Shown piece after piece: positions 1-64,000 of a stretch of DNA of 64,000 bases (position 1 is the stretch's first letter; every line of letters starts with the position of its first letter). The stretch spans positions 1 through 64,000 of the forward strand of contig CASDOQ010000013.1 in the NCBI GenBank assembly GCA_949282345.1, read 5' to 3'. A program made the translations under genes and the position numbers. The notes beneath the pieces were generated by a model that did not search any database, had not been told where the DNA came from, and saw only the letters and a program-made list of their open reading frames with translations. The stretch comes from an uncultured bacterium. GTDB taxonomy: Bacteria > Bacillota > Clostridia > Oscillospirales > CAG-272.

Positions 1-38
1 CCATTATGCCACCTCCTTTTTAGATTTATGATTTGCGT

Positions 39-692
39 TTATATGCGGAAGCACTTTTGCAGTGCCTTATATTCTCCAACGACCATCAAGGTCTTATCCT
101 CGGTCAGTACCGTATCCGGCGTAATAGAAACAGAAAATTTGCCGTTCTTTTTAATTCCCATAATGTTGACCTTGTATTTTCTGCGGATATCAAGCTGTCC
201 TACCGTCATACCGATCCATTCCTTCGGCACGGTGACTTCAAATATGGCGTGTTCGCCGTCAAGCTCGATATAATCAAGGATATGGTCTGCGCTGTACCGT
301 ATTCCCATCCAAGAAGCAAGCTGCTTTTCGGGATATACGATCTCGTCCGCGCCGTTGCGGAGAAGGAATTTTGCTTGACCGTCGCGCTCTGCACGGGAGA
401 CCACCTTTTTCGCTCCAAGCTCCTTTAGCAAGGACGTCGTTTCAAGCGAGCTTTGGAAATCGCCGCCGATGGTCACAATACACACGTCGTAATTATCAAC
501 ACCGAGAGTACGAAGGAAGTCCTCGTTTGTGCTGTCACCGATCTGTGCGCTCGTTACGAGTGGCGTCACGTCATTGATGCGTTCTTCATCCTGATCTATT
601 GCCATTACGTCGTGTCCAAGCTCGTTAAATTTTCTTGCGATATGCTTTCCAAAATTGCCAACTCCTACGAGCAGAATTGATTTATGTTTCAT
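39..692 (-). CDS. ktrA: KtrA-type potassium uptake regulatory subunit (RCK domains)
   Basis: Cytoplasmic gating subunit of a Ktr/Trk potassium channel; it binds nucleotides and controls the membrane subunit encoded just upstream. The 217-residue protein opens with a Rossmann motif GVGNFG (about residues 10-15) and an acidic end to the second strand (AIDQDEER, about 31-38), typical of an RCK_N domain. The remaining ~80 residues fit RCK_C. Length is normal for KtrA. The start follows AAGGAGATAATACT. It lies 12 bases after the KtrB stop, so the two are one leftward operon. A further leftward gene probably starts at bases 2-4, because an AAGGAGGTGGC site sits right before an ATG there, but only its start codon is in the window. 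Confidence 0.93.
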   Translation of the reverse strand: MKHKSILLVGVGNFGKHIARKFNELGHDVMAIDQDEERINDVTPLVTSAQIGDSTNEDFLRTLGVDNYDVCIVTIGGDFQSSLETTSLLKELGAKKVVSRAERDGQAKFLLRNGADEIVYPEKQLASWMGIRYSADHILDYIELDGEHAIFEVTVPKEWIGMTVGQLDIRRKYKVNIMGIKKNGKFSVSITPDTVLTEDKTLMVVGEYKALQKCFRI

Positions 693-704
693 AGTATTAT
701 CTCC

Positions 705-2036
705 TTATCCTACCGTTACCTTATCAATCGGTAACTTCGATATATTTTTCTTTGTACCGCCAAAGGTGGCGTAAATCAAGGTAAGTCCTCCGACACGTCC
801 GAAGAACATCAGAGCAATTAAAATAATTCGTGATACAGTACCGAGCGAGGGGGTTATTCCGAGTGAAAGACCGACCGTACCGATTGCCGAAGCCGTTTCG
901 TAAAGGCAGGTCATAAGAGGCATTCCTTCAACTGTACTTATGACTGCACCGCCGAGCAAAAACAGCACGATATACAGAAGGCAGATAGCAGAGGCGTACT
1001 TGACTGTATCATCTGCAATTCGGCGCTTAAACATCTGCGCGTTTTCTTTCTTGCGGAATACCGATGTCGCCGAAGCAAACAGAACGGCAAGAGTTGTGGT
1101 TTTCATACCGCCTGCGGTCGAGCCGGGTGAGCCGCCCACAAGCATCAAGAAGATCATAAGCAAGAGTCCGACCTCGCTGATAAGACCGAGGTTTGCCGTA
1201 TTAAAGCCCGCCGTTCTCGGTGTTACTGCTTGAAAAAAAGACAACAGTATTCGCTCACCGATAGCATATCCTTCAAACTCGCAGAAGAAGAAATACAGCG
1301 TGGGAATGAATATCAGCACGCCCGTCATCGCAAGTATGATCTTGCTTTGTGTGCGGTATTTTTTGACACGCCATTTGTGCCTGTATATATCCTCCCAAGT
1401 CAAGAAGCCGATGCCGCCGATTATGATGAGCAACATAATTACAATGCTGATTACGGGATGCGCGGCATAGGCGGTAAGTGAGGAATACTGTCCGCTGACA
1501 TTTCCCATCACATCAAAGCCTGCGTTGCAGAATGCCGATATGGAGTGGAAAACCGCCATCCATATTCCTTTTACTCCGTGATCCATACAGAACACGGGAA
1601 GCATAGCGAGCATTCCAATGGCTTCGACGATCAGCACACCTTTAAGAATAAACCAAGTCAGACGGACGATGCCGCCAACGCTTGGGGCTGACATTGCCTC
1701 CTGCATCGTGCTTCGCTGTCCAAGCCCAATCTTTCTGCCTGCGAGAATAGATACCGAAGCTGCAACCGTTACAACGCCCAAGCCTCCGATCTGAATGAGT
1801 ATGAGAATAACAGCCTGTCCAAAATACGACCAATAGGTTGCCGTATCCTGCACGATAAGTCCTGTTACGCAGACTGCTGAGGTTGATGTGAACAAGGCAT
1901 CTGAAAACGGCGTTACAACACCGTCTTTGCTCGATATGGGGAGCATCAAAAGGAACGCTCCGATCAGTATCACCGCCGCAAATCCAAGTAAAATTACTTG
2001 GAATGACGACAGCTTTAATCTATGTAAAGGTCGCAT
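705..2036 (-). CDS. ktrB: KtrB/TrkH-family potassium channel subunit
   Basis: Membrane subunit of a Ktr/Trk-type potassium uptake system, driven by ion gradients and gated by the RCK subunit downstream. The 443-residue protein is hydrophobic throughout and shows the repeated pore-loop pattern of the superfamily: TSAVCVTGL, AFCNAGFDVMG, TPRTAGFNTANLG and ASAIGTVGLSLG, four selectivity-filter-like segments. Length fits KtrB. RBS AGGAGAGGTG precedes the ATG. By eye its base composition is poorer in G+C than everything beyond about 2.27 kb. Confidence 0.94.
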   Translation of the reverse strand: MRPLHRLKLSSFQVILLGFAAVILIGAFLLMLPISSKDGVVTPFSDALFTSTSAVCVTGLIVQDTATYWSYFGQAVILILIQIGGLGVVTVAASVSILAGRKIGLGQRSTMQEAMSAPSVGGIVRLTWFILKGVLIVEAIGMLAMLPVFCMDHGVKGIWMAVFHSISAFCNAGFDVMGNVSGQYSSLTAYAAHPVISIVIMLLIIIGGIGFLTWEDIYRHKWRVKKYRTQSKIILAMTGVLIFIPTLYFFFCEFEGYAIGERILLSFFQAVTPRTAGFNTANLGLISEVGLLLMIFLMLVGGSPGSTAGGMKTTTLAVLFASATSVFRKKENAQMFKRRIADDTVKYASAICLLYIVLFLLGGAVISTVEGMPLMTCLYETASAIGTVGLSLGITPSLGTVSRIILIALMFFGRVGGLTLIYATFGGTKKNISKLPIDKVTVG

Positions 2037-2106
2037 TATACACCTCTCCTAATACTCTTTCTACAATATACATTTTACCAAAAAGCAGATAAAGACGGCA
2101 TTAGCA

Positions 2107-2162
2107 CTCTACCGCGCGGTATTAAGATTGTATAAAGATAGCCCTCGCTCCATTTCGGAATG
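2107..2162 (-). terminator. Probable intrinsic terminator of the truncated leftward gene upstream of ktrB
   Basis: On the minus strand GCCCTCATTCC pairs with GGAGCGAGGGC across a GAAAT loop (about 2138-2164), followed by a moderately T-rich stretch (TATCTTTATAC). It lies about 40 bases past the stop codon at 2200-2202, where a leftward gene remnant ends. The T tract is imperfect, so this is moderate. Confidence 0.45.
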
Positions 2163-2199
2163 AGGGCGGATAATTTATTGCGAAGCCACCCAAGAAATG

Positions 2200-2268
2200 C
2201 TATGATTGTCTTTTTCGAGTCAGAATAATTCCCGCAAAAGCACCGATAAAAGCAATCGGAGCTGTTCT
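2200..2268 (-). pseudogene. 3' end of an unidentified leftward membrane or surface protein gene, cut at a junction
   Basis: Reading the minus strand towards the stop at 2200-2202 gives a short tail: a hydrophobic helix-like segment (APIAFIGAFAGIILT) then a basic end (RKRQS) and stop. This is how many membrane-anchored or cell-wall-anchored proteins end. The frame hits a stop about 30 bases further upstream, beyond the apparent junction at about 2260-2285. Only ~22 residues survive, so the family cannot be named. Its position just before a terminator-like hairpin supports it being a true gene end. Confidence 0.4.
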
Positions 2269-2272
2269 TACC

Positions 2273-2650
2273 TTCGCCACGATCAATCACGAAAACTACA
2301 AACTTCTCTGCGATATCGGGAATTTCATCGATGCGGACGAGGATTGCGTTTCTGCCGTTTCCAAACTTCTGCCCCACATCTGCTTCGTCCATGCAAAGGA
2401 TTTTTTCCTGCGGAGCGGCATGACGTACGATCCCGGAAAAGGCTTCTACCGTACGAGAGGCGGCAATTTTATCCGTTCGACGATCTTCGGTCACGGGAAC
2501 TTTCCGACCTATCAGATCCTGTGGGCCATCAAAAAATCGGGGTATGACGGCTACGTTTCCCTGGAATTCGAGGGGATCGAGGAGCCGAAGATGGCGGTGG
2601 AGATCAGTATTGAAAACATGAAGCGAATGCTCGCCGATCTGGAAAAATAA
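2273..2650 (+). pseudogene. 5'-truncated sugar phosphate isomerase/epimerase (xylose-isomerase-like TIM barrel), C-terminal part
   Basis: The frame reads NYKLLCDIGNF (from about 2291), then FVHAKDF, then FYRTRGGNF, GHGNFP and GYDGYVSLEFEG, ending at a TAA at 2648-2650. These are the C-terminal signatures of AP_endonuc_2-type sugar isomerases: the metal-site DxGN, HAKD and a final EFEG. About 125 residues remain of an expected ~270-300, and no start codon or RBS lies upstream. The frame runs into unrelated sequence before about 2270. In a normal locus this enzyme would fit the sugar-uptake operon next door. It is followed by a terminator. Confidence 0.8.
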
Positions 2651-2661
2651 TTTTTCTTCTG

Positions 2662-2690
2662 AAAAAGACGCCCGTTCGGGCGTCTTTTTT
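2662..2690 (+). terminator. Intrinsic terminator after the isomerase remnant
   Basis: AAAAAGACGCCCG pairs with CGGGCGTCTTTTTT across a four-base TTCG-type loop, giving a long perfect stem with a T6 tail, 11 bases past the stop codon. Confidence 0.88.
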
Positions 2691-2754
2691 ATGATGCTCG
2701 CCTACGGGATCAGGGGCGCAAAGAAAGAACTCCGCCCCCTCCGTCCAAAACGAT

Positions 2755-2799
2755 GCAAAGAAAGAACTCCGCCTCCGTCCGAAGAGGAAAGCGGAGTTC
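2755..2799 (-). terminator. Probable terminator of the leftward sugar-uptake operon
   Basis: On the minus strand GAACTCCGC (2791-2799) pairs with GCGGAGTTC (2764-2772), followed by TTTCTTTGC. It starts about 13 bases past the stop of the last permease gene. A direct repeat of the downstream arm (GCAAAGAAAGAACTCCGCC at 2718 and 2755) lies beyond it. Confidence 0.65.
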
Positions 2800-2811
2800 G
2801 ACGTGAGAAGA

Positions 2812-3894
2812 TCAACCGACGATACCGGAACGTTCAATTCCCTGCACCAGATATTTCTGGCAGAAGAGATAGACGATAACCAGCGGGAAGATGATCATCA
2901 GACCGGCCGTGTTTTTAATGGCCGAATAATAGAGACTCTGTCCTGCGTAGTTGGTTTCCAGCGATTTCGGTATTTCTGCGATATCGGGCATCAGCGTGAT
3001 TCTGTTGGCCGCCGGGAAGAAGAGCTTTGTGTAGAACTCATCCGTCCACTGCCAGGAGAAGGCAAACAGGAACACCGTGATCATCATCGGGATCGAAAGC
3101 GGCAGGATGATGGTGAAAAAGGTGTGCATGACGGAAGAGCCGTCCACGTAGGCGGATTCCTCCAACTCATCCGGGACGCCGCGGAAGAACTGCCGCAACA
3201 TGAAGATGTACAGTCCGTTCTTGAAAGCAAGCCCGGTAGCGGAAATGATCAGCATCGGCCAGAAGGTATTGAGGAGGTCGTTCTCCATAATATTCACGCC
3301 GAAGAGCTGAAGCAGACCCGGGATAATCCGAACCCCTTCCGCCGTAGTGAAACCGGCCAGACCACCGATATCAAAATAGCGGAAGTGCATGGTCAGAGAG
3401 AGTTTCAACGTCTCGTGGGGAACGATCATCGTCAGAACAACGCAAATGAGGATCAGCTTATTTGCCTTGAACTTGAACTTCGCCAGACCATATCCGATCA
3501 TACAGCAAACGAACGTCTGCAACAGAGCGGCCGAGATCGAAAGAAGTGTCGTGTTCAGGAAAGCGTCCAGATACTTGTTTTCCAAGAATATCGCCTTATA
3601 GGTATCCAACGTGAAATGCTTTGGAACGATACGCACGGTAACGTCCACGAAGTCCTCCATTCCCATGAAGGAACCGGCAATCTTGGAGAAGAACGGGAAA
3701 AGGATAACATAGGATATGCCCAGCATGATAACAAACCGGAAGACATGCCATACCACCTGCGTCAGGAAATAAGTGGAGAAGATCTTTAACCGGAGTCTTT
3801 TCCAGAAGGGCATCTTGCCTTCGTAATCCACGTGAATACGGTTTTTGGTCACTTTTGTGACGTGCGCCGAACTCTGTGTCATTTCGGTACTCAT
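2812..3894 (-). CDS. Carbohydrate ABC transporter permease (MalG/UgpE type), second of the distal pair
   Basis: Inner-membrane permease of a binding-protein-dependent sugar importer (BPD_transp_1). The 360-residue protein has a ~50-residue N-terminal cytoplasmic lead followed by about six membrane segments. The EAA loop that docks the ATPase reads EESAYVDGSSVMHTF followed by ILPLSIPM. The C-terminus (YLVQGIERSGIVG) is typical of the CUT1 MalG side: the usual ending is QRYFVQGLTAGAVKG-like. It is the last gene of a seven-gene leftward operon, 12 bases after its partner permease. RBS AGGAGGTGGAGAA precedes the ATG. The substrate cannot be told from the sequence. Confidence 0.93.
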   Translation of the reverse strand: MSTEMTQSSAHVTKVTKNRIHVDYEGKMPFWKRLRLKIFSTYFLTQVVWHVFRFVIMLGISYVILFPFFSKIAGSFMGMEDFVDVTVRIVPKHFTLDTYKAIFLENKYLDAFLNTTLLSISAALLQTFVCCMIGYGLAKFKFKANKLILICVVLTMIVPHETLKLSLTMHFRYFDIGGLAGFTTAEGVRIIPGLLQLFGVNIMENDLLNTFWPMLIISATGLAFKNGLYIFMLRQFFRGVPDELEESAYVDGSSVMHTFFTIILPLSIPMMITVFLFAFSWQWTDEFYTKLFFPAANRITLMPDIAEIPKSLETNYAGQSLYYSAIKNTAGLMIIFPLVIVYLFCQKYLVQGIERSGIVG

Positions 3895-3906
3895 TTCTCC
3901 ACCTCC

Positions 3907-4995
3907 TTAATCCCGTTTTTGGTAAAATATGAACGCTGAAGCGATGGCCACAAATATGCCGATGATCAACATGATGGCAAGGAAGTAGATCCATGACATT
4001 GCCGTTGCCAATTCGCCCATATCCGTACTTGTCTTAGAAGTAATATAAGTCATGACCACGTTGGAAGAACTGGTAAACGAGTCGATGATCGTATAGATCG
4101 CATTGACGAGGATCATCGGGCTGATCATCGGGAAGGTGATCTTCCAGAAGGTTTCCCATGCGGTTGCCCCCTCGATCATACAGGCTTCGTAAATAGCCGG
4201 AGAAATCGACTGCAAGCCCGCCAGGAAGATCAGCATTTGTACGCCGGAACGGTTGATGATGTTATAAATATCGTTGACGAGGCCGGTAACGTAAACGACT
4301 ATCTCGTTTCCGATCTTCATGTTCTCAAACAGCACCGCGATATCCATGGCGGAAATGATCTGTCCGGTCGCGTTTTCCTGCGCTCCGGTCGAAATACCGT
4401 TCCCGGAGCCCATGTGATCCGACAGTGTATCCTCTATATTGATCGAATCCATCAGACCGGTCGCGATGATAACGGGAACGAAGAAGATTGCACGGAAGGC
4501 AGCACGCCCAAGCATTTTCTGGTTCAGAATAACGGCGATGAACAGCGAGAAAATAACGATGGCAGGCACATCAAAGATCAGTTGCTTGATCCCTTCAAGC
4601 AATTTCTGCGAGAAAGAAGGGTCGGTAAGCAATGCGTCCTGATAGTGCTTTAGACCGGCGAAGGACATGGTAAGACCGCCACCCTTCACGCTGGAGATCG
4701 TAGCCAAACTGAACCAAAGCGAGTCAAGAATGACAGGCAGATAGAGGAAGAGCATCCCGATAACAAACGGGAGAACGAACATCCATCCCGACCGCGCCTT
4801 TCTCTTATCGAGAGAGGCGGGACGGATCACTTTGGAAAGGCCGGTCTTTTCATAGAACTTGCCAACGGCAGTACCGACGCATTTCGCACCTTTGCCGATC
4901 GCTCCGGTTACGGGAGCCGTTTTCTCTTTGATGAATTTGCCGGCTCCGGCCAGTTTTTGTCTGGCCGAGCCGCAAAGATCTTTGAACTTAGACAT
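3907..4995 (-). CDS. Carbohydrate ABC transporter permease (MalF/UgpA type), first of the distal pair
   Basis: CUT1-type permease, 362 residues from the chosen start. I use the ATG at 4993-4995 because GGAGGG lies 8 bases before it; the longer open frame to 5040 only overlaps the upstream gene. The first ~80 residues are an unusual basic, alanine/glycine-rich cytoplasmic extension (KTAPVTGAIGKGAK..., then FYEKTGLSK), before the first membrane segment (WMFVLPFVIGMLFLYLP). The EAA loop reads YEACMIEGATAWETFWKIT followed by FPMISPMI. Its start overlaps the stop of the upstream 1345-residue protein by 8 bases, suggesting translational coupling. Confidence 0.92.
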   Translation of the reverse strand: MSKFKDLCGSARQKLAGAGKFIKEKTAPVTGAIGKGAKCVGTAVGKFYEKTGLSKVIRPASLDKRKARSGWMFVLPFVIGMLFLYLPVILDSLWFSLATISSVKGGGLTMSFAGLKHYQDALLTDPSFSQKLLEGIKQLIFDVPAIVIFSLFIAVILNQKMLGRAAFRAIFFVPVIIATGLMDSINIEDTLSDHMGSGNGISTGAQENATGQIISAMDIAVLFENMKIGNEIVVYVTGLVNDIYNIINRSGVQMLIFLAGLQSISPAIYEACMIEGATAWETFWKITFPMISPMILVNAIYTIIDSFTSSSNVVMTYITSKTSTDMGELATAMSWIYFLAIMLIIGIFVAIASAFIFYQKRD

Positions 4996-7900
4996 AACGG
5001 TAATTCCCTCCATCGATGCGAATGCCCTGATACGGTTCAAGCGTAATCGGGTTGCCGCCGTTGATTCCGTTGATGCGGACTTTCACAGCGAAGATGTTAT
5101 AGTTGAGAACGAATCTGACTTGGTTGCCGTCACGTCCCTCATAGGTCACCATGACGATATGCTCATCATCCAACGTGTAATCCGTACGGACGTAAGCGTA
5201 TCCGTCCTCGGCGAAGGAATCGGTCTGGTTGAAGTTGAACTTTTCCCCGATACGCCCAGCGAGGTCGGTTCCGTCAACGGTTGCAAAGACAAAGCCGTTC
5301 TGCTGGCAGTACTTCACCACATTCCAGTACGCAGTGCCTTGTTCCGCCACCACGTATGCCTCGGTCTTCCCGGAAACGACGTAGGAGTTGAAGGCGATGA
5401 TCTGTTCCTTTGTCAGCGCACCGGTCTGGCCGAGAGCCGCTTTCAGGCTCTCATACATGGCAAAGTACTCGGGAGAATAGGTGGCGTAATACTCGGCAAG
5501 GATCTGACGGACGGCCGTCTCCAGAGCCTTCCACTCGGGGTCGGTATTGTCTGCAGAAGCGTAATACTGTGCATACACGGAGCCGACGGCTGCTTTGATC
5601 GCGGGAACAATCAGTTCGTTTTCCGTAAATACGCAGACTTCCATGTAGCCGAGGTTGACTTTAAGGTCCTCCAGGCCGTTGCCCTCTGCGTACGCTCTTT
5701 CTACCACGTCGCGCCATTCCTGCGTGAATTCGGAAAATTTACCGATCTTATCGGAGTCCACAGCCGCATTCGGATCACCGTTGATGAACTTGGAAAGTTT
5801 CATTCCCGTCGGATCCAGTTCATCAGCAAGAGCCGCACTGCGGAGCTGCCCGTCAAGCGTTTTGGCCTTTTCGTAGATCGAAACCCCGATATAGAATCTT
5901 TCGATCTGCTCGTACTTCGCTCCCTCGATGCTTTCGCGGAGGGCCTCTGTCACAGCGGCATTGAGCTGATTGCGATTTGCGGCCACTTCGGTTTCTTTCA
6001 GGATGCGCTCACCCTTCAAAAAGCTGTGGTTGACGATCAGATATTCCTGCAGATCGCCGAGAGCGGCGTTCAGACGGCGGTAATGACCGATCAGGGTATT
6101 TGCCCCGGCAGGATCATCGTTCGTTCCGCGCCAGATATCGTAGCGGATCGAATAATACTTATTGAAGTCCTCATCGCGCTTCAGCAACAGGATGTTTTCA
6201 TTCCGATACGAAAGCATGTAGTAAGGAGACGCGCCGTTTTCAATCGACTTCAGGAGGTTATACTTGGTATCGCCGGAAGTGTTCAGCGCAGTGCCGGTAT
6301 AATGGATCGCCCCGTGAAGCACCATAGCCATGAACGGCACGGAGGCACTCTCATAGCGGTAATTACTGGCGCTCAGCGGCATTTCAAGCAAATGCTTGAC
6401 GTACGGCAAGGCGTAGAAGTTCCCACCCGAGGTCATCACCGATTTGTAATTCTCTTTCACCGTGCTGAAGACGCCGGACACGTCTTTCTTTGCCTCTTCA
6501 CGGTTGATCAGATTATCGGTATCGAAGTTTGAGTTGAGGTCGGAGCCGAGGGTGGAAACCGAGAGCCCGAAGCTGCCGTCCTCGGTATACTTGATCAGAT
6601 TGGCGGAGAATTGATCGAAATACTTCGAGATCACGTTCGTCGCGACGCACATATTGAAGTAGCTGTCGAAGGTCTGATACACGGCATCGTAGATCTGCTT
6701 ACTGCAATACCGGTTATCCACCGCGCGGGCTCCGGCAGATTTCAGCGAAATCCCGTCAAACGCTTTCTCGTTATTAATATAAACGAAATCGAAGTCGGGA
6801 TAGACGCCGAATCCCTTCTCGGACGCATAGGCGATAAGATTCGAGAATCCCGAACTTCCGCCCGCATTTTTCTCCCACCTCAACCCGGTCGGATAGGTGG
6901 ACGCCATACCGCCGTTTGCATAACCGGTCAGTTTGAAGTTGATATTGGAGATGCCGGCACTGACGAGATCCTCATAGATCGTACGGACATCGTCGAACGA
7001 GGTCAGCGGATCATGAACGGTGACAGGAACAGAAAGCACCTGTTTAGTCGTTTTGATCGTACCAAATGTCTCGATATACAGCGGAATATCGGTTCCGGTC
7101 TCGGTCAGACGGCTGAGCGTCCCATTGGCATACAGATAGTCGCGGTAGACTTTGGCCATCCCCAGCCAATCGGCAGAGGCAAGCCCCTGCGCTCTCCCGG
7201 CCGCGGAATCCGAAAGCATCTTGATGCGGGTCGAGTAGTTGCCGGTGTATTTCCGATCTGCCACGACCGTCCATTCGGTGTTTCCGCTGACCGAGATCGT
7301 ATCCGCCAGATCGTACGTATCCTTCGGGCGCGGATAATACGTGCTGTAAGCAGACGCGTAGTTATGCGCCGTGGCACCGAAAGAAGCGTTGAGCGTCGTC
7401 ATGGCGTCGCCTTCTTCCAAGATGGCCACATACCCGGTCTTGATCGGTTTGAGGTCGTACAGATACTCGCCTTTTTCATTCGTCAGGTGATTCCCGGCAT
7501 CATCCAGCATCGGGGTTTCAATGACCTGCGAAGTGCCGACAACGCCGTACACAGGCATCCGCACAACTTCCTGGTTCTGACCGCTGATGGTATAGTAAGC
7601 ATAATCCTGCCCGTATACCTTCCCGCTCCAGAGGACCGCGGCTTTCACGTTCTTGGTGTAAAGGTCGCTATACCGGAAGATCGTCCCGGCTCCATCCGGG
7701 AAGAAGACGTAACCGTCGTAGAGAATGCTATTGGACGAATTTCCGCCGTAAACGCCGGCAGGAAGCGTATCGGTCGCCGCTACACGATGCTCGCCGAAGG
7801 TCTCGGTGCTCATACGCCCGACGCCAAAGTAGTTCAGCACACTGATGTATTCAAGGCGGAAGAGCGTTTCATCATACCGGAAGCCGTTGGCAGGCAGGCG

Positions 7901-9025
7901 AACCTGGAGGCTGCCGTCGGTCGGGTCGATCGTATACTCAAGAGAAACTTTGAAGAGAGGCGGCGTTTCTTCCTTGGAAACATACCCGGTCTCCGCATGG
8001 TCGAGTTCAAGGTCGTCATACCCGTATTCCGGGCAGTAGAGTTTCACAAAAGACTCTAGCGAAACGAGCTGTTTATCGGTATAAGTCTCGTCGCGGGTGT
8101 AGATCGTCTGATAGCGGGTATTCCCTTCCCCGTCCGTGATCTTATTTTTGGTGATGGGATACTTGGTATGCATCTGATGGAGCAAGTTGGAGTTCTTGAT
8201 CTCGTTCGGATTCTGATAGGTGTATCCGGCAAAGATCTTTCCGAGCTGAATCAGCGCCTTTCCGTGTACGTTCGGATCATAGTCCGGGGACTGCCTCGCG
8301 AAAGCGGCTGCGCAGTCCTTGGCAAAATAGGTCGCATACTCCGTGGCTTTGGGTTCCGTCGGGAATTTGACCGTGCTGAGGTCTACCCCGAGTTCTTCTG
8401 CCATCTTTTCGACATAAGCTCTTGCCGGCTTCACGATCTTTTCATAGAAAGATTCTTCCGTGATCCAACCCGGGAGCAGATACTCGGCGTTTTCACGGCC
8501 GATCGAGTATACCATACGGATACCGTTCTTGATATACTTCATCTGGATCTGCCCGCGCTGAGCCGCGTCGGTGAAGCTGTACATATACTTGATGTTGCCG
8601 TCGTTGCCGCGATAGGCGACCATGATCTGCGAGAGGAGCTGCTCACGCACCGACTTGGAGATCTGATCGTTGTCGGCAAAATCATAGGGGTTCGTGGAAA
8701 GTGCTTCGCCGGTCAGGGTGTTGTAATAGATCACCTCGCCGGTATACCGGGATGCCCACAACTGATAGTTTCCCAGCGAGAGAACGAGCGAGAGTTTATC
8801 GATCCCGGTCTTGTTTCCTTCGGCATCGGTCACTTTCCCCTCGCAACGTTCCAGAAAACTGGCGTAGGAAGTGTACAAAGCGGCCTCGGTCGCCCGCTCA
8901 TATGCGGATCCGTCGGTTTTGTCGACGAACTCTGCATACGCCTCCACCGCCGTGAAGGAAAACAGCGGGAAAACGACACCGGCAAGCATCAGGACGGCAA
9001 GGAACACAGAGATTATTTTTTTCAT
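4988..9025 (-). CDS. Very large secreted protein with TIM-barrel-like core (DUF5696-like), probable glycan-active partner of the uptake operon
   Basis: A 1345-residue exported protein. The start at 9023-9025 has AAGGAGGAAGAAAGT before it and begins a clear signal peptide (MKKIISVFLAVLMLAG, ending near AYA). I recognise the layout, from memory, as that of DUF5696 proteins found beside sugar ABC permeases in Firmicutes; this needs an HMM check. The central part (about 645-950) alternates strand and helix like a TIM barrel: PLYIETFG (~647), SAGISNINFKLTGYANGG, GFGVYPDFDFVYIN (~740) and LGSDLNSNF (~822). This resembles glycoside hydrolases of the GH101/GH66 type, but the catalytic residues are not established. 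The C-terminal 100 residues look like an all-beta module. A role in trimming or holding the substrate outside the cell is inference. Confidence 0.75.
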   Translation of the reverse strand: MKKIISVFLAVLMLAGVVFPLFSFTAVEAYAEFVDKTDGSAYERATEAALYTSYASFLERCEGKVTDAEGNKTGIDKLSLVLSLGNYQLWASRYTGEVIYYNTLTGEALSTNPYDFADNDQISKSVREQLLSQIMVAYRGNDGNIKYMYSFTDAAQRGQIQMKYIKNGIRMVYSIGRENAEYLLPGWITEESFYEKIVKPARAYVEKMAEELGVDLSTVKFPTEPKATEYATYFAKDCAAAFARQSPDYDPNVHGKALIQLGKIFAGYTYQNPNEIKNSNLLHQMHTKYPITKNKITDGEGNTRYQTIYTRDETYTDKQLVSLESFVKLYCPEYGYDDLELDHAETGYVSKEETPPLFKVSLEYTIDPTDGSLQVRLPANGFRYDETLFRLEYISVLNYFGVGRMSTETFGEHRVAATDTLPAGVYGGNSSNSILYDGYVFFPDGAGTIFRYSDLYTKNVKAAVLWSGKVYGQDYAYYTISGQNQEVVRMPVYGVVGTSQVIETPMLDDAGNHLTNEKGEYLYDLKPIKTGYVAILEEGDAMTTLNASFGATAHNYASAYSTYYPRPKDTYDLADTISVSGNTEWTVVADRKYTGNYSTRIKMLSDSAAGRAQGLASADWLGMAKVYRDYLYANGTLSRLTETGTDIPLYIETFGTIKTTKQVLSVPVTVHDPLTSFDDVRTIYEDLVSAGISNINFKLTGYANGGMASTYPTGLRWEKNAGGSSGFSNLIAYASEKGFGVYPDFDFVYINNEKAFDGISLKSAGARAVDNRYCSKQIYDAVYQTFDSYFNMCVATNVISKYFDQFSANLIKYTEDGSFGLSVSTLGSDLNSNFDTDNLINREEAKKDVSGVFSTVKENYKSVMTSGGNFYALPYVKHLLEMPLSASNYRYESASVPFMAMVLHGAIHYTGTALNTSGDTKYNLLKSIENGASPYYMLSYRNENILLLKRDEDFNKYYSIRYDIWRGTNDDPAGANTLIGHYRRLNAALGDLQEYLIVNHSFLKGERILKETEVAANRNQLNAAVTEALRESIEGAKYEQIERFYIGVSIYEKAKTLDGQLRSAALADELDPTGMKLSKFINGDPNAAVDSDKIGKFSEFTQEWRDVVERAYAEGNGLEDLKVNLGYMEVCVFTENELIVPAIKAAVGSVYAQYYASADNTDPEWKALETAVRQILAEYYATYSPEYFAMYESLKAALGQTGALTKEQIIAFNSYVVSGKTEAYVVAEQGTAYWNVVKYCQQNGFVFATVDGTDLAGRIGEKFNFNQTDSFAEDGYAYVRTDYTLDDEHIVMVTYEGRDGNQVRFVLNYNIFAVKVRINGINGGNPITLEPYQGIRIDGGNYRYV

Positions 9026-9044
9026 ACTTTCTTCCTCCTTACCG

Positions 9045-11240
9045 TTATGCCCTGTATGCAAGTTCCGTGATGATCGAGGAGATGAAGGAGACCATCTTGG
9101 CGATCAGCCCGGAGAACAGGAGCGCGATGAAAATAATGATTGCCATACCGAGTATGGTACAAAGTGTGATGAGCAGGTTCTTGCCCATCGTGTAATCGTG
9201 GGTCACCATAAGACCGAAGAAGATCAGGAATCCTGCCCAGATGAACCCGATGATCGAAAGAAGCGTGATCAGCGACGCTTCCTCGATCGTCACGATGTTG
9301 GAAAGCACGGTGGACATGATCAGGAAGAAGATCATCGGAGAGAGCGCATATCCGACCGTGATGGTAATATCCTTGAACGAACCTTCCCCGTCAAAGAGCG
9401 TGGTGAGGCACCAGTTTGCAATGGTCCAGAGAAGGACCGGAAGCGCCACGGAGATGACCTGGGTCAGGAAGGAAGAATATTCGCCGCGCGGGTTCATGAT
9501 GTATCCTACGCCGACCGACTGGTAATAGAAGCAAACGATCACAAGACCAATAATGGTCAGAGATGCGCGGAGAGAACCGCGTTTTTCATGCTTCAGATCC
9601 CAGAATCCGTCGAAGGGATGGAAGGCCGTATGGAAACTGTACATCAGTTCTTCCCAATACGTCGTCTTTCGCTCCGCCCGGACAGCGACCTTCGCATTCA
9701 GGCGGGATGCGTACTTAAGAAGTTTGGAAAGGAGGAAGCAGAACACCACGACCACCACCGGGATCACCAGCAGATACTTGGATATCCACTCCTTCCGCAC
9801 CTCGCGGTAGGCATTGGAATAATCGGTCTCGTCATACGCGGCCTTGAAGTTCTCCATGGCCAGCTCATATTTTCCCTCGCGGTAATAAGCTTTACCGACG
9901 CCGATATAGGCCGTATCGAAGTTGTTGTTATACTTCAGGACCTCCTTCCAGGCGTTCACCGCATTGGCATACTCGCGGTTGTTCTCCTGGCGGATGGCGT
10001 TGATAAGCAGATCGGCATAGGGGGTACGCTTATACACGGTAAAGGAATCGGAGGTGTTATCCAGAAGCAGCATATAGTCGCCCTGATAAGTAATTCCGGA
10101 AAGACTCTTGATCTGCCCGAGCACTTCTCCCGAATCACCGAAAGCAAACAGGAGGTTACCGTTCTGGTCATAGGTGAAGACCTTGCTGCGGGAAGAGTCA
10201 ATGATCGACCACGTCCCCTCGGGGCCTATCGCAACGTCCCTGATCTGGGAAGGGGTCGAACCGAATTTGCTCAGGTCCACTTCTCCGCCGGGATCAAAGA
10301 ACCCGTTACGCTGCATGATCTCGGCACCGGCCGAGTTTAACTTCTTCACCGGAGAATAATCGGAGTTTTTGCTTTCGATGGCCTCGGTCTGTTTTGCGGC
10401 GTCCAGAGCATCGGTCGTTACGTAGATGAAACCGTCGTCGTCGATCGTGATATTATTGAACTCCGTAGAAACGAAAGAGATCGAGTTTGCGATCTGTTCA
10501 TCGGACATGAACCGGCGCCAGAAGATCTCAAGCACCGAATACACGACCTTCTGCGCACCGATAAACCCGGTGAACTCCCCATCCTGCGTCATCACGATAA
10601 CGCCCTGATAGGTCGTGGAGGAGATGACGAAGATCCGTCCGTACTGGTCAACGGCAATAGCGACGGGTTTATAGGCCGAGTTGTCACCGAAAAGGCTGGA
10701 AACGGGGCGTTCGATGATCTTGTCGAAGACAGCCGTTTCCGCTCCGTCGGTAATGCGGATCTCGAAGCGCACGATCCGGCTGTTGCCGGTATCGCAGACG
10801 TAAAGATACGAGGGAACATAATCCGGCGTGCCGGCCGTCCCGCGCGGCTTCGTCACAAAGACGCCACGAGGAGAACTGAAGGTATAATTGAACCCGTACT
10901 GGTTGGAGAAATTACTGATGACGTACTTCAGTTTGTAGAACTCATCCAGGACGATGACACGGTTATTCTTGGTATCGGTCAGATAGATATTGCCCCGATA
11001 ATCGGCAAAGATGTCGCCGGGGTCATCAAAGGCAAGGCCGCCGTTTTCCGGATCCAGAAGACCGATGGTGGAGGAATCCACCATGGTATACGGCGTATAG
11101 GAAAGCGGGGAATGCAGGGCCTTTCCGTCGATCGAATACGTATACGTCTGATACGGCTCTGATGCCGATACCGAAAAAGCGGGGATGACGGCGGCAAGCA
11201 TCAGCACAAGGAGAAGCACCGCAAGCAATTTCTTTTTCAT
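9045..11240 (-). CDS. Membrane protein with NHL-repeat propeller, TPR and Yip1-like domains
   Basis: 731 residues from the ATG at 11238-11240 (AAAGGAGAAAAACC before it). Order of parts: signal peptide (MKKKLLAVLLLVLMLAAV...); an NHL-type beta-propeller about residues 40-410, with repeats such as DPGDIFADYRGNIYLTDTKN, PVAIAVDQYGRIFVIS and IRDVAIGPEGTWSIIDSS; a TPR-like pair about 420-480 (NREYANAVNAWKEVL, GKYELAMENFKAAY); a membrane helix about 490-512 (LLVIPVVVVVFCFLL); and a five-helix Yip1-like region about 530-731. The propeller would face outside. It sits inside the sugar-uptake operon, 19 bases before the large secreted protein. A role in sensing or in scaffolding the transporter is inference; no enzyme motif is visible. 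Confidence 0.8.
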   Translation of the reverse strand: MKKKLLAVLLLVLMLAAVIPAFSVSASEPYQTYTYSIDGKALHSPLSYTPYTMVDSSTIGLLDPENGGLAFDDPGDIFADYRGNIYLTDTKNNRVIVLDEFYKLKYVISNFSNQYGFNYTFSSPRGVFVTKPRGTAGTPDYVPSYLYVCDTGNSRIVRFEIRITDGAETAVFDKIIERPVSSLFGDNSAYKPVAIAVDQYGRIFVISSTTYQGVIVMTQDGEFTGFIGAQKVVYSVLEIFWRRFMSDEQIANSISFVSTEFNNITIDDDGFIYVTTDALDAAKQTEAIESKNSDYSPVKKLNSAGAEIMQRNGFFDPGGEVDLSKFGSTPSQIRDVAIGPEGTWSIIDSSRSKVFTYDQNGNLLFAFGDSGEVLGQIKSLSGITYQGDYMLLLDNTSDSFTVYKRTPYADLLINAIRQENNREYANAVNAWKEVLKYNNNFDTAYIGVGKAYYREGKYELAMENFKAAYDETDYSNAYREVRKEWISKYLLVIPVVVVVFCFLLSKLLKYASRLNAKVAVRAERKTTYWEELMYSFHTAFHPFDGFWDLKHEKRGSLRASLTIIGLVIVCFYYQSVGVGYIMNPRGEYSSFLTQVISVALPVLLWTIANWCLTTLFDGEGSFKDITITVGYALSPMIFFLIMSTVLSNIVTIEEASLITLLSIIGFIWAGFLIFFGLMVTHDYTMGKNLLITLCTILGMAIIIFIALLFSGLIAKMVSFISSIITELAYRA

Positions 11241-11257
11241 TGGTTTTTCTCCTTTCA

Positions 11258-12133
11258 TCAGTCTTTCATACCGCTGGTCCCCATCGTTTCAATGATCTTA
11301 CTCTGGTTAATAACGAAAATCACGATAGGAACGATCATCATAACGACCGTGGCCGCCGCGCCGGCACCCGCACGAGCAACGCCGCCCGAAACGATCTGCT
11401 GGATCGCGTAGTTAAAGGTTTTGAGCTGTTCGGAGTGGATGTAGATCGAAGCACCCGTGTTCCACAGGTTTTTAAAGGTCTCGATGATAAGGGTCAGCCA
11501 CGCGGGCTTGACCATCGGCATCGCGATGACCCAGAAAGTACGGAACTCTGAGGCGCCATCAAGGCGGGCACTTTCCAGCACAGCGTCAGAAACCGAGTTT
11601 TCCATAAACTGCTTCATCAGATACAGACCGAGGGTTCCCGCTAAGGCCGGCATGATAATGGCCAGGTATGTATCCACCCAATGGAAACTGCTGAGGATGA
11701 TGAAGTGCGCCACCTGGTTGACCGTGGAATGGAACATCAGTGAGGTGAGGATCATCCCGAACATGAAATTCCGTCCCGGGAATTTCAGTTTGGAAAGCGC
11801 GTACGCCGCCATGGAGGCAAACAGCAGGTTGCCTACCGTACCGGCCGCCGTGATGAAGACCGTATTAAAAATGTAGCGGGAAAAAGGGACCCAGGAGTCA
11901 TTCATCAAGGCAAACAGATCCGAGAAGTTGGACAAAGTAGGACGGATAACGTAGAAGCGAGGGGGGAACATCCAGAGTTCATCCAACGGCTTCAGGGACT
12001 GGATCACCACATATACCATCGGAAGGAACATGAAAGCGCCCATAATGGTCAGCAGGATCGTGATCCCGATATCGCCCCCGGTAGAACGGTTGAGAACGAC
12101 TTTATGACCTCTTGTTCTTAATTTTTTACTCAT
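11258..12133 (-). CDS. Carbohydrate ABC transporter permease (MalG/UgpE type), proximal pair
   Basis: CUT1-type permease, 291 residues with six predicted membrane segments. The EAA loop reads LESARLDGASEFRTFWVIAM followed by PMVKPAWLTL. The N-terminus is basic (MSKKLRTRGHKVVLN). The ATG at 12131-12133 is a single base from the TGA of the partner permease, so the two are translationally coupled. It pairs with the preceding gene to form one complete heterodimeric channel. A second complete pair lies at the far end of the same operon. Confidence 0.94.
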   Translation of the reverse strand: MSKKLRTRGHKVVLNRSTGGDIGITILLTIMGAFMFLPMVYVVIQSLKPLDELWMFPPRFYVIRPTLSNFSDLFALMNDSWVPFSRYIFNTVFITAAGTVGNLLFASMAAYALSKLKFPGRNFMFGMILTSLMFHSTVNQVAHFIILSSFHWVDTYLAIIMPALAGTLGLYLMKQFMENSVSDAVLESARLDGASEFRTFWVIAMPMVKPAWLTLIIETFKNLWNTGASIYIHSEQLKTFNYAIQQIVSGGVARAGAGAAATVVMMIVPIVIFVINQSKIIETMGTSGMKD

Positions 12134-12134
12134 A

Positions 12135-13082
12135 TCACTGCCCCACCTTTGAAATTGCTTTCTTCACTATGAAGTTGGAGCCCAGCATGATGGCGAAAAG
12201 GATCACTGCGATCGTGGAGGCATAGCCGACCTCATATCGCTGGCCACCATAGTCATCCAAGTGGTGCATGATGGTATGCGCTGCATAGTCAACAGAAGGA
12301 AGACCGCAAAGCGTGGTAACAACGGCGCCGAAACCGAAGGACTGTGTGATGGCAAGCACCGCGCCGAACATCAGCTGCGGTTTCATTTCCGGCAATGTGA
12401 TGAACCAGAGTTCCTGCCAACGATTCTTGATTCCATCGACCGCCGCCGCTTCATACAGGCTCTTGTCAACGGTTTGCAGACCGGCTATGAAGGCCAAAAA
12501 GGCCGTGCCCAACGAGACCCATAACGCGACCGCGATACAAAGAGGCATGACGTAATCGGCGTTTTCAAACCAAAGTATCGGGCTGGTGATGATGCCGAGT
12601 TCCATCAAAGTACCGTTGACCCAGCCGTACGCATCGCTGGAGAACAGCGTCTTCCAGATCGTGTAGACCGAGCCGGAGATCGACGGGGCGTAGAAGATCA
12701 GGGTAACGACAGAACGGATCTTCGGGCCAAGCTCGTTGATGAACCACGCGATCAGGAATGAAAGCAGGTAGGAGGCAGGGCCGGTCACGGACGCAAAAAT
12801 CAGGGTGTTTTTCACTGCAATGATGAAAATGTCATCATCGAGGAAAAGGTGAATGTAGTTATCAAAGCCGACCCAGTTCGGCATTTCAAGAAGGTTGAAG
12901 TCCGTAAAGCTCAGAATCATCGAGAGAAAGACAGGAAACACGGTGAAGATCAGAAAGAGGATCATGAAGGGCGCCAGCATCGCATACGCGACTTTGTTGC
13001 GCTTCATTTCTTTCCAGGTCCACTGAGCCTTCGTCATTTCCTTACGGGCCACCGGGCGTTTTACCGCCGTTTGCTCAGACAT
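12135..13082 (-). CDS. Carbohydrate ABC transporter permease (MalF/UgpA type), proximal pair
   Basis: CUT1-type permease, 315 residues. A ~30-residue cytoplasmic lead (ARKEMTKAQWTWKEMKRNK) precedes the first membrane helix (YAMLAPFMILFLIFTVFP). The EAA loop reads YEAAAVDGIKNRWQELWFIT followed by LPEMKPQL. It follows the large binding protein by about 32 bases and precedes its partner by one base. Confidence 0.94.
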   Translation of the reverse strand: MSEQTAVKRPVARKEMTKAQWTWKEMKRNKVAYAMLAPFMILFLIFTVFPVFLSMILSFTDFNLLEMPNWVGFDNYIHLFLDDDIFIIAVKNTLIFASVTGPASYLLSFLIAWFINELGPKIRSVVTLIFYAPSISGSVYTIWKTLFSSDAYGWVNGTLMELGIITSPILWFENADYVMPLCIAVALWVSLGTAFLAFIAGLQTVDKSLYEAAAVDGIKNRWQELWFITLPEMKPQLMFGAVLAITQSFGFGAVVTTLCGLPSVDYAAHTIMHHLDDYGGQRYEVGYASTIAVILFAIMLGSNFIVKKAISKVGQ

Positions 13083-13114
13083 ATATTTTCTCCTTCACTA
13101 TCGGTATTTGCAGG

Positions 13115-16100
13115 TCATTCGCCGGCGGCTTTTTCCGCGCGTGCCTGCTCCGGTGTCTGACCGGGCTTCAGCGTTGAAAGTTCAAATTCTTCGCGTTTTC
13201 TCGTGAGTTCCTTATCGATCGTCGTGAGATAGGAACGAAGAGCTTCGGCGGGATCCTCCCCATCGTTGTAAGCCGCGAGGAATGCGAACTGTACGTAACG
13301 GGTGATGATATAGCTTCCCGGATAGTTCGGTATGGAGGCCAGATTCTTGAACTGCTGTTTCAGGCTGGCAATTTCCGAGGAAGTCCACGACAGGTTTTCA
13401 AGTGCCTGCGTATTCGCAGTGGCATACTTGGCGGCAGGCCCGACGAGAGCAACCATACGGTTCCCGTAATTGGCCTGTGCATCGGCCGCCGCCTGCCACA
13501 TCATGAAGATCCAGCCGAGGTCTTTCTGAGCCTCGGTGCCGCCGTACAGCATGACCGTTGCGGTCACGGTAGCAACCGAGCAGCTGTTGATCTCGCCCGT
13601 GGTCTCGTTCTTCCATCCGGGGAGTTTGGTGAAGGACCAAAGACCGCGGATCTCGGTAGCAAAGACCGTAAGCGTATTGTACATACTGCAGTAATCGGTG
13701 ATGATGATCGGCATTTCCCCGGTACGGAAACGGTTGGCCGCATCAAAGGTCACCGGGAACGAATAGTCGGTATAGAGACGGCAGACCCACTGGAAGGCAT
13801 CCAGCGCGATGTCGGTGCCGTAGCCGATCTGAGCGCCGGCGTATTCTTCATCGTAATAAGAGCGGCGCTCTCCCGTCTCGGGATCAATACGATAGTCGTT
13901 TTCATCATAGAGCCACTGCGTGCCGCCCTTCTGATAGATCAGGGTCGTGAGAGCGGAGGCGTAGGTCACACCGACCTGCTGGTTATTCGCCTGGAAGTCG
14001 GGAATGCATTCCATGAGATCGTCCCAGGTTTCCGGAGCGTCCACGCCGAGGTTGGCAAGAACGTCCATCCGATAGAACATCATCGGGAAGTTGGTGGTTT
14101 CCGGCACACCAAAGGTCTGACCGTACAGAGAGATCGGAACGGTATTGGCATAGTTGAAGACGATGGAATCGTCTTTTACACGGTATTTCGTCTTGGTGAC
14201 GGTGTTGCCGTTTGCATCCTTCGTTTCATAGGTCTTGGAAGCGCCGGTGAGATTGGAAGGATCGATGTAATCGGGATTCTGCGTATCGGTAATCGCCGCG
14301 ATATCTTCTCCTATATAATACATGCGCGTGTAATCGTTCTCGCCGCGCTCGGTCAGCTTGAGATCGTACCCGTACGTACCGGTATAGCCGTTCCTCTCAT
14401 TGACAGGCTCGATCGCACCGCGGATAGCATAGTTGATGGTATCGGCGGAAGAAAGGCCGATATACACCTCCGGCCCCTGGCCTGCAAGAACCGACGGCAA
14501 GAGCGTGCCGGCAGCAACGAGTTTCAGCTTCACGGCGATGTTCGTCTCCGGGGTGAAGCCGGTATCGATCAGGTCGCGCCAGATCAGCGACTGGTCACGC
14601 CCGTACGCCAGCCACACATCGATGGATCCGGAGGTCTCCGCGTCTTCCTTCACCCCCATGGAGTTATAGTCAACGAAGAAACTGACGAAGAAGGAACGGA
14701 TCTCGAACCAGGCGGATTCAAAGAAATTGGCGTTTGCTCGTTCTTCGGCCACTCCGTCGGAACTGACGATGACATAGTCAAAGAGGAGGCTCTGCTGTTT
14801 ACAGGTGTTGAGCCAGGTACCGAGCGTACCGATATAGGACTTCAGGTTGGAAAGATTTTCGGCAATGTTGCTTTCTTTCTTTACCATCCTTTTTATGAGC
14901 ACCGAAACCTGCTCCAGCGTTGCGATCTGCGAGCCGGTGGTTCCGCTCAATGCTTTGAACTGCTCAATGACGGCATCCAGTTCATCCGCCTGCTTGGCAA
15001 GATTACGGATGGTCTTGGGCATGATCTTCATAAAGCCGTAGTCGCGGTATTTATCGGGGTTCGCACCCGTCAGCTTCGTAATTTCCAGATAGGAATCGTT
15101 GATCACCTGAAGGGCGTTTTCCACCTGCTGGATCGAGGAAGAGAGGGTTCCGAGGCCGACTTCAAGATAAAGCGTGTAGGTCGTTCCGGCTTCAAAGTAA
15201 AATTTGAAGGGATGCTCGGGATCGCCGTTGTTGAGTGGCTGGATCTGCCAGCTCTTGGAATAATCAAAGCGCGTCTCATACGCCTCCTTGAAAGGAACGG
15301 TGGGCGTATCTCCGTATTCGCCGCCCGAAAGCTTCAGGGTCCGGGAGACGAAAAGGCCGTCCAGAATGTCCTGCTTATACCGCATATCGATTTCATACCA
15401 GCCCGACTTCTCTACCCGGAAGGAATAACCGGCCCACTGTCCGACCGTGTTGTAACTCGAGGCACCCATCGTGTTGAAAAGCTGGGAGGCCGGCGTGGAA
15501 GGTTGCGTAATGGCAGAAGAACGGTCGTTGGCGGGATAGACCGACGTATCGGAGACAAACGTCGGATACTCGGCCTGCATCACGGTCACGCAACCGGCGC
15601 CGTTGGCCTCATCAACGAGGCCGGCGTGTTTTGCCACGTATTCATCATAAGTAGAGATCTGGCGATACTGGACCGGGATCAGACGAATCGCCTTGATCGC
15701 AAGATTCTCGCGCAGTCCTTCCAGAGAGATGGTATGTTTACCGGTTTTCAGATAAAAACTGAAATAACCCTGATAGAACCCATCAGCATCCGTGCAGGTA
15801 TAGGTCTGCCATTTCGGACGCTGATAGGCCGTATAGCGGAGGTCGTTTCCTCCCTTATCCTGTTCGTAGCGGTAGAAGGTATCTTTCCCGTAAAAATACC
15901 TTGCATCGCCCTTGTCTGCGAAGAACTCGGCCCCCGACTGAGAAAGACGGTAACCGTAGACGGGATCGGTATATTCGTTCACCGTTCCTTCTATTTTATC
16001 GCGATAACCGTATACCCAGTTTTTGGAGAAGGAAAGCGAACGTGCCTCGGAAAAAGGCGCCTCCCCGTCGATCGACAGGGCGCGTTCCACCGTCGAAACG

Positions 16101-16681
16101 TTATCCGCGAGATTGATCGCATAATAATCGATCTCGATGACGTAGAGATAGCCTCCGAGATAATTCCGCCCGTCGGCCGACAGAATCCCTTCGTCCGGCA
16201 CTTCGAACTCCCAGGAGATCGCCCCGGCATCCGGCGTGAAAAGGACGTCCGATACGCCGCCGAGTTCCGAGATCTTATAGGCTCTCCCGTCCAACGGAAC
16301 TGCATTGGAGGGATAAGCGGAAGTGAAATCAAATCCGCACATCTTCTTGCGGATGAGCTCATCCACTGCGTCGGTAGAAGTCTCGGACGGAACGTAGGGA
16401 TCAAAGAGATTTGTGGTAGCGTCAATAACGATCGTCTCCATCTCTTTTCCGGCGTTCACCTGTGCCTGACGGATACTGGGCTGATACTTGGAATACTCGC
16501 TGTAAGACTTTGCTCCCAGCATCTTCTTCAGTTCCTCGCTGGTAACGCCCGTACCGCCGCTTGCAGTACCGGATGCAGACTCAGCCGCGGCAGAAGAGAG
16601 AGGAAGCGCAACAAAAGTGCCCATCCCCATCAAAACAGCCAGCAACAAAGAAAGTACCCGTTTGCATTTGGTCTTTCTCAT
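13115..16681 (-). CDS. Giant extracellular solute-binding protein with N-terminal carbohydrate-binding-like domains
   Basis: 1188 residues, against ~400-550 for an ordinary SBP_bac_1 protein. Signal peptide: basic MRKTKCKR, then LLLAVLMGMGTFVALPL, with no obvious lipobox cysteine, so it is secreted or held another way. About residues 40-540 are extra: two beta-rich modules whose second half reads like a carbohydrate-binding jelly roll (VGQWAGYSFRVEKSGWYEID, TLYLEVGLG). A helical stretch (~550-650) follows. The binding-protein fold starts near 675 (GSIDVWLAYGRDQ) and includes GTLLPSVLAGQGPEVYIGLS, GVPETTNFPMMFYRMDVL and WSFTKLPGW. First gene of the leftward seven-gene operon, just behind a consensus promoter. 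No ATPase gene is in the operon, so a shared MsmK/UgpC-type ATPase must be encoded elsewhere. Confidence 0.9.
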   Translation of the reverse strand: MRKTKCKRVLSLLLAVLMGMGTFVALPLSSAAAESASGTASGGTGVTSEELKKMLGAKSYSEYSKYQPSIRQAQVNAGKEMETIVIDATTNLFDPYVPSETSTDAVDELIRKKMCGFDFTSAYPSNAVPLDGRAYKISELGGVSDVLFTPDAGAISWEFEVPDEGILSADGRNYLGGYLYVIEIDYYAINLADNVSTVERALSIDGEAPFSEARSLSFSKNWVYGYRDKIEGTVNEYTDPVYGYRLSQSGAEFFADKGDARYFYGKDTFYRYEQDKGGNDLRYTAYQRPKWQTYTCTDADGFYQGYFSFYLKTGKHTISLEGLRENLAIKAIRLIPVQYRQISTYDEYVAKHAGLVDEANGAGCVTVMQAEYPTFVSDTSVYPANDRSSAITQPSTPASQLFNTMGASSYNTVGQWAGYSFRVEKSGWYEIDMRYKQDILDGLFVSRTLKLSGGEYGDTPTVPFKEAYETRFDYSKSWQIQPLNNGDPEHPFKFYFEAGTTYTLYLEVGLGTLSSSIQQVENALQVINDSYLEITKLTGANPDKYRDYGFMKIMPKTIRNLAKQADELDAVIEQFKALSGTTGSQIATLEQVSVLIKRMVKKESNIAENLSNLKSYIGTLGTWLNTCKQQSLLFDYVIVSSDGVAEERANANFFESAWFEIRSFFVSFFVDYNSMGVKEDAETSGSIDVWLAYGRDQSLIWRDLIDTGFTPETNIAVKLKLVAAGTLLPSVLAGQGPEVYIGLSSADTINYAIRGAIEPVNERNGYTGTYGYDLKLTERGENDYTRMYYIGEDIAAITDTQNPDYIDPSNLTGASKTYETKDANGNTVTKTKYRVKDDSIVFNYANTVPISLYGQTFGVPETTNFPMMFYRMDVLANLGVDAPETWDDLMECIPDFQANNQQVGVTYASALTTLIYQKGGTQWLYDENDYRIDPETGERRSYYDEEYAGAQIGYGTDIALDAFQWVCRLYTDYSFPVTFDAANRFRTGEMPIIITDYCSMYNTLTVFATEIRGLWSFTKLPGWKNETTGEINSCSVATVTATVMLYGGTEAQKDLGWIFMMWQAAADAQANYGNRMVALVGPAAKYATANTQALENLSWTSSEIASLKQQFKNLASIPNYPGSYIITRYVQFAFLAAYNDGEDPAEALRSYLTTIDKELTRKREEFELSTLKPGQTPEQARAEKAAGE

Positions 16682-16724
16682 GGTGTTCCTCCTTCAGGGT
16701 AAGTGAAATGATTGCTCATGAATC

Positions 16725-16763
16725 GGCAGGGCGAACGCCCGCAAGGCATACTCCCGCCCTACC
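16725..16763 (-). other. Leader hairpin (inverted repeat) in the 5' UTR of the uptake operon
   Basis: GGCAGGGCG (16725-16733) is matched by CGCCCTACC (16755-16763), a 9-base inverted repeat with one mismatch. A competing short hairpin (GGGCG/CGCCC) is nested beside it. It lies between the promoter and the RBS of the binding-protein gene and has no T tract. Confidence 0.5.
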
Positions 16764-16780
16764 CATAATTGCATAAGCCA

Positions 16781-16809
16781 ATAATATCATACCCTTCCTC
16801 GGTTGTCAA
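16781..16809 (-). promoter_or_regulatory. Sigma-A promoter of the sugar-uptake operon
   Basis: On the minus strand TTGACA (16804-16809), 17 bases, TATTAT (16781-16786). It is about 100 bases upstream of the binding-protein start codon. Confidence 0.85.
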
Positions 16810-17182
16810 GAATGGAAAACAACCGTCCCGCCTTGCAAAACCGTATTTTTCGCCTTTTTCACCCCTCAAAAAAATGAAAAAAATTCCATTTTTAATAGTA
16901 TTTTCAAGATCTCAAAAAACCAAATATTTCTAAAAAGTTAAAAATAAATTTGATTTAATATTTTTTGCGTAAAACATTGATTTTTTCATGCATATTTTGT
17001 TAAAATTTAAATTGTATTTAATACGTTTTTATTCAAAATATGCAGACTTGTCTTTGTTGTTATTGCACAAATTATCCTGCTTTTTTTCTACATCCGATTT
17101 TTTAGCCGTCCCCCGATTCTAGCCTCTGTATACAGCTTTTTTGGTTGTTTCGGCGGCAAGCGGACATTTTTTTGAAAGATTC

Positions 17183-17210
17183 TTGACAACCGTCCACGGC
17201 GCTGTATAAT
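17183..17210 (+). promoter_or_regulatory. Sigma-A promoter of the ROK kinase gene
   Basis: TTGACA (17183-17188), 16 bases, TATAAT (17205-17210), both boxes perfect. The leader to the ATG is about 130 bases long. Confidence 0.88.
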
Positions 17211-17290
17211 AAGGGTATAAGAGATTCCGGGTCATGCATACCGACGAAAAGATCCCGGCAGGAGCCGATCTTCCCGGGTGGCTGACCGGA

Positions 17291-17317
17291 CGCGCAGGAG
17301 TTCATCCCTCTTGCGCG
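17291..17317 (+). other. Strong hairpin in the leader of the ROK kinase
   Basis: CGCGCAGGAG pairs fully with CTCTTGCGCG (one G-U pair) around a 7-base loop. It ends about 17 bases before the Shine-Dalgarno sequence. There is no T tract, so it is not a terminator; it could be an operator palindrome or an RNA structure that affects translation. Confidence 0.5.
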
Positions 17318-17349
17318 CAATCGATTTCAAAGCGACGGAGGAAAGCACT

Positions 17350-18324
17350 ATGTATACTATCGGTATCGATCTCGGCGGAACGAATATCGCCGCCGGCATC
17401 GTGGACGAAAACATGAAGATCGTAAAGAAAGCAAGCGTTCCGACCCCTGTCAGCCGCGGCGGAGACGCTATTATGGCCGACATGGCCGGCCTGTGCAAAC
17501 GGCTTTCACAGGAGGCAGGGATCGCCCTGGATTCTATCTCCTCGGTAGGCGTGGCGAGCCCCGGCACGATCCTTTATGAGGAAGGCATGGTGGAACGTTC
17601 GGACAATCTGCACTTTTTCCGCTTTCCCATTGTGGAAAAATTCCGGGCGCTCTTCCCTGTCCGCCAGGTCTTTTTGGAGAACGATGCAAACGCCGCCGCC
17701 TATGCGGAGGCCCTCTGCGGCGCGGCACGCGGCACGCGTGACTCGGTGATGATCACGCTCGGAACCGGTCTCGGCGGCGGTATCGTCATCAACAAAAAGA
17801 TCTATTACGGCTGGAACGGGGGCGCTGCCGAACTCGGCCACGTGGTCATCAAGAAATACGGACGTCTCTGCAACTGCGGCCGTCACGGCTGCTGGGAGGC
17901 CTACTGTTCCGCCACCGGTCTTATTAAAACGACCGAGGAAATGCTGGAAGAATGTCGCCGCCTAAAGCATAAGACCCTGATGACCGACGAAGTGAAAAAG
18001 TATGGGAAGGTCAATGCGCGCGTCGCCTTTAACGCCATGCGCGCCGGAGACGTCTACGGACGGCAGGTCGTGGAACTTTATCAAGACTATCTGGCCGAGG
18101 GGATCGTGAACCTCATCAATATCTTCCAGCCCGAGGTCCTTTCGATCGGCGGCGGGATCTGCAACGAAAAAGAGTATCTCGTCTCCCCCGATTTTCTCCA
18201 ACGCATCTCGGAAGAGCAGTTCACCCGCGATTCCGGCCGCAAGACTACCATCCGCATTGCGGAACTCGGCAACGATGCCGGTATCATCGGCGCGGCCGCG
18301 CTGGAACGGAACGCAATGGCATAA
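17350..18324 (+). CDS. glcK: ROK-family sugar kinase (glucokinase-like)
   Basis: Phosphorylates a hexose with ATP in the cytoplasm. 324 residues from the ATG at 17350, chosen because CGGAGG precedes it and the protein then opens directly with the phosphate-binding motif GIDLGGTN (residues 4-11). Other signatures: LENDANAAAYAE (catalytic Asp region), TLGTGLGGGIV (second phosphate loop), ELGHVV and the ROK zinc site CNCGRHGCWEAYCS. Length is typical for Gram-positive GlcK. It is divergent from the sugar-uptake operon, which suggests it handles the imported sugar, but ROK substrate range cannot be read from sequence alone. Confidence 0.92.
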   Translation: MYTIGIDLGGTNIAAGIVDENMKIVKKASVPTPVSRGGDAIMADMAGLCKRLSQEAGIALDSISSVGVASPGTILYEEGMVERSDNLHFFRFPIVEKFRALFPVRQVFLENDANAAAYAEALCGAARGTRDSVMITLGTGLGGGIVINKKIYYGWNGGAAELGHVVIKKYGRLCNCGRHGCWEAYCSATGLIKTTEEMLEECRRLKHKTLMTDEVKKYGKVNARVAFNAMRAGDVYGRQVVELYQDYLAEGIVNLINIFQPEVLSIGGGICNEKEYLVSPDFLQRISEEQFTRDSGRKTTIRIAELGNDAGIIGAAALERNAMA

Positions 18325-18365
18325 TGCCGCTTCCGATCAGTCAGCTCTGTGATCTCTCAAAAAAC

Positions 18366-18397
18366 AAAAGCGACAGACTTTCGGGTTTGTCGCTTTT
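18366..18397 (+). terminator. Intrinsic terminator after the ROK kinase
   Basis: AAAAGCGACA pairs with TGTCGCTTTT, about 40 bases past the kinase stop codon. Confidence 0.85.
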
Positions 18398-18528
18398 ATA
18401 TTGCCGTGCCGCCGGAACGGATGCGTTGCCGTGACGTCAAAACGGGTGCTCATCCGTAAATGAGCAAGCCCGGCCGGAAGCCCTTCGGCCTTGCAAACCG
18501 ATCGGGAAAGCGAAAAAGGGAGGAGCTT

Positions 18529-20484
18529 TTACGGATTATCTTTATCCCTCTCTTCGCGGTAGTTTTTTGCCTGCGCCGTGAAGAGTTCGTAATACCGCGC
18601 GTGCTTCTCCATCAGATCGCGATGGGGGCCGCACTCCTCGATCCGCCCGTTTTCCATCACGATGATCTGCCCGGCCGTCGTGGCGCCGGAAAGGCGGTGC
18701 GAGACAAGAAGCGTGATCTTGTCGGCGCCGAGAGCGGAAAAACGCGAAAACACGGCTTCTTCTGCCAGCGGATCAAGCGAGGCCGTCGGTTCGTCCAGTA
18801 TCAGAATGTCGGATTTTTTGTAAAAGGCGCGGGAGATCGAGAGTTTCTGCCACTGTCCTCCCGAAAGCTCAACGCCGTTCTCCTCAAAATACCGCTGCAA
18901 CGGGGTGTCGTATCCGTCCGGCAGGGCGCGGATAAAGCCGTCCGCTTCTCCGAGGCGGGCGGCCGCCTCGACCTCCCCGGGGGCAGGAGCATGCGTAACA
19001 TCCCCAAAGGTGATGTTTTCCCCGGCCGTTACGGCGTATTGTCCGTAATCCTGGAAGATCACACCAAAAAGGCGGTAATAGGCCGCCGGTTCGTATTCCC
19101 GCAGATCCTGCCCATCAAAAAGGATCTGCCCGGCCGTCGGATCGTACAGGCGGGTCAGCAGTTTGATCAGCGTGGTCTTCCCCGCGCCGTTCAGCCCGAC
19201 GAGGACGGTCGTTTCCCCGGTACGGAGCGTAAAACTCACGTCGTTCAGCACATCCCGCGCCCCGCCGGGATAGCGGAAGGAAACGTGCCGGAACTCGATG
19301 GTGTGCGCCTTTCCGCGTTCGGGGACGCGGCCGGGGGTCAGAGAAGGCAGAATCTCGGTCTTTTCCCGCATATACACGATCATATTGTCGATGAAGAGCG
19401 TCCCCTCATAGATCTTCGCCATGGAGGTGATCGCCACCGAAACGTAAGAAAGAACAGAGGTCAAAGCCCCCGTATAAAGAGAATAGTCACCGATCTGCCC
19501 CTGCCCTGCCCCCATCCGGAAAATCACGTAAGCCAACAGAAAAAGATTTCCGACCAGGGTAAGAAAATTCGTGGCAAGCATCCATGCGTTTTCGGAATAT
19601 ACCAATCGGCGGATCCCCCGGTAGTAGGTACCGAAAGCCGTCTTGTAGCGCTCGATCATCGGATCGGCAAGATCCATGATACGCACTTCCTTGGCCTTAT
19701 CCTTATCCACAAGCTGGCGCGAAAAATACTCCATCCGCAACCTGTCCTTGGAATGGCGGCGCATATACTTGAAATTCCGGGTGCGGTATATACAGCTCAC
19801 GAGCGCGCCGGGGAAAGAAAGCAGGATCACGATAACCGGCGCCAGCGGGTGCAGACCGGCAAGAATGGCCACGAAGCTGACGGCGCTGATCAGCGCACTG
19901 ATCAGATCGAAGGTGGCGCGCAGAATGGCAAGCGGCCGCATCCCGGCTTCCCGATTGGCGTTCTCGAGTTTTTCATAGAATTCCGGCCGGTCAAAGGAGG
20001 ACAGATCAAGTGTTTTGGCCTTGGCCATGATCTTCAGCCGGATGTGATTGCTGAGAAGTTCCCCCGCCAGATTGTTTACCGTGGTGCTGAGGCGGTTGAC
20101 GACCCGGGTGCCGAGCAGATACAGGAACTGAAAGATCAGGAGAAAGGTCACGTTCCGGAAGCGCCCCGTGAAGGCTTCCCGCAGGAATGCCAAAAAATTG
20201 TCGGCCGTGCCGCCCCCTTCGGAAAGAAGCTCCGCCACGGCGTTCAGTATATCGCGGGTAATCCACGCGCCGACCACCGGCAGGATCCCTTCCACGAGGC
20301 AGAAAAACGCCATAAGGAACAGCAACACGGGTTTTGTCTCGTATACGAGTTTAATCACATAAAAAAGACGCTGAAAGAAGCCGGCACACACGCGGAGGAT
20401 ATATCCGGGCCACTCCCGAAGTTTTTTCGGCTTTTCGAGTCCGTCCGACTGGCGCGGACGGAAGTTTGGCATTTCGGGCGGCAT
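18529..20484 (-). CDS. ABC exporter, fused membrane and ATPase domains
   Basis: Half-transporter of the MsbA/LmrA type, 651 residues. I take the ATG at 20482-20484, 8 bases after AAAGGGAG; a GTG at 20491-20493 is too close to that site. Six membrane segments occupy about residues 40-320 (KPVLLFLMAFFCLVEG, VTFLLIFQFLYLLG and others). The ATPase domain has Walker A GLNGAGKTT (~428), signature LSGGQ (~535), Walker B ILILDEPTASLD and H-loop VSHRLSG. It exports an unknown substrate, perhaps a lipid, peptide or drug, and probably works as a homodimer because no second half-transporter is adjacent. It overlaps the end of the isomerase gene, so it is coupled to it. Confidence 0.92.
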   Translation of the reverse strand: MPPEMPNFRPRQSDGLEKPKKLREWPGYILRVCAGFFQRLFYVIKLVYETKPVLLFLMAFFCLVEGILPVVGAWITRDILNAVAELLSEGGGTADNFLAFLREAFTGRFRNVTFLLIFQFLYLLGTRVVNRLSTTVNNLAGELLSNHIRLKIMAKAKTLDLSSFDRPEFYEKLENANREAGMRPLAILRATFDLISALISAVSFVAILAGLHPLAPVIVILLSFPGALVSCIYRTRNFKYMRRHSKDRLRMEYFSRQLVDKDKAKEVRIMDLADPMIERYKTAFGTYYRGIRRLVYSENAWMLATNFLTLVGNLFLLAYVIFRMGAGQGQIGDYSLYTGALTSVLSYVSVAITSMAKIYEGTLFIDNMIVYMREKTEILPSLTPGRVPERGKAHTIEFRHVSFRYPGGARDVLNDVSFTLRTGETTVLVGLNGAGKTTLIKLLTRLYDPTAGQILFDGQDLREYEPAAYYRLFGVIFQDYGQYAVTAGENITFGDVTHAPAPGEVEAAARLGEADGFIRALPDGYDTPLQRYFEENGVELSGGQWQKLSISRAFYKKSDILILDEPTASLDPLAEEAVFSRFSALGADKITLLVSHRLSGATTAGQIIVMENGRIEECGPHRDLMEKHARYYELFTAQAKNYREERDKDNP

Positions 20485-20485
20485 T

Positions 20486-21316
20486 TCATTCACTCCCTTT
20501 CATCAATTCCCGGGCCACTGCCAGCGAGGCGTTCATTTTTTCAGGGGTCAGCGTCCCGTCCGGACGCATACAACTGCATTCCAACGTCACAGTGCCGCGG
20601 TACCCCGCACGGAGAAGAGACGACGTGAAGCCCAGAAGATCCACCCGCCCTTCCCCGAGATGAAGGACCTGCAGGTGTTCAAAATCCCGGTAGCCGCCCC
20701 CGTAATCGTTGAGATGAATATGCCGGATCTTTCCTGCGCGCAAGATCGTCCGGCCGGGTGCTGAAAAAAGCGCCGCCTCTTCCCGGTGGAACGCCGCCAT
20801 TTTGGTGTCGTACGTAAAGGCCGCATCGGGATAGGTCGCGTGGAGGGCGAGCAGATGCGCTAAAGGAGACCCCACCGCGCAGACGACATTTTCCACCGTC
20901 AGAAGGAGTCGATAACGCCGGGCGATATCCGAAAAAACCGCATACGCCTCCATATGTCTTTGAAAATTCCGGTCGCTGGGCAATCCGTTCCAGAGATGCA
21001 GGACCAGCTTCTCCGCGCCGAGGCGGGCGGCATATTCGCAGTTCAGAGTGAACCGTTTCTCGGCTTCTTTTCGGTTCTCTTCCCCGCCGAGGCCGATATA
21101 CTCGCCGATCTGCTTCTCCATATGAAAGACCGGGAAGCGAAAGCCGCTGGCAGAAAAATCGGAAAGAACGGCATCAGCCTTTCCATACCACGCCTCGTAC
21201 ATCATAAATTCAAAAGCATCTGCCGAAAGGCTCTCCGCGACCCGGAGAAAGCAGCGGTGGTCACGCCCGTTTACCCGGCCGATGAAGGCGCCGGTAGAGC
21301 AAAGTATCTCACCCAT
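20486..21316 (-). CDS. Sugar phosphate isomerase/epimerase-like TIM-barrel protein
   Basis: 276 residues of the AP_endonuc_2 (xylose-isomerase-like) family, cytoplasmic. Barrel motifs include LVLHLWNG, LLTVENVV (metal-site Glu), AAFTYDTKM (Asp), IRHIHLNDYGG (His, Asp) and GTVTLECS (final Glu). Most metal-binding positions of the family look present, so it is likely active on a sugar or cyclitol, but the substrate is not identifiable. Its ATG overlaps the stop of the upstream phosphodiesterase by 8 bases, and its end overlaps the ABC exporter region, giving a tight three-gene leftward unit. Confidence 0.85.
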   Translation of the reverse strand: MGEILCSTGAFIGRVNGRDHRCFLRVAESLSADAFEFMMYEAWYGKADAVLSDFSASGFRFPVFHMEKQIGEYIGLGGEENRKEAEKRFTLNCEYAARLGAEKLVLHLWNGLPSDRNFQRHMEAYAVFSDIARRYRLLLTVENVVCAVGSPLAHLLALHATYPDAAFTYDTKMAAFHREEAALFSAPGRTILRAGKIRHIHLNDYGGGYRDFEHLQVLHLGEGRVDLLGFTSSLLRAGYRGTVTLECSCMRPDGTLTPEKMNASLAVARELMKGSE

Positions 21317-21824
21317 ACAGTTCTTCCTTCCCGTGTGAAAAAAGAATATTGTCCCCCTCCAGCATCAAAAGACCGTAGCGCGCGACCCCGTCCGGCGGAG
21401 CGCCGATACTGCCGGGGTTAAAAAGCCAGAGAGGCCCGCCCTCCTCTTCGGAAAGCCGGGTCTCGGCCGGGACGTGCGTATGTCCGTAGAGCACGATGTC
21501 TGCCCCGGCACTCTTTCCGGCGCTGATCAGCCCGGAAAGTCGGTATTTCGCCCCGACCGTATGTCCGTGCAGCAGCAGGATCCTGTGTCCGGCGGCGGTA
21601 TAGGTCTCGGTAAGCGGTCGCTCCATCCCGTAAAAGGACAGAGAGGAATCACAGTTCCCGAGAACGCGGAAGAAGGGCGGGCAGCCGCCCCGGAGACAGA
21701 TCTCCTCCGCGTCTGCTATCCCGTCTCCGAGGAAAAAGACCGCATCGGCGTCCCGGTGGCGGGCCAGGGCACGCTCCATCGCGGCCGTGCGGCCGTGTGA
21801 ATCCGAAAAAATCAGAAATTTCAT
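21309..21824 (-). CDS. YfcE/MJ0936-family metallophosphoesterase
   Basis: Cytoplasmic metal-dependent phosphodiesterase, 171 residues. The start at 21822-21824 (ACAGGAGACAGAAGA before it) begins with the hallmark MKFLIFSDSHG. The rest of the calcineurin-like metal site is present: FFLGDGIAD, RVLGNCD, LLLHGHTVG, LYGHTHVP and a closing FNPGS. Length is standard. In many Clostridia this family follows rdgB; here it heads a unit with the isomerase and the ABC exporter. The physiological substrate is unknown. Confidence 0.92.
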   Translation of the reverse strand: MKFLIFSDSHGRTAAMERALARHRDADAVFFLGDGIADAEEICLRGGCPPFFRVLGNCDSSLSFYGMERPLTETYTAAGHRILLLHGHTVGAKYRLSGLISAGKSAGADIVLYGHTHVPAETRLSEEEGGPLWLFNPGSIGAPPDGVARYGLLMLEGDNILFSHGKEELYG

Positions 21825-21894
21825 TCTTCTGTCTCCTGTCACGCCGTCCAAACGGCGCATATACTGCTAACACAGAAAAAAGTGAGGTGATAGC

Positions 21895-22125
21895 ATGGAA
21901 TTTGACCCGCGCGTTTTGGAAACGCTTCTCGCTCTGGACGATACGACCCTATGGAGCACGGTACGCCGCCTGGCGGAAAAGAACGGTATCACGCTCCCGC
22001 CCGGTTCCCCGCCCGCCGCCGAGATGCAGAGGCTCCGGGATTCGCTTTCCCGCAAGAGTGCGGCCGACGTCAAGGAAGCGGCACGGATCCTGCGGGAGGT
22101 ACAGGCCGCGCAGAAAAAGCAGTAG
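21895..22125 (+). CDS. Small hypothetical protein, first of a three-gene set
   Basis: 76 residues, charged and helical: MEFDPRVLETLLALDDTTLW, then AADVKEAARILREVQAAQKKQ. No known catalytic motif. A good RBS (GTGAGGTGATAGC) precedes the ATG. The stop is three bases from the next start. I recall similar three-gene sets in Clostridia genomes, but the function is not known to me. It is divergent from yfcE. Confidence 0.7.
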   Translation: MEFDPRVLETLLALDDTTLWSTVRRLAEKNGITLPPGSPPAAEMQRLRDSLSRKSAADVKEAARILREVQAAQKKQ

Positions 22126-22128
22126 AAC

Positions 22129-22551
22129 ATGGAAAACGCCATGCCGGATCTCTCCGGCCTGCTCGGAGCGTTGCTTTCTAATCCTTCCGCACTGGCGACC
22201 GTGGTCAACCTCTTCTCGGGGCTCGGGGGGCAAAAGGAAGCCCCCTGTGCCTCAGAAGAAGTTCCCTGCCCGCCACCGTGCCCGGATGATTGTCCGCCGT
22301 CCTGCCAGGACGAAAAGACCTGTGCCCTGCCGCACCCGCCCCCCTGTCGGGAGGAATGCGACGGTAAGCCGCCCCCGCCCTGTCCGCCCTGTCCCCTGCC
22401 CCGCAAAAAGCGACGCTGCGACGAGCGGCGCGCGCTTCTCTTTGCCTTACGTCCTTTTTTGTCGGAGGGACGGCAGGGAGCGCTGGACAGCATCCTCAGC
22501 GTACTGGAGATACTCGAACTCTTTGAAAAAAAGAACGGGGGGTGCGGATGA
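22129..22551 (+). CDS. Hypothetical Cys/Pro-rich protein, second of the set
   Basis: 140 residues in three parts. The first ~45 are hydrophobic-helical (LLGALLSNPSALATVVNLFS). The middle (~38-95) is rich in Pro and Cys (CPPPCPDDCPPSC, PPPCREECDGKPPPPCPPC), with about a dozen cysteines. The C-terminus (RRALLFALRPFLSEGRQ, then LDSILSVLEILELFEKK) resembles a tail I recall from small conserved Clostridia proteins. The cysteines could bind metal or cross-link, which would suit a spore or surface protein; that is inference. Its stop overlaps the next start (ATGA). Confidence 0.65.
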   Translation: MENAMPDLSGLLGALLSNPSALATVVNLFSGLGGQKEAPCASEEVPCPPPCPDDCPPSCQDEKTCALPHPPPCREECDGKPPPPCPPCPLPRKKRRCDERRALLFALRPFLSEGRQGALDSILSVLEILELFEKKNGGCG

Positions 22552-23114
22552 TGTACAGCCGGAATTTTTCCGATAAAGACAGAGACCGGATCATCCTGCC
22601 GGCGCATTACGGCGGAACCTTCTTCCGGGAACGTGAGGAGCGACCTGCGAGGAGGCCGGACGGTGAAAGCACCTCACAGGAGCGGGAGCTGCAGGGGGGC
22701 GGCAACGCCCCCGCAGACCGAAAAGCAGAAGCGGAAAGCGAAATTGAAAGCAAATTGGGAAGCAAAGCGGAAATCCCGACGAATCCCCCGTGGGAGGATG
22801 ACGCTCCGCAAAAGGACGAGAGCCACGGACGCGAGGAAACGACGGCAAAGGCCGCCGGGCTCAATCTCGCCGCATTCGGTCAGCCGGCGCAGAAAGAGCG
22901 GCCGGACGGGCGGGACCGAAGCCTCGGGGAAGATGCCGGATGCCGAAAGACCTGCCACGTGCTGTCACGGGAAAAGAGCGCCCCGGTCAGGAGCGGGCTG
23001 CTTTCCGACCCGGAGGAGTTATTGCTGGCGGCACTGGCGTTTCTTCTCTTCGGGTGCGAAAAGCACGACGACCTGCTTGCCTGTATCCTGCTCTACTTAT
23101 TGTTTGTAAAATGA
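22548..23114 (+). CDS. Hypothetical protein with charged middle and hydrophobic C-terminus, third of the set
   Basis: 188 residues from the ATG overlapping the previous stop. The start YSRNFSDKDRDRIILPAHYG is followed by ~120 residues of low-complexity charged sequence (Glu, Arg, Lys, Gly) and a compact hydrophobic end (LLSDPEELLLAALAFLLFGC, then LLACILLYLLFVK). This head-and-tail pattern, with a variable middle, is one I remember from proteins conserved in Clostridia; no function is known to me. Convergent with polC, whose stop is 19 bases away. Confidence 0.65.
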   Translation: MMYSRNFSDKDRDRIILPAHYGGTFFREREERPARRPDGESTSQERELQGGGNAPADRKAEAESEIESKLGSKAEIPTNPPWEDDAPQKDESHGREETTAKAAGLNLAAFGQPAQKERPDGRDRSLGEDAGCRKTCHVLSREKSAPVRSGLLSDPEELLLAALAFLLFGCEKHDDLLACILLYLLFVK

Positions 23115-23131
23115 ATTGTTTTGTTTACAAA
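23103..23131. terminator. AT-rich hairpin between convergent genes
   Basis: TTTGTAAA (23103-23110) pairs with TTTACAAA (23124-23131). It sits exactly between the third hypothetical gene and polC and may act as a weak bidirectional terminator, though the stem has little GC. Confidence 0.35.
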
Positions 23132-23132
23132 A

Positions 23133-26100
23133 TCAGAAAAACGTGAACTGCGCCGTTTCGGAAAGCCCATCCAGCACCTTGTGCGTGCGAAGCAGTTCAA
23201 TGACGGTTTTGGAAAGGCCGGCCTTCTCCCGGAGTTCTTCTACCGAGTAGATTTCGCCGGTCTTTTCCCGCGCTTCCACAATCTTTCTTGCCGCGGTTTC
23301 TCCCAGCCCGCCGAGCGAGAGGAACGGCATCCGGATGCCGCCGTCCTCGGGGAGGAAAGCCGTCGCGTCCGAGCGGTAGAGATCGATCGGCAAAAATCGC
23401 ACGCCCCTCAGGATCGCTTCCCGCGCCAGCATCATGGCGGCCAGTTGTTCCTCATCCTTCTGCGTGGTATCTTTTTTGTCTTTTCCTTCGATCTCGTTGA
23501 TCAGTTTGGTGACGGCGGCACGTCCGCCCGAAACGACGGCGGCATCAAATCCGCCGGGAGCCACGGTGAAATATGCCGCATAAAACTCCTTCGGATAATA
23601 GATCTTATACCAACCGAGACGGATCGCGGTGATGGCGTAAGCGGCAGCGTGCGCTTTCGGAAACATATACTTGATCTTTTTGCAGGATGCGATGTACCAG
23701 TCCGGCACTTCGTGCGCCCTCATGGCTTCCTCGTATTCCGGCTTCAGCCCGCGCCCCTTGCGCACATCCTCCATGATCTTGAAAGACATCCCGTTTTCCA
23801 AGCCGTGACGGATCAGATAGAGCATGATGCTGTCACGCGTCCCGACCACCTCGGAAATATCGCAGATCCCTTCCTTGATAAGGTCCTGCGCATTGCCGAG
23901 CCAGACGTCGGTGCCGTGCGTAAGCCCTTCGATCTGCATCAGGTCGGCGAAGGTTTTGGGCTGGGCGTCGATCAAGACCTGCTGAACGAAGCGCGTCCCG
24001 GTCTCAGGCAGACCGAGCGTCCCGATCTCACAACCGACATCCGCGGCCGAAACGCCGAGCGGCTCGATCGAAGTAAAGAGCTTATAGATCTCTTTATCGT
24101 TCATCTTGACGTCCATCACACTCTTGCCGGTATAGCGTTCCAGCATTTTGTACTTGGTCGGCATATCGTGTCCGAGTTCATCCAGTTTCAGGATGGTATC
24201 GTGCAGATAGGAGAACTGGAAATGCGTGGTGACGATATCCGAATGCGGGTCGTCTGCCGGATGCTGGATCGGAGTGAAATCGTAGACCTCGTACTCCCGT
24301 GGGACAACGATGATCCCGCCGGGGTGCTGACCGGTGGTGCGTTTGATCCCGACGCAACGGCTGACCATCGAATCAATCTCCGCACGAGGCAGAGCGATCT
24401 TCCTCTCCTCGAGATATTTCATAATGTACCCATAGGCAGTCTTATCGGCCAGCGTACCGATCGTTCCGGCACGGTACACGTTTCCTTCCCCGAACAGTTC
24501 CTCGGTATACTTGTGCACGCGCCCCTGTACCTCGCCGGAGAAGTTTAAGTCAATATCGGGGGATTTATCCCCGTAAAATCCGAGGAAAGTCTCAAAAGGG
24601 ATATCGTGCCCGTCAGAGATCATCGGGGTGCCGCACACGGGACAGTCCTTATCCGGCAGGTCGAAGCCCGAACCGACAGAGCCATCCGTGAAGAATTCCG
24701 AATGACGGCAAGACGGGCAACGGTAATGCGGCGCCAGCGGATTGACCTCGGAAATGCCGGACATACTGGCCACGAAGGACGAGCCGACAGAGCCTCGGGA
24801 ACCGACGACATACCCGTTATCTTCGCTGAATTTCACGAGTTTCTGCGCGATCATATACAGAACAGCAAACCCGTTTTTGATGATTGAATCCAGCTCGCGC
24901 CGGAGGCGCGTTTCCACAATCTCGGGTAACGGATCGCCGTACCATTCATGCGCGCGGTCCCAACAGAGCTTTTGAAGTTCCTCCTCAGCGCCGTCCATGT
25001 GCGGGGGATAGTTCCCCTTCGGGATCGGGCGGATATCCTCAACCATCGCGGCGATCTTCTGCGTGTTTTCAATGACCACTTCCCGGGCGGTAGCCTCCCC
25101 GAGATAGGAAAACTCCTCCAGCATCTCCCCGGTGGTGCGCAGATAAAGCCCTACGTCGGCATCCGCCCCCGGATATTTCATGCCGGCCAGCAGGATCTTA
25201 CGGCAGATTTCGTCCTCTTTGTTGAGAAAGTGCGCGTCGCACGTGGCCACCACGGGGCGGCCGTACTTCCGCCCGAGCGCCACAATCCGGCGGTTCAGAT
25301 TCCGCAGGGCTTCCTCATCCGCAACCGTCTGCTCCCGGATAAGGAAGCGGTTATTGCAGATTGGCTGAATCTCCAGGTAATCATAATATTCAACGATCGT
25401 GCGCAGATCGCTTTCGGAACGATTTTCGAGCAGGGCGCGGAAAAGTTCGCCGGCCTCACACGCAGAGCCGATAATCAGCCCCTCCCGATGGCGGTCAAGC
25501 ACGCTCTTCGGGATTCTCGGAAAGCGGTGATAGCATTTCAAATACCCGTAGGAGACAAGCTTATAAAGATTTTTCAGGCCGGTCATGTTCCGGGCGTAGA
25601 TCACCATATGATAGGGCTTGAGACGCAGAGGATCGGTCGTGTCGCGCAACAGGGTGGCAAGTTCCCCGTAGGTGCGTATCCCTTCCCCATCAAGCTGTTC
25701 AAGCATCTTGAAAAAGACGGCCGCCAGCATGGCCGCATCGTCGGAAGCCCGGTGATGGTTGAAATCCCCCAGTCCGTAATGCGCGCCGAGGGAATCCAGC
25801 GTATGCTTCTGGAGTTTCGGATTCAGGTAGCGCGAAAGCGCCAGCGTATCAAGGTACGGGTTGGTGAACGGAACGCCATAACGCTCCGCCGCGGCGCGGA
25901 TAAACCCGATATCGAAGTTGGCATTGTGCGCAATCAGAAGTGAATCACCGCAAAAGTCAAGAAAACTTTGCAAAGCCTCCTCTGTCTTGGGAGCGTCCTT
26001 GACCATCTCGTCCGTGATGTGGGTGATCTCGGTAATCTTTTCCGGGATCGGCATTTCGGGATTCACAAAGGTGCAGAAGCTATCGAGGATCTCGCCCCCC

Positions 26101-27533
26101 CGGATCCGAACGGCACCGATTTCCGTAATACCGCATCCGACGGCGGAAAGCCCGGTCGTTTCAATATCGAACACGACCGCATCCCCCGCAAGCTCGCCCT
26201 CGTGCGTTCCGTAGAGGATCGCGGCCGTATCGTTGACGAAATAGGCCTCCATCCCGTACAGGACTTTGAGTTCCGGGTATTTCTTCTCCTTCTCCAGCAT
26301 GATCTCCGGGAAGGCCTGTACGGTACCATGGTCGGTAATGCCGATGGCCGTATGTCCCCAGCGCTTGGCAGTGGCCACGATCTCGTCCGGGCGCGTCAGA
26401 GCATCCATCGAGGACATATTGGTGTGCAGATGTAGCTCTACGCGTTTTTCCGGCTCATCGTCGCGCCGGTAACGGTGCGAAATGCGGGCAATGCTGTTCG
26501 GCGCGATGACAAGCTCGTTATTCATGTACTGCTCACGATAGAGTTTTCCCTGCACGGCCAGTACGGCTCCCGGCTTGATATCCTTGGCAAAGGCGGCCGC
26601 CTCAGCCGAGAACGAGCGGCGCAGATAGATCGAGGACGAACTGTCGCTGATCCCGAGCACGACCGTCACGCGGTCGCCGTTCCGGCTCTCGCGCAGATCC
26701 TTGCTGAAGACTTCCCCGAAAACCAGAAGGCTTCCCCCTTCTTTTCCCTGCACGGCGGAGAGCGGTGTCGGGGAATCGAGCGGCATACCGCGCCCGAGGA
26801 TCCATTCCGGCGAAGAAATGTCAAAGAGCGAACTGCCGAGCTTCAGGGTTTTTTCGTCCTCGTGCCCGGCTTCCGATGCGGCATCGACAAGACTGACGCG
26901 CTTTTCATAATCGGGGTTCTCCATAGGGGGGAGGGATTCGCGGTGTCGGTTCTCGGCCTCCGCCATCCGCTTCATCTGCTCGGCCTGGCGGAGGCGTTCC
27001 TTTTCCGCAAAAGCTTCGGCTCTGGCGCGGCTCTTTTCCTCCGCATCCTCGCTCGAACGGATCGTGACGGTCTTTCTGACCCCGTACCGGCTCTCAAGAA
27101 TAGCGGAGAGAAGCCCAGCCGTTTTATCAAGGAGCGCTACGCCGGCCGCCGTGAAGGGGATCTCCACCGCCAGCGTATCGCCTTCGGTCCGGCAACGCGC
27201 CTCATAGAAAAATCCGTTGGAAACCGCGCCGATCTTGGCGGCCTCGCGATAGATCTCGGGCATCACCGACGGGGAAAACTCCTCCGGCGGATAATGCGGA
27301 AAAATCCGGAAAGAAAACGCCCCGGTAAGTGCGCACAGGTCGTCTTCCACAGCATAGAGTTCCTCCGCGTCCCGACGGGTCTTATAGGCCATATGTAATT
27401 CAAGCCGCGGCGGTTCGCGCGTTGCCCAGCGGAAACGCAGGATCTCCCCCTCGTCCAACAGGCGGCGGCGCATCTCATCCGCCGGATGATAACGGCTGCC
27501 GATGATCTTCTCGTATGCTTCTTTTTCGGTCAT
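23133..27533 (-). CDS. polC: DNA polymerase III, PolC-type
   Basis: Main replicative polymerase of low-GC Gram-positives, 1466 residues, full length. Order: N-terminal domain; OB fold (~245-340, GDRVTVVLGIS); PHP domain starting VELHLHTNMSSMD (~363); an inserted proofreading exonuclease (VFDIETTGLS, ~453, and HNANFDIGFI); then the C-family polymerase palm with GSRGSVGSSFVASMSG and catalytic PDIDLNFSGE (~990); Cys motif (CPSC, CPVCGTP); and helix-hairpin-helix near the C-terminus. ATG overlaps the ispG stop by four bases... the gene is the last of the leftward supercluster. Start supported by conserved N-terminal length. Confidence 0.98.
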   Translation of the reverse strand: MTEKEAYEKIIGSRYHPADEMRRRLLDEGEILRFRWATREPPRLELHMAYKTRRDAEELYAVEDDLCALTGAFSFRIFPHYPPEEFSPSVMPEIYREAAKIGAVSNGFFYEARCRTEGDTLAVEIPFTAAGVALLDKTAGLLSAILESRYGVRKTVTIRSSEDAEEKSRARAEAFAEKERLRQAEQMKRMAEAENRHRESLPPMENPDYEKRVSLVDAASEAGHEDEKTLKLGSSLFDISSPEWILGRGMPLDSPTPLSAVQGKEGGSLLVFGEVFSKDLRESRNGDRVTVVLGISDSSSSIYLRRSFSAEAAAFAKDIKPGAVLAVQGKLYREQYMNNELVIAPNSIARISHRYRRDDEPEKRVELHLHTNMSSMDALTRPDEIVATAKRWGHTAIGITDHGTVQAFPEIMLEKEKKYPELKVLYGMEAYFVNDTAAILYGTHEGELAGDAVVFDIETTGLSAVGCGITEIGAVRIRGGEILDSFCTFVNPEMPIPEKITEITHITDEMVKDAPKTEEALQSFLDFCGDSLLIAHNANFDIGFIRAAAERYGVPFTNPYLDTLALSRYLNPKLQKHTLDSLGAHYGLGDFNHHRASDDAAMLAAVFFKMLEQLDGEGIRTYGELATLLRDTTDPLRLKPYHMVIYARNMTGLKNLYKLVSYGYLKCYHRFPRIPKSVLDRHREGLIIGSACEAGELFRALLENRSESDLRTIVEYYDYLEIQPICNNRFLIREQTVADEEALRNLNRRIVALGRKYGRPVVATCDAHFLNKEDEICRKILLAGMKYPGADADVGLYLRTTGEMLEEFSYLGEATAREVVIENTQKIAAMVEDIRPIPKGNYPPHMDGAEEELQKLCWDRAHEWYGDPLPEIVETRLRRELDSIIKNGFAVLYMIAQKLVKFSEDNGYVVGSRGSVGSSFVASMSGISEVNPLAPHYRCPSCRHSEFFTDGSVGSGFDLPDKDCPVCGTPMISDGHDIPFETFLGFYGDKSPDIDLNFSGEVQGRVHKYTEELFGEGNVYRAGTIGTLADKTAYGYIMKYLEERKIALPRAEIDSMVSRCVGIKRTTGQHPGGIIVVPREYEVYDFTPIQHPADDPHSDIVTTHFQFSYLHDTILKLDELGHDMPTKYKMLERYTGKSVMDVKMNDKEIYKLFTSIEPLGVSAADVGCEIGTLGLPETGTRFVQQVLIDAQPKTFADLMQIEGLTHGTDVWLGNAQDLIKEGICDISEVVGTRDSIMLYLIRHGLENGMSFKIMEDVRKGRGLKPEYEEAMRAHEVPDWYIASCKKIKYMFPKAHAAAYAITAIRLGWYKIYYPKEFYAAYFTVAPGGFDAAVVSGGRAAVTKLINEIEGKDKKDTTQKDEEQLAAMMLAREAILRGVRFLPIDLYRSDATAFLPEDGGIRMPFLSLGGLGETAARKIVEAREKTGEIYSVEELREKAGLSKTVIELLRTHKVLDGLSETAQFTFF

Positions 27534-28612
27534 TTTTCCATTTCTTTCAGTTTGTTTATCAAAGTACCGATGATCTCATCCTCCCGGATCTTTCCGAGGA
27601 TCTCTCCGTGCGAAAAGAGAACGGCCTCTCCCCTGCCACCCGCGATCCCGATATCGGCCTCACGCGCTTCTCCGGGGCCGTTCACAACGCACCCCATCAG
27701 GGCGACCGTCAGCGGAAGCCTGTCCACCCCCGCCTCCCGGGTCGCTTCTTCAAAGCGGCGGGAAAGCGAGATCAGATCGATCCCGGTACGGCCGCAGGTC
27801 GGGCAGGATACGATCCGCAGGTGCGGCCGCACCGAAAGGCCGAGGGAAGCCAAGATCTCTTCGGCCGCGCGCACCTCTTGTACCGGATCATCGGTCAGCG
27901 AGACCCGGACGGTATCACCGATCCCTTCGGCGAGCAACGTACCGATGCCGACCGCGCCGCGTACCGTGGCGGCGGTTCCGCCGCCGGCCTCCGTCACACC
28001 GAGGTGGAGCGGATAATCGGTCCGCTCGGCCAATATCCGGTTGGCGGCGATCATGACGGGAACCGAGGAGGACTTCACCGAAACGGCAATGTCGTAAAAA
28101 TCCTCGGCTTCCAACAAGGCAATATGAGAAAGCGCACTCTCGGCGAGTGCCTCCGCGGTCGGCGCGCCGTACTTTGCAAGCAGTTCTTTTTCCAACGAGC
28201 CGCCGTTCACCCCGATGCGGATCGGTACGCCGTTTTTACGGCAGGCGGCGGCAACGGCCGCCACGCGGTCACGCCCCCCGATATTCCCGGGGTTAATGCG
28301 TATCTTATCCGCTCCGGCCTCGATCGCCGCCAGCGCCAGCCGGTAATCAAAATGAATATCGGCGCAGAGCGGAATGCCGATGCCGGACTCGTGCAGATAG
28401 GAAAAAACGCGCGCGGCTTCGGCATCCGGAACCGTCAGCCGGACCAGATCGCACCCTGCCGCCTCCAAAGCCCGCACTTGCCGCAGAGAAGCCTCAAAAT
28501 CATGCGGATCGGTGTTGGTCATCGATTGAACCGAAACAGGAGCGCCGCCGCCGATTTCGAGCGAGCCGGCGCGGATTGCACGGCTCTTGCGCCGCGTAGC
28601 GTAGAGATTCAT
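27530..28612 (-). CDS. ispG: 4-hydroxy-3-methylbut-2-enyl diphosphate synthase (flavodoxin/ferredoxin)
   Basis: Sixth step of the MEP isoprenoid pathway: converts MEcPP to HMBPP using a 4Fe-4S cluster. 360 residues, short bacterial form. TIM-barrel start VSVQSMTNTDPHD, substrate region DIHFDYRLAL and NPGNIGGRD, and cluster cysteines in SCPTCGRT (~270-275) and GCVVNGPGEA (~307). RBS CGGAGGCGTT. Downstream polC overlaps it by four bases. Dxr lies two genes upstream in the same operon, so two MEP steps are co-expressed. Confidence 0.97.
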   Translation of the reverse strand: MNLYATRRKSRAIRAGSLEIGGGAPVSVQSMTNTDPHDFEASLRQVRALEAAGCDLVRLTVPDAEAARVFSYLHESGIGIPLCADIHFDYRLALAAIEAGADKIRINPGNIGGRDRVAAVAAACRKNGVPIRIGVNGGSLEKELLAKYGAPTAEALAESALSHIALLEAEDFYDIAVSVKSSSVPVMIAANRILAERTDYPLHLGVTEAGGGTAATVRGAVGIGTLLAEGIGDTVRVSLTDDPVQEVRAAEEILASLGLSVRPHLRIVSCPTCGRTGIDLISLSRRFEEATREAGVDRLPLTVALMGCVVNGPGEAREADIGIAGGRGEAVLFSHGEILGKIREDEIIGTLINKLKEMEK

Positions 28613-28646
28613 AACGCCTCCGAAAAGATCAGAATAGGAAGATCAG

Positions 28647-29690
28647 TCAACGAAACAGCTTGACAATATCCTTTCCCGTAATGAGGATCATCAGACCGAA
28701 AAGCAGGAGGAGTCCCGCGGTGTGGATCAGATTTTCCACCTTTTGCGGCACCGGCTTCCGGGTGATCATCTCCCAGAGTACAAAAACGATATGCCCGCCG
28801 TCGAGCGCGGGGAGCGGGAAAAGATTGACGACGCCGAGGTTCAGACTGATGACCGAAACGAGATAGAGGAAATTCCAGACCCCGCTCCGGGCGGCATCGG
28901 TCATGGCGCCCGCCACTCCGACCGGCCCCGAGACCGCGTCCACCCCATAACGTCCCGTCAAAAGATCAAAGAAGGATTCCCATACCATGCGCACCGTCAT
29001 GGTAGAACGGTAAAATGCCTGGCGGAAAATGCCGAAAAAGCCGGTATCGTCCTCGGTCAGGTAAAAATCCCGGCCACCCATCAATTGCCCGTCTTCAATA
29101 AAAGTGGGGAAATTCACATCGGAGAGCGTGACCTCTTCCCCGTCGCGCAGAACCCTGACCTTTACCGGCCGGATACCGCGCCGCATGATCTCATAATCGA
29201 GCTCCGTGCCGATATGCACGCGCCGACCGTCAACAGAGAGGATCACGTCCCCCTCCCGCAGGCCCGAGTCATAACTGGAAACGGGTCTCTCCACGTCCGA
29301 AAAGCGGCCGACCGTCGTTCCGGTGCGCGTTCCCGGAAGCGCCGATACGATCAGCAGAATGATCAGCGCACCGACGAGAAGATTGGTCAGCGCACCGGCC
29401 GCCATAATGATCAGGCGCTGCCACGCGGGCTTGGTGCAGAGCGCGTCCGGCTCCCCGGAGGCTTGCTCTTCTCCCGCCATACTGACGTATCCCCCTATCG
29501 GGAAAAGACATATTTTGTAAACAGTACTTGTCTTTTTGGAAGTAATAGAAACAAGTTTCGGCCCCATCCCGATCGAAAACTCCAACACCCGTACCCCGCA
29601 GGCGCGGGCGGCGAGAAAATGCCCGCATTCATGCACAAGGATCAGAATGCCGAACGCAAGGACCGCCAGCAAAACATAAACGAATTCCAT
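28647..29690 (-). CDS. rseP: RseP-type site-2 membrane metalloprotease
   Basis: Intramembrane zinc protease (M50) that cleaves membrane-bound regulators and signal peptide remnants. 347 residues from the ATG at 29688-29690, which overlaps the dxr stop (TGATG) and follows AGAGGAG; a TTG two codons upstream is less likely. HECGH at residues 20-24 in the first membrane helix, a PDZ domain in the middle (GLREGDVILSVDGRRV) and the second active-site motif NLFPLPALDGGH near the C-terminus. Length is slightly short of the E. coli protein, as usual in Clostridia with one PDZ domain. Confidence 0.96.
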   Translation of the reverse strand: MEFVYVLLAVLAFGILILVHECGHFLAARACGVRVLEFSIGMGPKLVSITSKKTSTVYKICLFPIGGYVSMAGEEQASGEPDALCTKPAWQRLIIMAAGALTNLLVGALIILLIVSALPGTRTGTTVGRFSDVERPVSSYDSGLREGDVILSVDGRRVHIGTELDYEIMRRGIRPVKVRVLRDGEEVTLSDVNFPTFIEDGQLMGGRDFYLTEDDTGFFGIFRQAFYRSTMTVRMVWESFFDLLTGRYGVDAVSGPVGVAGAMTDAARSGVWNFLYLVSVISLNLGVVNLFPLPALDGGHIVFVLWEMITRKPVPQKVENLIHTAGLLLLFGLMILITGKDIVKLFR

Positions 29691-30871
29691 CAAGTTCTCC
29701 TCTTACCTGTTATGAGCTCTTCCGTAATTCTTCGGGCGGCGGCGTCGGCCGAAAGGATCCCCTCCAGCGATCTTTCCGAAAAAAGATCCGCCGCGGCATC
29801 ATAGGCCGCCGCCACCGTGCGCGGGATATCCGCAAAAGATATCCGATCGTTGAGAAATGCGCCGACCGCCACCTCATCGGCGGCGTTCAGCACGGCAGGA
29901 GCGGCTCCTCCGCAAAGGATTGCCCGACGGCAGAGCGGCAGAAGCGGGAAGGCCTCTTCATCCGGGCGGGAAAAACTGAGCGTCGCCAGTTCCGCAAGAT
30001 CCAGCGGCGGGATCACCGCCTGTGCCCGATCGGGATACGACAGAGCGTACTGCACGCAGCTCCGCATATCGGGGACGGAAAGCTGTGCAATGACCGTGTT
30101 ATCAATATATTCCACCGCAGAATGAATTATACTCTCGCGGTGTACGAGAACCGTAACGTCCTCGGGCTTCACGTCAAAAAGATGGACCGCCTCGATCAGT
30201 TCAAAGCCCTTGTTCATCAGCGTGGCGGAGTCGACCGTGATCTTCTCCCCCATCCGCCAGGTAGGATGGGCCAGTGTCTGCGCTTTGGTCACGGCCTCGA
30301 GCTCTGCTTTCCCGTAACCGTAGAAAGGACCGCCGGAAGCCGTCAGGAGGATCCGGCGCACCTCGCCCGGATGCCCCGAGAGAAGGCACTGAAAGATCGC
30401 GCAGTGTTCACTGTCTACCGGGAGAAGTTCCGCAGAGTTTTCCCGCGCGGTCCTCTTCACGATCTCCCCGGCGATCACCAGAGATTCCTTGTTGGAGAGT
30501 GCAAGCCGCAGTCCCCGTCGCAGGACCGCCAGCGTCGGGGCAAGACCGTCCTTACCGAGGATCGCATTCACGACGGCGGTGGCATGGGTCTCTGCAATGG
30601 CGGCAAGCAGTCCCTCCTCGCCGGAAAGAATGCGGGTGGCGGTATCGCGCACGCGCACACGCAGATCGGCCGCCGCGGACGGGTCGGTCACGGCGCAGAG
30701 GCGTGGAGAAAAAACGCGTATCTGCTCTTCCAGAAGCGCAACCGAACGGCGCGCAGAAAGTAGATCCACCGCGATCCCCTGCTCTGCCGCCACGGAAAGA
30801 GCCTGACGCCCCACGGAGCCCGTAGACCCAAGCACCGCAAGCCGCTCCGGGAAAGAAAAATGGTTTTTCAT
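29690..30871 (-). CDS. dxr: 1-deoxy-D-xylulose 5-phosphate reductoisomerase
   Basis: Second step of the MEP pathway: DXP to MEP with NADPH, cytoplasmic. 393 residues. NADPH motif GSTGSVGRQAL (residues ~15-25), metal/substrate residues in PVDSEHCAIFQCL, flexible loop ASGGPF, and MGEKITVDSATLMNKG. RBS GAAAGGAGATCCT before the ATG. It overlaps rseP by one to two bases. Full length with all usual motifs. Confidence 0.97.
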   Translation of the reverse strand: MKNHFSFPERLAVLGSTGSVGRQALSVAAEQGIAVDLLSARRSVALLEEQIRVFSPRLCAVTDPSAAADLRVRVRDTATRILSGEEGLLAAIAETHATAVVNAILGKDGLAPTLAVLRRGLRLALSNKESLVIAGEIVKRTARENSAELLPVDSEHCAIFQCLLSGHPGEVRRILLTASGGPFYGYGKAELEAVTKAQTLAHPTWRMGEKITVDSATLMNKGFELIEAVHLFDVKPEDVTVLVHRESIIHSAVEYIDNTVIAQLSVPDMRSCVQYALSYPDRAQAVIPPLDLAELATLSFSRPDEEAFPLLPLCRRAILCGGAAPAVLNAADEVAVGAFLNDRISFADIPRTVAAAYDAAADLFSERSLEGILSADAAARRITEELITGKRRT

Positions 30872-30925
30872 AGGATCTCCTTTCGGAAGGAAGAGAGAGG
30901 CGAGGAAAAATCCCCGCCTTTCCGA

Positions 30926-31756
30926 TCAATAAAAGAGATGGGTACCCGAGCTGATAAGGTACAGAAAGAGGAAGAGGGGCGCCGTGGCGATCACCGAATC
31001 AAAGCGATCCAGCACGCCTCCGTGTCCCGGGAAGATCCGACCGTAATCCTTGATCGCGTTTTCCCGCTTGATAACCGAAAGCGCCAGATCCCCGATCTGG
31101 GAAACGACCGAAACGCAGAGCGCACAAAGGGCAAGTACGGGATAATTGGGGGTCAGGTCTTCTTTCCCAAGGATCAGACCGTACGAGAGAAACGCGGCGA
31201 TGCAGAAGACAATGCCGCCGATGCTTCCCTCCACGGTCTTTTTCGGGCTGACGTCGGGTGCCAGCTTATGCCGGCCGAAAAGCCGCCCGGTAAAATAGGC
31301 AAAAGTATCGGTGATCCACGCACCGAGATAGGGCAGAAGGAACCAGTATACTCCGTTCGGAATATAGCGCAAAAGTGCCAGCGAGACAAAAGCCATCGTC
31401 AGATAGAAGCACCCGGCAAAAGCGCGCGAAGCCTCCGCGAACGTGAAGCGACCTCCGCGAAAAACAGAGAGTCCCATCAAATACAGAAAAAACAGAAAGA
31501 AGAGCGCCGCCGTCAGCAAAAGATATTTCCCTGCCTCGGAGCCGAAAAAGGCGCAGAAAGGGAGAGCGGCACCCAAGAGAAGCGCGGGGACGAGAACGAA
31601 AGGCTCCCCGGAAAGCGAAAGGCAGCGCAACAGTTCAAAAATCCCTACGGCGCAAAGGACGGCGCACGCCGCCGGGTATACGACGGTATCCGAGAAGATC
31701 AGGATCGGGACGAACAGGCAAAGCAGGACCGACGCCGTAATGATTCTCGTTTTCAT
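30926..31756 (-). CDS. cdsA: Phosphatidate cytidylyltransferase
   Basis: Membrane enzyme making CDP-diacylglycerol from phosphatidate and CTP. 276 residues from the ATG at 31754-31756, preceded by CGGAGGTGTGAA; the longer open frame is an upstream overlap. Seven to eight membrane helices. The family signature is near the C-terminus: ITDTFAYFTGRLFGRHKL, then SPKKTVEGSIGG. Start overlaps the uppS stop by four bases (ATGA). Confidence 0.96.
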   Translation of the reverse strand: MKTRIITASVLLCLFVPILIFSDTVVYPAACAVLCAVGIFELLRCLSLSGEPFVLVPALLLGAALPFCAFFGSEAGKYLLLTAALFFLFFLYLMGLSVFRGGRFTFAEASRAFAGCFYLTMAFVSLALLRYIPNGVYWFLLPYLGAWITDTFAYFTGRLFGRHKLAPDVSPKKTVEGSIGGIVFCIAAFLSYGLILGKEDLTPNYPVLALCALCVSVVSQIGDLALSVIKRENAIKDYGRIFPGHGGVLDRFDSVIATAPLFLFLYLISSGTHLFY

Positions 31757-32475
31757 TTCACACCTCCGAAGCGGCGGACACGCCCGGCGTAGGAATGCAG
31801 GGCCTCGTCCACGTCGCGCTCCTTCATATCCGGCCAAAGCGTTTGGGTGGAATAAAGTTCGGAATACGATGCCTGCCAGAGCAGGAAGTTGGAAAGACGG
31901 CGCTCCCCCGCCGTCCGGACAATGAGATCCGGGTCGGGAGAATGGGCCGTATACAGGTGGGAAGCGATATCCTCCTGCGTGACGGCAGTTTTTCCCTCCG
32001 CAAGGAGAGAGTTCACCGCGTGCACGATCTCGTCGCGGCCGCCGTAATTGATCGCAATATTCAGCGTATAATCGTCAAAAAGCGCGGCCGACTCGCGTTC
32101 CAAACGCTCCATCTTCTCGCGCAGTTCCGGCGAAAGTGGGGACTTATCTCCGATAAAAACGAAACGGACCCCATGCTGGCGGTATTCGGCAAGAAGCGTA
32201 TCGACGTACTTGTCAAAGAGCTTCATCAGCGCGTCGACTTCGTCTTTCGGACGGCTCCAGTTTTCAGTGGAAAAAGCATAGACCGTCACCGTCCGGATAC
32301 CGATCTTTTTGCAATAACGGAAAATACGACGGCAGGCCTCAGCCCCTGCCGCATGTCCCGCCTTGCGCGGCAGTCCCCGGCGGCGTGCCCAACGGCCGTG
32401 TCCATCCATGATGAACGCGACGTGGGCAGGCACCGCAGCGGGCGCACCGACTGCTTTTTTACGGAAAAGCCCCAT
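31753..32475 (-). CDS. uppS: Isoprenyl (undecaprenyl) diphosphate synthase
   Basis: Cis-prenyltransferase that builds the lipid carrier for peptidoglycan and other envelope polymers. 240 residues. Catalytic P-loop-like motif FIMDGHGRWARRRG (residues ~22-35, Asp at ~24), STENWSRP, INYGGRDEI and RTAGERRLSNFLLWQ near the C-terminus. Overlaps frr by one base at its start and cdsA at its end. Confidence 0.97.
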   Translation of the reverse strand: MGLFRKKAVGAPAAVPAHVAFIMDGHGRWARRRGLPRKAGHAAGAEACRRIFRYCKKIGIRTVTVYAFSTENWSRPKDEVDALMKLFDKYVDTLLAEYRQHGVRFVFIGDKSPLSPELREKMERLERESAALFDDYTLNIAINYGGRDEIVHAVNSLLAEGKTAVTQEDIASHLYTAHSPDPDLIVRTAGERRLSNFLLWQASYSELYSTQTLWPDMKERDVDEALHSYAGRVRRFGGVK

Positions 32476-33029
32476 CAGATCTCCATGATCTCCTTCTGCT
32501 TGGCGGCTGTCACTTCGTCGATCCCCTTGATATACTTATCGGTAAGATCCTGCACCTGCTTGTCGCCCGCTTTGGCCTCGTCCTCGGTCATCTCGTTGTT
32601 CTTCTTCTTGGCTTTGATGGCATCGTTGGCTTCGCGGCGGATATTGCGGACGGCGACCTTGGCGTCCTCGCCCATTTTGGCGACCTGCTTCGTCATGGCG
32701 CGGCGGGTCTCCTCGGTCATCGCCGGGAAGATAATGCGGATGCAGGAGCCGTCGTTCTGCGGGTTCAGGCCGAGGTCGGAAGCGAGGATAGCCTTCTCGA
32801 TCGCCTTAAGCTGGCTCTTATCCCACGAATTGATCAGCAGGGTGCGCGCGTCCGTTACCTTCATCTCCGCAATCTGGTTGATGGGGGTCGGCGTGCCGTA
32901 ATAGTCGATCGTCACCTTGGAAAGCACCTCGGGGCTTGCGCGCCCGACGCGGAGCACCAGCAGGGATTTGCCGTATGCCTCCACGCTCTTTTTCATCTTG
33001 CTCTCAAATTCAGCGGTTTCAAATTTCAT
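32475..33029 (-). CDS. frr: Ribosome recycling factor
   Basis: Splits the post-termination ribosome together with EF-G. 184 residues from the ATG at 33027-33029, preceded by AAAAGGAGATACAGAC; a longer frame overlaps pyrH. Conserved segments: VGRASPEVLSKVTIDYYGTP, PQNDGSCIRI, FPAMTEETRR and VRNIRREAND. Length is exactly that of the family. Confidence 0.98.
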   Translation of the reverse strand: MKFETAEFESKMKKSVEAYGKSLLVLRVGRASPEVLSKVTIDYYGTPTPINQIAEMKVTDARTLLINSWDKSQLKAIEKAILASDLGLNPQNDGSCIRIIFPAMTEETRRAMTKQVAKMGEDAKVAVRNIRREANDAIKAKKKNNEMTEDEAKAGDKQVQDLTDKYIKGIDEVTAAKQKEIMEI

Positions 33030-33055
33030 GTCTGTATCTCCTTTTCCTTGTTTTT

Positions 33056-33766
33056 TCACTCGGCGATGACCGTCCCAAGGGCTTCCCCCATGACGGCGCG
33101 GTAAATATTTTCGGCCCGGTCAAGACCGAAGACCAACGTTTTCATTTTGTTATCCATGCAGAGAGCGGCGGCGGTGGAATCGATCACCTTCAGATTCTTC
33201 CCGAGAATTTCGGAATAGGAGATCGTGTCGAGTTTGCGGGCGGTCGGATCTTTACGCGGATCCGCCGTGTACACGCCGTCAATATTTTTGGCCATCAGCA
33301 TGGCATCCGCGCCGATTTCGATCGCGCGGAGCGCTCCGGCCGTATCGGTTGAGAAATAGGGACGGCCGAGGCCGCAGGCAAAGATGACGACGCGCCCGGC
33401 CTCAAGATGTGAGACGGCGGCATCCCGCGTGTAATACTCCCCGACTTCTTTCATATCCACGGCGCAAAGGACGCGGGCATCCATCCCGGTGCGGATAAAG
33501 GCATCCTGTAGATACAGGGAGTTGATGGCCGTGGCCAGCATCCCCATGTAATCCCCGCGGGTGCGATCGATCGGGACCTCTGCTCGGCCGCCGCGCCAGA
33601 TATTCCCGGCTCCCACGATCACGGCAACCTGAACCCCGGCCAAAAGGCAACGGTTGATCGCCCGGGCGACCTCACTCACAAACGCATCGTTCAGAATTCC
33701 GTCTCCGCCGGCGGCCAATGCTTCTCCGGACAGTTTGAGAAGTACCCGTTTATATTTCGGTTCCAT
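33056..33766 (-). CDS. pyrH: UMP kinase
   Basis: Hexameric kinase turning UMP to UDP, allosterically controlled. 236 residues. Motifs: VLLKLSGEAL (residues ~6-15), VGAGNIWRG, TRGDYMGMLATAIN, TDTAGALRAIEIGAD and KNIDGVYTADPRKDP. Typical length. It has its own promoter in the tsf-pyrH gap as well as lying in the supercluster. Confidence 0.98.
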   Translation of the reverse strand: MEPKYKRVLLKLSGEALAAGGDGILNDAFVSEVARAINRCLLAGVQVAVIVGAGNIWRGGRAEVPIDRTRGDYMGMLATAINSLYLQDAFIRTGMDARVLCAVDMKEVGEYYTRDAAVSHLEAGRVVIFACGLGRPYFSTDTAGALRAIEIGADAMLMAKNIDGVYTADPRKDPTARKLDTISYSEILGKNLKVIDSTAAALCMDNKMKTLVFGLDRAENIYRAVMGEALGTVIAE

Positions 33767-33804
33767 ACGCTCTTTCTTTCCTCATAAAAAATTTATTCTT
33801 TTCT

Positions 33805-33833
33805 ATTGTAGCATATCCGCCGGATGAATGCAA
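33805..33833 (-). promoter_or_regulatory. Sigma-A promoter before pyrH
   Basis: On the minus strand TTGCAT (33828-33833), 17 bases, TACAAT (33805-33810), placed just after the tsf terminator, so the pyrH-frr-uppS... block can be transcribed separately. Confidence 0.7.
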
Positions 33834-33837
33834 GAAA

Positions 33838-33859
33838 AAAGACGGGGAAACCCGTCTTT
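33838..33859 (-). terminator. Terminator after tsf
   Basis: Minus strand AAAGACGGG pairs with CCCGTCTTT around a four-base loop and is followed by TTTCTT. It begins about 24 bases after the tsf stop. Confidence 0.8.
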
Positions 33860-33882
33860 CTTCCGAAAAATTTCTTGAAAAG

Positions 33883-34803
33883 TTATTGCTGAACCATTTT
33901 GGCAATCTCTTCCGCAAAGTTTTCTTCACGTTTTTGAATGCCTTCGCCCTTATCGTAGCGATAGAACTTCGTGACCTTGATCGCTCCGCCGAACTCACGG
34001 GCAGCGGCGGCAATATACTTACCGACGGTCAGAGAGTCGTCCTTGACATAGGGCTGTTCGGTCAGACAGTTGGTCTCATAGAATTTGCCGAGCTTCCCGT
34101 TGATGATGCCTTCCAGAACCTTGGCGGGCTTGCCGGCGAACTTCGGATCCTGTTCCATCTGCTTGGAAAGGATGTCCTTTTCCTCCGCGAGGACAGACTC
34201 GGGAACCGAGGCACGATCGACGTACTGGCTGGGGAGCGCCGCGGCCTGCAAGGCAATATTCTTGGCAAATTCGGCAAAGCCGGGATTGGAGACAGCGGCA
34301 TCATCGGCCTGGAAGCAGATGATAACGCCGGTGGCCCCGCCGCCGTGCACATACGTGCTGACAACGCCTTCCGCGATCACGAAACGGCGCAGGCTGAGTT
34401 TTTCCCCAATGGTAAAGGTCTTTTCCTGCAGAGCGGCCTCGACGGTCTGCCCGTCCGCCATCGTCTTGCCCATCAGTTCCTCGACCGAAGCGGGACGGGT
34501 GGCGATGATGGTTTCGAGAATGCTCCGGACAAAGGCGCGGAAGCTCTCGTTCTTGGCAACGAAGTCGGTCTCCGAGTTGACCTCGATCATAGCGGTGACG
34601 TCTCCGACGGTGAGGATATCGACGATCCCCTCGGCGGCGATACGGCTCGCCTTCTTGGCGGTGGCGGCCATGCCCTTTTCACGCAGAACCTTCACAGCCT
34701 CTTCCATATTGCCGTCGGCTTCGGTCAGCGCGCGCTTGCAGTCCATCATCCCGCAACCGGTCTGGCGGCGGAGTTCTGCTACGTCTTTTGCAGTAAATGC
34801 CAT
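33883..34803 (-). CDS. tsf: Translation elongation factor Ts
   Basis: Nucleotide exchange factor for EF-Tu. 306 residues. N-terminal UBA-like region with LRRQTGCGMMDCKRALTEAD, followed by EVNSETDFVAKNESF and a C-terminal dimerisation region. RBS CGGAGGATTAAAAAT. Directly downstream of rpsB (21 bases), the standard pair. Confidence 0.98.
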   Translation of the reverse strand: MAFTAKDVAELRRQTGCGMMDCKRALTEADGNMEEAVKVLREKGMAATAKKASRIAAEGIVDILTVGDVTAMIEVNSETDFVAKNESFRAFVRSILETIIATRPASVEELMGKTMADGQTVEAALQEKTFTIGEKLSLRRFVIAEGVVSTYVHGGGATGVIICFQADDAAVSNPGFAEFAKNIALQAAALPSQYVDRASVPESVLAEEKDILSKQMEQDPKFAGKPAKVLEGIINGKLGKFYETNCLTEQPYVKDDSLTVGKYIAAAAREFGGAIKVTKFYRYDKGEGIQKREENFAEEIAKMVQQ

Positions 34804-34824
34804 ATTTTTAATCCTCCGTGTTTT

Positions 34825-35574
34825 TTATTCAGCGGCTTCCGCAACTTCCTCAGCAGGAGCGGCTTCCTCGGCGGGAGCATCGGTGAGCTGTTCACCGCCG
34901 CGCCCCTCGATCACGGCATCGGCCAGCGTGGAGCCGATCAGTTTGATGGCGCGGATCGCGTCATCGTTCCCCGGGATGATATAATCGGCATCGTCCGGGT
35001 CGCAGTTGGTATCCACGATGGCAACGACCGGAATACCGAGTTTCTTGGCTTCGGTCACAGCAATGTGTTCCTTGCGGGTATCGACCACAAAGATCGCGGA
35101 GGGAAGCGTGTCCATCTCCTTGATACCGCCGTAGTTCTTTTCGAGATCCTCGATCTCCTTCATCTTCTGCGCCGCTTCCTTTTTCGGGAGCAGGTTGAAG
35201 GTGCCGTCCTCCTGCATCTTCTCAAGCTCTTTAAGCCGGTTGATGCTCTTACGGATCGTCTTGAAGTTGGTCAGCATACCGCCGGGCCAACGGACGTTCA
35301 CATAGTACATACCGCACTTCTGCGCGTCTTCCTTGATGCTGTCGGCCGCCTGCTTTTTGGTGCCGACGAAAAGGATGTTGCCGCCTTCCTCGGAGACCTG
35401 TTTGACGAACGCATAGGCTTCCTCAAACTTCTTGACGGTCTTCTGCAGGTCGACGATGTGGATCCCGTTTCTCATGGTGAAGATATACTCCGCCATCTTC
35501 GGGTTCCACTTTTTGGTGGGGTGGCCGAAATGAACACCGGCCTCAAGCAACTGCTTGATGGAAATTACGAACAT
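34825..35574 (-). CDS. rpsB: 30S ribosomal protein S2
   Basis: Structural protein of the small subunit. 249 residues. Starts [20 protein letters not shown], with [33 protein letters not shown] and [13 protein letters not shown]. Ends in an acidic Ala/Glu tail (~[14 protein letters not shown]), common in this family. RBS GAAGGAGGAACAGC. First gene of the supercluster. Confidence 0.98.
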
Positions 35575-35691
35575 TGCTGTTCCTCCTTCGGTTTTTCCGC
35601 CACAGCGGGCCTTTGCGCCGCGACTTATACAAGCACCGGCGACGCACCCGTCTGTGTGAGAATTTTGTATCGCCCGGAGGCGACCTTTGCT

Positions 35692-35720
35692 ATAATATCA
35701 TCTTTTCCCCACGCGCGCAA
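35692..35720 (-). promoter_or_regulatory. Promoter of rpsB-tsf
   Basis: Minus strand TTGCGC (35715-35720), 17 bases, TATTAT (35692-35697). The leader to the rpsB ATG is about 110 bases, long enough for an S2 autoregulatory structure; I cannot identify one by eye. Confidence 0.65.
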
Positions 35721-35815
35721 GAGAGTTTTTCACAGTTTACAAAAAATTTACAACTCTCTTTTGAAAATCGCCCTGCGCCGCTCCCGCGGCCGCTTTCCGG
35801 CTCTGCACGGACGGC

Positions 35816-36100
35816 CTATACTTTACCGCGCCTTCGCCCGTGCCCGCAGGGGTGCGGCGCGCAGACGATGCCGTCCACGAGGATGATGTCCTCGCCGATC
35901 TTCTGGATCTTCTCCCAGGGGATGACGATCTCCTCCCCCTTCCCGAGCCCGAGCACCCCGCCTTCCCCGCGCACCACGATAGCCGTGATCCGTCCGTCGC
36001 AAACGTCAAACTCGATCTCGCATATATATCCCAGGCGCCGGCCGTCGCTGACGCATATCACTTCCTTATCCCGGAAGTCTTCACTGTTGCAAGATGGCAT
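35816..36100 (-). CDS. PRC-barrel protein of the YlmC/YmxH family
   Basis: 94 residues from the ATG at 36098-36100, with AGGAGGAGAT just before it. The single PRC-barrel reads DFRDKEVICVSDGRRLGYI, IEFDVCDGRITAIVV and IVIPWEKIQKIGEDIILVDG, the standard pattern of the sporulation-associated YlmC/YmxH group in Firmicutes. The C-terminal end (CAPHPCGHGRRRGKV) is Cys/His/Arg-rich and not typical. Precise function unknown; found in spore formers. Confidence 0.85.
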   Translation of the reverse strand: MPSCNSEDFRDKEVICVSDGRRLGYICEIEFDVCDGRITAIVVRGEGGVLGLGKGEEIVIPWEKIQKIGEDIILVDGIVCAPHPCGHGRRRGKV

Positions 36101-36164
36101 ATCTCCTCCTGTCTGCCGCGTTCTTGACTTGCGCGGCATCGCTGAATTTCAATCACTACAGCCG

Positions 36165-37067
36165 TCACATGATCGTACTTTCAAAGAAAAGACGGCGGAG
36201 TCCGGCATAGATCAGAGGCATATCCGAAGACGGGAGCGGATTTTCCCCGCGGCCGCACTCCAGCGTGAAGGAGGGAATGCCGAGCGACGCGGCTGCCCAG
36301 TCCGCCAGCCCGCCGTATGCGGCCGGCCCCTCCGCCTCCGCGACCCGGTATCCCGAAAGCGCGGCAAACCGGGCGGCCGTGGCGCGGCTTCCCGGAACCC
36401 CGGCGGAAGCGGCGTAGTAGATCTCCTCTCCCTGCGTGTGGAGAGTCAGCAAGAGCCGGGGGGCGGCCGTCCGGATAAAGCCGCAGAGTGCCTCGGTCTC
36501 GGGCTCGGATTCCGGGTATTCGCCGCTGTAACGGGTCGGCGCACCGCCGCAGATCCCGTTCTCGACTTCGATCTTCTTGTATTCCTCAAAGCCCGCATCG
36601 TAATTGTGGTTGAGATCAACGCCGCGCGCGTTGGCCTGCCAATGCGTAAAGTCGCCCGAAGGATTCATATGCAACCGCCGCTCGGCGAGGAGATCTCCCT
36701 CGGTCGTCTCTCCCTGCGCGATGGCAACTCCGTCGGGATTCAGCATCGGGACAAAGCAAAGCATCCGATTTTCCAACATATACGGAATATGGATCCCAAA
36801 AACCTTTTGCGCTCCCGAAACGGCGATGCAAAGTTCCTCCGCAAACCGAAGAAGCAGCCCGCCGGTCAGCCACTCGCTCCCGTGGTGCGCCCCGACGTAC
36901 AGGATCTTGCTTTTCCCCCGGCCGAGAAAAAGAAGAGGGATCTCCCGGCCGAGGATCGAATGGCCGAGGCAACGGTAGGACAGGAAGGGATAGGCCTCGC
37001 AAAGCCGACGGCAAATTGTTTCCGAGCGGGAAGGGGTAAGAGGAACGGCGCTCCAGTCTGTGATCAT
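36165..37067 (-). CDS. M14-family zinc carboxypeptidase (gamma-glutamyl-DAP peptidase-like)
   Basis: 300 residues from the ATG at 37065-37067 (AAAGGAGAGTACC before it). Zinc site: H and E in GAHHGSEW, and a later His in LTLHTQGE. Catalytic Glu is in SFTLECGRGENP. The substrate loop ARGVDLNHNYDAGF replaces the usual DLNRNF. No signal peptide is visible, so it is likely cytoplasmic. Peptidoglycan-peptide recycling (ENP1-like) is the likely role, inferred from family resemblance. Confidence 0.88.
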   Translation of the reverse strand: MITDWSAVPLTPSRSETICRRLCEAYPFLSYRCLGHSILGREIPLLFLGRGKSKILYVGAHHGSEWLTGGLLLRFAEELCIAVSGAQKVFGIHIPYMLENRMLCFVPMLNPDGVAIAQGETTEGDLLAERRLHMNPSGDFTHWQANARGVDLNHNYDAGFEEYKKIEVENGICGGAPTRYSGEYPESEPETEALCGFIRTAAPRLLLTLHTQGEEIYYAASAGVPGSRATAARFAALSGYRVAEAEGPAAYGGLADWAAASLGIPSFTLECGRGENPLPSSDMPLIYAGLRRLFFESTIM

Positions 37068-37140
37068 GGTACTCTCCTTTTGATTATTCCTTTTCATTCT
37101 ATGCGGAGAGCGGGTCGCAGATGACTTTTCCGAAAAAAGA

Positions 37141-37168
37141 TTGACAATTTTAAAAAAAATGATACAAT
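37141..37168 (+). promoter_or_regulatory. Sigma-A promoter of the 244-residue membrane protein
   Basis: TTGACA (37141-37146), 16 bases of A/T-rich spacer, TACAAT (37163-37168); about 32 bases before the ATG. Confidence 0.82.
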
Positions 37169-37199
37169 GAGAATATGAAATCCATCTGAAAGGATCTCT

Positions 37200-37934
37200 A
37201 TGAACAAGAAAATATTTCTCCGGCTCTGCGGCTCGGATCTCCTGATCCAGTTTTTTATTGCCGCAGGGACGGCGTTCGTCTGCCAGCTTTTTATTGCCGC
37301 AGGGACGGCGTTCGTCTATTTGTTGGCGTTAGGGTCAAGCCCGGTCGCCTATCCGATGCTGAAGGTCGTTCAGTTTCTTTCCCTGCTCTACTTAGCCTAC
37401 GCGCTCGGGATCTCGTTCGCGCTCTTTCATCGGTCGGGCCTCGGCGCTTCTTTCCTCTTCCTCGCGGTGGCCGCTTTTTCGGACTTTGCGGGGGGGATCC
37501 TCTCGCTCGTTCTGAAATGGCTGATCGCGGAAGAATCCTTCGCATGGATCGAAGTGCTGCAAGCCTTGACCGCCGCGCTGGAATCTACGCTCTTGCCGCT
37601 TATCATTCTTTTTTCCGCCGCCTATCTCCTCTTTCTTTCCAAAAGCAAAAAACGTCCCGGCGGACTCTGGGATTTTTCAGCCCCTCTTCCGAAGGCTGCC
37701 CTCTGCACGGCGGGAATTTCACTGCTCTACAAACTCATCTTTCAGATCATGGATACGGTCGATTTTGTCCGCAGTGCTTTCGGAATGCTCAGCACCGGCG
37801 AAAAACTGACGATCGTCATTGATTTTCTGCTGATATTTCTCGGGGCGTTGGCGCACTACCTGCTCATCTATGCCATGTATATGCGCCTCTGTTATCCCGG
37901 GGAGCGCAACCGAGGCGGCGGTGCAAAAACCTGA
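37200..37934 (+). CDS. Polytopic membrane protein of unknown function
   Basis: 244 residues with about six to seven hydrophobic segments (AAGTAFVYLLALGSSP, FLSLLYLAYALGISFALF, LLPLIILFSAAYLLFL, IDFLLIFLGALAHYLLIY). No known domain recognised. RBS is AAAGGATCTCT before the ATG. Residues ~17-40 contain an in-frame duplication (FFIAAGTAFV then LFIAAGTAFV, 12 residues apart) caused by a 36-base tandem repeat, which lengthens the first membrane segment. Flanked by a consensus promoter and a strong terminator, so it is a single-gene unit. Confidence 0.75.
   Translation: MNKKIFLRLCGSDLLIQFFIAAGTAFVCQLFIAAGTAFVYLLALGSSPVAYPMLKVVQFLSLLYLAYALGISFALFHRSGLGASFLFLAVAAFSDFAGGILSLVLKWLIAEESFAWIEVLQALTAALESTLLPLIILFSAAYLLFLSKSKKRPGGLWDFSAPLPKAALCTAGISLLYKLIFQIMDTVDFVRSAFGMLSTGEKLTIVIDFLLIFLGALAHYLLIYAMYMRLCYPGERNRGGGAKT
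37247..37317 (+). repeat. 36-base in-frame tandem duplication
   Basis: Two copies with period 36. The identical core TTTTTATTGCCGCAGGGACG plus ten further bases occurs at 37252-37281 and 37288-37317, preceded each time by CCAG. Confidence 0.95.
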
Positions 37935-37955
37935 AGGCGTTTCCCGGCGCAAAGA

Positions 37956-37994
37956 CGAAAACCGCCTCCGAAAACAGCCTCCGAAAACCGTCCG
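37956..37994. repeat. Short 13-base tandem repeat, three copies, noncoding
   Basis: CGAAAACCGCCTC, CGAAAACAGCCTC and CGAAAACCGTCCG follow one another between the membrane protein gene and its terminator. Confidence 0.75.
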
Positions 37995-38060
37995 CGATAC
38001 CGTGAAAACACCGGGGTAACAAAGGCGGAAAATGCCCGGCAAAGCGGGCAGAAAGAAGAA

Positions 38061-38105
38061 AAAAAAGACTGCCGATCGCCCGTTTGGGCGGCAGTCTTTT
38101 TTATT
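38061..38105. terminator. Bidirectional intrinsic terminator
   Basis: AAAAAAGACTGCC pairs with GGCAGTCTTTTTT with an inner CGCCCG/TGGGCG extension. It serves the rightward membrane protein gene and the leftward GIY-YIG gene. Confidence 0.9.
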
Positions 38106-38183
38106 TCCGATCTTCACCCGGCCGGTTTCTGTTACCCGCACCTTTCGACGCACCGATCCGGCGGCTCTGCCGCACCGTCTCTT

Positions 38184-38624
38184 TTATTGATTCTCCGGCG
38201 CGGCTCCAACCGGCTCTTCCCCGGGCATTGCATCCCCGGTGGGATCTTCCCTGCGGCAGGCGTACTGCCGATTGATTTTTTCCAAGAGGGCATCACCGGG
38301 TAAAAGGGGGATCAATCCCCACTCCGCAGGAAGCGCATATTTCCCCGAAGCGATGCCGGTCGGGTCTTTGGCCAGCGCCTCTTTTTCCGCGTGCGTTCTT
38401 TTCTTGATCCGGCACTCAGCGCGGAGGGCGTCCCCGTACGTCGGCGCACGCCATGCAGCAAGGAGCCGGACGGCCCCGGCGGAACGGGTGTACGCGGCCA
38501 CGCCGGGACGCTTTTCAAAATGCGTGCGCATCCGTTTTTCAAGATCGCGCGTCGTCCCGGTATAGATCGCCCGATTTCGGCACAGAAGCAAATAGACGTA
38601 AGCGCCGTCAGGAGAAGAGGACAC
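38184..38624 (-). CDS. GIY-YIG domain protein (UPF0213/YhbQ type) with C-terminal extension
   Basis: 146 residues from a GTG at 38622-38624, chosen because GGAGGAG lies about 9 bases upstream and the domain starts right after (AYVYLLLC). Signature: YVYLLLC then IYTGTTRDLEKRMRTH, AAYTR and a basic end (ECRIKKRTHAEKEAL). Members of this group are usually ~90-100 residues; the last ~50 residues here (GLIPLLPGDALLEKI onward, Pro/Glu-rich end) are extra. DNA nuclease or repair role inferred from family. It overlaps the 3' end of alaX by 17 bases. Confidence 0.85.
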   Translation of the reverse strand: MSSSPDGAYVYLLLCRNRAIYTGTTRDLEKRMRTHFEKRPGVAAYTRSAGAVRLLAAWRAPTYGDALRAECRIKKRTHAEKEALAKDPTGIASGKYALPAEWGLIPLLPGDALLEKINRQYACRREDPTGDAMPGEEPVGAAPENQ

Positions 38625-39750
38625 GGCGGATCTCCTCCTCCCCGGCCGGGACAGACCCCTGCGCCAGCACGGCATTTCCTCCGCCGCGCCCGCCCAACTT
38701 TTCGTGGAGCCGGGCGGACAAAGCCCGCATATCGCGCTTCCGACCGGCCAGTGCGTAGCGGTGTCCGCCCGTCCCGTCGGGCGTAAAGACCGCCGCAAAA
38801 GAAGAAAGAGACGAAGCCAGCTCCGCATACTTCCGCAATGCCCGCGGATCCAACCCGTCATAAAAGAGGCAAAGCCCGACGTCGGTTTCGGGAAGCGCGG
38901 CAAGGCGTGCCCGGCACAGGGCCTCCTCGGAAACGGCAAGACGCCCCCGCAGAGCATCGGCCTCCGCCATCAGGCGTTCCACCCCCCGGTCGGCCTCCAT
39001 GACGGGAACCGAAAGCGCGCGGCTGATGCGGAAGAGGATCTGCTGTTTTTCTTCGTAGTCCCGCCACGCATCGCGCCCGCAACGGATGAAAATACGGGTG
39101 CCGCCCTTGTACGGCATAAAATCCGTAATCTTGATCACCCCCACCTCCCCGGTATGCGAAAGGTGCGGGGCACAGCACACGCAGGCATCCACCCCGGGGA
39201 TCAGCACGACGCGGATGCCCTCCCGCACGCCGATTTTGGAGCGGACAGCCATCGAGGCAAGCTCCGCGGCGGAGGGATGCAGGATCTGCACCTCCAGATT
39301 CCTGAGGACGGCGAGGTTCGCCTCCTCTTCGGCTCTTTTCAGCTCTTCCGCCGAGAGCGGTATATCGGTATCCAGGGTCACCTCGTGACCGAGATGAAAC
39401 CCGACGTTCTCGGCTCCGAAAAGCCGATGAAGCGTGCCGGAAAGAATATGTTCCCCGGTATGGTGCTGCAAATGCCGCATACGGCGTTCCGCATCCAGGA
39501 CCCCCCGCACGCACTTCCCGACCGGGAGCGGCGCGGCAAGGATATGCCGGATCTGTCCGTTCTCCTCCCGCACGTCCCCGACCGGCAAGCCGTCAAGCGT
39601 ACCGCCGTCGGCCTTCTGCCCGCCGCCCTCCGGCGCGAAAGCAGTTTCGGTCAGCACAACGCCGTATCCCCCCTCTTCGGGTTCGCAGGATACGACATCC
39701 GCGCAAAATTCGAATTGATAGACGTTATTTTCGTAAAGTTTTTTTGTCAT
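38608..39750 (-). CDS. Alanyl-tRNA editing protein (AlaX-like) with DHHA1 domain
   Basis: Free-standing editing factor that hydrolyses mischarged tRNA(Ala). 380 residues. Signs of the AlaRS editing fold: FAPEGGGQKADGGTL, zinc-binding QHHTGEHILSG (HxxxH) and CVCCAPHLSHTGEVG (CxxxH). The C-terminal ~120 residues (YDGLDPRALRKYAELASS, TGGHRYALAGRKRDMRALS, GGRGGGNAVLAQG) form a DHHA1 tail as in AlaRS and long AlaX proteins. No aminoacylation domain is present. Divergent from feoA. Confidence 0.93.
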   Translation of the reverse strand: MTKKLYENNVYQFEFCADVVSCEPEEGGYGVVLTETAFAPEGGGQKADGGTLDGLPVGDVREENGQIRHILAAPLPVGKCVRGVLDAERRMRHLQHHTGEHILSGTLHRLFGAENVGFHLGHEVTLDTDIPLSAEELKRAEEEANLAVLRNLEVQILHPSAAELASMAVRSKIGVREGIRVVLIPGVDACVCCAPHLSHTGEVGVIKITDFMPYKGGTRIFIRCGRDAWRDYEEKQQILFRISRALSVPVMEADRGVERLMAEADALRGRLAVSEEALCRARLAALPETDVGLCLFYDGLDPRALRKYAELASSLSSFAAVFTPDGTGGHRYALAGRKRDMRALSARLHEKLGGRGGGNAVLAQGSVPAGEEEIRRVLFS

Positions 39751-39828
39751 ATTTCCTCTTTTGCATCAGCGTTCTCTCTCTTGCATATAAGTATAGCGGA
39801 AACGCCAGAAAAAAGCAAGGAGAAAACC

Positions 39829-40077
39829 ATGAACCTTTCGGAACTCGGAATCGGCGATACGGCCACCGTTCTTTCCCTGCGGCTCGCCCGCCCGGCGCGT
39901 TTGCGGCTGATGGAGATGGGACTTCTCCCGGGGGTGGAAGTCACGCTGGAACAAAGAACCCCGTGGGGGGATCCGCTCGTCATCTTTTTCCGCGGATATC
40001 GGCTCGTGATCACCCGCGCCGACGCCGCGGCCATCCGGGTCCGCGCACGGAGCGCCCCATCCCCGGAGCGTCCCTGA
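39829..40077 (+). CDS. FeoA-domain protein, stand-alone
   Basis: 82 residues, SH3-like fold of the FeoA family linked to ferrous iron uptake or DtxR-type regulators. Start MNLSELGIGDTATVLSL, then RLRLMEMGLLPGVEVTLEQR and a final VITRADAAAIRV, the usual pattern. AAGGAGAAAACC precedes the ATG. No FeoB gene is adjacent, so whether it works in iron transport here is uncertain. Followed by a terminator. Confidence 0.88.
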   Translation: MNLSELGIGDTATVLSLRLARPARLRLMEMGLLPGVEVTLEQRTPWGDPLVIFFRGYRLVITRADAAAIRVRARSAPSPERP

Positions 40078-40100
40078 CGGCAGGATCTCCGAAAAATTAA

Positions 40101-40126
40101 AAAAGCGCGGGCTTCCCGCGCTTTTT
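40101..40126. terminator. Bidirectional terminator between feoA and mgtE
   Basis: AAAAGCGCGGG pairs with CCCGCGCTTTTT across a short loop; it lies between two convergent stops. Confidence 0.9.
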
Positions 40127-40140
40127 GGTTTCTGCCGCTC

Positions 40141-41523
40141 TCAGAGCGAGAGGATCGAGGTGGCGATGCTGAAATACACCACAAGAGAAATGGCATCCAC
40201 CAGCGTGGTGATGAACGGACTTGCCATCACGGCAGGGTCAAAGCCCAGCCTCTTTGCCAGAATCGGCAGACTGCATCCGATCAGTTTGGCGGCCAGGATC
40301 GTCACGAGGAGCGAAAGACTGACCGTCAACGCAACGAGCGGCGTAATAGCGGGATTGTCGAGCAGAAGCCCGTCCACCAGCATGATCTTGGCAAAATTGA
40401 CTGCCGAAAGCGTTATGCCGCAAAGAAAGGAAACGCGCAATTCTTTATACAGTACGCGTAAGATGTCCCCGAGGCGGATCTCTCCGAGCGAGAGTCCGCG
40501 GATGATGGTGACCGAGGCCTGACTGCCGGAGTTTCCGCCCGTGTCCATCAGCATGGGGATAAACGAAGTCAGGATGACCGAGGCCGCCAAAGCGCGCTCA
40601 AAAGAGGTGATGATCATTCCCGTAAAGGTGGCGCTGACCATGAGGAGAAGAAGCCACGGAATACGCGAAAGAAAGATCTCAAACGGGGATTTGTGCAGAT
40701 AGGACTTCTCGCTCCCCGGCGTAATGGCCGCCATTTTGGCAAAGTCCTCTTCGGTCTCCTCGCTGATAACGTCCATGGCGTCGTCGATCGTAATGATACC
40801 GACCAGCCTGTCGTCGTTATCGACCACAGGAAGGGCCAGGAAATTATACTTATCAAACAGACGCGCCACCTGCTCCCGGTCATCGTGCGTATGGACGTTC
40901 ACGATGTCCTCCTCCATGATATCTCCGATCCTTGCGTTGACCGGAGAGGTCAGGAGCGTCTTGGCGGAAACGATGCCGATCAGGATACGGTACGCATCGG
41001 TCACGTAACAGGTATAGATCGTTTCCTTATCGATGGCAACACTGCGGATATGGTCGAATGCTTCCGAGACCGTCATATCGGCTTTCAGGCGGACGTACTC
41101 GGTCGTCATGATACTGCCGGCACTGCCCTCGGGATACTTGAGCAGTTCGTTGACCGAGCGGCGCATATCGGGCGGACAGTTGTTGAGAATACGGCGGACG
41201 AAATTGGCCGGCATTTCCTCCACCAGGTCTGCCGTATCGTCCGAGTAAAGTTCCGCAAGCACCTGCCGGAGCTCAAAATCGCTGAAAGAATCGATCAGCG
41301 TTTTCTGCTCATCGGCAGACATTTCCACCAGCACCTCTGCGGCCAGTTCTTTGGGCAACAGACGGTAGATCAGGATCTGTTCTTCGGTATTGAGTTCTTC
41401 AAAGAGTTCCGCAATATCTGCGGCTTTTTCATGTTCAATACGCCGGCGGAGGGCCAGGAGTTTTTTCTCCTCGAGATCGCGGCGCACCTCCTCAAGGAGG
41501 GTGACGGTTTTTTCTTCCTGCAT
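40141..41523 (-). CDS. mgtE: MgtE magnesium transporter
   Basis: Magnesium-gated Mg2+ channel in the cytoplasmic membrane, 460 residues. Start at 41521-41523, after AAAGGGAGATTACT. Order: N-terminal superhelical domain (to ~130), two CBS domains (~135-255, DRLVGIITIDDAMDVI), connecting helix (EEDFAKMAAI) and five membrane helices with the pore motif LMDTGGNSGSQASVTIIRG (~340). The C-terminus is GFDPAVMASPFITTLVDAI. Length is standard. The leader carries a leader-peptide ORF and terminator/antiterminator hairpins (see findings), so expression is probably controlled by attenuation. Confidence 0.97.
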   Translation of the reverse strand: MQEEKTVTLLEEVRRDLEEKKLLALRRRIEHEKAADIAELFEELNTEEQILIYRLLPKELAAEVLVEMSADEQKTLIDSFSDFELRQVLAELYSDDTADLVEEMPANFVRRILNNCPPDMRRSVNELLKYPEGSAGSIMTTEYVRLKADMTVSEAFDHIRSVAIDKETIYTCYVTDAYRILIGIVSAKTLLTSPVNARIGDIMEEDIVNVHTHDDREQVARLFDKYNFLALPVVDNDDRLVGIITIDDAMDVISEETEEDFAKMAAITPGSEKSYLHKSPFEIFLSRIPWLLLLMVSATFTGMIITSFERALAASVILTSFIPMLMDTGGNSGSQASVTIIRGLSLGEIRLGDILRVLYKELRVSFLCGITLSAVNFAKIMLVDGLLLDNPAITPLVALTVSLSLLVTILAAKLIGCSLPILAKRLGFDPAVMASPFITTLVDAISLVVYFSIATSILSL

Positions 41524-41573
41524 AGTAATCTCCCTTTCTTGTTCAGTATGAATAAAAAGGGCGGTATCAAACC

Positions 41574-41602
41574 AAAAAGGCGACAGGATAAGCACCTGCC
41601 GC
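41574..41602 (-). terminator. Conditional intrinsic terminator in the mgtE leader
   Basis: Minus strand GCGGCAGG (41595-41602) pairs with CCTGTCGC (41580-41587) around a 7-base loop, with one G-U pair, followed by CTTTTT. It lies between the leader ORF and the mgtE start, so it must be escaped for expression. Confidence 0.8.
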
Positions 41603-41618
41603 TTTAATCACCGGCAGG
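41595..41618 (-). promoter_or_regulatory. Antiterminator hairpin in the mgtE leader
   Basis: CCTGCCG (41612-41618 on the minus strand) pairs perfectly with CGGCAGG (41595-41601). The latter seven bases are also the 5' arm of the terminator, so the two structures exclude each other. The hairpin begins four bases beyond the leader ORF stop codon. Confidence 0.7.
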
Positions 41619-41620
41619 AC

Positions 41621-41722
41621 TTACCTTCTATTCCGAAATGTGCGAAACGAAAAAAGACCCGTGCCGCACGTTCTTCGCCCGACCGGAACGCTACCGCCGG
41701 ATATACTGCCGCATAGATCCAT
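41621..41722 (-). CDS. Leader peptide of mgtE (33 codons), probable
   Basis: ATG at 41720-41722, TAA at 41621-41623. A good Shine-Dalgarno sequence (AAAGGTGAT) lies 8 bases upstream. The peptide reads MDLCGSISGG, SVPVGRRTCG, TGLFSFRTFR, NRR. The stop codon abuts the antiterminator arm, as expected if the terminating ribosome decides which hairpin forms. No database family is known to me. Coding status is inferred from position and RBS. Confidence 0.55.
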   Translation of the reverse strand: MDLCGSISGGSVPVGRRTCGTGLFSFRTFRNRR

Positions 41723-41798
41723 TCGTATCATCACCTTTCTTATGATCTTTCATTTTTCCAAGGGGTCGACGGAGACATCAAGCACCGCGACCGTAAAA

Positions 41799-41827
41799 AG
41801 TATAGCACAGTACGCGTCGTTTGTAAA
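41799..41827 (-). promoter_or_regulatory. Sigma-A promoter of the mgtE leader
   Basis: Minus strand TTTACA (41822-41827), 17 bases, TATACT (41799-41804). Expected start near 41792, giving a ~270-base leader. Confidence 0.85.
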
Positions 41828-41844
41828 GACCCATTTTTACGGAT

Positions 41845-43071
41845 TTACACGACCTGAAAAATATAGAGTTTCAGGTAATCGGTCTCGGGTACGTTCCAGA
41901 GGATCGGGTGATCGGGGGACTGGCGGCGTTCCTCGATCTGCCGCAGGGAGACCCCTGCGTCCTCCGCCGCATTGTGAAGCATCTGGCAGAAGTTTGAATT
42001 TGTCATGAAATGCGAGCAGGAGCAGGTGGAGAAATAGCCCCCGCGAGGAAGCAAGCGCATGGCGGCGGCGTTGATCTGCCGATAGCCGCGCGTGGCCGAG
42101 GCCAACGTCGAGCGGCTCTTGGTAAAAGCGGGCGGGTCGAGGTTGATAAAGTCGTAGGGGTGTCCGCCGGCGGCGAGCGCCTGCTCCAGAAATTCGAAAA
42201 CGTCGGCTTGCACGAACCGGACTCGATCCTCCAGCCGGTTGAGGGCGGCATTCCGGGCGGCGACCTCCAGAGCGTCCGGGGAAATATCGACTGCCGTCAC
42301 CGAAGAAGCGCCGGAGGCCGCGGCGTGAAGCGCAAACCCGCCGGTATGCGTACAGAGATCCAAAAAGCGCATCCCGCGGCAAAGGCGGCCGACGGCCGGG
42401 CGGTTATACTTCTGGTCGAGGAAATACCCGGTCTTCTGCCCATTGACATAATCGACCCAAAAATCCAGTCCGCCTTCGCGGATGATGCAGTTTCCGGAGG
42501 CCTCGCGCGCCAGCCCCTCCATCGGGTAAAAGCCGGTGTGTTGTTCCATCCCCTCCAGTTCCCGGATCGCCACGTCGTTGCGTTCATAGATCGCTTCCGT
42601 CGTCTCTCCCATTTCCGAAAGCAGAGAGACAAGATGCGCGTAAAGCATTTCTTTGCGGCATTCGATTCCATAGGAAAGCGTCTGGGTGACAAGAATCTTT
42701 CCGTATCGGTCGACCGTCATGCCGGGAAGGCCGTCCGCCTCCCCGAACACCAACCGGCAGGCACCGAAATCTTCCCCCATCACCACACGGCGGTAGGAAA
42801 GCGCGTATTGCAGGCGGCGGCGAAAAAAATCACTGTCGAAACGGTCGTTCGGATTGCGCGAGAGCAAGCGGATGCGGATCTTGGAGAAGTCGTTGATAAA
42901 CCCGCTCCCCAGGTACTTGTCCCCCTCGCTCACCACGTCGACCAAGTCTCCCCGTGCGTAGGTCCCCTCAACGTCCAGCACCTCCTCGCCATAGACCCAC
43001 GGATGGCCTCCGCGCAGGGACTTCTCGGCTTTCCGGCTCACCGTGATCTTCGGGAATCCACGTTTTTTCAT
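41845..43071 (-). CDS. rlmI: Class I SAM-dependent rRNA methyltransferase (RlmI-like, PUA + Rossmann)
   Basis: Modifies a cytosine of 23S rRNA (m5C). 408 residues from the ATG at 43069-43071 (GGAAGGAGAAGGAGA before it). N-terminal PUA-type region (SLRGGHPWVYGEEVLDVEG, GSGFINDFSKIRIRLLSR), then the EEHEE-like middle, then SAM-binding FLDLCTHTGGFALHAA (~230) and the catalytic INLDPPAFTKSR region. Final signature is TCSCSHFM with paired cysteines. Exact target position inferred from RlmI family only. Confidence 0.92.
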   Translation of the reverse strand: MKKRGFPKITVSRKAEKSLRGGHPWVYGEEVLDVEGTYARGDLVDVVSEGDKYLGSGFINDFSKIRIRLLSRNPNDRFDSDFFRRRLQYALSYRRVVMGEDFGACRLVFGEADGLPGMTVDRYGKILVTQTLSYGIECRKEMLYAHLVSLLSEMGETTEAIYERNDVAIRELEGMEQHTGFYPMEGLAREASGNCIIREGGLDFWVDYVNGQKTGYFLDQKYNRPAVGRLCRGMRFLDLCTHTGGFALHAAASGASSVTAVDISPDALEVAARNAALNRLEDRVRFVQADVFEFLEQALAAGGHPYDFINLDPPAFTKSRSTLASATRGYRQINAAAMRLLPRGGYFSTCSCSHFMTNSNFCQMLHNAAEDAGVSLRQIEERRQSPDHPILWNVPETDYLKLYIFQVV

Positions 43072-43237
43072 TCTCCTTCTCCTTCCGGCGCCCTGCGGCG
43101 CACCGACCGCAGCGCGCGGCAGATCTTTCCGTCCGCTCCGCGCGAAGACCGCGATCCAAGCATTTCGATACACACAATACTATCGCTTTTCGGCGTGGCT
43201 GTCAAGGGATTTTTCTGAAATACAAAGCAGCCCCCTC

Positions 43238-43265
43238 TTGACAAAGATAAAAAGTGAGGTAAGAT
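43238..43265 (+). promoter_or_regulatory. Sigma-A promoter of queT
   Basis: TTGACA (43238-43243), 16 bases, TAAGAT (43260-43265); about 70 bases before the start codon. Confidence 0.75.
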
Positions 43266-43284
43266 AGAAGAAGCCGGTACCGGC

Positions 43285-43327
43285 GTGTGAGTTCGTAACC
43301 ATCCTCACATAAAACAAAACTAAGGAG
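43285..43327 (+). ncRNA. preQ1-I riboswitch overlapping the queT RBS
   Basis: GTGTGAG pairs with CTCACAT across a TTCGTAACCATC loop, followed by an A-rich tail (ATAAAACAAAAC) and CTAAGGAG. This is the small preQ1 class I plan: one stem, C-rich loop and A-rich tail that folds back to cover the Shine-Dalgarno. Located exactly before a QueT-family gene, the expected target. Ligand binding would shut translation off. Confidence 0.82.
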
Positions 43328-43333
43328 AAAAAA

Positions 43334-43828
43334 ATGAAGACCCGCAGATTCACCACTCGCAAACTCACCCGTAGCGCACTGATCGCCGCGCTCTACGTCA
43401 TCCTCACCTTTCTCTCGTCCCTCGTCGGTCTGTCGGGGCAAGGGCTGATTCAGTTCCGCCTCTCCGAAGCGCTGACCATCCTCCCCTGTTTTTGCCCGGA
43501 GGCTATCGGCGGGCTGTTCATCGGCTGTCTGCTCTCCAATCTGCTGACAGGAGCGCACATAGCCGATATCCTGATCGGAAGTTTTGCCACCCTCCTCGGC
43601 GCGCTCGGGGCTTATGTCCTGCGGAATCGGCGCTTTTTGGCTCCGCTCCCCACCGTTCTTGCCAACACCCTGCTCATTCCCCCGGTTCTCGTCTTTGCTT
43701 ACGGGATGACCGAAGCTTATTGGCTCCTATCGTTCTTTGTCTTCGTCGGGGAAGCAGGAGCCGCCTATATCGGCGGTGAACTGCTCTGGCCGATCCTGAA
43801 TAAAAAAAGAAACGTTTTCTTTACATAA
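43334..43828 (+). CDS. queT: QueT-family queuosine precursor transporter
   Basis: Substrate-binding S component of an ECF-type importer for preQ1 or a related precursor. 164 residues with five to six membrane helices (ALIAALYVILTFLSSLVGL, LTILPCFCPEAIGGLFIGC, ADILIGSFATLLGALGAY). The start (TRKLTRSALIAALYV) is a strong QueT signature, as is IQFRLSEALTILP. RBS CTAAGGAG is within the riboswitch. The energising ECF subunits are not in this window. The matching enzyme, Tgt, is at 50956-52356. Confidence 0.93.
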   Translation: MKTRRFTTRKLTRSALIAALYVILTFLSSLVGLSGQGLIQFRLSEALTILPCFCPEAIGGLFIGCLLSNLLTGAHIADILIGSFATLLGALGAYVLRNRRFLAPLPTVLANTLLIPPVLVFAYGMTEAYWLLSFFVFVGEAGAAYIGGELLWPILNKKRNVFFT

Positions 43829-43857
43829 TTGCAAAAAAATCAGGAAAGTATCAAGAA

Positions 43858-44334
43858 ATGAAAGAAACGACACTCTGCTATATCGAGCAGAACCACTCGT
43901 ATCTCCTCTTACATCGGATCAAGAAAAAGGAGGATGAAAACCGCGGCAAATGGATCGGCATCGGCGGGAAGCTGGAACCGGGAGAAACACCCGAGGACTG
44001 CCTTCTGCGTGAGGTCCGGGAAGAGACTGGACTCACGCTCACCCGTTACCGTTACCGGGGGAAGATCTTTTTTGAGAGTGATACGTACGCCGCGGAACTG
44101 ATGCACCTCTACCAGGCAGACGCTTTTGTCGGAGAGTTGAACCCGGATTGCCGGGAAGGGGTCCTCGCCTGGGTAAAAAAAGAGGAGACGGCTTCTCTGC
44201 CGATGTGGAAAGGCGACAGGATCTTTCTTGATCTTTTGAGGACGGAGGAGCCCTTTTTCCGGCTCTCGCTGCGCTATCGCGGCGAAGAATTGGTCGAAGC
44301 CGTGCTGAACGGGAAGCCGCTCCCCCTCGGCTGA
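43858..44334 (+). CDS. Nudix hydrolase (MutT/8-oxo-dGTPase-like)
   Basis: Cytoplasmic pyrophosphohydrolase, 158 residues. The complete Nudix box (Gx5Ex7REUxEExGU) is GGKLEPGETPEDC then LLREVREETGL, about residues 36-58. An upstream WIGIGGKLE segment and the size fit the oxidised-nucleotide-cleaning group; the substrate is not certain. Starts 30 bases after queT with an AAAGTATC-type weak site and probably shares its transcript. Confidence 0.9.
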   Translation: MKETTLCYIEQNHSYLLLHRIKKKEDENRGKWIGIGGKLEPGETPEDCLLREVREETGLTLTRYRYRGKIFFESDTYAAELMHLYQADAFVGELNPDCREGVLAWVKKEETASLPMWKGDRIFLDLLRTEEPFFRLSLRYRGEELVEAVLNGKPLPLG

Positions 44335-44412
44335 TTATCTGCCTCTTCCCTTATCCGGGGCTGCCTCCTGCATTTTTGATATAAATCCTGACTTTTTGAT
44401 ATAAAAATTAGG

Positions 44413-44445
44413 AAAGACCGTTCTGCGAGAAGAACGGTCTTTTTC
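44413..44445. terminator. Bidirectional terminator between the Nudix gene and proC
   Basis: AAAGACCGTTCT pairs with AGAACGGTCTTT (12 bases) and is followed by TTTTTC. It lies between convergent genes. Confidence 0.92.
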
Positions 44446-44524
44446 TACAGGTTACAGAATTCTCCTGAAAGAGCTCTGTAAAATCCTGATGCAGAAAGCG
44501 AGTCCCGTGAAAGAACCCCCGGAT

Positions 44525-45316
44525 TTATTTGCCGAGTTCCAGAGTCCGGCGATATGCTTCGGTCACCGCCCGCATGGCGGCCGCGCGGAATCCGCCCTCC
44601 TCCAGGGCTGCAACGCCGGCGATTGTGCTCCCAGCGGGACTGCATACGGCATCCTTCAGTTCGGCGGGGGAAGAACCCGACGCAAGGGCAAGCGACGCAC
44701 TTCCGAGAACCGTCTCTGCCGCCAGACGGCGCGCATCGGCACGCGAAAGGCCGCAGGCGACTCCGCCGTCCGCCAATGCTTCGAGAAAGAGGAAAACGTA
44801 CGCCGGACCGCATCCTGACAGCGCAGATCCGGCATCGATCAGCCGCTCGGGCAGTTTATGCAGTTCTCCGGCTTTTTGCATCATGCTGAGGAAATCCTTT
44901 TCCTGCTCCTCTGTCACGGTATTGGCAGGAACGTACAGAATGCTCCCCTTTCCCACCGAGACCGGGGTATTGGGCATGATACGGATGAGGGGCGCCTGCC
45001 CCAGTTTGCCGGCAACCGACGAGAGCGACACGCCGGCCGCCATCGAAATGAAGACCGGCGGGGAGGGCGGAAGCGATCCGGCCACCGTACCGAGCACGTC
45101 GGGCAGGACCTGCGGCTTCACGCCGAGAAAAACATAATCCGACCGCCGGACGAGTTCTGCCAACGTGCAGACCCCGGCATGGAGTTTTTCGGCAAGCGCC
45201 GCTGCCTTTTCTTCATTCGTATCGCAAAGGAGAATATCGGCGGCGGGACAGGCCGACCGTACCGAAACGGCCAACGCACCGCCCATATTCCCGCAACCGA
45301 GAAATCCGATCTTCAT
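44525..45316 (-). CDS. proC: Pyrroline-5-carboxylate reductase
   Basis: Last step of proline synthesis, NAD(P)H-dependent. 263 residues. Rossmann start MKIGFLGCGNMGGALA, VKPQVLPDVL, IRIMPNTPVSVGKG and the dimerisation/substrate motif SGCGPAYVFLFLEAL, DGGVACGLSR, SPAELKDAVCSPAGSTIAG. Full length. It is 45 bases downstream of proA in one leftward proBAC operon. Confidence 0.97.
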   Translation of the reverse strand: MKIGFLGCGNMGGALAVSVRSACPAADILLCDTNEEKAAALAEKLHAGVCTLAELVRRSDYVFLGVKPQVLPDVLGTVAGSLPPSPPVFISMAAGVSLSSVAGKLGQAPLIRIMPNTPVSVGKGSILYVPANTVTEEQEKDFLSMMQKAGELHKLPERLIDAGSALSGCGPAYVFLFLEALADGGVACGLSRADARRLAAETVLGSASLALASGSSPAELKDAVCSPAGSTIAGVAALEEGGFRAAAMRAVTEAYRRTLELGK

Positions 45317-45361
45317 ATCTTTCCTTTCTGCCGGAGACCGGCACCGTATTCCGAGGGCGTG

Positions 45362-46618
45362 TCAGCGCACCTGCCCGTTCCCACGGATGATGTATTTGTA
45401 GGAGGTCAGCTCGCAGAGTCCCATCGGCCCGCGGGCGTGTAATTTCTGCGTGGAGATCCCCATTTCACAGCCGAGGCCGAATTCCCCGCCGTCCGTAAAC
45501 CGGGTGGAAGCATTATGGTAAACCGCCGCGCTGTCCACTTCCCGCAAGAAGCGGTCGGCAGTCTTTTCGTCCTCCGTGACGATCGACTCGCTGTGACCGG
45601 TCGAGTGTGCCGCAATATGGGCAATGGCCGCATCGACGTCCGGCACCACCTGCACCGCCAGAATATAGTCAAGGAATTCGGTGTCAAAATCCTCGGGTCC
45701 GGCGGGCTTGCCGGGGATCAGGGCGGCGGCCTCCGGGGAAAGACGAAGTTCCACAGGGGGAAGCCCCGCGGCCACACGGCGGTCGACCAGTGCTTCCCGC
45801 AATGCGGGGAGAAATACCGGAGCGATCTCCCGATGGACAAGACAGACCTCTGCGGCATTGCAGACCGAAGGACGGCTGGTCTTGGCGTTTTCCACGATCC
45901 GGCAGGCCATGGCGGGATCGGCGGCGCGGTCAACATAAATATGGCAGATCCCCGTCCCTGTCTCGATACAGGGGACGGTGGCTTTTTCAAGGCATGTGCG
46001 GATCAGGCGGGGCCCGCCGCGCGGGATGAGCAGATCGATATAGCCGTTTCCGCGCATCAATTCTTCCGCTCCCGCGTGCGAGGTGTCCTCCGGCATCGAG
46101 ACCAACGACTCGGGAAGCCCGGCCGCTCGGATACCGTTCCGAATGGCGCGCACCACGGCAAAGGAGGTACGGTAAGCCTCCCGACCGCCGCGCAGAATAC
46201 AGGCGCTTCCGGCTTTCAGGGCAAGCGCGGCGGCATCAGACGTAACGTTCGGACGACTCTCATAGATGATGGCGATCACGCCGAGAGGAACCGCAACGCG
46301 CTCAATGCGCAGACCGTTCGGCCGTTCGACCGATGAAATGACCCGTCCGACAGGGTCGGGCAGAGCGGCCACGGCGCGGATCCCCTCCGCCATCCCCGAA
46401 AGGCGTTTCGGATCAAGCCGCAGGCGATCAAGCATCACGTCACCGATCCTGCCCTGCGCCGCTTTTACGTCGGTTGCATTTTCAGAAAGGATCTCGTCCG
46501 CCGCCGCAAGGATCGAATCCGCGATCCGCAAAAGAAGCGCGTTTTTCTCTTCCCCAGTAAGGCGGGCAAGACAGGGGGCGGCCTCTTTGGCCGCGCACAT
46601 GATCTCAACGGTCGTCAT
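45362..46618 (-). CDS. proA: Gamma-glutamyl phosphate reductase
   Basis: Second step of proline synthesis: glutamyl phosphate to glutamate semialdehyde with NADPH. 418 residues of the ALDH superfamily. Catalytic cysteine in KTSRPSVCNAAE (~255), with PLGVIAIIYESRPNVT, LIPRGGPRLIR and TGGEFGLGCEMGISTQ near the end. ATG overlaps the proB stop by four bases. Confidence 0.97.
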   Translation of the reverse strand: MTTVEIMCAAKEAAPCLARLTGEEKNALLLRIADSILAAADEILSENATDVKAAQGRIGDVMLDRLRLDPKRLSGMAEGIRAVAALPDPVGRVISSVERPNGLRIERVAVPLGVIAIIYESRPNVTSDAAALALKAGSACILRGGREAYRTSFAVVRAIRNGIRAAGLPESLVSMPEDTSHAGAEELMRGNGYIDLLIPRGGPRLIRTCLEKATVPCIETGTGICHIYVDRAADPAMACRIVENAKTSRPSVCNAAEVCLVHREIAPVFLPALREALVDRRVAAGLPPVELRLSPEAAALIPGKPAGPEDFDTEFLDYILAVQVVPDVDAAIAHIAAHSTGHSESIVTEDEKTADRFLREVDSAAVYHNASTRFTDGGEFGLGCEMGISTQKLHARGPMGLCELTSYKYIIRGNGQVR

Positions 46619-47394
46619 GCCTCTTTCCCCGCTTTCTTCAGGAATCGGGTCCCGATCGGTTTTCCTTCCACGATGTCGTAGAGTTTTTCGGGATCGGCTC
46701 CGTTGGCGATCACCATGTCGATCCCGGCGGCCGTTGCGCGGCGGGCAGCAAAAAGCTTCGTCTGCATACCGCCGGTGCCGAGCGCGGAACCGCTCTCACC
46801 CCCGAGGGCCAGGATCCTCTCGTCGACTTCCGGCACGACCGAGATCAGGCGGGCGGAAGGATCTTTGTGCGGGTCGGCATCATAAAGCCCGTCGATGTCG
46901 GAAAGAAGAATGAGCAGATCCGCTCCGACATTTACCGCTACGATAGAGCCGAGCGTATCGTTATCACCGATCACGATTTCATCCGTGGCGACCGTATCGT
47001 TCTCGTTCACGACAGGCAGTGCGCCGAGTTCCAGTAACCGGCGCACGGTGTTCTGAAAGTTGAAGCACCGGTCGGCATGGTCAAAGTCGCTTCCCGTCAG
47101 CAGGATCTGCGCCACGGTATGACGGTATTCCGAAAAGAGGCGGTCATACGTATACATCAGTTCGCACTGCCCTACGGCCGCGGCAGCCTGTTTGGTCGGG
47201 ATATCGGTCGGGCGGGCAGGAAGCGAGAGCTTTCCGACCCCCATCCCGATAGAGCCGGACGAGACGAGAACGATCTCGTGCCCGGCGTTTTTCAAGTCGC
47301 TCAGTACACGGCAGAGAGATTCCACCCGGCGCAGATTCAGATGCCCCGTCGGATAGGTAAGAGTGGAGGTTCCGACCTTGACGACAATACGCAT
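46615..47394 (-). CDS. proB: Glutamate 5-kinase, short form without PUA domain
   Basis: First committed step of proline synthesis. 259 residues, kinase domain only (E. coli ProB has an extra C-terminal PUA domain). Motifs: VVKVGTSTLTYPTGHLN, LVSSGSIGMGVGKL, VVNENDTVATDEI, NDTLGSIVA, LSDIDGLYDADP and LGTGGMQTKLFAA. Proline feedback site cannot be judged by eye. RBS GAAAGGGAAAACT. Confidence 0.96.
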   Translation of the reverse strand: MRIVVKVGTSTLTYPTGHLNLRRVESLCRVLSDLKNAGHEIVLVSSGSIGMGVGKLSLPARPTDIPTKQAAAAVGQCELMYTYDRLFSEYRHTVAQILLTGSDFDHADRCFNFQNTVRRLLELGALPVVNENDTVATDEIVIGDNDTLGSIVAVNVGADLLILLSDIDGLYDADPHKDPSARLISVVPEVDERILALGGESGSALGTGGMQTKLFAARRATAAGIDMVIANGADPEKLYDIVEGKPIGTRFLKKAGKEA

Positions 47395-47473
47395 AGTTTT
47401 CCCTTTCGGCGATATTCTATAAGGAGCGGGACAAAAGCAAAAAGGCCCGTCCTTCCTCTGATTATTATCTTAC

Positions 47474-47502
47474 ATTATACCTTCCCTCCCGGTCGCTGTC
47501 AA
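47474..47502 (-). promoter_or_regulatory. Consensus sigma-A promoter of proBAC
   Basis: Minus strand TTGACA (47497-47502), 17 bases, TATAAT (47474-47479); the -35 box is 22 bases from the divergent -35 box of pepF. Confidence 0.9.
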
Positions 47503-47524
47503 GTCCCGCCTCCAAAAAAGTCGC

Positions 47525-47554
47525 TTGACAAAAAGTGCCCGGAAGCGGTAGAAT
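47525..47554 (+). promoter_or_regulatory. Sigma-A promoter of pepF
   Basis: TTGACA (47525-47530), 18 bases, TAGAAT (47549-47554), about 35 bases before the start codon. Confidence 0.8.
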
Positions 47555-47588
47555 AAAGCCGATAAATTCCTGCAAGAAAGGAACTGCC

Positions 47589-49397
47589 ATGACAGAAAGA
47601 AAAGATGCCAAAGAGAGCGAACGCTGGGATCTGTCCGCCATATATCCCGACGAGGAGTGCTTCCGCGCCGACGCCGAAAAACTGCGCGCGCTGATCGCCG
47701 CCTATCCCGAGAACCGGGAAACGATGACCAAAAGCGGTGAGGGACTTTTTCGCGCGCTGGAAAAAAACACGGAGATCGAGAGACTGCTTTCCCGCCTGTA
47801 TGAATACGCCTCGCTCTCCTCCGATCTCGATAAAGGCGACAACACCGCGCTCGCCCGGCTCGAACGCATCCGGAATCTCGAAAACGAGGCCGTGGCCGCC
47901 TCTTATTTCCTCTCTCCCGACCTAACGGAACTCCCCGAGGCCGAACTGCAACGCTTTTTTTCCGAATATCCGCCTCTTTCCGCATATCGGCGTCAGATCA
48001 CCTTAATACGCCGTTACCGCTCTCATATGCTGAAAAAATCCGGCGAAAAGCTGATGGCCGAACTGCAACCGGCCCTTCATTCCCAATCCGAGATCCATTC
48101 GGTCTTTTCCAACGCCGACCTGCGTTTCGGCACGGTACGGGATGAGAACGGAGAGCGGGTGCGCCTCACCTCCGCGACCTATATTCCGCTCCTGATGTCC
48201 GAAAAGCGCGAAGTGCGCCGCGCCGCCTTTCATACACTTTATAAGACCTACCGGCAGTTCGGCAATACCTTCTCGGCATTGATGAACGCACGGATCAAAG
48301 AACACGCCACGCTTTCCTCACTCCGAAAATTCCCGGACGGTCTCACCTGCTCGGTTTTTGACGACGAAGTAACGCCGGCCGTCTATCATACCCTGATCGA
48401 TACCGTGCGGAAGAATCTTGCCCCGCTTTTCGATTACTACGACCTGCGGCGCGAGGTGCTCGGCATTGACAAGGTGCACCTGTACGACGTCTACGCCCCT
48501 CTGATCCCCGATTGCGACCGCTCCTACACCTATCCCGAAGCAGTGGAAGAGGTCCTTGAAACCGTCAGCGTGCTCGGCGAAGAATACCGCCGCACGCTGG
48601 AACGCGGGCTGAAGGAAAAACGCTGGGTCGACGTTTATCCGGGCCCCGGAAAGCGGAGCGGGGCGTACAGCGCCGGCTGTTACGATACGGAGCCGTATAT
48701 CCTCCTCAATTTCATGGGGAAACTGGACGACGTTTCGACCCTCGCGCACGAAGCGGGCCACTCGATGCACACCTGCCTTTCCAACGCGGCCAACACCCCG
48801 CAGGACGCCCGTTATACGATCTTTGTGGCGGAGGTCGCCTCCACGGTCAACGAACTGCTCTTCACGCGCCGGCGCATCCGCAACGCCGCCGACAAAGCGG
48901 AAAAACTTATGCTGCTCAATCAGTTGATGGAGACCTACAAAGGAACGCTCTATCGGCAGACGATGTTTGCGGAATTTGAACTTGCCATGCACACGCTGGC
49001 CGAGACGGGGGAACCGCTGACGGCAGAACTTCTCTGCGCCCGGTACTATGAACTGGTGCGCGCCTATTTCGGCCCCCGGGTGGTTTGCGACCGTGATATC
49101 GCCTACGAATGGATGCGCATCCCGCATTTTTACACTTGTTTTTACGTCTATAAATATGCCACCTGTATCTCGGCCGCCTCCGCGATCGTCAAACGCATCG
49201 AGACCGAAGGTGATGCCTACGTGCCGCATTACCTGGAATTTCTGAAGGCGGGTGGCTCGCTCTCCCCGGTGGAAAGCCTGCGGTTGGCCGGCGTAGATCC
49301 CGAATCCCCGAAAACCGTGGAAGACGCCGTGGCGGACTTCTCGGCGGCCGTTCGGGAGTTCCGCCGTCTCTACCGGGAGGAAAAAATCGCGCAATAA
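47589..49397 (+). CDS. pepF: Oligoendopeptidase F (M3 family)
   Basis: Cytoplasmic zinc metallopeptidase that cuts short peptides. 602 residues from the ATG at 47589 (AAAGGAACTGCC before it; the longer frame is read-through of the leader). Catalytic motif TLAHEAGHSMHT at about residue 383-395 (HExxH with AGHSMH); second ligand region FVAEVASTVNELL follows. N-terminal helical part ERWDLSAIYPDEE is typical. Length standard. Confidence 0.96.
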   Translation: MTERKDAKESERWDLSAIYPDEECFRADAEKLRALIAAYPENRETMTKSGEGLFRALEKNTEIERLLSRLYEYASLSSDLDKGDNTALARLERIRNLENEAVAASYFLSPDLTELPEAELQRFFSEYPPLSAYRRQITLIRRYRSHMLKKSGEKLMAELQPALHSQSEIHSVFSNADLRFGTVRDENGERVRLTSATYIPLLMSEKREVRRAAFHTLYKTYRQFGNTFSALMNARIKEHATLSSLRKFPDGLTCSVFDDEVTPAVYHTLIDTVRKNLAPLFDYYDLRREVLGIDKVHLYDVYAPLIPDCDRSYTYPEAVEEVLETVSVLGEEYRRTLERGLKEKRWVDVYPGPGKRSGAYSAGCYDTEPYILLNFMGKLDDVSTLAHEAGHSMHTCLSNAANTPQDARYTIFVAEVASTVNELLFTRRRIRNAADKAEKLMLLNQLMETYKGTLYRQTMFAEFELAMHTLAETGEPLTAELLCARYYELVRAYFGPRVVCDRDIAYEWMRIPHFYTCFYVYKYATCISAASAIVKRIETEGDAYVPHYLEFLKAGGSLSPVESLRLAGVDPESPKTVEDAVADFSAAVREFRRLYREEKIAQ

Positions 49398-49468
49398 CTT
49401 TTTGTCTCCCGTATATTTCTTCCCCGGTTGGTGCATACTGCGGATAGTACCAAAGAAAGGGAGAAAAC

Positions 49469-49924
49469 ATGACGTTAACCGAAAAAGAAAAAGGCCTTCT
49501 GAAAGACCTCCGCGGACAGGAACAGCTTTGCATCGGGAAATACGGAAAGTACGCGCAGGATGCCAAATCAGAGGAACTCAAGTGTCTCTTCAACGATCTG
49601 AAATCTACCGAAGAGGCGCATCTGCGCTCGATCGACAGCCTGATGGGCGGCACCGTCCAGCAGGTCTCCGGCAGCATCAGCGGTTCCAACAACGCGCACT
49701 GCTGTGCCGTACAGTACCAGAACGAAAGCGACCGCCAGAACGACGCATTTCTCTGCCAGGATATGCTGGCGACCGAAAAGCACGCCTCCGCCCTGTACAA
49801 CACCAGCGTTTTCGAATTCTCCGATCCCGCCGCGCGGAAGCTGCTCAACCATATCGAAGCGGAAGAGCAACAGCACGGAGAAAAACTCTATGCCTATATG
49901 AACGCCAACAATATGTATTGCTGA
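49469..49924 (+). CDS. CotF-like spore coat protein (ferritin-like fold)
   Basis: 151 residues, all-helical, Glu/His-rich. The pattern (TLTEKEKGLLKDLRGQEQLC, CQDMLATEKHASALYNTSVF and HIEAEEQQHGEKLYAYM) matches Clostridia coat proteins of the CotF/ferritin-like group. Ends NANNMYC, a common coat-type tail. Several cysteines (~21, 77-80). RBS GAAAGGGAGAAAAC. A sporulation-type promoter motif lies just upstream. Confidence 0.85.
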   Translation: MTLTEKEKGLLKDLRGQEQLCIGKYGKYAQDAKSEELKCLFNDLKSTEEAHLRSIDSLMGGTVQQVSGSISGSNNAHCCAVQYQNESDRQNDAFLCQDMLATEKHASALYNTSVFEFSDPAARKLLNHIEAEEQQHGEKLYAYMNANNMYC

Positions 49925-49949
49925 GCCGAAAACAGCCTCTGCGCGCAGG

Positions 49950-49979
49950 AAAAAAGCCGGAAAATTCTCCGGCTTTTTT
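49950..49979. terminator. Terminator after the coat protein gene
   Basis: AAAAAAGCCGGA pairs with TCCGGCTTTTTT across a short loop; it can also stop the leftward yitT transcript. Confidence 0.9.
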
Positions 49980-50087
49980 CCTATTCGAAAGGAATTTTCT
50001 CATGTAATCTTCTTGGAAACCATCTTTTTCTCTTATAAATCAGAAAGAGAAACGTTTATATATCGTTTTCCGGGGATCTTGAGCGGG

Positions 50088-50966
50088 TCAGACGGCGCGG
50101 AAGCCCTTGCCGATGATCTCACTGCTGTTTGTCACAACGAGGAAGGCGTGGGGGTCGATCTGCCGGACGTAGCGACGCAGGCGCACGCCCTCGATCCGCT
50201 TGCAGACCGTGAGAAGAACCGATTTTTCCTCGCCGGTAAAGCCGCCGTGCGCTTCGAGTTCGGTAACGCCATGGTGCATCGTCTGCAATATGTACTGCCG
50301 CACCTCTTCCTTGTGCGTGGTGACGATAGTGAAAAATTTGCAGGCGCCGATGCTTTCGATCACCCCATCTACCAAAAACGCCTTGGCGAACAGGCCGAGA
50401 AGCGAAAAGAAACCGACCTTGACGCCGAAAGTCGGAAAGGCCGCGGCGGCAATCAGTACGTCGGTAACAAAAAGCGCCTTACCGATATCCAGCGACGTGT
50501 ACTTCTTGAGGATCATGGCAACGATGTCGGTCCCGCCCGAAGAGGCGCTGGTATAGAACAGAAGCGCCGACCCGATGGCCGTCAGAAGGATCGCATAGAC
50601 CAGCTCCATAAACGGCTCGTCGGTCAGGGGCGCATGAAGCGGGATCAGGCGCTCGAGGAGCATGGTCTCCCCGGAGAAGGCAAAACTGCAATACACGGTC
50701 TTGATTCCGAATTCCCGCCCGATAATAAGAAGCCCGAGAAGCAGGAGCGAGGTATTGATGATCAGAATGAAGGTTCCCGTCGTAAGTTCCGGGAAAAGTT
50801 TCCCGAGAATGGTACTGATACCGCTGACGCCGCCGATGGAAAAACCGTTGGGGATCTTGAAGAAATAGACCCCTGCGGTCAGGAGCAGCACGCCGAGATT
50901 CATGACGAGAAACTGCCAAAGTCCGGTCAACTTGCGGGGAGCCTTTTTTCGTTGTTCATTTTCCAT
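50088..50966 (-). CDS. YitT-family membrane protein (DUF2179 tail)
   Basis: 292 residues from the ATG at 50964-50966. Five to six membrane helices in the first two thirds (LVMNLGVLLLTAGVYFF, FILIINTSLLLLGLLIIG, LLTAIGSALLFYTSASSGGTD) and a soluble C-terminal domain (TIVTTHKEEVRQYI, TVCKRIEGVRLRRYVRQID, DPHAFLVVTNSSEIIGKGF), the DUF2179 pattern. Function of the family is unknown to me. The start overlaps the end of tgt by 11 bases; a start at 50999 is the alternative. Confidence 0.9.
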   Translation of the reverse strand: MENEQRKKAPRKLTGLWQFLVMNLGVLLLTAGVYFFKIPNGFSIGGVSGISTILGKLFPELTTGTFILIINTSLLLLGLLIIGREFGIKTVYCSFAFSGETMLLERLIPLHAPLTDEPFMELVYAILLTAIGSALLFYTSASSGGTDIVAMILKKYTSLDIGKALFVTDVLIAAAAFPTFGVKVGFFSLLGLFAKAFLVDGVIESIGACKFFTIVTTHKEEVRQYILQTMHHGVTELEAHGGFTGEEKSVLLTVCKRIEGVRLRRYVRQIDPHAFLVVTNSSEIIGKGFRAV

Positions 50967-52356
50967 TGTCTTCGCCCTGTACGCTTTCTCCGTCGGCATT
51001 CCCGGATGGGCTGTCGGCAGACAATACTTTTGCGATTGATTCTTCGGGGGGCGCCGCCTTTATGGGATCTGCGCCGGATGAGGCGGGCTTTTTGCTTTTT
51101 CGCTTCATGGCTTTGCCGGCCGGAGCGCCGAGATCGATCCCCTCTGTGATACATACAGGGACAAGCGGGGTCGGATCGCGGTAAAGCACACGATTTCGGA
51201 AGCGCTCGGGAACCGGGGAGAAATCCTCGCTTCTCTCGGCAAGCCGGTCGTGCCACGTATGATAAAATGCGGTAAAGCGCCCTTCGTCCAACGCCTCGCG
51301 GATCTTCGCCATCAGATCATTATAAAAATAAAGATTGTGCATGACGGCCAACCGCATTCCGAGCAATTCCCGCGCCTTGAACAGATGCCGGATATAGGAA
51401 CGCGAATACCGCCGGCAGACAGGACATCCGCAGGACGGGTCGATCGGCTTTTCATCGGCGTAATACTGCTCGTTGTTGATATTCATTTTCCCGTGCCAGG
51501 TAAAGAGATTCCCGTGGCGGGCATTCCGGCTCGGCATGACGCAGTCGAAGAAATCCACGCCGCGGTAGACCGCCTCCAGAATGTTCTGCGGGGTGCCGAC
51601 CCCCATCAGATACCGCGGCTTATCCTTGGGCATATGCGGCTCCACCGCCTCGATAATGCGGTACATTTCGTCGGCCTCTTCCCCGACGGCAAGCCCACCG
51701 ATGGCGTAGCCGTCCAGATCCTCCTCCGCGATGCGCCGCATATTGTCGATCCGAAGGTCTTCGTAGGTCCCGCCCTGATTGATCCCGAAAAGGAGTTGCT
51801 GTTTATTGATGGTATCCGGGAGAGAGTTGAGACGTTCATGCTCCCGGCGGCAGCGTGCCAGCCAGCGGATGGTGCGCTCGCTGGACTGCTTGACATATTC
51901 GTATGGGGCGGGGTTCTCGACGCATTCATCAAACGCCATCGCAATGGTGGAAGCGATATTGGACTGGATACGCATACTTTCTTCCGGCCCCATGAAGATC
52001 CGCTTTCCGTCCATGTGGGAGTTGAAATAGACACCCTCTTCATAGATTTTACGGATCTTGGCGAGCGAAAAGACCTGAAATCCGCCGGAATCGGTGAGGA
52101 TCGGCTTATTCCAGTTAAAAAACTTGTGGAGGCCGCCCATGGCTTTGATCAGCTCGTCCCCCGGCCGGATATGCAGGTGATAGGTGTTGGAAAGCTCGAC
52201 CTGCGTGCCAATAGCCTCAAGATCCGCCGTGGAAACGCCCCCCTTTACGGCGGCACTCGTGCCGACGTTCATAAAGACCGGCGTCTCGATCACGCCGTGG
52301 ACAGTGCTCATGCGGCCGCGCCGTGCGCGTCCCTCGGTTTTCAGTAATTCAAACAT
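50956..52356 (-). CDS. tgt: Queuine/preQ1 tRNA-ribosyltransferase with C-terminal extension
   Basis: Exchanges G34 of GUN-anticodon tRNAs for preQ1. 466 residues from the ATG at 52354-52356 (FELLKTEGRARRG). Motifs: NTYHLHIRPGDELI, LTDSGGFQVFSL (catalytic Asp), GINQGGTYEDLR, GGLAVGE (the Val position matches preQ1-type enzymes; queuine users have Gly), nucleophile region RYLMGVGTPQNI and DCVMPSRNARHG, zinc site CGCPVC...H. The normal enzyme is ~375-380 residues and ends near FRNRVLYRDP; here about 75 extra residues follow, Lys/Ala/Ser/Glu-rich and probably disordered. Confidence 0.95.
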   Translation of the reverse strand: MFELLKTEGRARRGRMSTVHGVIETPVFMNVGTSAAVKGGVSTADLEAIGTQVELSNTYHLHIRPGDELIKAMGGLHKFFNWNKPILTDSGGFQVFSLAKIRKIYEEGVYFNSHMDGKRIFMGPEESMRIQSNIASTIAMAFDECVENPAPYEYVKQSSERTIRWLARCRREHERLNSLPDTINKQQLLFGINQGGTYEDLRIDNMRRIAEEDLDGYAIGGLAVGEEADEMYRIIEAVEPHMPKDKPRYLMGVGTPQNILEAVYRGVDFFDCVMPSRNARHGNLFTWHGKMNINNEQYYADEKPIDPSCGCPVCRRYSRSYIRHLFKARELLGMRLAVMHNLYFYNDLMAKIREALDEGRFTAFYHTWHDRLAERSEDFSPVPERFRNRVLYRDPTPLVPVCITEGIDLGAPAGKAMKRKSKKPASSGADPIKAAPPEESIAKVLSADSPSGNADGESVQGEDNGK

Positions 52357-52414
52357 ACGATTTCTCACAATTCTGAATCCGCACTCCCGGATTCGTACTA
52401 TCTCTCGGGGATCC

Positions 52415-54661
52415 TTAATGCTGGATCCGGTTGAATTCCCGGTCAAGATGCGTCCGGGTCATGGTAACGGCAATCGGTCTGCCGTGGGGGCAAACCGTCA
52501 CGGTCGGGTCTTTCAGCACCTCTCCGACCAGCCAGTGAAGATGCGCTTCGTCATAACTGCGCCCGCCCTTAATGGCGGCCTTGCAGGCAACGCTGTACAG
52601 GGCGCGTTCACGGCGAGACATCTCGCGCGTCAGCGGATCGCTCCCGCCCTCCCCGGCGGAATCGGCCATTTCAAGGAAAAGGCTACCCGCTTCATCAGGC
52701 TCAAGCAGGGAGGGGACTGCCTCAAGAAGCGCCTGCCCGCCCGAAAGCGAAAAGGAAAATCCGACCGCCTCGAAATCCGCACGGTATTCGCGGACCGTGG
52801 CCTCCTCTTCCGGAGATAGCGAAACCGAGACAGGAAGCAACAGCCCCTGCGAGGCCGTCCGCCCGACGGCAAGTTCCTCGGCGCGCAATTTTTCATACAA
52901 AATGCGTTCATGCGCGGCGTGCTTGTCGATCAGAAGAAGTTTGTCCTCGCATTCGACGAGCAAATAGGTACGGAACGCCTCGCCGATCAACCGATAAACC
53001 GGCGCGCCGGGCACGGAACCCGCCCCCTCAGCGGCAGAGCGGGAGGCGATGGACGATCCGGGTGCTGAAGCGGACGGCGCCGCGGAGTCAAAAATCTCGG
53101 GTTCCGGGGCGGAGTCGGCTTCCCGGAAGGTTGCCGTTTTTTCGGGAAGTCTGTATTCCGGGACGGTTGCCGCCGGATTCTGCTTCCCCGCCGCCGATGC
53201 GCGGGAATCGCCTTCCGGCGAAGGGGAGAACGCCGCACGGGGATCTTCGGTACCGCTTCCGGCGGAATCGGTATTTGCCGAATGGGGAATGTCATAAGTA
53301 AGAGCAAAGGCAGGAGAAGCCACCTGCGCCGCATCGCCATGATCGACCTCTCGCTTTACCTCAGCATACGTGCGCAGAATTTCCAGTGATTCCTCGCGGC
53401 CGAGTAGACCGGCGGGGGTGCCGGAGGAGGTTGGAACTGCGGCATTCTTTCGGATTTTTCCGGAATCGGCGTGCCCGACGTCCGGCACAGCGGGTAAAGT
53501 GTCCCGGTATGCCGAGTCCGGCCGAACCCCTGCGCAAGGATCGGAATTTTTCTTTCGTCGGTCGGACGACGGAATGTCCAGCGAGATCGGCGTGGCATGC
53601 GGGACCGCCGAGCCGGGAAGCGAAAACCGCCCGGTATTCCGTCCGCCTGCCGTTTCGAGTTCCGGCCGGTAAGCGGCCGCTTCGAGTGCGCCGCGCACGG
53701 CGTGATATACGATCTCAAAAACCGGCCGCTCGTCCGAAAAACGTACCTCCAGTTTAGCCGGATGCACATTGACATCAACGGCTCCCGGCGGGATGGTCAG
53801 AAAAAGAGCGGAGACCGGAAATTTTCCAGGCGCGATATACGAATGAAAGCCCTGTTCCAACGCCGCCATCACAGTCTTGCTGCGGATATACCGGCCGTTG
53901 ATAAACATATTCTGCTGATTGCGGTTTCCGCGGACGTTATCGCTCCGGCCGATGAAGCCCGAGATCTCCATCCCGCCAAGGCGACCGCTGACCGGCAGGA
54001 GTTTGGCGGCGAATTCCCGCCCCTCGAGCGCATAGAGAACGCCGAGCAGATCCCCGTCCCCGGCGGTGCGGAAGCGGATCTCGCCTTCGATGATCAGTGT
54101 AAAGGAGATCTCGGGATGCGAAAGCGCCACACGCTCCGCGAGCGAAGCGGCAGCCGCCGCCTCGGTGGCGTCTTTTTTCAGGAATTTTCGTCTGGCGGGA
54201 ACGTTGCCGAAAAGGTCGCGCACGAAAACGCTCGTCCCCCCCTGGCATCCGATCTCGGAGACTTCGGTGATGCGGCCGTACTCTGCGTGCATAAAGGTCC
54301 CGACGGCAGCATCCGACGGGCGGGTGACGATCTCCAGCACCGAGACCCCGGCGATCGCCGCCAATGCTTCTCCTCGGAAGCCGAGCGTGCAGATGGCATC
54401 GAGATCCCCAGCATTGCAGATTTTACTGGTGGCGTGGCGTTCCAGCGCGAGAGGCAGATCGTCCGACTCTATTCCGCACCCGTTATCGGTGACACGGACG
54501 AGGGCCACGCCCCCGGCACGCAGTTCCGCCGTGACGGCCGTAGCGCCGGCGTCGATTGCATTCTCCAGCAGTTCCTTCAGGACGGAGGCGGGGCGGTCGA
54601 CGACCTCCCCGGCCGCAATCAGATTGGCCACTTCATCCGTCAGCAGATTGATTTTTCCCAT
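52415..54661 (-). CDS. mutL: DNA mismatch repair protein MutL (endonuclease type)
   Basis: Mismatch repair effector, 748 residues. GHKL ATPase at the N-terminus (NAIDAGATAV, TDNGCGIESDDL, GFRGEALAAIA, KKDATEAAA). The C-terminal domain has the nuclease motif DKHAAHERILYEKL (~615) matching DQHAx2Ex4E, then the CPHGRPIAV zinc-type end. Linker about residues 330-560 is long, polar and repeat-poor. Full length. 59 bases upstream of tgt; 33 bases downstream of mutS. Confidence 0.96.
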   Translation of the reverse strand: MGKINLLTDEVANLIAAGEVVDRPASVLKELLENAIDAGATAVTAELRAGGVALVRVTDNGCGIESDDLPLALERHATSKICNAGDLDAICTLGFRGEALAAIAGVSVLEIVTRPSDAAVGTFMHAEYGRITEVSEIGCQGGTSVFVRDLFGNVPARRKFLKKDATEAAAAASLAERVALSHPEISFTLIIEGEIRFRTAGDGDLLGVLYALEGREFAAKLLPVSGRLGGMEISGFIGRSDNVRGNRNQQNMFINGRYIRSKTVMAALEQGFHSYIAPGKFPVSALFLTIPPGAVDVNVHPAKLEVRFSDERPVFEIVYHAVRGALEAAAYRPELETAGGRNTGRFSLPGSAVPHATPISLDIPSSDRRKKNSDPCAGVRPDSAYRDTLPAVPDVGHADSGKIRKNAAVPTSSGTPAGLLGREESLEILRTYAEVKREVDHGDAAQVASPAFALTYDIPHSANTDSAGSGTEDPRAAFSPSPEGDSRASAAGKQNPAATVPEYRLPEKTATFREADSAPEPEIFDSAAPSASAPGSSIASRSAAEGAGSVPGAPVYRLIGEAFRTYLLVECEDKLLLIDKHAAHERILYEKLRAEELAVGRTASQGLLLPVSVSLSPEEEATVREYRADFEAVGFSFSLSGGQALLEAVPSLLEPDEAGSLFLEMADSAGEGGSDPLTREMSRRERALYSVACKAAIKGGRSYDEAHLHWLVGEVLKDPTVTVCPHGRPIAVTMTRTHLDREFNRIQH

Positions 54662-54693
54662 CCCCGCTCCTTTGCATAGTTTTCTTTACGTTT

Positions 54694-57315
54694 TCAGGAT
54701 TTTAAGAGTTTTTTCAGTTCAAACAGCAGATTCATGGCCTCGATGGGGGTCAGCGTGTTCAGATCGGCCGCGCGGATACGGTCGGCCACCTCGCAGGCCT
54801 CGCTGTGATAGATAGCTCCCAGCATATCTTCTGCGGGAGAGGCTTGTTGCCTGACGGGTCTTTCGGGACCGACACCGGCTTCGATCTCCGCAAGGATCTG
54901 CTTGGCGCGGCGGACGACCTCAGCTGGGACGCCGGCAAGTTTGGCCACCTCGATCCCGTAGCTTTCGTCGGCCGCGCCGCGCACGACTTTACGTAGGAAA
55001 GTAACGGTATCGCCCCGCTTCTTGGCGGTGACATTATAATTCACCACGCCTGGGAATTCCTGTTCCATAACGGTCAGTTCATGATAATGCGTGGCAAAGA
55101 GCGTTCTGGCTCCGATCTTGCGGAAGGTATATTCCACAACCGCGCGGGCAATGGCCATGCCGTCGTAGGTGCTCGTCCCGCGCCCGACCTCGTCGTAAAT
55201 GATCAAAGAACGGCGGGTTGCCCCGGCGAGGATGCCGGCCACCTCATTCATTTCCAGCATAAAGGTCGACTGCCCGGAGGCAAGGTCGTCCGATGCACCG
55301 ACGCGCGTAAAGATCTTGTCCGCAATCCCCACGGTCGCCTCCCGTGCCGGGACGAAGGAGCCGATCTGTGCCATCAGCGTAATCAGGGCTACCTGCCGCA
55401 TATAGGTCGACTTCCCTGCCATATTGGGCCCGGTGATGAGATACAGGCTCTCCCCGCCGACCGAAAGGTCGGTATCGTTTGGGACGAAATAACTGTCCGG
55501 CACGAATTTCTCGACCACCGGATGACGTCCGTCACGGATCATCAGTTCCGCGCCCGCATCGACCTCCGGGCGGCAGTAATTCCCGGCTGAAGCCACCTCG
55601 GCAAGCGAGAGATAGACGTCGATCTCGGCAAGACGGGCGGCCGTATCCTGCAGACGCGCGGCGGCATCGGCAATGCGGAGCCGCACCTCGGTAAAGAGGT
55701 CGTATTCCAATGCAGCCAGTTTATCGGCCGCGCCGAGGACGGTCGACTCCATCTCCTTCAGTTCTTCGGTGATATAGCGCTCTTTGTCGGTCAACGTCTG
55801 TTTGCGGATATAGCGGTCGGGAACCTGTCCCACGCTGGCCTTGGTGACTTCTATGTAATATCCGAATACCTTGTTATAACCCGTGCGGAGCGTCCGGATC
55901 CCCGTGGCTTCCCTCTCCCGGGCCTCGATCTCGCGGATCCAGCCTTCCCCGTTCCCGCGGATGCCGCGTAGCCGGTCAACGTCCGAGGAATACCCCTCGC
56001 GAATGATGCCGCCCTCCCGGACGGTCAGCGGGGCATCGGGCGCAATGGCACGGCTGATGAGGTCGTAAAGATCGTCCAGCACGTCAAAACCGTCTGCCAG
56101 TTCGCATAGACGCGCGGCTTCAAGAGGCCGGATAAGTTCTAGAATAGTCGGAAGTTCCGCAATACTCTCGGCAATCGACAACAGGTCGCGCCCGTTGGCA
56201 GAGCCGTACACGGCGCGTGCCGTCAGGCGTTCGATATCCTGTACGGGCGAAAGCATTTTGCGCAGTTCGGAACGCAGAATATAGTTCCCGCACAGCTCGG
56301 CAACCGCATCCTGCCGCTTTCTGATCGGGCCGGGCTCCACCAGCGGGAGGAGAACGTAAGAGCGAAGGAGACGGGCTCCCATCGTGGTCTCGGTCTTGTC
56401 AAGCACCCATAGGAGCGAGCCGCGCTTTTCCTTGGTACGCAGATTCTCCACCAATTCGAGATTGCGCCGGGTGGCAAGATCGAGTTCCATGTACTGCCCG
56501 CCGGCATAGACGTGCAATTCGCGCATAAAGGTCGGGTCGCACTTCTGCGTTTCGCGGATATAGGCGAGCAGAGCGCCAACCGACAAAAGAAGCGCGTCGC
56601 CGTTCAGTTCTTCGGTCTTTTCCCCGAAGCAAAGAAGCGCCGCTTCCCGCGCGCCGGCTTCATCGTAAAGACGGGTCGCCCGGTCTTCGATCATCGCGTT
56701 GAAACGCTCCCGCAGAAACCCGGAAACCACCCCGGCTCTGTCGGCGGGGATGTTCATCACGGCCTCACGCGGCGTGTAAACGGCCAACTCGTTCAGAAGG
56801 CGGGCTTCCCTCTCCGCCCCCGCAAACTGCGTGACGTGAATCTGCCCGGTGGAAATATCGGCAAACGCCGCCCCGATGGCGGTATCGGTATAGCAGAGCG
56901 CACAGAGGTAATTGTTGCGCCTGCCGTCCAGAAGACTGCCGTCGGTCACGGTGCCGGGGGTGACGATCCGCACGACCTCACGCTTGACGAGCCCGGTCGC
57001 CTTGGCGGGATCCTCAGTTTGCTCGCAGACCGCCACACGGTAGCCGTGCTCGACCAGCATTCCGATATACACGTCGGCTTTATGGAAAGGAACGCCGCAC
57101 ATGGCCGCGCGGTTCCCGTCCCCGCAATCGCGCCCGGTCAGTGTCAATTCCAACACGCGGGAAGCGATCACCGCATCCTCGAAAAAACACTCGAAAAAAT
57201 CCCCAAGGCGGTATAAAAGGATATACCCCTCGTACTCCGCCTTAGTGGCCAGATACTGGCGCATCATCGGTGTCGGATCGTGAAGATCCGCCGCCCGGGT
57301 AAAGACCTCTCCCAT
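54694..57315 (-). CDS. mutS: DNA mismatch repair protein MutS
   Basis: Recognises mispairs. 873 residues from the ATG at 57313-57315, right at the end of the ylbF-like gene (TGA two bases away), which suggests translational coupling because no strong RBS is seen. Mismatch-binding motif LLYRLGDFFECFFEDA (Phe-x-Glu in FFECFF), Walker A TGPNMAGKSTYMRQ, Walker B LIIYDEVGRGTSTYDG, and signature FATHYHELT. Length standard. Confidence 0.97.
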   Translation of the reverse strand: MGEVFTRAADLHDPTPMMRQYLATKAEYEGYILLYRLGDFFECFFEDAVIASRVLELTLTGRDCGDGNRAAMCGVPFHKADVYIGMLVEHGYRVAVCEQTEDPAKATGLVKREVVRIVTPGTVTDGSLLDGRRNNYLCALCYTDTAIGAAFADISTGQIHVTQFAGAEREARLLNELAVYTPREAVMNIPADRAGVVSGFLRERFNAMIEDRATRLYDEAGAREAALLCFGEKTEELNGDALLLSVGALLAYIRETQKCDPTFMRELHVYAGGQYMELDLATRRNLELVENLRTKEKRGSLLWVLDKTETTMGARLLRSYVLLPLVEPGPIRKRQDAVAELCGNYILRSELRKMLSPVQDIERLTARAVYGSANGRDLLSIAESIAELPTILELIRPLEAARLCELADGFDVLDDLYDLISRAIAPDAPLTVREGGIIREGYSSDVDRLRGIRGNGEGWIREIEAREREATGIRTLRTGYNKVFGYYIEVTKASVGQVPDRYIRKQTLTDKERYITEELKEMESTVLGAADKLAALEYDLFTEVRLRIADAAARLQDTAARLAEIDVYLSLAEVASAGNYCRPEVDAGAELMIRDGRHPVVEKFVPDSYFVPNDTDLSVGGESLYLITGPNMAGKSTYMRQVALITLMAQIGSFVPAREATVGIADKIFTRVGASDDLASGQSTFMLEMNEVAGILAGATRRSLIIYDEVGRGTSTYDGMAIARAVVEYTFRKIGARTLFATHYHELTVMEQEFPGVVNYNVTAKKRGDTVTFLRKVVRGAADESYGIEVAKLAGVPAEVVRRAKQILAEIEAGVGPERPVRQQASPAEDMLGAIYHSEACEVADRIRAADLNTLTPIEAMNLLFELKKLLKS

Positions 57316-57316
57316 T

Positions 57317-57715
57317 TCAGTGACCGCAACCGCCGCAGGTGGAGCAGTCGTGCGTGCACCCGTCCGGCAGTTCACCGAAAGCGTAGAAGGAAATATCGCG
57401 GTTCACCTGCTCCATCAGGGCGTTGACAGCCGCCTGCGCTTCTTCAAGCGCGACGTAAGCCTCATGGGCGCGGATCTTTTCCGCCAGTTCGGCAACGCGG
57501 GCGTTCATTTTTTCCGCCGCCGCATCCTCCTCGGCCGTCGTGTCGGTCTTTGCGTAGAGTTCTCCGAGCAGGGTGCGCTCCGCCCGGTATTCTCCGAGCA
57601 GTTCGGAAAGTTCCGCATTCTGATCGTACGCGCGCTTGGCGGCGTTAAAGGCCGCCACGTTTGCCTCTTCCGCCAACGCCAGACCGAGTTGTCTGGTTGC
57701 TTCTTTCACCGTCAT
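57317..57715 (-). CDS. YlbF-family protein with C-terminal Cys cluster
   Basis: 132 residues, coiled helices (LALAEEANVAAFNAAKRAYD, ELSELLGEYRAERTLL). The tail GCTHDCSTCGGCGH has four cysteines in a Cx3Cx2Cx2C arrangement, suited to an iron-sulfur or zinc site. Related proteins (YlbF/YmcA with YaaT) affect RNase Y in Bacillus, where Fe-S clusters are known. Whether this is that function is inference. Between miaB and mutS, the usual place in Clostridia. Confidence 0.88.
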   Translation of the reverse strand: MTVKEATRQLGLALAEEANVAAFNAAKRAYDQNAELSELLGEYRAERTLLGELYAKTDTTAEEDAAAEKMNARVAELAEKIRAHEAYVALEEAQAAVNALMEQVNRDISFYAFGELPDGCTHDCSTCGGCGH

Positions 57716-57768
57716 GTTCTTTCTCTCTTTCTCTTCTTTTCTTATTTCGTTTTTTGTATCCCGCCTGC

Positions 57769-59172
57769 TTATTTGCCCGGTTCCCGGGCGGGAACGCCGT
57801 ACATGGCGTATGCATCCGCGCGTTCGATCCTGACGTCGAGGAACTCTCCGACTGCCGAGGCGGGGGACGGGAAATGCACAAGTTTTCCTCCTCCCGTCCT
57901 GCCGGTAAGCATGGCCGGGTCGGTCTTGGAGATCTCCTCTGCCAGCACGCGGACGGTCTTTCCTTCATAGCCTTTGCCGATCTCGGAGGCGATATCGGTT
58001 TGTAATGCAAGAAGACGACGCATCCGCTCTCCCTTGATCTCGGCGTCTACCTGTCCCTCATAACCGGCGGCCGGCGTTCCCCGCCGCGGAGAATACAGGA
58101 AGGAGTAGACCATGTCAAACCGGATCTCCCGGAGAGCGCGGAGCGTTTCGGAAAAGTCGGCCTCCGTCTCCCCGGGGAAGCCGACGATGATATCGCTCGT
58201 CAGAACGATGCCGGGGCGGGCCTCGCGCAGTTTGCGGACGGTCTCGCGGTAGCGTTGCATATCGTAACGGCGGTTCATGGCGCGAAGGACGGCATCACTC
58301 CCCGACTGGAGCGGAAGATGAAAGGCCGGGGCGATCTTTTCGTTTTCTCCGATCACGCCGACAAGATCATCTGATACGTCTTTCGGATGACTGGTCATGA
58401 ACCGAAGGCGAAAATCTCCCGGCAAGGCCGCAAGGCGCGCAAGCAGGGCGGCAAAATCGCAGTCTCCGCGATAGGAATTGACATTCTGCCCGAGGAGCGT
58501 GATATCCCGGTATCCGGCGGCGATCATTTCCTCCGCCTCCCGGACGATATCGGCCGAGGCGCGGCTCCGCTCCCTCCCCCGGACATAGGGGACGATGCAA
58601 TAGGAGCAGAAATTGTTGCATCCGTACATAATGCTGAGCCATCCGAGCGGCCCGCGGCGCCGCAGCGGCGCAATTCCCTCCCGGATCGGCGGATTGGCCT
58701 CTCCGACAAAGAAACTCCTCTTCCCGAGGAAGAGACGGGTCCCGATCGCCTCCGCCATACGTGAAAGACTTGAAGGATCAAGAGAAAAATCCACGTACGG
58801 ATAACTTTTTTTCAGCTGTTCGATCCGATGGCTCTGCGCCGGCATACAGCCGCATACGCCGATCAGAAGGCCGCGATCCTCCGCCTTTCTCCGACCGAAT
58901 CCGCCGATGACCGAAAGCACCTTTTGCTCCGCGTGCTCCCGGATAGCGCAGGTATTCACGAGGATCAGCCCCGCCTCCTCCGGGTCATCGGTCGGGGAAA
59001 AGCCGAGGGTGGAGGCAAGCCCGAGCAGTTTCTCGCTGTCGGCCTCGTTCTGCTGACAGCCGAAGGTGAGTACCGTGACCCCGGTGGGCAATCCGGCGGC
59101 AGAACGCGACAGCACGTATTCTTTTATTCTCTCTTCAACATTTTCCGGTGCCGTCCGGCTGCCGTTCTCCAT
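57769..59172 (-). CDS. miaB: tRNA-2-methylthio-N6-dimethylallyladenosine synthase
   Basis: Radical-SAM methylthiotransferase acting on i6A37 of tRNA. 467 residues. N-terminal cluster cysteines in TFGCQQNEADSEKLLG, VNTCAIREHAEQKV and IGVCGCMPAQ; radical-SAM CxxxCxxC in CNNFCSYCIVPYVRGRERSR (~180-200); TRAM end GKTVRVLAEEI. Full length. RBS GGGGGAGCGCCTT. Confidence 0.97.
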   Translation of the reverse strand: MENGSRTAPENVEERIKEYVLSRSAAGLPTGVTVLTFGCQQNEADSEKLLGLASTLGFSPTDDPEEAGLILVNTCAIREHAEQKVLSVIGGFGRRKAEDRGLLIGVCGCMPAQSHRIEQLKKSYPYVDFSLDPSSLSRMAEAIGTRLFLGKRSFFVGEANPPIREGIAPLRRRGPLGWLSIMYGCNNFCSYCIVPYVRGRERSRASADIVREAEEMIAAGYRDITLLGQNVNSYRGDCDFAALLARLAALPGDFRLRFMTSHPKDVSDDLVGVIGENEKIAPAFHLPLQSGSDAVLRAMNRRYDMQRYRETVRKLREARPGIVLTSDIIVGFPGETEADFSETLRALREIRFDMVYSFLYSPRRGTPAAGYEGQVDAEIKGERMRRLLALQTDIASEIGKGYEGKTVRVLAEEISKTDPAMLTGRTGGGKLVHFPSPASAVGEFLDVRIERADAYAMYGVPAREPGK

Positions 59173-59211
59173 AAGGCGCTCCCCCGAATATTTTCGTATA
59201 GTTTATATTTA

Positions 59212-59240
59212 TATATACCATACGGGAAAGCGAAAATCAA
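59212..59240 (-). promoter_or_regulatory. Promoter of miaB
   Basis: Minus strand TTGATT (59235-59240), 17 bases, TATATA (59212-59217), followed by an A/T-rich start region; about 40 bases before the miaB start codon. Confidence 0.65.
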
Positions 59241-59316
59241 GAGGCGTTTTCGGTTTTTCTCTTTTCGTCTCTCTGCGCCGATTCCGGCCCAGGCCTTCGC
59301 CATCCCGAAGGATCGG

Positions 59317-59399
59317 GCGGGAAAAAGTCGGCGGCGGGAAAAAGCCGGTGGCGGGAAAAAGCCGGCGGCGGGAAAGCCGACGGCAGGAGAAAGCCCGTG
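59317..59399. repeat. 17-base minisatellite-like tandem repeat, five copies
   Basis: Units at 59317, 59334, 59351, 59368 and 59383. The best-conserved form is GCGGGAAAAAGCCGGCG (third copy); copies 1 and 2 differ by one base each, copy 4 lacks two A's and copy 5 is degraded. Noncoding, between miaB and murC. Confidence 0.88.
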
Positions 59400-59474
59400 C
59401 GGGAGGAAAGGACGGAAAAAGCAGGCCGGAAAAGCGGTAAACAACCGTGCGCCGCCCTCCGGGGGGATCAGACC

Positions 59475-60872
59475 TCAGGAAGGGAAAGCAAGTTCGCCGC
59501 AGAAGATGCGGGAGCCTATATCGCCCGCCCCCATCACGACGACCGTATCGCCCGGTCTTGCCTGTTCCCGTACCCATACTGCGGCTTCCTCCGGCGTCGG
59601 GATATACCGGGCATTCCCGCCGACGGCCGCGGCCAGCGAACGGCTCTCTATCCCGCGCGGATTTTCCTCCCGGGCGGCATAGATATCGACCAGGACGACG
59701 CTGTCTGCCAGCCGGAGCGCCGCGGCAAGCCCCGGAAAAAGTTCGGCCGTGCGGGTGTAGGTGTGCGGCTGATAAATACAGAAAAGTCTCCCTTCTCCCC
59801 GGAGAGCCGAGAGAGACGCAGTAATTTCGGTCGGATGATGTGCATAATCATCGTAATAGATCACGCCGTCAAGTTCTCCGCGCCGTTCCAGACGACGCCC
59901 CACCCCGCGGAAAGAGGAAAGCGCCGCCATAACAGCCCGGCTCTCCGCTCCTGCCTCCAGCGCGGCCGCGGCCGCCGCAAGCGCGTTCAGAATATTGTGT
60001 CGGCCGGGAACGCGGAGCCGCACGCGACCGACAACCTCCCCGCGCAGATTCAGCGTAAATTCCGCTCCGCCGAAAAAGCGTTGTATCTCTCCCGCCGAAA
60101 CGTCCGCCCGGCCGATGCCGAAAGTCGTGACGGGGACCGCCAGCCCCTCCGCCGCGCGCCGCGCGCCTTCATCTTCCGCGGAAACGACGGCGGAGCGAAC
60201 CGAAGGAAGCGACAGATATGCGCGGAAGGAAGAAATCGTTTCGGTAAGATCCCGGAAATAATCGGGATGCTCCCATTCGGCATTCGTCACCACCGCCACC
60301 GTAGGAGAAAACGAGAGAAAGGAATCGTAGTATTCGCAGGCCTCAAAAACGAAAAATTCGCGCCCTCCGCGCCGGTACCCGTCGTGAGCCGGCGGGAGTT
60401 CCGCCCCCACGGCGGCGGTCGGATCTCTCCCGGCTTCGGCAAGGGCGGCGCTGCACATGGCGCTCACTGTGCTTTTTCCGTGCGTGCCGGCAATACCGAT
60501 CCGCTCCCGGTAGTCCTGCATCAGAAACCCGAGGAAATCCGCCCGGGAAACGAGCGGGATTCCAAGGCGGAGAGCCGTGCGGTATTCGGGATGATTTTTT
60601 TTCACGGCGATTGAATAAACCACCATATCCGCGTCTATAATAGGACTGTTCGCGGCAGGCGGAAAGACGGGAATTCCCGCAAGCGAGAGTGCAATCGCCC
60701 CCTCGGCGCGGGCCGCATCCGATCCGCTGACCAGATAGCCGCGCTCCGCGCTCATCCGGGCCAGAACGCGCATACTCACCCCTCCGATCCCAATAAAATA
60801 GATCTTCCTCACTTTCCGCATCATGCGGGTCATTTTTCCAGAACGGGTGTAAACGGTATTTTCAGTAGCCAT
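59475..60872 (-). CDS. murC: UDP-N-acetylmuramate-L-alanine ligase
   Basis: Adds L-Ala to UDP-MurNAc in peptidoglycan synthesis. 465 residues. N-terminal Rossmann IYFIGIGGVSMRVLA (residues ~23-37), ATP P-loop GIAGTHGKSTVSAM (~120), FEACEYYDSF, TNAEWEHPDYF and the ligand region YDDYAHHPTEI. GGGAGGGAAGGC precedes the ATG; starts at codons 14 and 17 are possible but less well supported. Confidence 0.97.
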   Translation of the reverse strand: MATENTVYTRSGKMTRMMRKVRKIYFIGIGGVSMRVLARMSAERGYLVSGSDAARAEGAIALSLAGIPVFPPAANSPIIDADMVVYSIAVKKNHPEYRTALRLGIPLVSRADFLGFLMQDYRERIGIAGTHGKSTVSAMCSAALAEAGRDPTAAVGAELPPAHDGYRRGGREFFVFEACEYYDSFLSFSPTVAVVTNAEWEHPDYFRDLTETISSFRAYLSLPSVRSAVVSAEDEGARRAAEGLAVPVTTFGIGRADVSAGEIQRFFGGAEFTLNLRGEVVGRVRLRVPGRHNILNALAAAAAALEAGAESRAVMAALSSFRGVGRRLERRGELDGVIYYDDYAHHPTEITASLSALRGEGRLFCIYQPHTYTRTAELFPGLAAALRLADSVVLVDIYAAREENPRGIESRSLAAAVGGNARYIPTPEEAAVWVREQARPGDTVVVMGAGDIGSRIFCGELAFPS

Positions 60873-60977
60873 GCCTTCCCTCCCGACGATCAGTTCTTTT
60901 GTGACAGGATAAAACTCATTTTCCTTCTTCTACATATATTTTTTTATATTCTTGTAAAGTCTTGTTCCTAATCCGTT

Positions 60978-61007
60978 TTTACTGCGTTAACAAATGAAAA
61001 CTATAAT
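60978..61007 (+). promoter_or_regulatory. Possible promoter of spoVG
   Basis: TTTACT (60978-60983), 18 bases, TATAAT (61002-61007). In Bacillus spoVG is sigma-H dependent; this one looks more like sigma-A. Confidence 0.45.
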
Positions 61008-61062
61008 GAAAACAGAAGACGAAATCTCAGCTTTTATGAAGCTTTTAAGAAAGGAAGAGCCC

Positions 61063-61380
61063 ATGCAGATCACAGACATCAAAATCAGAAAATTTTTTGA
61101 CGAAGGCCCGATGAAAGCCGTCGTTTCGGTAACCTTTGACGACGCACTCGCCGTTCACGACATCAAAGTGATCTATGCGCGTGAACGCTACTTTATCGTG
61201 ATGCCCTCCCGCAAGAATCCCGACGGAACCTTCCGCGATATCGTCCATCCCATCAACGCACAGTTCCGCGCGGAATTGGAAAACGCGGTCATTGACGCCT
61301 ACAACGTACAGTTGATCGCTTATCAGGAAAACGAGGAAGCCGAAAAAGCCGCCGAGCATCACGCCGACGTTCTCTTTTAA
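61063..61380 (+). CDS. spoVG: SpoVG, septation/RNA-binding regulator
   Basis: 105 residues from the ATG at 61063 (GAAAGGAAGAGCCC before it); the upstream in-frame ATGs give a non-conserved lead. Sequence MQITDIKIRKF, then GPMKAVVSVTFDDALAVHDI, KVIYARERYFIVMPSRKN and DIVHPINAQFR is the standard SpoVG core. Family binds RNA/DNA and affects septation and spore cortex. Followed by a strong terminator. Confidence 0.96.
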   Translation: MQITDIKIRKFFDEGPMKAVVSVTFDDALAVHDIKVIYARERYFIVMPSRKNPDGTFRDIVHPINAQFRAELENAVIDAYNVQLIAYQENEEAEKAAEHHADVLF

Positions 61381-61421
61381 GTTCCCGGCTCCCACACAAA
61401 CCTCAGCGACACAGTTTCACC

Positions 61422-61454
61422 GCCCCCACGGTCCCGACACCGCGGGGGCTTTTT
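61422..61454 (+). terminator. Terminator after spoVG
   Basis: GCCCCCACGGT pairs with ACCGCGGGGGC and is followed by T5. Its tail ends 13 bases before the next gene's start, so the following gene may need read-through or a promoter I could not identify. Confidence 0.85.
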
Positions 61455-61466
61455 CACGGAGTACGC

Positions 61467-63866
61467 ATGAAGATCCTTATGTTGACCTCTTCCTTCGGTA
61501 TCGGCGGAGCCGAGACGCACATCCTCTCGCTCTGCCGGGCGCTCCTGCCGCTCGGCTACGAACCGCTCGTGGCCTCACGCGGAGGCGCCTATGTTCCCGC
61601 TCTTCTCCGGGACGGTATCCGCCATATACGGATCCCGGGGTGCCGCACGCCGGCGGCCGCGGCAGCCTCCTTCCGGCGACTTTCCGTCCTCTGCCGGGCC
61701 GAGGGGGTCGCGCTCTTGCACGGGCATAGCAGGGAAATGAATCTGCTCGCTTCTCTGCTCTCGGGTCGGCTCGGGATCCGATTCGTCACCACGGCGCACT
61801 GGACCTTTTCGGTCAACGCGATGACGCGTCGGCTCTCGCGCTGGGGGATGCGCACGCTGGCCGTCAGTCCCGATATACGCGACTATCTCTTACAGGAATA
61901 TGCGCTCCCGCCCGATTCGGTTACCGTCACGGTAAACGGGATCGACACAACGCGCTACCGCCCGGCGGAGAAAAAAGATACGACCCTCCTGCACGTCAGT
62001 CGGCTCGACCGGGGGCGGGCGGCCTGCGCCAGAGCGCTGATCGCCGTGGCGCCCGCTCTTTTTGAAAAGAAACTCTATTCCCGCCTGCTGATCGTAGGGG
62101 ACGGCGATCTCTTTCCCGCCCTGCAGGAAGCGGCGGCGAACGTGAACCGACGGCTGGGATGCGAATTTGTGACCCTGACCGGGGCAAGAACCGATGTCCC
62201 GGCACTTACGGCAACGGCCGGATATTTCGTCGGGGTCTCCCGCGCGGCGCTCGAGGCCATGGCCGCCGGATGCCGGGTCATTCTGGCGGGAGACGAGGGG
62301 TACGGCGGGATCTTTTCTCCGGAAAAGGCGGCCGCGCAGGAGGAAAGCAATTTCTGTTGCCGGGGTCTGCCGGCGATTGAAAACGACCGTCTGCTGGCCG
62401 ACCTCTGCCGTCTGCCGGACAGCCCTGACGGCCGGGCGAACCGCGCCTATATCACAGAAAGATACGCGACCGCCCGCATGGCCGCAGACGCCGATGCGGT
62501 ATACCGCGAAGTCGTCGCCTGCCGGGGGTACGCCTGCCTCTGCGGTTACTGCGGATACGGGAACCTCGGGGACGAGGCCATGCGGCAGACGCTTTGCATA
62601 CGTCTGCGCAAGGGGGGCTACGAGCCTCTGCTCCTCTGCCGCGATGCGCGTCGGATGCGGAAAGAGGCGGGATGCCGGACGGTTGACCGTTTCCTCCCTC
62701 ACGCTCTTCTTTTCGCGCTTCTGCGTTGCCGTATTTTCCTGCTCGGCGGCGGGAATCTTCTGCAAAACGAGACCAGCAGTCGCTCTCTCTTTTTTTACGC
62801 TTCGCTCTGCCGGATCGCGCGGCTTTTCGGCAAGAGAGTCTTTGTCGTTTCGGCCGGGATCGGCCCGCTGCATGGAAATTTTGCAAAGAAAACTGTGCAA
62901 AATATTCTGGATCACGCAGAACGTGTCGAACTTCGCACGCAGGGAGATCTTCGGCTTGCGCGGCGGCTTTGCCCGGAGGCTCCGCTCATGCTCTGCCCGG
63001 ATGCCGCGCTCTTTACTAAAAAGCCGACGGCGCGTGACGCACGCGCCGCTCAGGCGTCCGGCGGCAGGGGCACGGACGGGGCACGTTATATCGTCGTCTG
63101 CCCGAAGCAGGATTCCGAAGCCCTCTCTTTCGCGCTGACGGAACTGAAGAAAAGATCGGGGCTGACAGCCGTCTTTCTTCCCATGCATCCCGAAGACCGC
63201 GACGCCTGCCGCCGCCTCGCCGAAAAAACGCGCGGGATCTTTCTCTCCGCCGTCACGCCCGAGGAAGCGTCAGCTCTCTTCCGTGGCGCGCACTTCACCG
63301 TGGGGGAACGCCTGCACGCCCTGCTCTTTTCCTTTCTTGCGGGATCTCCCTTTCTTTCGGTAGGGGCTACGCAGAAAGAGAGATTTTTCTGCCGGGAGGC
63401 CGAAAAATGGGTGATCGATGCGGCCGGAACCGATCGTATAAGCGCCCCCGTCATTCCTTCTTCCGCCGGCAAAACCGAAGGCAGAGAATCTCTCAAAGTC
63501 AGGCAGGGGTCGGGACGGCTTCCGCCTTCCGCCTTGCCGGAGAGTTCGGTCTGTTCAGAAAAAGGGCAACCGCCGGAATGCTTTTTCGGCATCGCTTTTT
63601 TGCGTCGGGAGGAAAGTCCGGGGGCGTTCGGAAAAGTGGGAACCGGCGCCGGGAGACCGGGCGTATGGAGAAAAGAGTCGTTGAAAAGATCGAAAACCCG
63701 GAAAGACGCGACGGAAGAAACGCAAAAGAAGGCCGGGGAACGGCTTTCTCTTTCGGTCGCGCGTTTTGCCGCGCAGGCCGCCGCATTCCGGCAAAATGGG
63801 GAGGGCGCGTCGCTCTTTGCCGCGGCATATGCGCTTTGGATAAAAAACGCTCCGGACACTTTCTGA
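61467..63866 (+). CDS. Fusion: GT4-like glycosyltransferase plus CsaB-type polysaccharide pyruvyl transferase
   Basis: 799 residues in one frame. Residues 1-345: GT-B glycosyltransferase (MKILMLTSSFGIGGAETHI, HVSRLDRGR, LLIVGDGDLFP, VSRAALEAMAAGCRVI). Residues from ~353: CsaB-like pyruvyl transferase (CGYCGYGNLGDEAM, FLLGGGNLLQNETSSRSLFFY, VVSAGIGPLHGNF, and final VGERLHALLFSFLAG at ~611). CsaB adds pyruvate to wall polysaccharide, which anchors SLH-domain surface proteins. About residues 655-760 are low-complexity, charged (KTEGRESLKVRQGSGR, RKESLKRSKTRKDATEETQKK), unlike CsaB proteins, before a helical end. RBS is weak (CACGGAGTACGC). Confidence 0.88.
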   Translation: MKILMLTSSFGIGGAETHILSLCRALLPLGYEPLVASRGGAYVPALLRDGIRHIRIPGCRTPAAAAASFRRLSVLCRAEGVALLHGHSREMNLLASLLSGRLGIRFVTTAHWTFSVNAMTRRLSRWGMRTLAVSPDIRDYLLQEYALPPDSVTVTVNGIDTTRYRPAEKKDTTLLHVSRLDRGRAACARALIAVAPALFEKKLYSRLLIVGDGDLFPALQEAAANVNRRLGCEFVTLTGARTDVPALTATAGYFVGVSRAALEAMAAGCRVILAGDEGYGGIFSPEKAAAQEESNFCCRGLPAIENDRLLADLCRLPDSPDGRANRAYITERYATARMAADADAVYREVVACRGYACLCGYCGYGNLGDEAMRQTLCIRLRKGGYEPLLLCRDARRMRKEAGCRTVDRFLPHALLFALLRCRIFLLGGGNLLQNETSSRSLFFYASLCRIARLFGKRVFVVSAGIGPLHGNFAKKTVQNILDHAERVELRTQGDLRLARRLCPEAPLMLCPDAALFTKKPTARDARAAQASGGRGTDGARYIVVCPKQDSEALSFALTELKKRSGLTAVFLPMHPEDRDACRRLAEKTRGIFLSAVTPEEASALFRGAHFTVGERLHALLFSFLAGSPFLSVGATQKERFFCREAEKWVIDAAGTDRISAPVIPSSAGKTEGRESLKVRQGSGRLPPSALPESSVCSEKGQPPECFFGIAFLRREESPGAFGKVGTGAGRPGVWRKESLKRSKTRKDATEETQKKAGERLSLSVARFAAQAAAFRQNGEGASLFAAAYALWIKNAPDTF

Positions 63867-63879
63867 TCCGATATCCCCC

Positions 63880-63908
63880 TTGAAAAAAAACTGTCTGTGT
63901 GCTACAAT
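63880..63908 (+). promoter_or_regulatory. Promoter of the LOG-family gene
   Basis: TTGAAA (63880-63885), 17 bases, TACAAT (63903-63908); about 30 bases before the ATG. Confidence 0.82.
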
Positions 63909-63937
63909 AGATCCAGTGAATTTTTGGGAGGTATACG

Positions 63938-64000
63938 ATGAATATTTGTCTTTACGGGTCGGCTTCCGATGCGATCGACCCTTTGTATATGCGTGCGACC
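63938..64000 (+). CDS. LOG/TIGR00730-family protein, 5' end only (cut by window edge)
   Basis: Only 21 codons: MNICLYGSASDAIDPLYMRA. The MNICLYGSAS opening is the typical start of lysine-decarboxylase-like Rossmann proteins (LOG family, cytokinin riboside phosphoribohydrolase type). RBS GGGAGGTATACG. Nothing more can be said. Confidence 0.7.
   Translation, partial: MNICLYGSASDAIDPLYMRAT

Follow-up and report, generated by a model that had tools for sequence, protein, structure and literature searches.

Control of Mg2+ transporter genes by a translated leader is known mainly from enteric bacteria, and the way in which such leaders sense the ion is disputed, with RNA binding set against elongation through proline and acidic codons. 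The leaders of enteric mgtA and corA contain a stem (stem A in E. coli) that sequesters the Shine-Dalgarno (SD) sequence of an upstream open reading frame (uORF); efficient translation represses and slow translation activates, and these leaders make use of Rho (PMC11552253). Codon-specific slowing has been proposed for mgtL (PMC6335274). In Mycobacterium tuberculosis, the pe20 M-box is accompanied by a conserved uORF2 (Rv1805A), which is reported to be specific to mycobacteria and to have a conserved proline (PMC12810186), while the mgtE motif (SRC-65-1) is a structured riboswitch candidate reported from Thioalkalivibrio alone (PMC11109978).

Here we describe a leader of mgtE on the minus strand of a 64-kb stretch of DNA from an uncultured gut clostridium (the window, meaning throughout the whole stretch that was analysed). 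Like mgtL and corL (Salmonella, E. coli mgtA, corA), it has a short SD-led ORF directly before an Mg2+ transporter gene. Whereas mgtL and corL encode peptides rich in proline and acidic residues, the clostridial peptide is one of Gly, Ser and Arg with few residues of those kinds (that of the window begins with MDLCGSISGGSVPVGRR and has one Asp and one Pro), and AGU and CGA codons take the place of proline codons. The clostridial host, the intrinsic terminator of the window, mgtE as the main target and a tandem arrangement with the M-box at mgtA set the family further apart from the enteric leaders. The M-box (ykoK leader, RF00380) has the same kind of target and the same position, but the leader is distinct from it, and where both occur the M-box is a separate element just 5'. 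The M. tuberculosis uORF2 is likewise a conserved small ORF 3' of an Mg2+ riboswitch, although its target context is pe20 and not a transporter gene directly; SRC-65-1 shares with the clostridial leader its position 5' of mgtE. The trp and ilvB uORF attenuators offer a parallel in their leader ORF, their mutually exclusive antiterminator and terminator and the antitermination expected on early stalling; unlike amino-acid operon attenuators, the present system has no amino-acid product, and its putative control codons are AGU, CGA, ACA and AUA.

The first-pass annotation of the window could put no name to this layout before mgtE, and we located no published account of the clostridial leader in the literature searched; as most subscription papers and preprints lay outside that search, its novelty is provisional. 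We put at about 60% the probability that the whole reading holds, namely that the window's leader controls mgtE as a translation-coupled attenuator and belongs to a clostridial family, its switching by Mg2+ included.

The mgtE leader and its relatives

The promoter, SD sequence, 33-codon ORF, A:B pairing and terminator annotated ahead of mgtE were all located on the minus strand, in the order promoter, SD, ORF, stop codon, arms A, B and C, mgtE (Table 1). Two details needed amendment: arm A begins 2 nt past the leader TAA instead of following it directly, and the terminator stem and its T5 tract are present, with one G.U pair in the stem and one C ahead of the T run. The leader ORF has Asp at codon 2 (D2), GGC AGT at codons 5-6 and GGG CGA at codons 15-16. 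As an SD-led uORF directly 5' of an Mg2+ transporter gene with D2, G-S (AGT) and G-R (CGA), it shares these features with the clostridial MDAGS leaders.

Table 1. Features of the mgtE locus, in window coordinates
Feature	Position	Strand	Remarks
Sigma-70-type promoter TTTACA-17-TATACT, TG before -10 (extended -10)	41799..41827	-	TTTACA 41827-41822, TATACT 41804-41799
Shine-Dalgarno of leader ORF, AAAGGTGAT	41730..41738	-	SD before uORF kept in relatives
Leader ORF, 33 codons, MDLCGSISGGSVPVGRRTCGTGLFSFRTFRNRR, TAA stop	41621..41722	-	L221 homologue MDLCGSSSGKNDIGRSF..; family alignment A1
Signature codons 6-7, AGT ATA	41702..41707	-	8% and 9% of own codon families in source genome
Signature codons 16-17, CGA AGA, G-R motif	41672..41677	-	each 6% of Arg codons
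Arm A, CCTGCCGG, 5' arm of antiterminator	41611..41618	-	2 nt past leader stop codon
Arm B, GCGGCAGG, common to antiterminator and terminator	41595..41602	-	
Arm C, CCTGTCGC, and T5 tract, intrinsic terminator	41574..41587	-	arm C 41587-41580, T5 41578-41574
Shine-Dalgarno of mgtE, AAAGGGAG	41530..41537	-	
mgtE, Mg2+ transporter	40141..41523	-	TIGR00400 457.6 bits; PF01769, PF03448, PF00571 (CBS)

Regions 5' of mgtE homologues were compared on 80 clostridial contigs and at 30 loci of the window's genus. Most have an SD-led uORF at the same place (family L003-L118), with the pattern MD-x-G-S-S..G-R-S across Clostridia and starts such as MDAGSSSGTPVGRS (L067), MDAGSSNGIPDRS (Herbinix hemicellulosilytica, L075) and MDAGGSNGTIVGRS ([Clostridium] viride, L071); forms within the genus are more divergent (MSDAGSIR, MDYADSK, MSDGRSS). 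A uORF with at least four CGA, AGT, ACA or ATA codons at positions 2-16 precedes 44/107 mgtE genes versus 8/396 other genes, which places the leader ORF far above chance. L221, the closest relative identified, is 72% identical to the window in DNA over mgtE; it has identical promoter hexamers at the same place, a leader starting MDLCGS.., a G-R (CGA) pair and an intrinsic terminator past the stop codon, and this intermediate form ties the window's peptide to the canonical leader. The leader ORF is kept in frame in relatives across clostridial loci, L221 included; neither a disrupted frame nor a significant M-box match, two of the three outcomes that would have told against the annotation, was observed.

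Close DNA relatives of the leader alone were absent from 59 genomes except the window's own, and a broader second family alignment (A2) proved less informative. R1, a sequence-only profile of the leader core, has no match in the window, and a peptide HMM gives the window's uORF a non-significant E of 0.7, the second-best locus of the window's 382 small ORFs with an SD before them. What places this uORF in the family is its position, its codons and the link through L221, where a profile alone would miss it; judged from sequence, the leader belongs, in divergent form, to a clostridial family of leader ORFs for Mg2+ transporters. That the locus is coincidental, an unremarkable 5' UTR in which the terminator is constitutive and the ORF accidental, is very improbable: adjacent antiterminator arms do accompany about 7% of the terminators in the window, but the leader ORF and its codons are conserved across genera before mgtE, and also before mgtA and CorA. 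A cis-acting function of the leader ORF for Mg2+ transporters is highly probable, and the comparative data lend good support to the original suggestion that mgtE is under the control of a translation-coupled element.

Codon usage in the leader ORFs

Of the Arg codons at positions 2-15 of the leaders, 71% are CGA; AGT accounts for 62% of Ser, ACA for 54% of Thr and ATA for 68% of Ile. The corresponding shares in mgtE of the same loci are 4.4%, 6%, 9% and 14.5%. A position-wise profile confines the skew to about codons 5-16, with normal usage from codon 16-17 on; AGT stands at codons 5 and 6 family-wide, and CGA is present in 36/36 members of a family core that was picked on amino acids only. 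Ordinary N-terminal codon bias was rejected as the cause, since codons 2-15 of mgtE lack the skew. Rarity alone fares no better: TCA, whose share in these mgtE genes is as low as that of AGT (6%), is hardly used in leaders, so codon identity seems to matter, and the retention of AGT AGT without CGA in an AT-rich mgtA group suggests that identity may outweigh rarity. A t6A-type explanation, which would extend to all ANN codons, also appears insufficient by itself, given that the leaders' preference for AGT over AGC exceeds that of mgtE about tenfold. Of the tRNA genes identified in the window's genome, which were collected piecewise, only that for tRNA-Arg(ACG) would by standard decoding rules read CGA, through I34. 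The third base of GGN and GCN (Gly, Ala) varies freely in the leaders while the particular codons above are fixed, which argues that the peptide and specific codons are both constrained.

These patterns bear on the alternative that the conserved codons constitute an Mg2+-responsive RNA element, an aptamer or a protein-binding loop, to which the ORF would be secondary. Many relatives do form a helix between the RBS and start of the uORF and its distal codons ~19-29, which encloses the conserved block as a loop and is reminiscent of the SD-sequestering stem of mgtL and corL; its own pairing exceeds 95% of swapped pairings in 25/77 leaders (binomial p 2.7e-14, uncorrected for kinship), it reaches 16-17 bp in mgtA leaders, and AGT persists in AT-rich genomes, in which this codon is unlikely to be rare. 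However, RNAalifold yielded no consensus structure in the leader core, and in the window the helix does not rise above chance (p 0.79 when tested by shuffling and 0.59 by swapping). The free third base of GGN and GCN codons, the retention of CGA before any next codon (AGT, GAA, CGA, TGT, TTG) and an AGT-to-CGA spacing of 0 to 9 codons that is in frame every time also speak against an RNA element, which we regard as unlikely.

Other pairings were seen in sub-groups. At L113-L117, the uORF start GGACGCTGACAGTAGTAA pairs with its own 3' end before the stop codon (e.g. TTACTAC..GCGTCC), an arrangement kept within one family. In mgtA leaders (L251-L256, L260-L262), a second long helix joins codons ~12-24 (GGTATATGTAAT..AAGAAGG) to a stretch 3' of the uORF (CCCTTCTTTT..ATTACATATACC).

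Predicted terminator switch and expression platforms

Pairings A:B (antiterminator) and B:C (intrinsic terminator, with a stem of 8 bp and T5) are mutually exclusive in the window's leader. A terminator with an adjacent antiterminator arose in 0.07% of shuffles of this leader; an adjacent complementary arm occurs at 3/29 perfect-stem terminators in the window, the mgtE leader included, so that a 7-bp antiterminator beside a terminator is not rare by itself and is weak evidence alone. When the window leader was folded with the ribosome footprint masked at several positions, a calculation of equilibrium and not of kinetics, the probability of the terminator was 0.94-0.96 when the A site held the leader stop codon, and it fell to 0.55 and 0.19 when the ribosome stood one and two codons short of it; with the ribosome absent, or with the A site at tested positions up to codon 30-31, the terminator stood at 0.00 and the antiterminator at ~1.0. 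By structure and folding the window combines a leader ORF, a terminator, an exclusive antiterminator and a predicted switch set by ribosome position, the components of a translation-coupled intrinsic attenuator, and the folding predicts that completion of the leader would lead to termination and slowing at codons 5-16 to antitermination.

This agrees, for the window sequence, with the annotated scheme of a terminator when the ribosome is at the stop codon and an antiterminator otherwise; the scheme was not reproduced in relatives, where switches differ and do not all run one way. The L221 terminator folds at equilibrium whatever the state of the ribosome. A common antiterminator was rejected, as the terminator is lost with an early ribosome in some leaders only (L101, L108, L123). 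The A:B:C switch of the window is not conserved, and a common platform acting through accessibility of the mgtE SD, computed for several ribosome states, was rejected as inconsistent in direction. Since switches differ between leaders, what has been conserved is the leader ORF, and it is the expression platform that varies. For the window itself we lean slightly towards the stop-codon switch as drawn, as the folding model predicts it.

Stem and T-run terminators lie within 50 nt (<=50 nt) past the uORF stop at L221, L230, L099, L101, L103 and L108 in the genus, and the T5 hairpin of the window is itself sound. This weighs against a leader that acts on translation or on Rho-dependent termination, in the manner of enteric mgtL and corL, with the window's hairpin incidental. 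Such a mode of action would suit the MDAGS-type relatives, most of which have no intrinsic terminator and show hairpins around the mgtE SD instead, and Rho is what the enteric mgtA and corA leaders use (PMC11552253); as an account of the window we think it improbable. A conserved TGTGTC-N-CTTCC-like stretch 3' of the uORF, complementary to the mgtE SD, was observed at L037, L041, L044, L046, L066 and L113, and apparent compensatory changes in such a complement (TTGCA/TGCAA) at L037 and L052.

Target genes and a probable response to magnesium

When R1 was run over 398 genomes, its six best matches all lay directly 5' of mgtE, and among those that followed were matches before an MgtA-type ATPase (L119), another MgtA (L135/L146) and CorA (L123; PF01544 186 bits, under the TIGR00383 cut-off). 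Similar uORFs precede MgtA at L143 and L153. In the family of genome G201, whose own mgtA is supplied by L135/L146, the leader search matched 15/20 genomes, 11 of these with mgtA at the matched locus; L257, L258 and L263, also matched in this search, have no mgtA or mgtE match and resemble ordinary coding sequence. Weak R1 matches were mostly sequence of that kind. No gene class besides Mg2+ transporters appeared among the true matches.

At the scanned mgtA loci of G201, G127 and G411, as well as at L250 and L253, the leader lies directly 3' of an M-box riboswitch, and M-boxes were found only at mgtA in the relatives scanned. The Rfam search of the 64-kb window returned no M-box at gathering score, RF00380 was absent from 41450-41860 up to E 10, and it was found in 0/60 genus genomes, with B. 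subtilis and L. lactis controls detected; the remark that the sequence has no M-box features thus holds for leader, window and genus. Control of mgtE by an M-box or another Rfam element was rejected, none being present at gathering score in the window or 5' of mgtE in 20 relatives. An mgtE match exists in 57/60 genus genomes; in G007, G010, G023, G025, G028 and G067 it is distant only (25-28% identity). A JUMPstart/ops match (RF01707) at 41687-41708 (-), GGCGGTAGCGTT, was discarded at 20.7 bits versus a gathering score of 35; it lies inside the leader coding sequence and is probably due to chance. Elsewhere in the window, a preQ1-I riboswitch-like element (RF00522) at 43282-43329 (+) scores 30.1 bits (E 9e-5), under the gathering score of 39, directly 5' of a small membrane-protein ORF (43334-43828) that has no match in NCBIfam and looks like a QueT-type ECF component.

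A codon-specific signature might also be expected of a leader that is not specific to Mg2+ and senses general translation capacity or the charging of particular tRNAs. The targets, three unrelated families of Mg2+ transporters with no other gene class among the true matches, and the tandem with Mg2+ riboswitches at mgtA make this quite unlikely. A response of the leader to Mg2+ is probable, and the occurrence of the same leader with its unusual codons before three unrelated transporter types in many clostridia makes it probable that these bacteria gauge magnesium by the movement of ribosomes through the leader.

We infer as follows how the leader responds to Mg2+, at which codons the ribosome stalls and which way control runs. 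With sufficient Mg2+, ribosomes would clear the block at codons 5-16, arrive at the stop codon and cover arm A, whereupon B:C would form and mgtE would be off. When Mg2+ is short, the AGU/AUA/CGA block would be weakly decoded and elongation slow or aborted, leaving arm A free to form A:B and mgtE on. That Mg2+ would act through elongation instead of another signal is suggested by analogy with mgtL.

In its widest form, which we advance tentatively and at somewhat less than an even chance, the proposal is of an undescribed and widespread clostridial ribosome-detector, in which fixed AGU/CGA (AUA/ACA) codons at positions 5-16 would slow the ribosome at low Mg2+ and so switch on MgtE, MgtA or CorA, with or without an M-box in series. 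Such a detector would be a second system of the mgtL kind, of independent evolutionary origin, in which the identity of codons takes the place of prolines. If true, another family of leaders, with fixed codons and a peptide unrelated to the enteric ones, standing before three types of transporter and in series with M-boxes, would make the idea of the ribosome as Mg2+ sensor testable by synonymous recoding, and it would account for the regulation of MgtE in clostridia that have no M-box.
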